Virus record (IMG/VR): IMGVR_UViG_3300009160_000154
Coordinates: 1-26,121 of that record
Direction: 5' to 3' (one strand)
DNA: 26,121 nt
Origin: a virus
Shown one piece after another: positions 1 to 26,121 of the stretch. Numbering within the stretch: the stretch's first letter is position 1; every line of letters begins with the position of its first letter. The position numbers and the translations under genes are program-made. The notes beneath the pieces are model-generated. The model searched no databases, was not told the origin of the DNA, and saw only the letters and a program-made list of their open reading frames with translations.

Positions 1-642
1 ATGGACTATGACAAAAAGTATTCTGAGTGGCTAGGTATTCGTGAGTCTATCAAGATGACTACAATCAAGCCATCAGGTACTGTATCTCTATTAGCAGGAG
101 AATCTGCTGGTGTACACTGGGACGTTGCTGGTCGTTATCAAATGCGTTTAATTACCTTTGCAGATAACGATCCAATGTTGCCATTATTTAAAATGGCTAA
201 CTATCGTGTAGAAGAAAGCGTATACACTAAGGGATCATCAATCGTGTACTTTCCTATCAAATCTAACTCTGTTCGTTCTGCTAAAGATGTATCTATTTAC
301 GAAAAGATTGCTCTAGCTGCTACTGCTCAACGCTACTGGTCAGATAACTCTGTATCAGTCACCGTTTCTTTTGATCCTGAAAAAGAATCAGAAGATGTCG
401 GTCGTGTATTGCATATGTACGATGGACAACTAAAAACCGTATCTTTCTTGCCTAGTGGCAATAAGGTTTACGCTCAAATGCCTTATCAAGAAATCACAGA
501 AGAAGAGTACAACAGCTACGCTATGCAACTCTTTCCAATTGACTTCAAAGGTGTCTACGCTGGTATGGCTTCAGACGCTATTGGTGAGGCTTACTGCACC
601 ACAGATGCTTGCGAGATCAAACTCGTCAAGGACAACCAATAA
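1..642 (+). CDS. nrdJ: Class II (B12-dependent) ribonucleotide reductase, C-terminal part
   Basis: Reduces ribonucleotides to deoxyribonucleotides with adenosylcobalamin as radical source, in the cytoplasm, to feed phage DNA synthesis. The 213 visible residues hold the family signature TTIKPSGTVSLLAGESAGVHW at about 20-40, the NDP.LP segment at 56-61 and the WSDNSVSVTVSFDPE stretch near 113-127. The C-terminal pair C199-x4-C204 matches the redox-shuttle cysteines of monomeric Lactobacillus-type RTPR. The frame is open at base 1 and the finger-loop thiyl cysteine is not visible, so this is the 3' part of a larger gene cut by the window edge; the Met at base 1 need not be a real start. A small coiled-coil gene follows after 14 bases. 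Confidence 0.9.
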   Translation: MDYDKKYSEWLGIRESIKMTTIKPSGTVSLLAGESAGVHWDVAGRYQMRLITFADNDPMLPLFKMANYRVEESVYTKGSSIVYFPIKSNSVRSAKDVSIYEKIALAATAQRYWSDNSVSVTVSFDPEKESEDVGRVLHMYDGQLKTVSFLPSGNKVYAQMPYQEITEEEYNSYAMQLFPIDFKGVYAGMASDAIGEAYCTTDACEIKLVKDNQ

Positions 643-656
643 AACAAGGAGAACGT

Positions 657-815
657 ATGTTCGGAAAACTAAAGAAACTAATTGCTGATCTAGAAGTCGT
701 GTACAACTTGATTCAATCACACGCTGCTGAACTAGAGCAGTTGAAGGCTGATATCGAAGCTTTGAAACCAAAGAAGCGTGTTGCTAAGCCGGTAGTTAAA
801 AAGACTACTAAGTAG
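657..815 (+). CDS. Small coiled-coil protein with basic tail
   Basis: Encodes 52 aa. The start at 657 is chosen because AAGGAG lies at 646-651 and it follows the reductase stop at 642; an upstream in-frame ATG at 609 lies inside nrdJ. Residues 5-35 have heptad-like hydrophobic spacing (LKKLIADLEVVYNLI) and the last 18 residues are Lys/Arg/Val-rich (KPKKRVAKPVVKKTTK), suggesting a nucleic-acid-contacting tail. No family recognised. It ends just before a terminator, so it is the last gene of the nrdJ operon. Confidence 0.7.
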   Translation: MFGKLKKLIADLEVVYNLIQSHAAELEQLKADIEALKPKKRVAKPVVKKTTK

Positions 816-826
816 TTCTAATAGAA

Positions 827-863
827 AAAGCCCCTGGTTTTTGCCAGGGGCTTTCTCTTTTAC
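827..863. terminator. Bidirectional intrinsic terminator
   Basis: Arms AAAGCCCCTGG (827-837) and CCAGGGGCTTT (844-854) are perfect 11-bp complements around a 6-nt loop TTTTTG. A-rich flank on the left and T-rich flank on the right give a U-tract in both directions. It separates the convergent plus-strand nrdJ operon and the minus-strand NlpC/P60 gene. Confidence 0.9.
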
Positions 864-867
864 TTTG

Positions 868-1410
868 TTATTGTGTCGCTATAACTCTTATAAACCTTAT
901 TTGACCAGATGCATAATCTGTCAATGGTTGGATGATCGTAGAGCGTACTCCACGATGTGCGTTGATTATTTGTCCATTCCCGATATAAATAGCAGAATGA
1001 TAGAAACTGGTATATCCATTATAAGCAAATACCACAATGTCTCCAAGCTTTGGCTTTGATACCCTTTTACCTAGATGACCTTGTTTGTTTGCTGAATGTG
1101 GTAGTTCTATACCGAATCGTTCATAGGTCCAGCGTACTAGACCTGAGCAGTCCCATCCACGGGGACTAGCACCTGAAAACACATAAGCAGTTTTACCTAC
1201 TCTAGTTTTTAGATACTTTATTACTTTTTTCATTTGAATGGTATTGCGTTGTGGCTTTACCATTTGCTGAAGTGTCTTTTGTTCCTGCTTCACTTCAACT
1301 TGCTTTACAGGACTATTTTGTGCTGTTGCAGTTGATAATACACTTGAAGCTGAACATCCTGCTAGTAGTGAAATAACTACTCCAGTTAAGATAACACTTT
1401 TTTTGTTCAT
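868..1410 (-). CDS. NlpC/P60 cell-wall hydrolase, predicted lipoprotein
   Basis: Predicted papain-like peptidoglycan endopeptidase that cuts stem peptides, outside the membrane. A short Lys-bearing N-terminus plus hydrophobic run ends in a lipobox LLAGC (Cys19 in this numbering), so the protein should be lipid-anchored. A Gln/Lys-rich linker follows, then the C-terminal NlpC/P60 domain with DCSGLV (catalytic Cys88), YHSAIYIGNG (His138) and NAHRG (third polar residue His152). The start is the second of two adjacent ATGs, because AGGAGG at 1418-1423 lies 7 nt away from it but only 4 nt from the first. It has its own promoter and faces a shared terminator. It could be a lysis or entry enzyme, or a lysogenic-conversion protein. 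Confidence 0.88.
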   Translation of the reverse strand: MNKKSVILTGVVISLLAGCSASSVLSTATAQNSPVKQVEVKQEQKTLQQMVKPQRNTIQMKKVIKYLKTRVGKTAYVFSGASPRGWDCSGLVRWTYERFGIELPHSANKQGHLGKRVSKPKLGDIVVFAYNGYTSFYHSAIYIGNGQIINAHRGVRSTIIQPLTDYASGQIRFIRVIATQ

Positions 1411-1447
1411 CATAGAACCTCCTATCCAAGACTACTTATGCAGAAAG

Positions 1448-1480
1448 ATTATCTACACAGCTAGCCTTTGTATTTGTCAA
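1448..1480 (-). promoter_or_regulatory. Promoter for the NlpC/P60 lipoprotein gene
   Basis: On the minus strand a perfect -35 TTGACA (1475-1480) is followed 19 nt later by TAGATAAT (1448-1455), a -10-like element. The predicted transcript would begin near 1441 and give a short leader with AGGAGG before the start at 1410. The spacer is a little long, so the -10 is less sure than the -35. Confidence 0.55.
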
Positions 1481-1503
1481 TGGGGTGGTTTTTTGATGCT
1501 CTT

Positions 1504-1734
1504 CTATTGTAAACGATCTTTACGCTTAGGGTTCTTTTTAACTAGGATTAATCCATAACGCCGTAAATCGGTCTGAATGTTGGCAAAAGCCCTTTTATCT
1601 GATGGTGTAGCAGATGTAATAACCATTTTGCCATTAGGAGATAGCCATTTAAAATGACCCCCATTAGACCGCTCTACACGCCATCCCTGGTCTTCTGCTA
1701 CTTTAATTAGTTCTTGGATCTCTTTTGATTTCAC
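1504..1734 (-). CDS. HicA-like protein (dsRBD-fold mRNA interferase family), no HicB beside it
   Basis: Encodes 76 aa from a GTG start; AAGGAAG lies just upstream and the preceding gene's TAA ends one base before the GTG. The HicA pattern is present: an N-terminal helix (KEIQELIKVAEDQGWRVER), the GGHFKW segment with the conserved His (residue 27), then SPNGKMVI, TPSDKRAFANI and LRRYGL. In toxin-antitoxin pairs HicA is an mRNA interferase held by HicB. No HicB-like gene is adjacent in either orientation, and this looks like the orphan HicA-like proteins common in phages. It is the last gene of the tiny-gene array. Confidence 0.8.
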   Translation of the reverse strand: MKSKEIQELIKVAEDQGWRVERSNGGHFKWLSPNGKMVITSATPSDKRAFANIQTDLRRYGLILVKKNPKRKDRLQ

Positions 1735-1735
1735 T

Positions 1736-1864
1736 TTAGTCTTCCTTATTATTATCGTTGCATTTAGTGCATAAGTAAATTGTAGTACCTAATCCTAATA
1801 ACTCAAAATCGTATTCTAGTACATCATCACCCACTGCTTCACACACATCACAGGTATTATTCAT
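1736..1864 (-). CDS. CxxC...CxxC zinc-ribbon mini-protein
   Basis: A 42-aa frame: M-NNTCDVCEAVGDD at the start and IYLCTKCNDNNKED at the end. Two knuckles, C5/C8 and C32/C35, predict one zinc ribbon. The start ATG overlaps the stop of the upstream gene by 8 nt (ATGAATAA) and the stop lies one base before the hicA-like GTG, so it fills the gap exactly. The layout resembles the 52-aa protein at 2527-2685. Confidence 0.65.
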   Translation of the reverse strand: MNNTCDVCEAVGDDVLEYDFELLGLGTTIYLCTKCNDNNKED

Positions 1865-2033
1865 CAGCATACCCAGTTTCAATTAGTAATGCATCAAGCT
1901 TGTCTACTGCACGCTGTAATACTTCAGTAGTTCCGTAATCATCAAGCCCGTTGCTGTCCTTTAGAGTAATTAGATTATCTAAAAGGATAGTCATTACGAG
2001 TGTTGCTTCTTCCTCTGTAAATACAGGTTTCAT
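1857..2033 (-). CDS. Small acidic hypothetical protein
   Basis: A 58-aa frame starting MKPVFTEEEATL and ending ETGYADE. The start overlaps the upstream stop by one base (TAATG), with AAAGGA about 12 nt before it inside the upstream gene. Mostly helical and acidic; no motif recognised. Support comes from the exact coupling at both ends and lack of any alternative frame filling the region. Confidence 0.6.
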   Translation of the reverse strand: MKPVFTEEEATLVMTILLDNLITLKDSNGLDDYGTTEVLQRAVDKLDALLIETGYADE

Positions 2034-2527
2034 TAGTTCGTTTTTCCTTTGTTAATTAAAGCATTCTTATCGGGTTCATCAAATTCGTAATGCCCACAAT
2101 TATTGCAAAAATGCCCTAATTCTGTAAACATCTCTTTTAATTTATCTTTCCAAATTTCACGAGCATCTGGTAATTGAGGTTCAAAATAGTCTAATAATTT
2201 TTCTATTGTTGATTTTAATAGCTCGTAATTGTACTCAAAATCTTCGTATAAACCAGTTATGTATTCTTCTTCTACATAATCTAATAAATAGACTATTTCG
2301 TCATTTACAAAAACAACTTCTTCTCCATTATGCACTTTTTCTAGTTTATCTATTAAAATCGACAATTCATTAGCGTCAATACTTACACCAAAAGGGTAAT
2401 GGTCTTTATGACCATAAACCTCTTTAATTTCAAGATTACCTAGTTCTCCTTTAAGACCAGAATCAAAATCACCATCTTCAACCATAAGGTAATTAAATTC
2501 TTCGTCTGTTAAATTCCATTTAGCCAT
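2033..2527 (-). CDS. Hypothetical acidic protein with C-terminal CxxC
   Basis: Encodes 164 aa, rich in Asp, Glu, Tyr and Leu. The middle (DANELSILIDKLEKV, DEIVYLLDYVEEEYI) looks like alpha/beta with amphipathic helices. The C-terminus carries HFCNNCGHYE (C141, C144) that could bind metal or pair with other CxxC proteins in the array. The start sits in an AACTAATG junction with GGAG in the last codons of the upstream gene. No family recognised. Confidence 0.75.
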   Translation of the reverse strand: MAKWNLTDEEFNYLMVEDGDFDSGLKGELGNLEIKEVYGHKDHYPFGVSIDANELSILIDKLEKVHNGEEVVFVNDEIVYLLDYVEEEYITGLYEDFEYNYELLKSTIEKLLDYFEPQLPDAREIWKDKLKEMFTELGHFCNNCGHYEFDEPDKNALINKGKTN

Positions 2528-2685
2528 TAGTTGTTGTCTCCTTCAAATTCAATGTTGTAAAATGTTCCTTCTTCTTTGCAAGCACTACAAATGTATACCA
2601 TAGTGCCGTCAATCCCATTTGCTCCATAATCTGCATCCATTTCAAAGCAGTTGTCGCATAGGTAAATGTCTTTTGGTTTTATCAT
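2527..2685 (-). CDS. Zinc-ribbon mini-protein
   Basis: A 52-aa protein from the ATG at 2685, preferred over a longer frame because it overlaps the upstream stop as TAATG and has AAGGA in the upstream gene end. Cysteines C10/C13 (LCDNC) and C33/C36 (ICSAC) predict a single zinc ribbon; a glycine-rich turn lies between. Its end (EGDNN) also encodes the GGAG and AACTAATG of the next junction. Function unknown. Confidence 0.7.
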   Translation of the reverse strand: MIKPKDIYLCDNCFEMDADYGANGIDGTMVYICSACKEEGTFYNIEFEGDNN

Positions 2686-2855
2686 TAGTTCATTCCTTCT
2701 TCGTGTAGTGTCCAATCAACTTCATCCCAGGTAAGTTCTGTATGAACCTGTTGTAGTTGGTCGATTAGATCGTTTATTTTTTCATTTGCGTGTGATTCTG
2801 ATGTGGCTTCAAATTCATAAACTATGAACTCTACCCTTGCTGTGTATTTTTCCAT
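2685..2855 (-). CDS. Small hypothetical protein (MEKYTARVEF)
   Basis: Encodes 56 aa. The start at 2855 is set by TAAGGAG just upstream, which overlaps the stop codon of the preceding gene; a longer frame reads into that gene. The pattern of a beta strand (YTARVEFIVYEFEA) followed by helix (SHANEKINDLIDQLQQV) resembles short phage proteins of alternating beta-alpha design, like the 45-aa product at 3625-3762. No function can be assigned. Confidence 0.7.
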   Translation of the reverse strand: MEKYTARVEFIVYEFEATSESHANEKINDLIDQLQQVHTELTWDEVDWTLHEEGMN

Positions 2856-2866
2856 TGTGTTTCTCC

Positions 2867-3001
2867 TTAGATGTGGTCGCAGAATGCCTTGTTGCATTCA
2901 GGGCAGGATTGACGCTCGCAGTTGTAGCACCTTTCCCATTTGTTTATTTCTTGTTGTGTAGTTAGTTCATCACACTCAGGGCAATAAACTTGATTACTCA
3001 T
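2867..3001 (-). CDS. Cys-rich 44-aa zinc-binding protein
   Basis: The frame starts MSNQVYCPECDEL and ends CNKAFCDHI. Seven cysteines (C7, C10, C25, C28, C33, C36, C41) and H43 can form two zinc sites. The ATG overlaps the stop of the 2994-3485 gene by 8 nt (ATGAGTAA) and uses the module TAGGAGAAACAAATG, repeated at the 3999 start. Confidence 0.7.
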   Translation of the reverse strand: MSNQVYCPECDELTTQQEINKWERCYNCERQSCPECNKAFCDHI

Positions 3002-3485
3002 TTGTTTCTCCTACTATCCATAAGTATTCGTAAGTAAGTGGTGCTGTTCCAGTATCTTCAGCCCACTCAAACTGACTATACCACTCATACTCTTTTGCAA
3101 GTAATGCTGTCCGGTGTGTTGTTGCAACTTCTTCAACAATACAAGGTGGATAAATAAGCGTTGTAGAGATTTTACCAACCATTACTGCTGTTGTAAAGGT
3201 AGTGCGTGCTTTGTCGTCAATAGTTGTGTTGTAGCCCCTAGCACGCCATTCATCACACATAGCAATTATGTAGTGCAACAAAGCTGTTTCATAACCACGC
3301 CACATCTTGACGGCAGGATGATTGACCCAGCCTTTAGGCGTCCTGTGGTCGCCATTAGGATCGAGTTCAACAAGCGTCATAAGGATTTGCCAGCCTTCTA
3401 ATGCTTGCTTGTTTAGACGCTTATTATCTAGCGTCTTAGCAATGTCGCTAAAGTTAGTTGTTGCTATTGGTATAAATGTCTGCAT
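2994..3485 (-). CDS. MSMEG_6728-family protein, pyrimidine-dimer DNA glycosylase-like
   Basis: Encodes 163 aa beginning MQTFIPIATTNFSDIAKTLD with the family pattern NKRLNKQALEGWQIL, GWVNHPAVKMWRGYE and AMCDEWRARGY. These are shared by actinobacterial MSMEG_6728-like proteins, which I recall as related to T4 endonuclease V (pyrimidine-dimer glycosylase). Repair of UV lesions is therefore possible, but the catalytic N-terminal Thr of T4 EndoV is not at residue 2 here, so the activity is unproven. AAGGAG lies 7 nt before the start in an AACTAATG junction. It is the only gene with a recognisable family in the middle of the array. Confidence 0.75.
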   Translation of the reverse strand: MQTFIPIATTNFSDIAKTLDNKRLNKQALEGWQILMTLVELDPNGDHRTPKGWVNHPAVKMWRGYETALLHYIIAMCDEWRARGYNTTIDDKARTTFTTAVMVGKISTTLIYPPCIVEEVATTHRTALLAKEYEWYSQFEWAEDTGTAPLTYEYLWIVGETNE

Positions 3486-3625
3486 TAGTTTTCTCCTTTA
3501 TCAAAGTCCAGTAGTACTTCATAGCACTCTTGGCACTCAATAGCAACATTGGTATTAGCATAAGACACAACTACTACATCGTGTCCTATGTGTTCGCTTA
3601 AGTCGTTGTAATTAGTGGCACTCAT
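3485..3625 (-). CDS. 46-aa hypothetical protein with CxxC
   Basis: The frame reads MSATNYNDLSEHIGHDVVVV at the start and LLDFDKGEN at the end, with IECQEC (C32, C35) in between. Start and stop both lie in TAATG overlaps; AAGGAG of the next gene is written into its last codons (KGEN). The size and single CxxC suggest a partner or half zinc-ribbon. Confidence 0.6.
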   Translation of the reverse strand: MSATNYNDLSEHIGHDVVVVSYANTNVAIECQECYEVLLDFDKGEN

Positions 3626-3762
3626 TAGTTTTCCACCACCCAACTATCTATCTCAATAAACTCAACATCAGGAGAGTTTGACTCTAACTTGAACATTGCT
3701 TCATCTTCATTTGAAGCTTCAACAATAAACTTTTCTCCAACTAGAATTGTGTATTTTGGCAT
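3625..3762 (-). CDS. 45-aa beta-alpha-beta hypothetical protein
   Basis: The frame reads MPKYTILVGEKFIVEASNED at the start and EIDSWVVEN at the end. Strand (KYTILVGEKFIVEA), helix (NEDEAMFKLESN), strand (VEFIEIDSWVVE) gives a compact fold similar to other tiny phage proteins here. The start is three bases after the upstream TAA with AGGGG before it, and the end overlaps the next start as TAATG. Confidence 0.6.
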   Translation of the reverse strand: MPKYTILVGEKFIVEASNEDEAMFKLESNSPDVEFIEIDSWVVEN

Positions 3763-3765
3763 TAG

Positions 3766-3999
3766 TTATAGCCCCTGTTCTTCCATAAAATCGATCAGTG
3801 CGTTCCTAGTGCTGTGCGAGAAATCGTCTGCAATAGCGTTGTGTGATGATTGCTCGTAGTGTTCAACAAAGTCGTTCCAAGTATCATAGGTAAAATCTTC
3901 TTGGTCGCCTACATCATCAGCACATACGATTTGCCAAATTAGTTGCTCACCATCAGCATAGTTGTCCTGTATAAACTCGATTAGTTCTTGCTTAGTCAT
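3766..3999 (-). CDS. 77-aa acidic hypothetical protein
   Basis: Starts MTKQELIEFIQDNYADG, with Trp and Asp/Glu-rich segments and a helical end (TRNALIDFMEEQGL). No family recognised. AGGAG lies 6-7 nt upstream in the conserved module TAGGAGAAACAAATG and the ATG overlaps the upstream stop (ATGACTAA). Confidence 0.7.
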   Translation of the reverse strand: MTKQELIEFIQDNYADGEQLIWQIVCADDVGDQEDFTYDTWNDFVEHYEQSSHNAIADDFSHSTRNALIDFMEEQGL

Positions 4000-4159
4000 T
4001 TGTTTCTCCTAAATTAGTTATTTTTAGTATTTCGCCTGTTGCTGTATAACTCCAACAAATGTTTTCCATTATTTGCTCTGCAATTTGTTCAGTAGTTCTA
4101 CCAGAGTTATCCAGTTCATACTCAACAACTATGGACAACTCAACTTTATACTTATCCAT
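3992..4159 (-). CDS. 55-aa hypothetical protein
   Basis: The frame starts MDKYKVELSIVVEYELDNSG and ends TNLGETND. A long beta strand is followed by a helix (TTEQIAEQIMENI) and another strand, the same beta-alpha-beta plan as the 2685-2855 and 3625-3762 products. The start is in a TAATG overlap at 4159; the stop overlaps the next start by 8 nt. Confidence 0.6.
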   Translation of the reverse strand: MDKYKVELSIVVEYELDNSGRTTEQIAEQIMENICWSYTATGEILKITNLGETND

Positions 4160-4344
4160 TACTCGCTCCATTCTTTTTCTGTAATTGTTAGTGTAATTTG
4201 AACATCATAGAAGCGTTCTACGAGTTCGCGTGCTGTTTCCCAATAGGCTAAGTCTATTGCTGTTAGTTCGTGCATCTCAACTAATTCGTCTGCTAGACGC
4301 TCCATTAGTTCTGTTTTGGTTAGGTGCTTTACATACTTACTCAT
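4159..4344 (-). CDS. 61-aa helical hypothetical protein
   Basis: Starts MSKYVKHLTKTELMERLADELVEM and is helical and acidic, ending TLTITEKEWSE. The start lies in an AACTAATG junction with AAAGGA about 12 nt upstream. No family recognised. Confidence 0.65.
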   Translation of the reverse strand: MSKYVKHLTKTELMERLADELVEMHELTAIDLAYWETARELVERFYDVQITLTITEKEWSE

Positions 4345-4472
4345 TAGTTATTTTCCTTTGTTAGTTGTTCGTAAAGTGGTTGTAGTATTTCGTATTGCGA
4401 GTTTGTGTCAATTTGTTCAGCCAACAAGCCCTGTAAGACTTCGGCTTGGTAATCAGTTAGTTTGACTTCCAT
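4344..4472 (-). CDS. 42-aa helical hypothetical protein
   Basis: The frame starts MEVKLTDYQAEVLQGLLAEQ and ends YEQLTKENN. It is predicted entirely helical. Both ends are in AACTAATG junctions, with AAGGA of the downstream gene encoded by its last Lys-Glu codons. Confidence 0.6.
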   Translation of the reverse strand: MEVKLTDYQAEVLQGLLAEQIDTNSQYEILQPLYEQLTKENN

Positions 4473-4687
4473 TAGTTATCTTCCTTTGTGGTCTGGCTTG
4501 TGGTATTGCTTGTGGTACGGCTTGCTATTCCATCTAAGATCTCTTGTAAAAGCTTCATAGACTTTACATCTTCATTCATAATGGCTTCGTTCATCTTTTC
4601 TAGTATTTCTCCAAAGATAGTCGCACGCTCAATGCTTGCTCCCATCTCGCTTGACTTGGTGATTAGGTTTTCTAATGCGTCTTGCAT
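4472..4687 (-). CDS. 71-aa helical protein with Ser/Thr-rich tail
   Basis: Starts MQDALENLITKSSEMGASIE, followed by amphipathic helices up to about residue 55 and a tail RTTSNTTSQTTKEDN. The ATG follows directly on the upstream TAA (TAAATG), and its own end is an AACTAATG junction. No family recognised. Confidence 0.65.
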   Translation of the reverse strand: MQDALENLITKSSEMGASIERATIFGEILEKMNEAIMNEDVKSMKLLQEILDGIASRTTSNTTSQTTKEDN

Positions 4688-4897
4688 TTATTTCTCTTTC
4701 TTTTCTGGTATGGCTTCTGCTTGTGCTTCGGCTTCTGGTATTGCTTTGTCTTTTGCTTCTGCTTTGGCTTCTGCTATTGCTTCTGCTTTGGCTTCTGCTT
4801 TACATTCACATTCACAAATCGCTATGACTTGTCCTGTGTTGATTTTTATCCTACACCCTTCGTGGTGCTTTGTGATACACCATCCACATTTCAGCAT
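4688..4897 (-). CDS. Cys-rich head plus Ala-Glu-Lys repeat tail protein
   Basis: 69 aa. The head has C4, C7, H11, H12, C15, C28, C30 and C32, a likely zinc-binding module. The tail from residue 33 is a simple repeat (AEAKAEAIAEAKAEA, then AIPEAEAQAEAIPEK) that should form a charged alpha helix. The tail is written in the same hexanucleotide-type DNA repeat as the two upstream genes. AAAGGA precedes the start. Confidence 0.65.
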   Translation of the reverse strand: MLKCGWCITKHHEGCRIKINTGQVIAICECECKAEAKAEAIAEAKAEAKDKAIPEAEAQAEAIPEKKEK

Positions 4898-5150
4898 AAG
4901 TGTTATCCTTTCGTTATCTTTCTGGTATTGCTTTGGCTTCTGGTATGGCTTCTGGTATTGCTTCTGGTATTGCTTCTGCTTTGGCTTTGGCTTTGGCTTT
5001 GGCTTTGCTTCTTCATTACTTACTCCATTGCTGGTTGTGCCTGTTATACACTCCCGTTTCCCTTGTAGTTGCTGACCTTGATGGCTTCTTGGTCTGCTTT
5101 GGCTTTGCTTCTGCTTCTGCTTTGGCTTGGCTTTGCTTTGCTTCGCTTAG
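4700..5150 (-). repeat. Hexanucleotide-type simple repeats (GCAGAA / GCCAAA / ATACCAGAA)
   Basis: Three clusters (about 4706-4802, 4919-5010, 5096-5150) are built from the same units, seen on the plus strand as GCTTCTG, GGCTTT and GGTATTGCTTCT. They encode AEAK/AIPE in the 4688 gene, QSQS/RSNT in the 4903 frame and AKAEAEAK in the 5016 gene. The clusters probably arose by slippage or by recombination with each other. Confidence 0.8.
4903..5016 (-). CDS. Low-complexity Gln-Ser/Arg-Ser repeat peptide, doubtful
   Basis: A 37-aa frame, MKKQSQSQSQSQSRSNTRSN onward to RKITKG. Its ATG overlaps the upstream stop as TAATG, like real junctions in this array, but no recognisable Shine-Dalgarno is evident. 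It reads the repeat DNA in a different frame from its neighbour: shifted by one base the same DNA encodes AKAKAEAIPEAIPE, matching the 4688-4897 tail. It may be a fortuitous frame over a decayed tail. Confidence 0.4.
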   Translation of the reverse strand: MKKQSQSQSQSQSRSNTRSNTRSHTRSQSNTRKITKG

Positions 5151-5363
5151 GTAGGTTAGAACTGCCCTTACATCTCTTATTACGCCGTCAATTATTACTT
5201 TGGTTTCAGCATCAAGTTTTACCTCAATAGGTTTATCCTCAGCGTTTTTGCCGATACCTGCTTGTAGTAGTAGCAACTTGCCTAACGCTGTCTGTGCTGT
5301 CTGGCGTGTATGCTCACGCTGTTCTGTTTTGGTCTGTTTAGCTGATCCGGGTTTGATAGTCAT
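5016..5363 (-). CDS. Hypothetical DNA/RNA-binding-like protein with repeat linker, first gene of the tiny-gene array
   Basis: 115 aa. The N-terminus is basic and Gln/Thr-rich (MTIKPGSAKQTKTEQREHTR), followed by helices (TAQTALGKLLLLQAGIG and VIIDGVIRDVRAVLTYLSEA) and a linker AKQSQAKAEAEAKPKQTKKP. It ends WSK, then TAA immediately followed by TGA. Beyond this double stop the same frame stays open over the repeat zone for about 33 codons. AGGA precedes the start. Promoter and terminator of the neighbouring operon lie just upstream. Confidence 0.65.
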   Translation of the reverse strand: MTIKPGSAKQTKTEQREHTRQTAQTALGKLLLLQAGIGKNAEDKPIEVKLDAETKVIIDGVIRDVRAVLTYLSEAKQSQAKAEAEAKPKQTKKPSRSATTRETGVYNRHNQQWSK

Positions 5364-5364
5364 T

Positions 5365-5420
5365 TCTAATTCCTAGTTGTAATTGCCGATAACGATTATT
5401 ATGTAAAGTTGATTTTTTGT
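5365..5420 (-). promoter_or_regulatory. Probable promoter region of the tiny-gene array
   Basis: The A+T-rich gap between the terminator at 5424-5464 and the start at 5363 holds TTTACATAATAAT on the minus strand, which could supply a -10-like element (CATAAT or TAATAA). A convincing -35 at 17 nt is not seen. Location after a terminator and before 18 coupled genes is the main argument. Confidence 0.35.
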
Positions 5421-5423
5421 AAT

Positions 5424-5464
5424 AAAAAAAAGATGCCGGCAGGGTTGCCCGGTTGAGCAACCCT
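5424..5464 (-). terminator. Intrinsic terminator of the 11277-to-5475 operon
   Basis: On the minus strand AGGGTTGC and GCAACCCT (plus 5457-5464 and 5441-5448) form an 8-bp stem with loop TCAACCGG, followed by GCCGGCATC and then eight T (5424-5431). The stem-to-T distance is a little long but the T run is strong. Confidence 0.75.
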
Positions 5465-5474
5465 ACACGATCTC

Positions 5475-5813
5475 TTAGCTGCCTGGCTTTATCTCTATGT
5501 CCAATAGGTCAAGGATTAGTAGGTATTTGGCGTTGTCCTGCTCTTTGAGAGCCATTACACGCTTGCCGACATAGTAAGTAGGGCTAGAAACTCCCTTGCT
5601 ACGCTTCTTTTCTTTGGTCTGGACTTCGAGCCACACTCTCACATCTCGAACCCTGTAAGACAACCTAGAGCCTTTTCTAATGGCGTTGGCTGGCTCGCTG
5701 TCCTGAAGCCACCTGTAAATTGTTGCTAGGGGCTTCTGGGCGAGTTGGGCTATCTGCTTAGGCGATAGTAATAACTCGTCTAGTGGGTCTTGTATCTGGT
5801 TATCGGGTAGCAT
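5475..5813 (-). CDS. Helix-turn-helix protein, excisionase/MerR-like
   Basis: 112 aa. Residues 14-62 fit a winged HTH of the AlpA/excisionase type: LLLSPKQIAQLAQKPLATIYRWLQ (two helices, turn at QKPLA), then IRKGSRLSYRVRDVRVWLEV as the wing. The C-terminus is helical (KYLLILDLLDIEIKPGS). It probably binds DNA, as an excisionase, directionality factor or small repressor. The start overlaps the end of the upstream gene by 14 nt and it is the last gene before the terminator. Confidence 0.75.
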   Translation of the reverse strand: MLPDNQIQDPLDELLLSPKQIAQLAQKPLATIYRWLQDSEPANAIRKGSRLSYRVRDVRVWLEVQTKEKKRSKGVSSPTYYVGKRVMALKEQDNAKYLLILDLLDIEIKPGS

Positions 5814-6534
5814 TTAGTCGCTTCTCTCTTTCTAGCTCTTTCGCTAATTCTAGGTTGCTCTGGCGTAGTTGATAGACAAGTTCGCTAATTGTCTGTAAGT
5901 GGTCATAATCGAAGTTCATAACCCGATAGGACACTTTAGTTTCATAGTGGTCTAAGTCATAACTAAATAGGTTCGATAAATGTTCTAACTCTGGATAATC
6001 TTTTCTTGCGAAGTTTATGCTTATGTCTGCTCTAAGGTTCAGTTGCTCGACATCTCTTTCGCTTATCCCGACATCACTAAGAAACTTGGTTAGTTCTTTT
6101 TTCTCTAATGCTTCCTTAGTTTTTACTATGCCTGTTTGTTCAGCGACTATTTGCTGGTGTTGTTGCTTTAGACGATCAACTATGGCGTATAGCTGTTTCT
6201 CTCTAGCCCATTGTTGCTCTACATCAGCGTAGAAGCCTTTTATGTTGCTAGGTTTGGTCATCACATAGACATCTTTATTTGGCATAAGCAACTTGACGAG
6301 CAAGTAATACCCTGTCGTGCCTGTGTATTCAGGTGCGTTCATTACCGAAGCAACATCATTAGACGATAACTCGTTATCGCTATACCCCTGAAACTCCGAC
6401 CAGGATACACGCTTACTGCTGACCACTATTGCCTTAGTGCTGTGTCTAGGTTCGGGATTACCCGAATACTGCGTATAGATGAACTCTGTTTCGGTGTCTT
6501 TCTTTAGTGCTGCTTTTATTTTTGCTATGTTCAT
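5800..6534 (-). CDS. Hypothetical 244-aa protein in the ATPase-VWA operon
   Basis: The N-terminal half (residues 1-100) is mixed alpha/beta (RHSTKAIVVSSKRVSW, TTGYYLLVKLLMPNKDVYVM). Residues 105-170 are a coiled coil (QQWAREKQLYAIVDRLKQQHQQ, KTKEALEKKELTKFL), and the end is another helical stretch rich in Leu and Glu. No family recognised. The start has purine-rich AGAAAGAAAGAG and TAATG; it follows the VWA gene by 13 nt, so it may be a partner of that complex. Confidence 0.75.
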   Translation of the reverse strand: MNIAKIKAALKKDTETEFIYTQYSGNPEPRHSTKAIVVSSKRVSWSEFQGYSDNELSSNDVASVMNAPEYTGTTGYYLLVKLLMPNKDVYVMTKPSNIKGFYADVEQQWAREKQLYAIVDRLKQQHQQIVAEQTGIVKTKEALEKKELTKFLSDVGISERDVEQLNLRADISINFARKDYPELEHLSNLFSYDLDHYETKVSYRVMNFDYDHLQTISELVYQLRQSNLELAKELEREKRLNATR

Positions 6535-6547
6535 TAGCTCTTTCTTT

Positions 6548-8440
6548 CTACTTGATTAGTGCGTGTTGGATAGATAGTTTGACGATAGATTTGGCAAGCC
6601 CTACTAAGTCCTTTGGATTAGAGATTTGTGCCGAGATAGTGCTGTTGTGTGTGTTGCTGGTTTCATCACCAATTATGGCAATACTCGTAATCACTCCACT
6701 TGTTCCAAGTCGAGCAATAATCTCGTCTGCTGTTTCAGCGTTGCCCCACTCTCCGTCTGTGATAGTGAATAGCAACTTTACTGCTCGCTTCGAGTTAGCG
6801 AATACGCTTTGCGAATACATCAAGGCTTCTGTCGGGTCTGTGCCACCATCAGCACCGGCATCTCGAATACTTGACTTCACTAGATCATCAGCTTCGTATA
6901 GCATTTCGGCTCTGTTGTTATAGACGATTACTGAACAATTAGCACCGATAGCCTGTAAGCCCATTTTGATAGCGAACATAGACTTATAGGCTCGAATTGC
7001 GTTATTACCAGACATAGAGCCAGAATTGTCGAGCAAGATAATTGCTTCTATGTCGGTTGCTTCTTCTCTGCCGTCTTGCCACTCGTCAAACACGCTTTCT
7101 AGGTCGTTCTCTGTTAGATACCTGTTGGCGTTTATCTTTCCTGCTTCTTGTCTAAGCAACCAGCCAGGCTCTAGGTCTGTCCTAATGCGTTCTAACTCCA
7201 CGCCAAACTGCTTACCTGCTGAAAGTGTCTTGTAGTCAATTTTCTTATCGGCGTATCGAGCTTTGCTTGGCTTTTTGGTGTAGGTATCATCTAAGTCCAA
7301 ATTGGTTCTAAAGTTCCTAATGTCCTTGCTGACTTCTTGCTTTACCTTGCTCAAGTCCTTATCCCATAAGTCGTTGATTTCCTGCTCTAACGCTGGAGTA
7401 AGGGTAATAGGATCACTTTTGTTTGAACCTTTAGAGTTTTGGTCGTTGCCATTGTTGTTAGGGTCGTTGCTTTCGCCTTTGTCGTTGCCAGGCTGATTTC
7501 CTATTGGTGTAGGCATACACCCTGTTCCTGTTGGATTAGGGTTTGTCGAGTTGATAGGCGAGTTTGGTGCTGTCTGCTGTGTTCCGTTAGTGTTCGGGTC
7601 ATTTCGCCTTGTAGCTGCTTTCTGTGCCTGTTCCTGTTCCTTTTGAGAGAGTGGGCGTGAAGTGCTGGCTTCGAGTTCATCACCGGGTCTATTGTGGTGT
7701 CCATTAGGGCTAGGAATACCATTACCACCACGACTTCTTTCTGTCGGCAGTTTCAGTAATTCCTTTAGTCTGCGAAGTATGTCTAATGCTCGCAAGACAA
7801 CATCATCACTACTGAATACCATTAGGCGATACTCGTCTAATAGGCTCTCGATTTCGTCTGCGTGTTCTGGCTCGCAATAGACATTTCTTAGGCTCTGGCG
7901 AACTGATAGTGGTAAATACTTGCGACCTGCTACCTGTGGGAATTGGTTAGACAAGTCAAGTTTCGGGGTAAGTAAGTGCCTAAACATAGTTGCGTTGAGC
8001 CACGCTGTAATGCCTACACCGAAGCGACCAATAAGCAAGGTTTCGATACGACTATCTTCTGCTATGTGGAATACCTGCTCTAGCTTCTCTTTGCTTACTA
8101 TCCGTCTAAATGTGGTTGCGTTTCTAGGCGTGAATAGTATGTGGCAGATTTCGTGAAGTGTTAGCCCTTTTAGTGCCATAGCGTTTTTAGGGTCTGTTAT
8201 GTCGGTTAGGTGATTAGCACCAAACACGATCACTTTGCTAGTCGAGAATACGGGGGTAGCACTACTCGGCACGACCATACACTCGACCTTGCGTAGCGTG
8301 ATAACACTTGCGTATCGAGAGAATACCTGACTAACTCTCTCTAAGCGTTCTTGTGCTTCTTGTAGTTGTGTTCGTTGGCGTGTGTTCCATTGGACTTGGC
8401 TCTCTGTGCCACAAGTCCAGCCTTGTTCGTAATCGTTCAT
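6548..8440 (-). CDS. CobT/VWA-like protein with HEICH motif
   Basis: 630 aa from MNDYEQGWTCG; the frame extends to 8479 but that ATG lies in a hairpin without a ribosome site. The N-terminal domain has a zinc-peptidase-like LTLHEICHILF (H96, E97, H100) and HIAEDSRIETLL (E128), as in metal-dependent VWA/CobT-like proteins. A low-complexity Asn/Gly/Pro/Ser linker spans about 235-345. The C-terminal von Willebrand A domain has the MIDAS DNSGSMS (471-477), GGTDPTEAL (Thr534) and TITDGEWG (Asp562). It pairs with the AAA+ ATPase gene upstream. The pair may remodel a metal-bound or virion protein complex, or assist cobalt insertion like CobS-CobT. Confidence 0.8.
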   Translation of the reverse strand: MNDYEQGWTCGTESQVQWNTRQRTQLQEAQERLERVSQVFSRYASVITLRKVECMVVPSSATPVFSTSKVIVFGANHLTDITDPKNAMALKGLTLHEICHILFTPRNATTFRRIVSKEKLEQVFHIAEDSRIETLLIGRFGVGITAWLNATMFRHLLTPKLDLSNQFPQVAGRKYLPLSVRQSLRNVYCEPEHADEIESLLDEYRLMVFSSDDVVLRALDILRRLKELLKLPTERSRGGNGIPSPNGHHNRPGDELEASTSRPLSQKEQEQAQKAATRRNDPNTNGTQQTAPNSPINSTNPNPTGTGCMPTPIGNQPGNDKGESNDPNNNGNDQNSKGSNKSDPITLTPALEQEINDLWDKDLSKVKQEVSKDIRNFRTNLDLDDTYTKKPSKARYADKKIDYKTLSAGKQFGVELERIRTDLEPGWLLRQEAGKINANRYLTENDLESVFDEWQDGREEATDIEAIILLDNSGSMSGNNAIRAYKSMFAIKMGLQAIGANCSVIVYNNRAEMLYEADDLVKSSIRDAGADGGTDPTEALMYSQSVFANSKRAVKLLFTITDGEWGNAETADEIIARLGTSGVITSIAIIGDETSNTHNSTISAQISNPKDLVGLAKSIVKLSIQHALIK

Positions 8441-8466
8441 TTTTAGCTGCTTTCTTGTTAGGTGGC

Positions 8467-8503
8467 GAGAGCAAGGCAACCGATAGTGGCTTGCCTTGCT
8501 CTC
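8467..8503 (-). other. Strong intercistronic hairpin between ATPase and VWA genes
   Basis: GAGAGCAAGGCAA (8467-8479) and TTGCCTTGCTCTC (8491-8503) form a perfect 13-bp stem with an 11-nt loop that can close further as CC/GG. No T run follows in either direction, so it is not a standard terminator. It is placed to stabilise the ATPase part of the mRNA or to limit readthrough to the VWA gene. Confidence 0.8.
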
Positions 8504-8521
8504 TGGTTGGTTGGTTGGTTG
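8504..8521. repeat. Tetranucleotide repeat (TGGT)n
   Basis: TGGTTGGTTGGTTGGTTG directly abuts the 13-bp hairpin, four units in a row, within the gap between the ATPase stop and the VWA start. Copy number could vary by slippage. Confidence 0.8.
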
Positions 8522-9421
8522 TTAGACAGCGTAAGTGTCTAGGGATAGGGATAAGTCGGTAGCAATTCTCTCGGCATAAGTAGCCAATAGCATTTCCACA
8601 CTTGGTCGTTCATCAGTAGGGAAGTTCTGGGCGAAGTTATAGACAGCGAAGCCGAAACCTAAGCCATTGGCAACCTGAACAAACTCTTTTAGCAACCGGG
8701 TCGAAATTGGTGTGCTGAACTTGTTTTCGTTGCGAGCAAGCTCTCTCATTGACTTAGCCAATTCGAGCAGACTATCGCTAGGAATAAACTTTGCTTCTAA
8801 CACTTCGTCATACAAAAACTCGACCTTTATGGCATAACGATCCATAAACGCTTGGTCGGGTTTAGATACTCCCCTGTAATCAAGGTTGGCATCAGCAATA
8901 ATCAGGCAGTTCTTAGCGACCTTGATTTTCTCGTTCTTGTGTGTGTCCAGCGTTAGTTCTCTCTCTTGGAGTATTCGCAAGAATAGAGCATTAGCCTTAG
9001 CCGACATACGAGTTGCCTCGTTTAGTAGCACCACGCTTTCCTGCCCTAGTGCTGTTGCTAGTTCGCTGTTGTGCCACTCTAACTGCTCGCCTACGCCTGT
9101 TGGCACGAACCCACCCTGAACGATACGAGAGTTCATCTCGGCATTACACTCCACAATAGCTAGTGGCAGATTACGACTAGCCGAATACCACTCTGCCGTA
9201 GATGACTTGCCTGTTCCTGCTTCACCTGTAATCATTACTGCTTTTTGGTTTAGCCTGGCGAAGTCCAAAATAGCCCCGATACTCTGTCCTGCGATTTCTC
9301 TAGGGAAGTGTCCTGCTGGTTCAGGGTCGTTCATACTTGGTCGGCGTAGCGTTGCCCACTCTTTACCTGTAAAGGTCTGTGGCTTCTCTATCTCTATCTT
9401 GATAGGCAGATTTATAGTCAT
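8522..9421 (-). CDS. MoxR/CobS-like AAA+ ATPase
   Basis: 299 aa. Walker A GEAGTGKSS (66-74), Walker B VVLLNEA (130-136) with acidic E135, sensor-1 Asn in ADANLDYRG (N179), and DQAFMDRYAIKVEF with a likely arginine finger (R195). The order and spacing match the MoxR family and CobS of the cobaltochelatase. MoxR ATPases work as hexamers with a VWA partner, here the next gene. Purine-rich AAGAAAGAAG precedes the ATG in place of a classic Shine-Dalgarno. A ligand leader may lie in the 154-nt gap upstream. Confidence 0.85.
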   Translation of the reverse strand: MTINLPIKIEIEKPQTFTGKEWATLRRPSMNDPEPAGHFPREIAGQSIGAILDFARLNQKAVMITGEAGTGKSSTAEWYSASRNLPLAIVECNAEMNSRIVQGGFVPTGVGEQLEWHNSELATALGQESVVLLNEATRMSAKANALFLRILQERELTLDTHKNEKIKVAKNCLIIADANLDYRGVSKPDQAFMDRYAIKVEFLYDEVLEAKFIPSDSLLELAKSMRELARNENKFSTPISTRLLKEFVQVANGLGFGFAVYNFAQNFPTDERPSVEMLLATYAERIATDLSLSLDTYAV

Positions 9422-9451
9422 AGCTTCTTTCTTGTTGCTTAGTTTTGGATA

Positions 9452-9518
9452 ATTAGCCTTTTGGCTAATCGTGGATAGTCGGGTATCGCACCCGAATAAC
9501 TGCCACTTGGCACTATCC
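9452..9518 (-). other. Structured intergenic leader with tRNA-like fold
   Basis: In the 154-nt gap 9422-9575. Plus strand: ATTAGCC (9452-9458) pairs GGCTAAT (9463-9469) over TTTT. Next, GGATAGT (9473-9479) pairs ACTATCC (9512-9518) and encloses TCGGG/CCCGA and TGCC/GGCA hairpins, giving a closed three-way element of 46 nt. Read on the minus strand it has an acceptor-like 7-bp stem, a GCCAAGTGGCA D-arm-like hairpin and a T-arm-like stem with loop TGCGATA, but no anticodon arm. Seven T follow on the plus strand at 9519-9525. No gene was found in this gap. Confidence 0.5.
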
Positions 9519-9575
9519 TTTTTTTCAGTTCAGTTCTAATCAAGGTGAATTGTTATGGATCACTTTTTTCCTTTC

Positions 9576-10346
9576 TTAGCAACACTCGCACTCAGGGTCG
9601 CACCCTAAGCATTGGTAGTGGTCGTTCTGGTCGCACTCATCACTTTCGTTTTCTTCACACTCAAAAGCGTTGTGGTGCTGGTATTTACACTTACAACCTG
9701 TTCCACAACAAGACTTACACTCTTGGCACACGCACCCGGCAAGGAACTCTCGGCTCGGTGTTGGAGTAAAAACTAGCTCTAGGCTGGAATTAGACAACAA
9801 CTCGTAAAGATACTGCTGGCTCGGTCTTTGCTGGCTCTGGAACGCTTGCTCTTTGCCGAACTTCGCTACCTGCTCTTTTACATAGTGGTAAGTGTGAGTA
9901 ATTGAGCCTAAAAAGCCCTGCTTGCGACAACCGAATACCTGTTGCCACAACTTCGGGTATCTAATTAGTTTTTGGTAAATGCTATACCCGACACCGACAT
10001 ACCTTTCCACTACTTCATCTGCGTAATCTGGCGATGGTTCATCATTATCCCTGTCTAGCCCCCAAACTTCAGTATCACTCGACAATAGAAACGACCCATA
10101 CGCTTCTAGCCTTTGGACTACATTACTTATCTGGTAGCCGATAGTTATTATCTCGCCATTGTCTAAGTCCTTATGAACTCTGTCGGCAACCTGATCCCAC
10201 GAATAACTGATAGCTGATAAGGCTGTGTTCATAGCCCACGAATAGTTGTAGTGGCTACGCTGAACGCCTTGTAAATACCAGAAACGCCTTTGACTTTCTA
10301 TTTCTTGCTGTGCGAGAGCCATTTGTTCATCATCAGCCATACCCAT
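9576..10346 (-). CDS. Hypothetical protein with Cys/His-rich C-terminal domain
   Basis: 256 aa. Residues 1-190 are helical, rich in Gln, Tyr and Ser (RRFWYLQGVQRSHYNYSWAM; SYSWDQVADRVHKDL). The last 52 residues contain about 15 cysteines in CxxC-like pairs (CVCQECKSCCGTGCKCKYQHH, CLGCDPECECC), so they probably bind several metal ions. No family recognised. AAAGGA precedes the first ATG by about 10 nt. It lies upstream of the ATPase-VWA pair in the same direction. Confidence 0.75.
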   Translation of the reverse strand: MGMADDEQMALAQQEIESQRRFWYLQGVQRSHYNYSWAMNTALSAISYSWDQVADRVHKDLDNGEIITIGYQISNVVQRLEAYGSFLLSSDTEVWGLDRDNDEPSPDYADEVVERYVGVGYSIYQKLIRYPKLWQQVFGCRKQGFLGSITHTYHYVKEQVAKFGKEQAFQSQQRPSQQYLYELLSNSSLELVFTPTPSREFLAGCVCQECKSCCGTGCKCKYQHHNAFECEENESDECDQNDHYQCLGCDPECECC

Positions 10347-10366
10347 TTTGATTAGTCCTTTTCTCT

Positions 10367-10774
10367 CTAGTGGTCGTGGTCGCAGTTGTCGTTATCATCA
10401 TCATCATCACAAGGCTCGTTATCGTAAGTAGCCTTGTGCTGTTCGAGAAGCTGGTCTTTTACGCCCAATAAGGTTTCTATTCTGTCTTTCCACTCCTGGC
10501 TCTCGTCTTTCGAGTTGTTGCCCTGAATAAGTGCCATAGAACAGAACTGAAACAACATTTTTACTGCTGTGCCTAGTGCGTGGATTTCATCGTGGCTTAG
10601 AGCAACGCTGGCTAATCTAGGCTGTCCATTGTTGTCCTTAGCTGCGTTTTCTGCCTGACCTTGTTTAGCCTTTTCCTGCTCGATTAGTTTGTCGAGTTCA
10701 GCGTTTAGGAATTGTAGGTCGCTGTCTGGCTGACCTGCTGGCTCTTGTGCTGGCTGTTCTGGTTGCTCGTTCAT
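10367..10774 (-). CDS. Acidic hypothetical protein with Asp-rich tail
   Basis: 135 aa from the ATG at 10774 (a GTG three codons upstream is possible). Residues 1-60 are Gln/Glu/Pro-rich, the middle is helical (SHDEIHALGTAVKMLFQFCSMAL, RIETLLGVKDQLLEQ), and the end is CDDDDDNDNCDHDH, suited to binding divalent metal. The start region overlaps or abuts the upstream stop at 10777. No family recognised. Confidence 0.7.
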   Translation of the reverse strand: MNEQPEQPAQEPAGQPDSDLQFLNAELDKLIEQEKAKQGQAENAAKDNNGQPRLASVALSHDEIHALGTAVKMLFQFCSMALIQGNNSKDESQEWKDRIETLLGVKDQLLEQHKATYDNEPCDDDDDNDNCDHDH

Positions 10775-10776
10775 CT

Positions 10777-11277
10777 CTACCACTCACTTTCCCACATAGC
10801 CGAAGTGTCTAAGCGTGAAGCAAGGCTCGACCCGGTGTTGTCTAACAAGTGATCCTGTGCTGGCTCGAAACTGATAAACGCCATAGGGCATTGTTCTAGT
10901 TCGCAGTTGTGGTCTAGTTCTCGGTTTTCGTGGCGAATAACTGCTCGCTGTTCCATAACTACCTGTTGAAGCGTCATAAACGCTAGGTCGAGAATTAGCT
11001 TCTTACCTAGTTCCTGTAATGCTCTTTCGTGGATTTGTCCTGTAATCGTGTCTAGGACTTCGGCAACTCTGAAGGCTGTTGCTTCTATCACTAGCTCGGC
11101 TTGGCTTGGACTTCTCTCGCTTGCTTCGTGGCTAAACTCTGCCACTTCATCAGCGATTTCTTCGCTGGTCAAACCACACATAGTTAGCAAGTTTTCAGGT
11201 GCTAGTGTTTCTCGGTCTAGTGCGACCCCAATAATGCTAGGGAACTCTGGCACTTTATCTGGTTCTGGATTTTCCAT
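10777..11277 (-). CDS. Hypothetical 166-aa acidic protein, first gene of its operon
   Basis: Starts MENPEPDKVPEFPSIIGVAL; AGGAAG lies about 7 nt upstream. Central residues 35-125 are helical (TSEEIADEVAEFSHEASE, ALQELGKKLILDLAFMTLQQVV). Near the end a CELEQCPMAFISF element is seen. No family recognised. Six minus-strand genes follow it in the same direction down to the terminator at 5424. Confidence 0.7.
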   Translation of the reverse strand: MENPEPDKVPEFPSIIGVALDRETLAPENLLTMCGLTSEEIADEVAEFSHEASERSPSQAELVIEATAFRVAEVLDTITGQIHERALQELGKKLILDLAFMTLQQVVMEQRAVIRHENRELDHNCELEQCPMAFISFEPAQDHLLDNTGSSLASRLDTSAMWESEW

Positions 11278-11312
11278 TGGTGATACTTCCTGTTAGTAGG
11301 GATTACTAAGCG

Positions 11313-11410
11313 TTATCGCCTAGTGGAATAAACCTAAACTAACGACCCGACAACTACACCCGATTTTGCCTAAATTGCTCTCTCTTTATTTCTCACTAGG
11401 TAAGCGATAA
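11313..11410. repeat. Interrupted inverted repeat in promoter gap
   Basis: TTATCGCCTAGTG (11313-11325) and CACTAGG-TAA-GCGATAA (11394-11410) are complementary except for a short insertion in the second arm; the arms are 68 nt apart. The gap 11278-11482 holds no gene and should contain the promoter of the 11277 operon, so these may be two operator half-regions for the XRE or excisionase-like protein. Confidence 0.55.
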
Positions 11411-11480
11411 TTTGGCACTAGCACCGGCAACCCTGCGACCTGGCTGAATTAGCTGCTTAGGATCATCACGACCCGGATAA

Positions 11481-11511
11481 AGAAAAAACCCTGCCCGAAT
11501 TGGACAGGGTT
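11481..11511 (-). terminator. Intrinsic terminator of the XRE operon
   Basis: On the minus strand AACCCTG (from 11505-11511) pairs CAGGGTT (from 11487-11493), the stem extending after one mismatch with CC/GG, loop about 5 nt. A TTTTTT run (11483-11488) follows. It closes the three-gene operon 12369-11533. Confidence 0.85.
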
Positions 11512-11532
11512 AGTTCCTAGTGGATTAGATAA

Positions 11533-11871
11533 TCAGTTGCTCAAGTTCGCTAGTTGTTCATCATCAACCAAGTCGAGTAATTGCTCTAACCACTTCTTTA
11601 CACCACTAGCGTTTAGCGTGTAGGTCATTAGTGCCTTGCTTAGTAGTTGTAGTTCTAGGTAGCCCAAGTTCTCAGGTGGCGTGTAGTCGTAAGGTTGCCC
11701 ATTACCCCCGTTGTCGTTGTAGCCGATTAGGTAGAGAAAGGTAAAGAAAGGGTTGCCATTTCTAAGCCCATACTCGTTTAGGTTGCTCTGGTATTCGTAG
11801 ATTTCGCCAATACTCCATAACTCCATTGGCACTTGTTCGAGCATTTCTTCGCTGGTCGTGTATCTCGTCAT
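11533..11871 (-). CDS. Hypothetical 112-aa protein downstream of XRE regulator
   Basis: Starts MTRYTTSEEMLEQVPMELWS; the ATG at 11871 overlaps the XRE gene stop as ATGA, a classic coupling, and excludes the longer frame. Contains IYEYQSNLNEYGLRNGNPFF and FLYLIGYNDNGGNG, and a helical C-terminus (YLELQLLSKALMTYTL, VKKWLEQLLDLVDDEQL). No family recognised; it could be the partner of the regulator. Confidence 0.75.
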   Translation of the reverse strand: MTRYTTSEEMLEQVPMELWSIGEIYEYQSNLNEYGLRNGNPFFTFLYLIGYNDNGGNGQPYDYTPPENLGYLELQLLSKALMTYTLNASGVKKWLEQLLDLVDDEQLANLSN

Positions 11872-12092
11872 TTGATTTTGTGTCCTAACGCTACGAGCAA
11901 CACAACAGGCGAAACCTTTAGACACCTAGCAACTCGACATAAGGTATCGGCTGGCATAACTCGTTGCTGGTGGAAGTATCGGCTAAGGCTGGACTTCTGG
12001 AAGCCCTTAGCTGTGGCGAATTGACTAAGCGACTTGTAGCCAAGTTCGTCAAGTCTGGTCATAAACCAATTCCAAGTCTGCTTGCTAGACAT
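11868..12092 (-). CDS. XRE/Cro-C1-type HTH regulator
   Basis: 74 aa starting MSSKQTWNWFMTRLDELGYK; the start at 12092 is preferred because GGGAGAG lies 7 nt upstream inside the previous gene end. Residues 10-68 show the HTH_XRE order: SLSQFATAKGF (helix 2), QKSSLSRYFHQQRVMP (turn and recognition helix), ADTLCRVARCLKVSPVVLL. It is likely to bind operators in the neighbouring gaps. Confidence 0.8.
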   Translation of the reverse strand: MSSKQTWNWFMTRLDELGYKSLSQFATAKGFQKSSLSRYFHQQRVMPADTLCRVARCLKVSPVVLLVALGHKIK

Positions 12093-12369
12093 TAGAACAC
12101 TCTCCCTTACAACTAGCCCAAGTATCAACTAGGACACTCTCTAATGCCCTTAGAACGATTAGATGCTTGCTCTCTGTGGCTCTGCTCTTTACTTCGTAGC
12201 ACACCCAGACGAGATAACTCTCTTGGTCTAGGTATCGGGTAATTTCAGCGAGTATTTGTTTCTGCTCGCCCTGATGAACAACAACAACACCAGACTTTAG
12301 GCTTACGGCTTCTTGCTCGGCAAACCTAAAGTGCTTATGGTCTTGTTCTCTTTCTCTTGTAAGTTCCAT
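12085..12369 (-). CDS. Hypothetical 94-aa protein, first gene of XRE operon
   Basis: Starts MELTREREQDHKHFRFAEQE; AGGAAG lies 8 nt upstream of the ATG at 12369. A beta pattern follows (SLKSGVVVVHQG, SYLVWVCYEVKSRA, KHLIVLRALESVLVD), ending WASCKGECSNV. It overlaps the XRE start by 8 nt. Together with the XRE and 11533 products it may be a small regulatory or immunity module. No family recognised. Confidence 0.7.
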   Translation of the reverse strand: MELTREREQDHKHFRFAEQEAVSLKSGVVVVHQGEQKQILAEITRYLDQESYLVWVCYEVKSRATESKHLIVLRALESVLVDTWASCKGECSNV

Positions 12370-13183
12370 TTCTGGCACTTCCTAACTGAATAGATGAACG
12401 CTGGCTGGTTGCCAACAGGAATAAAACTACACCGATTAGAAACAAATACCAATAGGCAACGGCTACGACACACTCCTAAACTGCCCTGAATACACCTGAA
12501 CGAGATAAAGCAGCACTCGACCAGGAGAGAAGCTGAACGACCACCACAGGACACCACAGCACCGAATACACCACAGCACAGCACACTCCACACTCAACCT
12601 GAACGCTAACCCTAGACAAACACAGGGCAACAGCACCTAATCAGGATCACCGGAAACAGCTCTTTTGCCTGGCAACACTCGACCTGGCACACGATCACCG
12701 GATTAGCTGATAACAGCACCGGCGAAACCTGCCTGACCTGAACTCACCAGCCTTGCCCTTGCCCTAGTTGCTCGCAGTAGCCCGAAATAGCCCTAGAACC
12801 CTTGTATCTATTGGCAACACGCCACAATAGCCCTAGAAGCCCTTATCTGCCCTAATCCACCTATCTATCCATCTACGCTACTAAAGCCCTACACGACCCC
12901 ATAGAAGCCCGTTTTGACCATAGAGCAGATAATCGGCGTGGCAACTGCCCGAATAGCCGAAAAGTCGTATAATCCACACTCTCGGCGTGTCGTGATTAGG
13001 TGAAACAGCTACTAGGTGCTACACTTCGCACCCACCCAGAATAAGCGTTATCAAAATGTTATGTGCGAGCCGGCGTGTCGATTTGACTTATGCCACCGGT
13101 TATGGTAAGGCGACAGCAGGTCTGCCCAGATGAAATCCACGCTTGGTACCCATAAAGTTAGGCAGTAGCCTATAATGGGTTTT
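12370..13183. other. Non-coding divergent region with short repeats
   Basis: About 800 nt without a believable gene, between diverging operons. The plus strand is C- and A-rich, G-poor up to about 12900. Direct repeats: AATAGCCCTAGAA at 12786 and 12826; GATCACCGGA at 12645 and 12693; CGGCGTGTCG at 12983 and 13071; CACCACAG at 12542, 12552 and 12569; GCAGTAGCC at 12774 and 13162. A TATAAT is at 12968-12973 and another at 13171-13176. A replication origin, operator array or non-coding RNA is possible. A minus-strand 96-aa frame at 12303-12593 is not credible. Confidence 0.7.
13171..13176 (+). promoter_or_regulatory. -10 element for a probably leaderless transcript
   Basis: A perfect TATAAT ends 7 nt before the ATG at 13184 (MSRNEEF). 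With normal -10 to start-site spacing, the transcript would begin at or next to the A of ATG, so no Shine-Dalgarno is needed. A convincing -35 at 17 nt is not seen. It would drive the whole effector cassette. Confidence 0.5.
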
Positions 13184-13711
13184 ATGAGCAGAAATGAAGA
13201 GTTTGACTACGGTCGTGTGCCTGCTGTGCTATACCACGGTGCTTGGCATACAGATAGAGCCAGCATTGAGTCTAGAGGACTATTAGGTGGTCACGTTACT
13301 GACAATCCTGAGCTAGCAGCCGAATATGGTGGTGACATCTATGAAGTGAGAAAACATCCTAATATTATTGCTGGTAATGCAGAGTTAGATCATAATGATC
13401 CTGAGAACAGTCAACTACATGGAGAACCTGGAGGATGGGAACCAGCATCTGGAGTGTATTGGGCTAAAGGAGTGCCTCCTAGCCACCTGAAGCGTGTAGG
13501 TCACGTTATAGTTCATCATCTTAAAGATGTTGTTAAATTTCACAGTGGAGGGTGGACTCAACAAACAGATGAGATCCACTGGCATAAAAAAGAAGACTGT
13601 CCTCTAGACTATGACAATACACATGAAGACCCTAATCAACTTGGAATTGAAGGGTTCAAGAACGTTAGACCTCATCCTACAAAACCAGGCATGTTTGTGA
13701 GTGATAACTAA
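13184..13711 (+). CDS. ADP-ribosyltransferase-like protein, cassette gene 1
   Basis: 175 aa. Starts MSRNEEFDYG, the shared tag. AVLYHGAWHTDRASIESRGL (H18) matches the His strand of ADP-ribosyltransferase folds, followed by HVTDNPELAAEYGGDIYEV, the usual second strand with acidic and aromatic residues. A Glu of the EXE or HYE triad cannot be fixed by eye. The C-terminus (HLKRVGHVIVHHLKDVVKF) is beta-rich. The ATG at 13184 is preferred over 13175 because 13175 lies inside the -10 box. It overlaps the next gene as TAATG. Predicted cytoplasmic host modifier, unproven. Confidence 0.6.
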   Translation: MSRNEEFDYGRVPAVLYHGAWHTDRASIESRGLLGGHVTDNPELAAEYGGDIYEVRKHPNIIAGNAELDHNDPENSQLHGEPGGWEPASGVYWAKGVPPSHLKRVGHVIVHHLKDVVKFHSGGWTQQTDEIHWHKKEDCPLDYDNTHEDPNQLGIEGFKNVRPHPTKPGMFVSDN

Positions 13712-14127
13712 TGTCAGATTCTTGCGATCACAGTAAATACAGCACATCATACGATATGTGCTTTACACCAGGACACCCTACAGACTGTGTAGTGGATAAG
13801 TGTGACAACTGTGGTAAAGACCTTACCCATGACTTTGCATCGTTTGATATTCCACGATCTGAGTCAAACAGTAGCTTAGGGCAGCAATTTAGAGATATCG
13901 TGTACTTTGGCGGAGCTACAGACGCTTTGAAGGTTACTCCGTGTGAAAACTGTGGAACTGCTATTACTAAAGAGAATGCTGCCAAAAATGGCGGATTTTG
14001 TGATGAATGCGATAGCACGTTTAATAGCCCTATAGATGATGAGCATGAATCTGGCTATAGATGTCGTGTATGTAACAAGTGGTTTGAGACAGATGATGAG
14101 AATATGAATCACAGGTGTTTTGAGTAA
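13711..14127 (+). CDS. Multi-zinc-ribbon protein
   Basis: 138 aa with four cysteine knuckles: C31/C34 (CDNC), C78/C81 (CENC), C97/C100 (CDEC), C118/C121 (CRVC) plus H134/C136. The ends of the latter two sets can form two complete zinc ribbons. Both ends are coupled to neighbours by TAATG. The role is probably protein or nucleic-acid binding. Confidence 0.65.
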   Translation: MSDSCDHSKYSTSYDMCFTPGHPTDCVVDKCDNCGKDLTHDFASFDIPRSESNSSLGQQFRDIVYFGGATDALKVTPCENCGTAITKENAAKNGGFCDECDSTFNSPIDDEHESGYRCRVCNKWFETDDENMNHRCFE

Positions 14128-14570
14128 TGCCTAGAGATCCTGAAGAAAATCCTAAATACGAGATTAAAGACGTCGGTGGTGGTCCTGAAGGTATGATACC
14201 CATGACGGGTAGAGTAGCTCGTATGCACAACATCACCTACGTGCCTATGCCAGAGGATGAAAAGGAGCAAGAAGGACACTACCAGATTCCTGAAGAAAAT
14301 GACTCTCATCCATACCGTTTATACCACTATGAGCCGTTATATAGCACACAAGAACATTTTGGCACACGTGGTATTAGAAATTACGTAGATACACCACCAG
14401 GTTCAAATGAAAAACCCGTAATATTTCCTGATGATGAGGGTGATCTGTGGATACATGACGGTCATCATAGAATTATTGCTTCTAGATTGCGTGGAGAGCC
14501 TTATATCGATGTTATGAGGCATGAAAATTGGGAAGACAACAATGACCCAGACTGGGTACTAAAGGAGTAA
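14127..14570 (+). CDS. ParB/Srx-like domain protein
   Basis: 147 aa. The central motif WIHDGHHRIIASRLRGEPYIDV (DGHHR at 111-115) is the ParB-like/sulfiredoxin signature that binds or hydrolyses nucleotide or contacts DNA. LYSTQEHFGTRGIRNYV earlier matches the specificity part of such domains. The N-terminus (MPRDPEENPKYEIKDVGGG) is disordered. Starts with TAATG coupling. It may be a nuclease, a CTP-binding protein or a structural scaffold. Confidence 0.6.
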   Translation: MPRDPEENPKYEIKDVGGGPEGMIPMTGRVARMHNITYVPMPEDEKEQEGHYQIPEENDSHPYRLYHYEPLYSTQEHFGTRGIRNYVDTPPGSNEKPVIFPDDEGDLWIHDGHHRIIASRLRGEPYIDVMRHENWEDNNDPDWVLKE

Positions 14571-14572
14571 CA

Positions 14573-15307
14573 ATGGAACTAGGTAGACAATTTAAACAAC
14601 CACACGAGATGTCGCCAGAAGAGTTTGCTGCACATCCAGCTGCTGTATTTCACGGTACCTATTTGCCTGATAATGAAGTGTTTGATTTAGAAAAAAGATA
14701 TCCATCAGCAACTAGCGGACTGGGTCAAATTCAAGGTCTTGACGGTTGGGGGAAAGAAGATTTTTTAAACCCAGTTAAAAAAGTACATCTAGGTACTTTC
14801 CAAGCTGCTTTAGGTACTTTGGTTATGAGAAGTAAAGAACACGACCAAGAAGGTACTATTCATACATTTTGGCAAACACCTAAAGTATCTGGTAAAACTT
14901 CTGAAGAACGTCTTAATGAATATTTTGATGCTGATCCTGAGTATAGTGCAGAAGATCTAAATAATCCAGAGAATGTTGCTCATTATGTTCCAGGAAATCA
15001 TTACTATGAGAATCAAAATGAAGATATAGGCAACTTATCTTTTGCTACTGATGAACCGCACAAAACACTTGCTTCTCATTCCGATTATGTAAAAGCTGCT
15101 TTAGACAAAGGCGTACCTGAATCAGAAGTGCATCCAAGAACTTTGGCACAGTATAAAGCAGGTACTCTAGGAAAAATGCGAATAAAAGCAAACGTCGCAG
15201 ATCTAATGACTATAAACCAAAGTAGACTAGGTCCACTGAAAGAAGCTGGTCCTGAAATAAAATATTTATACTCTGACGAGCCAGCACCTAAAAGACCTGA
15301 AATTTAG
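14573..15307 (+). CDS. ADP-ribosyltransferase-like protein (FHGT)
   Basis: 244 aa. AAVFHGTYLPDNEVFDLEKR has the ART His strand (HGT at 28-30), and KKVHLGTFQAALGTL resembles the second ART element. C-terminal ALYKA-like region is helical. The start MELGRQFKQPHEMSPEEFA occurs 2 nt after the preceding stop. Catalytic residues beyond the His cannot be assigned by eye. Predicted host-modifying or toxin-like activity. Confidence 0.5.
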   Translation: MELGRQFKQPHEMSPEEFAAHPAAVFHGTYLPDNEVFDLEKRYPSATSGLGQIQGLDGWGKEDFLNPVKKVHLGTFQAALGTLVMRSKEHDQEGTIHTFWQTPKVSGKTSEERLNEYFDADPEYSAEDLNNPENVAHYVPGNHYYENQNEDIGNLSFATDEPHKTLASHSDYVKAALDKGVPESEVHPRTLAQYKAGTLGKMRIKANVADLMTINQSRLGPLKEAGPEIKYLYSDEPAPKRPEI

Positions 15308-15331
15308 ACATAAAACGCCAACGTAGGTAAG

Positions 15332-15361
15332 TATACTTGTACTTATACGTAAGGATACTAC
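15332..15361 (+). promoter_or_regulatory. Internal promoter and ribosome site before 15362
   Basis: The 54-nt gap contains TATACT at 15332-15337 and TTATAC near 15344, either usable as a -10, and AAGGAT at 15351-15356 before the ATG at 15362. No clear -35 is seen. Confidence 0.35.
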
Positions 15362-15796
15362 ATGCCAGAATTAAACCCAGATCAATTTAAAGATATTGCG
15401 GGTCGTCACATTCTAAGTCAACTAAATGACAACTTAGATGGTGTTTTTGACAAATATGAAAATGCATTCAATGATACTGCTGTAGGTAGATTTACAAACT
15501 CTACTCCAAGAACCGCAGAAACTTTTATGAATGTAGGGCAATCTTTATATAATGCACAAGATAGCCATGATCAAGGTGACCCATCAGGTACCTGGTATCA
15601 TTTAAATGAGTTAAATGACCATTTACAAAAGTTAGCTCACCATGTTGTTAATGAGGATTTTGAAGGACGTGTTCCTGCAGATAGACTACACAATTTACAC
15701 ACAGAGGTCTTATCTAGCCTTACACATGTAAAAAATGCAAAACATTCATACAGTGAGTTATACAAAGTTGTTGAACCGCCTAAAGAGGGCGAGTAA
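15362..15796 (+). CDS. Helical hypothetical protein
   Basis: 144 aa, MPELNPDQFKDIAGRHIL at the start. Rich in His, Asn, Leu and Asp with amphipathic helices (TWYHLNELNDHLQKLAHHVV; LHNLHTEVLSSLTHVKNAK). It may be a structural or inhibitor protein. Overlaps the next gene as TAATG. No family recognised; similar in character to the 17242-17763 product. Confidence 0.65.
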   Translation: MPELNPDQFKDIAGRHILSQLNDNLDGVFDKYENAFNDTAVGRFTNSTPRTAETFMNVGQSLYNAQDSHDQGDPSGTWYHLNELNDHLQKLAHHVVNEDFEGRVPADRLHNLHTEVLSSLTHVKNAKHSYSELYKVVEPPKEGE

Positions 15797-16158
15797 TGGG
15801 TAGAAGTAAAGCAAACTTTAACGCTGCTGTTCCTTTGCATGATTTAACACAAGGATTTGGTCCAGATGTGTACGATAATCTAGATAAGCACGTTGCAAGC
15901 TCTGTTCTTAAAGATATTATTATTAGATCTAGAAATAAGCCGTCTAAACTTTCAAGGCTGCATATACTCGTCCCAACTGGTAGCCGCGGGGTGAACCAAG
16001 GAGACGTAGGATTTTTAGATCGTGAAGATGCTGCACGAGAAGGAAGAGCTACTATGCCCGATGGATTTAGACTAACAACTAGGAACCTACCTGCTAGACA
16101 TTTGTTTACAACGGGTGATCTTAGCAAGTGGACTTGGAACCCAGGAAAGACTGAGTAA
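15796..16158 (+). CDS. Tagged hypothetical protein (MGRSKANF)
   Basis: 120 aa. Begins MGRSKANFNAAVPLH, close to the MGRNxxDF tag of neighbours. Beta-like core (KLSRLHILVPTGSRG) and C-terminus LFTTGDLSKWTWNPG, a segment that resembles the last strand of some ADP-ribosyltransferase-fold proteins, but this is weak. TAATG couples it on both sides. Confidence 0.55.
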   Translation: MGRSKANFNAAVPLHDLTQGFGPDVYDNLDKHVASSVLKDIIIRSRNKPSKLSRLHILVPTGSRGVNQGDVGFLDREDAAREGRATMPDGFRLTTRNLPARHLFTTGDLSKWTWNPGKTE

Positions 16159-16607
16159 TGACTGAACAAGGATCCCAATTTACATGCCCACAATGCGGTA
16201 AGCCACAATTTACTGCAGAGTTTGGTTTTGAACGCCACCACCACCCAACTAATGAAATCCAGGATCCTTGCGTGTTTTGTGGTGAAAGTACAGCTGCTGG
16301 TGGTATGAACCGCCTTGATCCTAATGACGAAGACCCTGTCAAAGGGTTAGTCAGCAGAATGCCAATAATTAACCCTAAGTTCATAAATAGAATACCGGCG
16401 GATAACTATGATGATGAAACAGGCGAATATAAAGACGGTTACGCGTGTGCAGATTGCATGGCACGCCCATGTAACGGCTGTGATAAAATGATCCCTTTAG
16501 ATGAAGACGTTAAAGATAATGATTTTTATGACTATCATGAAGAATGTTTAAAGCCACATTTACCGCATAACTGCGGACCTGAATGTGAATGTGGAATAAA
16601 TGAATGA
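16158..16607 (+). CDS. LIM-like multi-zinc-finger protein
   Basis: 149 aa. Cysteine pairs C10/C13, C38/C41, C97/C100, C105/C108, H127/C130 and C139/C143/C145; the CADCMARPCNGCDKMI...YHEEC part resembles a LIM-type double zinc module. The N-terminal half includes GFERHHHP. Both ends couple to neighbours (TAATG, ATGA). Likely a protein-interaction adaptor. Confidence 0.6.
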   Translation: MTEQGSQFTCPQCGKPQFTAEFGFERHHHPTNEIQDPCVFCGESTAAGGMNRLDPNDEDPVKGLVSRMPIINPKFINRIPADNYDDETGEYKDGYACADCMARPCNGCDKMIPLDEDVKDNDFYDYHEECLKPHLPHNCGPECECGINE

Positions 16608-17245
16608 CAGAATTCAGTCCGCAATTTGAAGAGTTCTTCAATTCCTCTAATTCACCCCTAAAAAGGGCTGTAGACAGGCGTGTGCGGGAGAACAACGTTC
16701 AATTACACCTTACAGTGCCTTTTTACTCTGAAGGGCTAGGAAAGAGCGTTCCGTCTAATTTTATTGTTGCTAGAAAGACATTACCTAATGGTGTAGTACA
16801 AAACGTCGGTTCTGTAGGATTTAGCAGTGAAGGCACTGTTCATGGTCTAGTAGTACACCCAGCATTAGGCTCAGCTGAAAAAGGCACAATAACTATGGCG
16901 ATGTTGAAAGCCGCACATACGTTGGCGTCTAAAACTAAGATTTTTGGTAAATTAGATCTAAAGCCACATAAGTTTACTTCTACCCAAGGGCTAGGTGTTG
17001 CCAACCGGATTGTGCCTGGAGCTGAAGAAACAAAGCCAGGTAGTAGAGTTGCTGGTGATTGGGATCAAAGTAGGCAGCTTGCATTCCTTAAAAAGTTTAC
17101 ACCAAGTGATTTTGTGTGTGCTGGATGTTTTTCTACTGGTGTAGACCACACAACTAAACAAAAATGCACTAACTGTAGAGGCAGTGGTATGGAGCCTTCT
17201 AATGCTAAACTTACGTTGAACAAATACTTAGGGATTGAACAATGA
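16604..17245 (+). CDS. GNAT-like acetyltransferase fused to zinc ribbon
   Basis: 213 aa. Residues 65-110 (QNVGSVGFSSEGTVHGLVVHPA then KGTITMAMLKAAHTLASK) resemble GNAT motifs, a beta strand followed by the acetyl-CoA helix, though the classical Q/RxxGxG/A is not exact. C-terminal C172/C175 and C188/C191 (CAGC, CTNCRGSG) form a zinc ribbon of the DnaJ-like type. Starts by ATGA overlap. It may be a host-modifying acyltransferase; confidence is limited. Confidence 0.45.
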   Translation: MTEFSPQFEEFFNSSNSPLKRAVDRRVRENNVQLHLTVPFYSEGLGKSVPSNFIVARKTLPNGVVQNVGSVGFSSEGTVHGLVVHPALGSAEKGTITMAMLKAAHTLASKTKIFGKLDLKPHKFTSTQGLGVANRIVPGAEETKPGSRVAGDWDQSRQLAFLKKFTPSDFVCAGCFSTGVDHTTKQKCTNCRGSGMEPSNAKLTLNKYLGIEQ

Positions 17246-17763
17246 GTAAACACCATATTGCAGCGTTGGCTTCTTTAGCAAACATGCGCTATATTGCAAG
17301 TGATATACACGCGCGTACGCCTATTGAACAAAATGGGATTACAATACTTGATCATTTAGATAATGCTAGAAACCACCTGCAAAACTCAATGTTAAGATCA
17401 ACTGCTAGTGATCCATTGCAATCTTTACTGTCTTTAAGAGGTGCTTACACAAAAGCACAAGACGCTATGAAGTTACTTCAAAGTGAATTAAACACACATG
17501 GTCAATCTGCACTAAATGGTGAAGGTAACCAGGATAACGTTCTTAAAAGTTTACAAGACACTGAGGCTTACGCTGGACACCAGCAAGCTTTTATGAGTCA
17601 TACAAAAGATATCATGACACATGAAACAGGTAAAATCCAAGGTATACGTGATATGCAAGACAACGCCAGAAGTGTAATCGAAGGCATTGCTGATGACCAA
17701 AATCTTTTATTACCAGGTAGCTGGGTTAACCGTGGTGATGGTAAAGCCCCTAATGGAGAGTAA
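17242..17763 (+). CDS. Helical hypothetical protein
   Basis: 173 aa starting MSKHHIAALASLANMRYIAS, with long helices and Gln/Asn/His-rich sequence (LDNARNHLQNSMLRSTA; AYTKAQDAMKLLQSELNTH). No family recognised. It overlaps the preceding gene by 4 nt (ATGA). Confidence 0.6.
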   Translation: MSKHHIAALASLANMRYIASDIHARTPIEQNGITILDHLDNARNHLQNSMLRSTASDPLQSLLSLRGAYTKAQDAMKLLQSELNTHGQSALNGEGNQDNVLKSLQDTEAYAGHQQAFMSHTKDIMTHETGKIQGIRDMQDNARSVIEGIADDQNLLLPGSWVNRGDGKAPNGE

Positions 17764-17765
17764 TA

Positions 17766-18356
17766 ATGACATTTAAACCTATTAAACTTTTTGCAGGTAG
17801 ACCTGATGTAAAACCTCATAATGAGGATGACTACGAAACTAGTAATAGCAATTTTATTTATTATCATAATTCTAAGCATAGGTTTGAACCTGGAGATATT
17901 ATAAATCCAACTACTTCTATAAACCAGGCACGTATCAACCAGGGAATGGATGATGATGAGGCTGAAGAGTATGCTGAAGATGATCCTGAGCATGAAACTA
18001 CTCCAAGGGCTTGGGCAGCAGGCGATCCTGATTATATGAAAACTTATCATAGATACACTTATGAAGTAGAGCCTATTACTGGGCATAGTAGGGTACATGC
18101 AGATCCAGTAGGATGGAAGAATGGAGAATTTGCGGCTTCAGAGGGATATCGAGTTAGGCAAATGATTTGGGATAAGAGCAAAGATTCTTGTCCTACTTGT
18201 GATGGAGAAGGTCGCACTAATTCAGATACACCACCTTATTATCCAAATTGTCAAGACTGTCATGGAACTGGAATGTCTACATCTAAAATTGTTGGATTAC
18301 AAAAAGCTGGTTATAAGTTAGATGAGATTAAAAAATACAATCCAAGAGGTCAATAA
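17766..18356 (+). CDS. Degenerate Arr-like protein with DnaJ-type zinc ribbon
   Basis: 196 aa. IYYHNSKHRFEPGDIINPTT (H34; HG replaced by HN) and YTYEVEPITG align with the Arr (rifamycin ADP-ribosyltransferase) core FYHGT...PGDII and VYEVEPIG, but the second VYxT strand is not found, so catalysis may be lost. C142/C145 (CPTCDGEG) and C162/C165 (CQDCHGTG) form a zinc module. The fusion of an Arr-like core to a zinc ribbon also occurs in the 20770 gene. Confidence 0.5.
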   Translation: MTFKPIKLFAGRPDVKPHNEDDYETSNSNFIYYHNSKHRFEPGDIINPTTSINQARINQGMDDDEAEEYAEDDPEHETTPRAWAAGDPDYMKTYHRYTYEVEPITGHSRVHADPVGWKNGEFAASEGYRVRQMIWDKSKDSCPTCDGEGRTNSDTPPYYPNCQDCHGTGMSTSKIVGLQKAGYKLDEIKKYNPRGQ

Positions 18357-18358
18357 CA

Positions 18359-18658
18359 ATGGGTAGAAGAAAAAAACCAGTACAAAGTGAAGCGGCAGAA
18401 TTAGAAGAGCTACACGAAGCTGCTAGTCAAGAACACAACAGAAGATGCACCGACATCTTTAATGAGTACCCTGAAGATGAGCACGATACTCTTCGTAATG
18501 ATTTAATGGATCAAGCTGCTCACGATATTAATGAAGAGTTTATTAAACAATACCCTGTATGGGCTAAAGTTTATGGACCTAAACCTCCTAAGTCAATACA
18601 GTTTAAAAAAGTACAAGGAAACATTGGCTTGGATATAGGAGCAAAAAAGTATGACTGA
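18359..18658 (+). CDS. Small hypothetical protein (MGRRKKPV)
   Basis: 99 aa beginning MGRRKKPVQSEAAELEELHE. Helical, with His/Asn-rich C-terminus and a basic YGPKPPKSIQFKKVQGN end. It shares the MGR start with cassette neighbours but lacks the DF of the tag. No family recognised. Confidence 0.55.
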   Translation: MGRRKKPVQSEAAELEELHEAASQEHNRRCTDIFNEYPEDEHDTLRNDLMDQAAHDINEEFIKQYPVWAKVYGPKPPKSIQFKKVQGNIGLDIGAKKYD

Positions 18659-18839
18659 TCCCGAAGAATTAGATTTTAGCGATATTAATGAAACTAATGC
18701 TCCTAGAACTCTTGGAGAATTACATGAGCTAACTGAGGGCAGACCTCTTAGCAAAGAGCAGTTTAACTCTATAATGGAACTTTCTGCTAAACGAACTGCT
18801 AATGAAGAAGACTCTAAAAATGAGGATAAAAATGAGTAA
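18651..18839 (+). CDS. Small acidic protein
   Basis: 62 aa, MTDPEELDFSDINETNAP. Strongly acidic with a Glu/Asp/Lys-rich tail. Overlaps the preceding gene by 8 nt and is followed by a basic protein whose start lies 8 nt within its end. Acidic-basic pairing could mean the two interact. Confidence 0.6.
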   Translation: MTDPEELDFSDINETNAPRTLGELHELTEGRPLSKEQFNSIMELSAKRTANEEDSKNEDKNE

Positions 18840-19137
18840 ATCACCTGCATGGCAAAGAGCTGAAGGCAAAAATCCTAAAGGCGGTCTTAATGCCAAGGGT
18901 AGAGCTTCTGCTAAAAAAGAGGGGCATAATCTCAAAGCACCCGTAAAAAAGGGCGACAATCCTCGTAGGGCGTCTTTCTTGGCAAGAATGGCTGGCAATC
19001 CCGGTCCAGAGCGTAAACCTAATGGTGAGCCTACTAGGCTGCTTTTGAGCCTAGAAGCATGGGGTGCCTCATCTAAAGCAGACGCTAGAAAAAAATCTGC
19101 TGCTATTCGTAAGCGTAACGAAGGAAAGAAAAAATAA
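18832..19137 (+). CDS. Basic phage protein, DUF6321-like
   Basis: 101 aa from the ATG at 18832 (MSKSPAWQRAEGKNPKGGLN). KGGLNAKGRASAKKEGHNLKAPV and GDNPRRASFLARMAGNPGPE with TRLLLSLEAWGASSKADARKK match small basic phage proteins I recall as DUF6321-like; not searched. High Lys/Arg content predicts nucleic-acid or virion binding. Overlaps the next start as TAATG. Confidence 0.65.
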   Translation: MSKSPAWQRAEGKNPKGGLNAKGRASAKKEGHNLKAPVKKGDNPRRASFLARMAGNPGPERKPNGEPTRLLLSLEAWGASSKADARKKSAAIRKRNEGKKK

Positions 19138-19295
19138 TGGCTACTAAAAAAGTTTGGGAAACTCCAGATCCTACTAAAAAAGATAAAAAACTATCTAAGT
19201 CTAAAAAAGCATCTGCTAAGGCACGTGCTAAGGCTGCAGGTCGTCCTTACCCTAATCTAGTAGACAACATGGCGGCTTCTAGAAAGAAGAAATAA
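19137..19295 (+). CDS. 52-aa basic protein
   Basis: The frame reads MATKKVWETPDPTKKDKKLS and ends NMAASRKKK, with AKAAGRPYPNLVDN in the middle. Very Lys/Ala-rich, probably DNA-binding or packaged. It shares style with the basic protein just upstream, and is coupled at both ends by TAATG. Confidence 0.65.
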   Translation: MATKKVWETPDPTKKDKKLSKSKKASAKARAKAAGRPYPNLVDNMAASRKKK

Positions 19296-19960
19296 TGGGT
19301 GCAAATCTAGATGATTTTCTAGCTCATGCTAAATCTATAGACTGGTACCATGCCGGTCAGCACAAGGGGCTAACGGAGCTTCTAAATGGTGGAATGGTAG
19401 AGCCTACCTTAAAAACTCCCGGATTACCAAGTACAGTAGACAACATTCCAAGATTGGGTGCTTTTGGTCCTGGGATTAACTTAGCTTCTAATCTTGATGA
19501 TGTAAAAGATTATTTTAAAGGTAGTGAGCCAGATAAGTGGGATTCTACTAAACAACCAGCTATTCTTACCGCTAAATTTGCTGGTAGAAATCCACTAGTA
19601 TACGCTTCTTACAAACATGGCGTTGAAACACCTAATTTTAGAGAACTTCTTCTAAGTGGGTTAGATGAACAGTCTGAAAAAATAAAACAAGCTGTTTTAA
19701 GAGGAGATTACGAAGATCACCATGGAGACTACCTTCTTGACAAGCTTAATAGTGTTTATCGAGGTGTTGAAAATGATAGCCCTGAAAAAATAGGTCAAGC
19801 TGCTCCTTATGCAGGATTTGACTCTTATATTACGGATAACCATCAATTAGTTAATGTTGGTAAAGAAAATAGTCTTCAGGCAGTAGTTAATAAGCCGTAT
19901 GCTCTTCGTTCTATGCGTGTTAAACATGGGACTCTTAGTGATATGTTTAAGAACGTATAA
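19295..19960 (+). CDS. ART-like candidate with MGxNxDDF tag
   Basis: 221 aa. The tag MGANLDDFLAHAK is followed by IDWYHAGQHKGLTELLNGGM (H19 in HAG, not HGT) and FGPGINLASNLDDVKDYF, a pattern seen in ADP-ribosyltransferase-fold proteins (G-x-G-I-x-L-A/F-T/S...Y). Late segment SYITDNHQLVNVG resembles the ART strand next to the Gln/Glu. Whether it is active is open. Coupled by TAATG. Confidence 0.45.
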   Translation: MGANLDDFLAHAKSIDWYHAGQHKGLTELLNGGMVEPTLKTPGLPSTVDNIPRLGAFGPGINLASNLDDVKDYFKGSEPDKWDSTKQPAILTAKFAGRNPLVYASYKHGVETPNFRELLLSGLDEQSEKIKQAVLRGDYEDHHGDYLLDKLNSVYRGVENDSPEKIGQAAPYAGFDSYITDNHQLVNVGKENSLQAVVNKPYALRSMRVKHGTLSDMFKNV

Positions 19961-20337
19961 TGGGTAGAAATAGAGCAGACTTTTATGGTGTAGCTGGTCA
20001 TGGTGATAAATTAGACTTTGACAAACACATTGATAATGGCTCTCTTCGTATTGCTATACCTCCTAAAGGCAGAGCTTATATTGAGCATAATGGCGATAGA
20101 ATACCTGTTCTTCCTCATCCAGATTTATTTTCATATGTTACTCCTGAAAATGACTCAGATCCTGATCCTGAAAAAAATACAAAGGATTGGAAAGAAGGAG
20201 AATGGCATCATTATGAAAGAGCTAGAGACTCATTTCCTAAAGAACAGATGCGAAAAGATTTTAAAGATAAACTAGGACAAATTAAACGTTCTTGCCCTGT
20301 TTGCTCTGCAATTATGAAAGACCAAGAAAATGGGTAG
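19960..20337 (+). CDS. Tagged hypothetical protein (MGRNRADF)
   Basis: 125 aa. MGRNRADFYGVAGHGDKLDF carries the shared tag; the middle is beta-like (RAYIEHNGDRIPVLPHP) and the C-terminus ends with RSCPVCSAIMKDQENG, a single CxxC. The last 8 nt overlap the next start. No family recognised, possibly a truncated relative of the ART-like proteins. Confidence 0.6.
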   Translation: MGRNRADFYGVAGHGDKLDFDKHIDNGSLRIAIPPKGRAYIEHNGDRIPVLPHPDLFSYVTPENDSDPDPEKNTKDWKEGEWHHYERARDSFPKEQMRKDFKDKLGQIKRSCPVCSAIMKDQENG

Positions 20338-20770
20338 AAATAATGCAGATTTTCAACGTGGTAAAAAAGTATTTTACCATGGTACCTTTCAAGAATTTGA
20401 GCCTGGCGACATAATTACCTCACCTGCAGCCAGAGGGCAAGATAACCCTAGGCAAGGTAACTTCTACTACAAGCCCGACCATGTCTACATCACTCCTAAT
20501 TATGATTTGGCATCTCCTTTTGCAGAACGTTTAGAAGACCCAAATTCCAAAACTCCAAAACGTGTTCGTGGGTTCGTGTATGAAGTAGAACCTATTGGAC
20601 CTAAACGTGATGATGAAGATGCTAGAAGTTATGGCGTTCCAAAAGGAACGTCTTATCGTGTAAAAGAAGCAAAAGTAATTCGCAAAGTGGTTCCAGGTGA
20701 ACCTATTATGAGAATGAAAAGAAACAATACAACTGATAAACCTGAGCCTTATCAAGGAAAAGCAGACTAA
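20330..20770 (+). CDS. Arr-like ADP-ribosyltransferase
   Basis: 146 aa with the tag MGRNNADFQRG. The Arr fold order is clear: FYHGT (H17), FEPGDII, HVYITPNYDLAS (Y53), GFVYEVEPIGP and D94/D95 in KRDDED, then SYRV.EA.VIRKV. In Arr the triad is His-Tyr-Asp, all present at the right relative places. Arr enzymes inactivate rifamycins by ADP-ribosylation. Here a phage protein target is more likely, as no rifamycin resistance role is suggested by context. It overlaps its neighbours and lies in tandem with a close paralogue. Confidence 0.7.
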   Translation: MGRNNADFQRGKKVFYHGTFQEFEPGDIITSPAARGQDNPRQGNFYYKPDHVYITPNYDLASPFAERLEDPNSKTPKRVRGFVYEVEPIGPKRDDEDARSYGVPKGTSYRVKEAKVIRKVVPGEPIMRMKRNNTTDKPEPYQGKAD

Positions 20771-21348
20771 TGGGTAGAAATAATGAAGAATTTGAAACTG
20801 GTAATCAACCAGTAAGATGGTTCCACGGAACTACTAAAAAATTACAGCCTGGGCAGTACATAGTATCTCCAAAAGAATCTACCAATGTTAAAGCCAGGTT
20901 TAGTAATAGGGCAGTTCCTGGTAAACACAAACTAGCTACGTATGATCGTTCTAAAGTATATGTAACAAATAACTACGATATAGCTTACGTGTTTGCTACT
21001 CCTCAAAAACCTACCCCACAAACAGGGTATGTTTATGAAGTTGAGCCAATAGGAGAGCTACAAAGAGACCCTGATATTACAAATCCAGCATTTGGAGCAC
21101 ACACTGTTGAAGCAGCAAGAGTTATTCGTGCGGTACAACCTGGCGAAGAGGTCAAGGGAATTAAAGGACAAATGCCAGCACGTACAACAAAAACTGATAT
21201 AGAACCTTCTAAATACGTAAATGCTTATGCAGGAAAATGCAGGACTTGTGGGCAAACTGTAGGGGCAAGAGAAGGTACTTTAGTAAAGACTTTAAGAAAA
21301 GGCACAAATAAAAAATATGAGGTATATCATAAAGAGTGTTTAACATAA
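20770..21348 (+). CDS. Arr-like ADP-ribosyltransferase with C-terminal zinc finger
   Basis: 192 aa. Tag MGRNNEEFETG, then RWFHGTTK (H19), KVYVTNNYDIA (Y64), YVYEVEPIGE and D100, the same His-Tyr-Asp order as the preceding gene. Added to the Arr core is a C-terminal zinc finger, C157/C160 and H187/C190 (CRTCGQ...YHKEC). The tandem copies likely arose by duplication, then gained or lost the finger. Start overlap is TAATG. This is the last gene before the leader of hsp20. Confidence 0.68.
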   Translation: MGRNNEEFETGNQPVRWFHGTTKKLQPGQYIVSPKESTNVKARFSNRAVPGKHKLATYDRSKVYVTNNYDIAYVFATPQKPTPQTGYVYEVEPIGELQRDPDITNPAFGAHTVEAARVIRAVQPGEEVKGIKGQMPARTTKTDIEPSKYVNAYAGKCRTCGQTVGAREGTLVKTLRKGTNKKYEVYHKECLT

Positions 21349-21355
21349 TCTGTGC

Positions 21356-21361
21356 TATAAT
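21356..21361 (+). promoter_or_regulatory. Putative -10 for hsp20 transcript
   Basis: TATAAT follows the last cassette gene and precedes a structured leader of about 90 nt. No good -35 at standard distance is seen. Confidence 0.4.
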
Positions 21362-21368
21362 CTATGTA

Positions 21369-21451
21369 GGCACGCCAATTGGGTGCCATAAACAATAGTC
21401 TGCCTTATGGGGACTTTGCCAGATGGCAGACGCGTATCTACGTCTAAGGAG
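21369..21451 (+). promoter_or_regulatory. Structured 5' leader of hsp20
   Basis: Hairpin 1: GGCAC (21369-21373) with GTGCC (21383-21387), closing further around CCAATTGG. Hairpin 2: GTCTGCC (21398-21404) with GGCAGAC (21425-21431), plus inner TGG/CCA. The AAGGAG at 21446-21451 lies downstream, and TAAGG (21445-21449) can also pair with CCTTA (21403-21407), which would open hairpin 2 and mask the ribosome site. Confidence 0.5.
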
Positions 21452-21457
21452 TAGAAA

Positions 21458-21982
21458 ATGCATATTAATGTACCAGATCCATGGGATAAACACAAAAACC
21501 CATATATTAACCCACATGATCCATGGGATAATAAGAAAAAAGAGTGGGAAAAACCTGCTCCACCAAAGATTATTACAATTAATGATCTATTTCCTCGTTT
21601 AGACCGCCTTTCTATTGGTTGGTCTCCACTTCTTGATCAACTCAAGGAGATTACTAACAACAAGCCAAGTTATCCTCCATATGACATTGTTCAGTTGGAT
21701 GAAGACACTACGCTACTAAATGTAGCTGTTGCTGGGTTTACTAAAAAAGAAGTTGCTGTTACTGTCAAAGATTCAGCAATTACTATTGAAGGTAAGCAAA
21801 AAGATAAGCAACGTGGCGAAGTTGTTTACCAAGGCATTGCTACTCGTGACTTCAAACTATCTTTAGCTATTGCTGAGTACTGGGAAGTAACTAATGCTCA
21901 GATGGAAAATGGTATGTTGACTGTTCAGTTCAACAAGATTCTTCCTGATGAATTAAAACCAAAGGTAATTGACATTAAGTAG
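21458..21982 (+). CDS. Small heat-shock protein Hsp20 (alpha-crystallin domain)
   Basis: 174 aa. The alpha-crystallin domain runs from about 75 to 170: YDIVQLDEDTTLLNVAVAGF, then VTVKDSAITIEGKQKD, YQGIATRDFKLSLAI and MENGMLTVQFNKI, the order of Hsp20 beta strands; the N-terminal 60 residues are Pro/Trp-rich with duplicated DPWD. It is an ATP-independent holdase for unfolded proteins, common in large phages, where it may protect virion proteins. AAGGAG at 21446-21451 is 6 nt before the start. Confidence 0.9.
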   Translation: MHINVPDPWDKHKNPYINPHDPWDNKKKEWEKPAPPKIITINDLFPRLDRLSIGWSPLLDQLKEITNNKPSYPPYDIVQLDEDTTLLNVAVAGFTKKEVAVTVKDSAITIEGKQKDKQRGEVVYQGIATRDFKLSLAIAEYWEVTNAQMENGMLTVQFNKILPDELKPKVIDIK

Positions 21983-22015
21983 ATCTTAGTGTAGACTAGT
22001 TATACCACCTGAGCA

Positions 22016-22119
22016 CGTGGACGTAAAACTGCTCTTAGGGCTAGAAATGGTGTCGATTGCAGAACAAAGCCGCATGTCGGAGTCTGTAAGACCGCAGTTC
22101 AATTCTGCGCTGGTCCACG
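22016..22119 (+). tRNA. tRNA-like element, isotype not assignable
   Basis: CGCAG-TTCAATT-CTGCG (22093-22109) is a perfect T-arm with consensus loop. CTGGTCC (22110-22116) after it pairs with GGGCTAG (22038-22044) using two G-U pairs, as an acceptor stem; discriminator A22117. The D arm and anticodon arm between them do not fold normally; CTGTAAG at 22085-22091 could be a Tyr(GTA) loop but its stem is poor. Outside, CGTGGAC (22016-22022) pairs GTCCACG (22113-22119), a competing stem. It may be a degenerate or unusual phage tRNA. Confidence 0.4.
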
Positions 22120-22177
22120 CTTGTAGACAAAGGAAGCGATAAGCGGTCTACCCGTCCTAGGAACGGAATCTTCCAAT

Positions 22178-22248
22178 TGGTTCTAAGTGTTACGGTAGCA
22201 CAGCGGTCTCCAACACCGTTAGCGTAGGTTCAACTCCTACAGAATCAG
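22178..22248 (+). tRNA. tRNA-Trp (CCA)
   Basis: Acceptor TGGTTCT/AGAATCA (one G-U), D arm GTG-TTACGGTAG-CAC, anticodon arm GCGGT-CTCCAAC-ACCGT with anticodon CCA, T-arm GTAGG-TTCAACT-CCTAC, discriminator G22248. Length 71 nt; CCA end is not encoded. Base 8 is A in place of the usual T. Confidence 0.85.
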
Positions 22249-22264
22249 CGCATGGAAGGAAATT

Positions 22265-22438
22265 ATGCCAACATACCATTTTACTTGTAACGAGTGCGAC
22301 TCTACTGTAAGCCATCTAATTCCTTTAGATGAAGACATTGCAGCTCCTAAATGTTTATCTTGCAAAGAATTTATGGAACGGGTGTTCTCTATTCCTAGCA
22401 TTGTTTTTCGTGGTAGTGGTTGGGGCAGTAGCCGTTGA
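22265..22438 (+). CDS. FmdB-type zinc-ribbon protein
   Basis: The 57-aa frame starts MPTYHFTCNECDSTVSHLIP and ends VFRGSGWGSSR. C8/C11 and C30/C33 are the CxxC...CxxC of the FmdB ribbon, and the end matches the VVFKGSGF signature of that family. Bacterial FmdB-like proteins are small regulatory zinc ribbons. GGAAGGAAATT precedes the ATG, 16 nt after tRNA-Trp. The stop TGA overlaps the next TTG start. Confidence 0.75.
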   Translation: MPTYHFTCNECDSTVSHLIPLDEDIAAPKCLSCKEFMERVFSIPSIVFRGSGWGSSR

Positions 22439-22884
22439 AAGTTTGCTCTTTGTGTAAGGTTGAAAAACCTTATGATCAATATATAACCAAAAAGCGCAAT
22501 AAAGATGGCATAACTGCTATGTGCCGTGAGTGTACTCTACCTAGGAGTCGTCAGCAATATAAAGAAAATCCTGAAACTCAAAAAAAAGCTGTTAAAGAAC
22601 GTAAATCTGCACATCGTGCACGTGTAACCCAATATAAAGTAGAAACGCCATGTGCTGATTGTCAAAAGTTTTATCCCTCTTATGTAATGCAGTTTGATCA
22701 TGTTAGGGGCATAAAAAAAGCGGGTATCTCTCAAATGATTAGTGATGGATACTCCTGGAATGAAATAGAAGAAGAACTACAAAAATGTGAGTTAGTCTGT
22801 GCAAATTGCCATGCTGAACGCACGTTTATGAGGCTAGGCATTACACAACTCGACTACTACCATGAGGACTACCAACTTGATTAA
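22435..22884 (+). CDS. HNH endonuclease with N-terminal zinc ribbon
   Basis: 149 aa from a TTG start (TTGA overlap with the preceding stop). N-terminal C4/C7 and C30/C33 make one zinc ribbon. The HNH part follows: CADC (C73/C76), MQFDHVRG (D88-H89), then KCELVCANCHAERT with C122/C125 and H126. The HNH motif order is intact. Likely a DNA endonuclease (homing or packaging-associated). Confidence 0.8.
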   Translation: MKVCSLCKVEKPYDQYITKKRNKDGITAMCRECTLPRSRQQYKENPETQKKAVKERKSAHRARVTQYKVETPCADCQKFYPSYVMQFDHVRGIKKAGISQMISDGYSWNEIEEELQKCELVCANCHAERTFMRLGITQLDYYHEDYQLD

Positions 22885-23398
22885 GAACCCTATTGAAATA
22901 ACTCTAACTAAAGAAGAAGTAGCTGAAGGGCTGGACTTTGTACGCAAAGTGCGTGACAATAAAGAAAAGCACGGAGTTCGTGACATGATGTTTGATCTTA
23001 AGAATACTTCTGAAGGAATCAACACTATTGGACATTTAGGCGAAGTTGCTGCAGCTAAACTACTAGGATTAGAAGTAAACCGCGATATTTACGTACATGG
23101 CGATGGTGGGCTAGATTTAGAGCTAAATGGGATTACAATCCAGGTAAAGACTAGTAAATTGCCTAAAATGATCTTTAATCACCATTTAGGGTTTTCTACT
23201 GATATTGCCGTACTAGCGCAGTATATTGGCAAAGATAACCGCCATGCTGAAGTTGACCCTCGTTTTTTAATTTGGGGTTGGATTAACAAAGAAGACTTTA
23301 TGGAAAAACAATACCCTTATGATTTTGGCTACGGCACACGTCTTGTTGTTGAGTCTATTCAATTAAACCCTATAGAAAAGTTGACAAAAGTAAAATGA
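22862..23398 (+). CDS. PD-(D/E)XK-like nuclease-fold protein
   Basis: 178 aa. INTIGHLGEVAAAKLLG (E61), then GDGGLDLELNGITIQVKTSK with D85 and Q94-V-K96 matches the PD-(D/E)XK core (E...D...QxK variant). Start at 22862 overlaps the previous gene by 23 nt and has no clear ribosome site; an internal TTG is also possible. Likely a phage recombination or restriction-like nuclease; catalysis unproven. Confidence 0.6.
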   Translation: MRTTNLIKNPIEITLTKEEVAEGLDFVRKVRDNKEKHGVRDMMFDLKNTSEGINTIGHLGEVAAAKLLGLEVNRDIYVHGDGGLDLELNGITIQVKTSKLPKMIFNHHLGFSTDIAVLAQYIGKDNRHAEVDPRFLIWGWINKEDFMEKQYPYDFGYGTRLVVESIQLNPIEKLTKVK

Positions 23399-23529
23399 TG
23401 TTTTTATGGTTAGCACTGTCTGTATTGGGCGTTATAAGTATTATTGTTATAGGATTATTTTCTATTGCAATCTTTATTGAAGCAGTAGCCAATCCTTCTA
23501 ATATAGATCCAGATATTTGGAAAGAGTAA
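23395..23529 (+). CDS. 44-aa single-pass membrane protein
   Basis: The frame starts MMFLWLALSVLGVISIIVIG and ends NIDPDIWKE. Residues 3-30 are one hydrophobic membrane helix, the tail acidic. The ATG overlaps the preceding TGA. It could be a small lysis or membrane accessory protein. Confidence 0.6.
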   Translation: MMFLWLALSVLGVISIIVIGLFSIAIFIEAVANPSNIDPDIWKE

Positions 23530-23531
23530 AC

Positions 23532-23717
23532 ATGAGTTACATTAATGAACTTCGCACTGGTTTAGCTGGTGGTCGTGGTACAGGTAGCCTTGCAATCTCT
23601 ACTAGATATGATGGTCTTGGACTAAACGCACAAAAATTCGGCGGCAAGCAAACTACTGCAGGAGAAACTAATTACGCTAACAGTAACAGAGGAATAGCTA
23701 AACCAGGATCTTACTAA
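23532..23717 (+). CDS. Gly/Asn-rich small protein
   Basis: 61 aa from the ATG at 23532 (MSYINELRTGLAGGRGTGSL); a longer frame from 23517 starts inside the previous gene. Gly, Ser, Thr and Asn-rich, no motif. Ends with TAATG overlap. Possibly virion-associated. Confidence 0.5.
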   Translation: MSYINELRTGLAGGRGTGSLAISTRYDGLGLNAQKFGGKQTTAGETNYANSNRGIAKPGSY

Positions 23718-23791
23718 TGAATCCAGAAGATGAAGATTTTGAGTTTGACTTTGTTGTATTTGATGATGATGAAGAAGAGGATGACGAATGA
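23717..23791 (+). CDS. 24-aa acidic peptide
   Basis: Frame MNPEDEDFEFDFVVFDDDEE followed by EDDE. It fills the gap between a TAATG and an ATGA overlap, so it is likely translated; almost entirely acidic. Confidence 0.5.
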   Translation: MNPEDEDFEFDFVVFDDDEEEDDE

Positions 23792-24042
23792 GCTCCTCTA
23801 ATTTAGGCGTACAGTTTCAAGGCGTTAGTGGTCTTGTACAATACTGGACTAATATACCGTCTATGATTATGGGAATAAATGGTGGTGGTGCATTAAGCAC
23901 TACAACTGGAGTTCCACTTGGCACACCTTCTGAAGAAATTCTTGCTAAAGTAGGTGGAGGAGTTAAGAAAGCTGATGATGTTAGCGGTCAACTTCCAGCA
24001 TCTACATCAGGTATGTTACAGGGCGGCACAGCCGTTAGTTAG
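23788..24042 (+). CDS. Hypothetical Gly/Ser/Thr-rich protein
   Basis: 84 aa, MSSSNLGVQFQGVSGLVQYW. Gly-, Ser- and Thr-rich with GGGALSTTTGVPLGTPSEE. Possibly structural. No family recognised; coupled to the acidic peptide by ATGA. Confidence 0.55.
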   Translation: MSSSNLGVQFQGVSGLVQYWTNIPSMIMGINGGGALSTTTGVPLGTPSEEILAKVGGGVKKADDVSGQLPASTSGMLQGGTAVS

Positions 24043-24050
24043 GAAATATT

Positions 24051-24257
24051 ATGTTTGCAGCGTTACTTCCATTAATTGCACGAGTTGGCGCATCAGTTGG
24101 TGCTAGAGCAGGAGCAGGCATGGCTGCACGAGCAGGTGCGGCTGAAGGTGGGTTTGCATCACGGCTTGCTACTAGTGCAGGAAGATCAGTTGGCGAATCA
24201 GCTGCAAGGCACTTAAGCGGTCAGTTTAACACTGAACGCAATAATCAAAATAATTAA
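24051..24257 (+). CDS. Ala/Gly-rich small protein
   Basis: 68 aa, MFAALLPLIARVGASVGARA, with Arg and Ala/Gly blocks typical of amphipathic helices. May be membrane-active, like a holin partner, or virion-associated. Confidence 0.55.
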   Translation: MFAALLPLIARVGASVGARAGAGMAARAGAAEGGFASRLATSAGRSVGESAARHLSGQFNTERNNQNN

Positions 24258-24261
24258 ACAG

Positions 24262-24267
24262 TATAAT
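24262..24267 (+). promoter_or_regulatory. Putative -10 before holin-like gene
   Basis: TATAAT in a 61-nt A+T-rich gap; no clear -35. ATGAGG precedes the ATG at 24319 by about 8 nt. Confidence 0.35.
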
Positions 24268-24318
24268 TTCGATTCTATCTAGACTACAAAATGTTGCAAT
24301 CTATAGATGAGGTTTTAA

Positions 24319-24582
24319 ATGAAACTTACTGGAAATGTCCTTCTTAGAATTTTGGCGACGTTTGTTGCGTCCGCTCTTGGTGTTATCGGTGCTGGCTCCC
24401 TTGGGGGTGTTGCTCCTGCTACTGCCGCTCTTGTTGGTGGTATTCTTGCTGTAGCCAAGGTAATTGAAAGATTGTCTATTGCTTTCCTAGAAGATGGCAA
24501 ATTATCTAACGCTGAAATCAATGCTGCCTTCCAGCAATCCGTTCAGCTAAAGAACGTTAAAGAAGATGAGCCTAAAGCGTAA
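24319..24582 (+). CDS. Holin-like small membrane protein
   Basis: 87 aa. Two hydrophobic segments, LLRILATFVASALGVIGAG and VAPATAALVGGILAVAKVI, separated by a Gly-rich turn; the C-terminus (AFLEDGKLSNAEINAAFQQ) is soluble. This two-helix design with a charged end fits small phage holins, but holins are too diverse to name by sequence. It is adjacent to the secreted PA14 gene and overlaps its start. Confidence 0.5.
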   Translation: MKLTGNVLLRILATFVASALGVIGAGSLGGVAPATAALVGGILAVAKVIERLSIAFLEDGKLSNAEINAAFQQSVQLKNVKEDEPKA

Positions 24583-26045
24583 TGCGTACTCTGCGTAAAT
24601 TCGCAGTACTATTCGTTGCACTCATATCGCTATTTCTTTTATTTGGCTTGTCTAGTCCTGCATTGGCTGACAGCACAACTGACTATAACCAAAAGGTTGC
24701 TGAAGCACAGGCAAAGATACAAGATCTTCAGAATCAGTTAAACAACGCACAGGCTAACCTAGATAGTTGGACTAACTCATCTAACGCCCAGGCTGACCAA
24801 CTTAACTCTGCTCAAACCGTTGCTACTGAAGCAAAGGATGCTTTAGAAGCTGCTATTTCTGATTACAACAGTAAGAAGGCTGATTATGACGTGGCTTTTG
24901 CTGATGTTCAGGCTGCTGAAGCAGTAGTCGCTCAGGCAGTAGCCGAAGTAAATGCTGCTGCTGATGTCGTGGATTCCACTTATGATTCTTACGCAGTAGC
25001 CCAGCAGAATGCTGATAACTCTCAGGCTGCTATGAACCAGGCACAGAATGACTACGACACTAAGTTAATCAATGTTGGTGGCACTGGTAATACTCCTGGT
25101 TTGAAGGTCGATGTTTACACAGGTATTAACCGTAATGGTAACCCGCCTTCAAGGTCTGACGTTACTTACACTAAATGTAAAACAATAACTGTAAGTAACA
25201 TTGACGCTAACTGGGGCGGTGGCGACATTGCTGGTTGTGGTTCTGACTACATCATGCTTCACTACCGTGGCTACATTACTTACCCAACTACATCTAAAGT
25301 TTACTTCCAGGCTCCTGCCGATGATGGTTTCTACATGTCTATCAACGGAACTCAGGTAATCAACGACTGGACGCTAAAGGGTTGTGGAGCAAACTCCACA
25401 GGAATGTTCTCATTCACAGGTGGAAAGTCTTACGCTGTTGACGCTTGGTTCTATGAATGGACTGGTGGTGCTTGTTCTACTTTGAACTACAAACCTCTTA
25501 ATGGAGGTTCCTACGCAGTAGCCCCAGCATCATTCTTTACACAAGAAGCAGTAGCCACACTGGTTAAAGACCCAGCCCTTCTCGCCGTATTAAACAACAA
25601 GACTGCTCTTTATGTTGAGGCAGTAGCCGCTGAAGAACAGGCAAATGTGGTGTATGAAGCCGCTTGTGATGACTATGACGGCAAGCAAATTACCTACGGT
25701 TATGCTGGAAGTGAGTTAGCAAGTAAGCGTAATATTTTACTTCCTATTGAAGACATTATGAATGGTGCTGAATTTAACTGGCAAAACAGAAGTGATGATA
25801 AAGTAGTAGCCGATGCAAACTTGCGTGACTTAAGGGCTGAATACAGTAGCACTTTTGAGGCTATTGAGTCCGCTGTTCAACAGGTAGATGACCTAGAAAC
25901 TAAGGTTGCTCAAGCAAAGGTAGACCTAGCAAATATTCCAAAGCCATCTGCTTCTGATAAACGTAAGCCAAAGAAGACTACAAATAGGTATTTTGCTGAT
26001 GGTGCATACCTTCCTAGACAGGCATTTTTAATAGATTTAAAATAA
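24582..26045 (+). CDS. Secreted coiled-coil PA14-domain protein
   Basis: 487 aa. Signal peptide (MRTLRKFAVLFVALISLFLL with ALA-D cut near 29/30), then a coiled coil from 35 to 160 rich in Ala/Gln/Asn (QAKIQDLQNQLNNAQANLDS). The PA14-like domain spans about 174-320: GLKVDVYTGINRNG, HYRGYITYPTTSKVYFQAPA, DDGFYMSINGTQVINDW, then GGKSYAVDAWFYEW. A second coiled coil fills 330-465 and a basic tail follows. PA14 domains bind carbohydrates, so an exported adhesin or receptor-binding role is possible. Signal peptides are unusual for tail fibres. Contains five of the nine GCAGTAGCC motifs. Confidence 0.72.
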   Translation: MRTLRKFAVLFVALISLFLLFGLSSPALADSTTDYNQKVAEAQAKIQDLQNQLNNAQANLDSWTNSSNAQADQLNSAQTVATEAKDALEAAISDYNSKKADYDVAFADVQAAEAVVAQAVAEVNAAADVVDSTYDSYAVAQQNADNSQAAMNQAQNDYDTKLINVGGTGNTPGLKVDVYTGINRNGNPPSRSDVTYTKCKTITVSNIDANWGGGDIAGCGSDYIMLHYRGYITYPTTSKVYFQAPADDGFYMSINGTQVINDWTLKGCGANSTGMFSFTGGKSYAVDAWFYEWTGGACSTLNYKPLNGGSYAVAPASFFTQEAVATLVKDPALLAVLNNKTALYVEAVAAEEQANVVYEAACDDYDGKQITYGYAGSELASKRNILLPIEDIMNGAEFNWQNRSDDKVVADANLRDLRAEYSSTFEAIESAVQQVDDLETKVAQAKVDLANIPKPSASDKRKPKKTTNRYFADGAYLPRQAFLIDLK

Positions 26046-26121
26046 TACCCCCAAAGGAATTTCACAACAATAATCCAGTTGCGGACATTCCACTGTTGGG
26101 GGCAGCATTTCAAGGATTAGC
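26046..26121. other. Post-gene inverted repeat at window edge
   Basis: CCCCCAA (26048-26054) and TTGGGGG (26096-26102) are complementary across a 41-nt loop. Possibly a terminator or leader for the next gene, cut by the window end. Confidence 0.35.

What the first reader, a model, noticed from the sequence alone, without database searches (positions are those of the whole stretch)
15796..20810. Shared N-terminal tag MGRNxxDF on otherwise unrelated proteins
Products starting at 13184 (MSRNEEF), 15796 (MGRSKANF), 19295 (MGANLDDF), 19960 (MGRNRADF), 20330 (MGRNNADF) and 20770 (MGRNNEEF) share the first 8 residues, then diverge. The DNA start is also nearly identical (TAATGGGTAGAAAT in several). 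A shared short N-terminus on different folds suggests a sorting or packaging signal, like capsid-targeting peptides of T4-type phages.
Basis: partly seen in the sequence, partly recalled or inferred. Interest (0 to 1): 0.78.

Follow-up and report, generated by a model that had tools for sequence, protein, structure and literature searches.

The report
Interchangeable N-terminal tags on phage proteins
A group of uncultured freshwater phages puts one of a few short, interchangeable address-like tags on the front of dozens of otherwise unrelated small proteins, probably to sort them into one place such as the virus particle, a job so far shown for N-terminal signals of phages such as T4 and P1.

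Summary
Five window genes (15796, 19295, 19960, 20330, 20770) begin MG[RA][NS]xx[DEN]F; a sixth (13184, MSRNEEF) is one residue shorter. Two of them are homologous Arr-type ADP-ribosyltransferases, so inside the window "unrelated" is only partly true. Relatives settle it: pattern scans of IMG/VR give 83 distinct tagged ORFs in 43 body clusters, including ART, GNAT and ParB folds; HHalign of the ART and GNAT families aligns residues 1-8 only. In 14 contigs, 28 tagged starts were seen against 0.05 expected. MGRNNADF is encoded by 19 different 24-mers, so selection acts on the peptide, not the DNA. An unbiased N-terminus comparison finds further tags in the same phages: B (DRANDPxR), C (EN[IL]GxQF), D (MKPAxGQF). 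Homologous bodies occur under different tags (52 pairs), so tag and body are exchangeable modules. The phages are freshwater relatives of Streptomyces phage BRock; the isolates checked lack the tags. In one subgroup tagged genes lie upstream of terminase-portal-scaffold-capsid, and the same body types occur fused in proteins of other actinophages, one annotated structural. Best reading: sorting signals, most likely for virion loading (about 50%). Packaging itself is not shown.

The parts
13184..13711 (+). Variant tag A' (MSRNEEF) on an ART-like protein (VLYHGAW motif)
   Evidence: profile comparison with the tagged ART family E=2.9e-4
14573..15307 (+). Tag C-like start (MELGRQF) on a protein with an ART-like AVFHGT motif
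   Evidence: regex and cross-family N-terminus clustering; motif read from the sequence; no Pfam match
15796..16158 (+). Tag A (MGRSKANF) on a 120-aa protein that matches the C-terminal part of a ParB family (phrog_2579)
   Evidence: E=2.7e-5
17766..18356 (+). ART-family protein plus zinc-finger-like segment, without a canonical N-terminal tag
   Evidence: HHalign with the tagged ART family E=8e-10; DnaJ-type zinc-finger match below cut-off
19295..19960 (+). Tag A (MGANLDDF) on a 221-aa protein with a WYHAG motif; relative MGRNIDDF in L019
   Evidence: ART relation not established
19960..20337 (+). Tag A (MGRNRADF) on a 125-aa protein of unknown fold
   Evidence: only the tag aligns to the GNAT family
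20330..20770 (+). Tag A (MGRNNADF) on an Arr-type ADP-ribosyltransferase; in relative G001 the gene at this place has the same tag on a GNAT-family body
   Evidence: Pfam Arr-ms 25.2 bits, cut-off 25; body swap
20770..21348 (+). Tag A (MGRNNEEF) on an Arr-type ADP-ribosyltransferase with a C-terminal Cys-rich segment
   Evidence: Pfam Arr-ms 36 bits; model matches Arr 2hw2, E=1.6e-5; residues 1-10 mean pLDDT 53 against 81-95 in the best-modelled core blocks
21458..21982 (+). Hsp20 gene next to the tagged cluster, also found near tagged clusters in several relatives
23788..24042 (+). Tag C-like start (MSSSNLGVQF) on a small protein
   Evidence: cross-family N-terminus clustering

Best explanation
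MGRNNxDF (tag A) is a short, flexible N-terminal sorting signal. It is one of several interchangeable signals (A, B, C, D) that these Borockvirus-related freshwater actinophages put on many small accessory proteins: ADP-ribosyltransferases, GNAT acetyltransferases, ParB-like domains and short polar proteins. The most likely destination is the virion: the tag would dock on a head-assembly component (scaffold, capsid interior or portal) so that the proteins are carried in the particle and delivered at infection. Shown: the tag, its peptide-level conservation, its attachment to unrelated folds, tag/body exchange, the flexible position. Inferred: that it binds a shared receptor, and that the receptor belongs to the particle.
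For: N-terminal excess. 83 distinct tagged ORFs in 43 body clusters, with ART, GNAT and ParB_N by Pfam. Profile comparison of ART and GNAT families aligns exactly residues 1-8. 19 different 24-mers encode MGRNNADF in 25 cases. 69 of 98 matches in viruses lie at starts of ORFs of 40 aa or more, against 7 of 117 in bacterial genomes. 52 homologous body pairs carry tags of different classes, e.g. a ParB-like body with 61% identity over 169 aa under tags A and C. A relative not selected for the tag (G025) carries tags A and C on ART-, GNAT- and ParB-type bodies. Tag poorly ordered before a well-modelled ART core. In subgroup I tagged genes lie upstream of terL-portal-scaffold-MCP on the same strand; 9 tagged starts upstream and 0 downstream of terminase. 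The same body types are fused in Mycobacterium phage Blubba gp73, and a GNAT domain lies in Rhodococcus phage E3 gp70, annotated 'structural protein'. Precedent: the T4 CTS (PMC7697877) and P1 DarB, whose 30 N-terminal residues suffice for packaging (PMC9024508).
Against: No virion proteomics and no identified receptor. In subgroup II the tagged clusters lie between recombination genes and a TGT-like gene, far from the head genes. No S78 prohead protease in ten relatives, so T4-style removal of the tag has no known agent. The nearest isolates examined (LuckySocke, Cantare) show no such tags, and strict tag A was absent from 13 relatives found through terminase. Several tagged proteins are short polar chains with no apparent function.
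Confidence: 0.5

Rival explanations
1. The tags are docking peptides for a partner that is not in the particle, for example a phage-made assembly in the infected cell, a chaperone such as the linked Hsp20, or a host complex such as RNA polymerase or the ribosome.
For: The same sequence data fit any short-linear-motif docking. Hsp20 is linked to several tagged clusters, and subgroup II clusters lie away from the head genes.
Against: Fusion of the same body types in other actinophages, one copy annotated structural, and the upstream-of-terminase position in subgroup I favour the particle. G012 has its Hsp20 gene far from its tagged gene.
Confidence: 0.33
2. The constant stretch is kept for its DNA or mRNA: a start cassette for translation or a short homology for recombination, with the peptide incidental.
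For: Window copies are nearly identical in DNA, many starts overlap the previous stop as TAATG, and bodies swap right behind the tag.
Against: Across relatives the peptide is kept while codons vary: all four Gly codons, four Arg codons, 19 DNA versions of MGRNNADF. Tags A to D differ in sequence yet occupy the same place on homologous bodies.
Confidence: 0.07
3. The tagged genes are recent duplicates or distant homologues of one ancestor, so the shared start is ordinary homology.
For: 20330 and 20770 are homologous, and many tagged bodies are ARTs or GNATs.
Against: ART, GNAT and ParB_N are different folds by Pfam, the profiles align only at residues 1-8, and homologous bodies carry different tags.
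Confidence: 0.03
4. A chance or annotation artefact: spurious starts or a compositional bias.
For: A few pattern hits are chance (short or antisense ORFs, large unrelated proteins).
Against: 28 against 0.05 expected; bacterial background 7 of 117 at starts of ORFs of 40 aa or more against 69 of 98.
Confidence: 0.01

Closest known systems
T4 capsid targeting sequence (CTS) of internal proteins
   Same: About ten N-terminal residues shared by different internal proteins; can carry unrelated cargo into the head (PMC7697877). From general knowledge, T4 also packages an ADP-ribosyltransferase (Alt).
   Different: Other sequence; several interchangeable tags in one phage group; BRock-type head with separate scaffold and no S78 protease found; packaging not shown here.
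P1 Dar system (DarB N-terminal packaging signal)
   Same: N-terminal signal that suffices to carry a reporter into the capsid (PMC9024508).
   Different: Signal longer than 9 and shorter than 30 residues on a large protein; here 8 residues on dozens of small ones.
Polymorphic toxins with a constant delivery domain (MuF, T6SS/Rhs types)
   Same: Constant N-terminal module with exchangeable C-terminal enzymatic bodies.
   Different: The constant part here is an 8-12 residue peptide, not a folded domain.
Multi-domain ParB/GNAT protein of cluster-C mycobacteriophages and GNAT domain in Rhodococcus phage E3 gp70
   Same: Same body types (GNAT; ParB-like and ART-like by inspection) in genes near the portal; E3 gp70 is annotated structural.
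   Different: There the domains are covalently fused; here they are separate small proteins sharing a tag.

Membership tests
T4-type capsid targeting sequence | Short N-terminal peptide shared by unrelated phage proteins | tested here: met
T4-type capsid targeting sequence | Peptide necessary and sufficient for encapsidation | not testable with these tools
   needs fusion and virion assays
T4-type capsid targeting sequence | Removal of the peptide by a prohead protease | tested here: inconclusive
   no Peptidase_S78 in ten relatives, control genomes ring; other protease families not searched; BRock and LuckySocke annotated without one
T4-type capsid targeting sequence | Sequence homology to the T4 CTS | not tested
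   no alignment was made
P1 DarB packaging signal | N-terminal residues direct a reporter to the capsid | not testable with these tools
   experiment needed
MuF or other folded delivery-domain polymorphic toxins | Recognisable N-terminal delivery domain | tested here: not met
   no such Pfam or PHROG domain in the tagged proteins scanned
Arr (rifampin ADP-ribosyltransferase) family, for 20330 and 20770 | Pfam Arr-ms above its cut-off and Arr-like fold | tested here: met
   25.2 and 36 bits, cut-off 25; 20770 model matches 2hw2, model of moderate confidence
Arr (rifampin ADP-ribosyltransferase) family, for 20330 and 20770 | ADP-ribosylation of rifampin or another target | not testable with these tools
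   enzyme assay needed
Borockvirus-related myoviruses (for the phages carrying the tags) | Homologous terminase, scaffold, capsid and sheath genes | tested here: met
   relatives G004-G012: MCP 60-70% (G005, G011 queries) and terminase about 52% identical to BRock/LuckySocke; the window fragment itself holds no head gene and is joined through AAA, VWA and Hsp20 synteny

The most novel reading that the evidence does not exclude
These phages use a small code of several distinct, interchangeable N-terminal address tags, a fast-shuffling 'postal' system that loads a changing set of ADP-ribosylating, acetylating and other effectors into the particle for delivery into abundant freshwater actinobacteria, without protease removal of the tag.
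Probability: 0.38. Interest if true: 0.87.

Novelty: new variant of a known kind. Interest (0 to 1): 0.74.

Why it matters
If the tags load virions, any protein beginning with one can be predicted as virion cargo from sequence alone, giving a ready list of candidate injected effectors in uncultured freshwater phages, and short portable signals for loading proteins into a non-T4 head. If they dock elsewhere, they mark an unknown phage structure that many proteins are sent to. Either way, swapping of tags A to D on homologous bodies makes the question directly testable.

Tried and rejected
Close relatives of the window ART by back-translated patterns: none. Chance, duplication and DNA-cassette accounts: see rivals. 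Tags in isolates: none in LuckySocke or Cantare. Strict tag A in 13 relatives found through terminase: none, although G025 and G026 carry relaxed A or C tags and G028 tag B. ART relation of 19295: not supported by HHalign. Literature search for MGRNN: only an unrelated acronym; searches for similar N-terminal motifs gave nothing relevant.

Full report
What is there. The window is a 26-kb IMG/VR fragment of an uncultured phage. From about 13.2 kb it carries a rightward block of small genes that often overlap stop-to-start (TAATG). Five genes (15796, 19295, 19960, 20330, 20770) begin MG[RA][NS]xx[DEN]F, and 13184 begins MSRNEEF.

Not chance. In the window and 13 related contigs, 28 starts match the tag, against 0.05 expected when the residues of each N-terminus are shuffled; most of those contigs were chosen because they hold a tag, so this figure says that the N-terminal order is not random, not how common the tag is. 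Without assuming any motif, comparing the first residues of 1400 predicted genes gives 164 strong matches between unrelated families at the N-terminus but 11, 4 and 4 at internal offsets. A scan of bacterial genome contigs with the same DNA pattern serves as background: 7 of 117 matches there sit at the start of an ORF of 40 aa or more, against 69 of 98 in viruses.

Different bodies. Inside the window, 20330 and 20770 are homologous Arr-type ADP-ribosyltransferases and 13184 resembles them, so the window alone would not refute duplication. IMG/VR does: 83 distinct tagged ORFs fall into 43 body clusters. Short, fast-evolving proteins may inflate that count; the firm minimum is three folds by Pfam: Arr/ART, GNAT and ParB_N. 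In relative G001 the gene after MGRNRADF has the same MGRNNADF start as window 20330 but a GNAT-family body. HHalign of the ART and GNAT alignments aligns exactly residues 1-8.

Peptide, not DNA. Among 74 distinct tag starts, all four Gly codons and four Arg codons are used, and MGRNNADF is written in 19 ways among 25 cases. G, R, N, D/E and F were imposed by the search; the codon choice and the glycine at position 11 (35 of 74) were not.

A family of tags. The unbiased clustering also returns tag B (M-x-DRANDPxR, 13 families), tag C (M-xx-EN[IL]GxQF) and tag D (MKPAxGQF). Tag C was confirmed by its own collection scan. Homologous bodies carry different tags in 52 pairs, for example a ParB-like body with tag A in L085 and tag C in G025 at 61% identity over 169 aa, and a GNAT with tag C in G025 whose relatives carry tag A. 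Tag and body are therefore separate, exchangeable modules. The window itself has C-like starts at 14573 and 23788.

Whose tags. Relatives found through the window's AAA gene and through the tag share terminase, portal, scaffold, capsid and sheath genes. Their capsid and terminase are nearest to Streptomyces phages BRock and LuckySocke. LuckySocke and Cantare show no such tags. Four complete or nearly complete relatives found through terminase, not through the tag, were examined: G025 carries A and C, G026 carries C and a B-like start, G028 carries B, and G027 had none by these tests. The tags are common in this freshwater group but not universal.

Where the genes lie. In subgroup I (G004, G005, G006, G016) tagged genes lie upstream of terminase, portal, scaffold and capsid on the same strand (for G005 this assumes that the contig ends join, except for the tagged gene at 792); among relatives found through terminase 9 tagged starts lie upstream and 0 downstream of terminase. 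In subgroup II (G009-G013) the clusters lie between recombination genes and a conserved TGT-like gene, which weakens the link to head genes.

Mechanism. In the AlphaFold model of 20770 the first ten residues have mean pLDDT 53, with 81-95 in the best-modelled core blocks: a loose peptide in front of an enzyme. In the GNAT model the same block has 67 and residues 1-3 are below 50. A short exposed peptide that is shared by unrelated folds, exchangeable with other peptides and conserved as peptide is best read as a docking signal. The particle is the likeliest destination for three reasons. T4 and P1 use N-terminal signals to load unrelated proteins into heads (PMC7697877; PMC9024508). GNAT and ParB-like bodies occur fused in Blubba gp73 near the portal, and a GNAT domain lies in E3 gp70, annotated 'structural protein'; the ParB and ART parts of gp73 are my reading of its sequence and its annotation, and only GNAT was found by Pfam. 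In subgroup I the genes lie upstream of the head genes. I give this 0.5. A non-virion docking partner is the main rival at 0.33.

What is not shown. No proteomics, no receptor, no enzyme activity. No S78 protease was found in ten relatives, so the tag may stay attached, unlike T4. Host assignment to freshwater actinobacteria rests on the nearest isolates only.

Noticed in passing
window 12590-13175: A long stretch without a convincing gene at the switch from leftward to rightward genes, just before the tagged cluster; may hold a promoter or other control region.
   Followed up: no
window 2997-3485 (-): Pyrimidine dimer DNA glycosylase (Pyr_excise, E=2.9e-19).
   Followed up: partly
window 18802-19137 (+): DUF6321 protein (E=8e-21) next to a small very basic protein at 19137, inside the tagged cluster.
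   Followed up: no
window 6548-9421 (-): AAA ATPase and VWA-domain pair, related to Brevibacterium phage Cantare and Gordonia phages.
   Followed up: partly
L256:1999-3492 (G005) and homologues in G001-G004, G006, G009-G013: Conserved queuine tRNA-ribosyltransferase-like protein (phrog_887) beside the second tagged cluster; may be a DNA-modification enzyme.
   Followed up: no
L296:14161-17320 (Rhodococcus phage E3 gp70) and L398:5422-6936 (Mycobacterium phage Blubba gp73): GNAT domains in large proteins near the portal; gp73 also looks ParB-like and ART-like, a fusion of the body types that are separate and tagged here.
   Followed up: partly
L116:2071 (-): A 622-aa ORF with prohead-protease-like sequence starts MGRNQPDFHGWATK; probably a chance match to the pattern.
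   Followed up: no
window 4688-4897 (-): Low-complexity protein with EAKAEA-type repeats.
   Followed up: no
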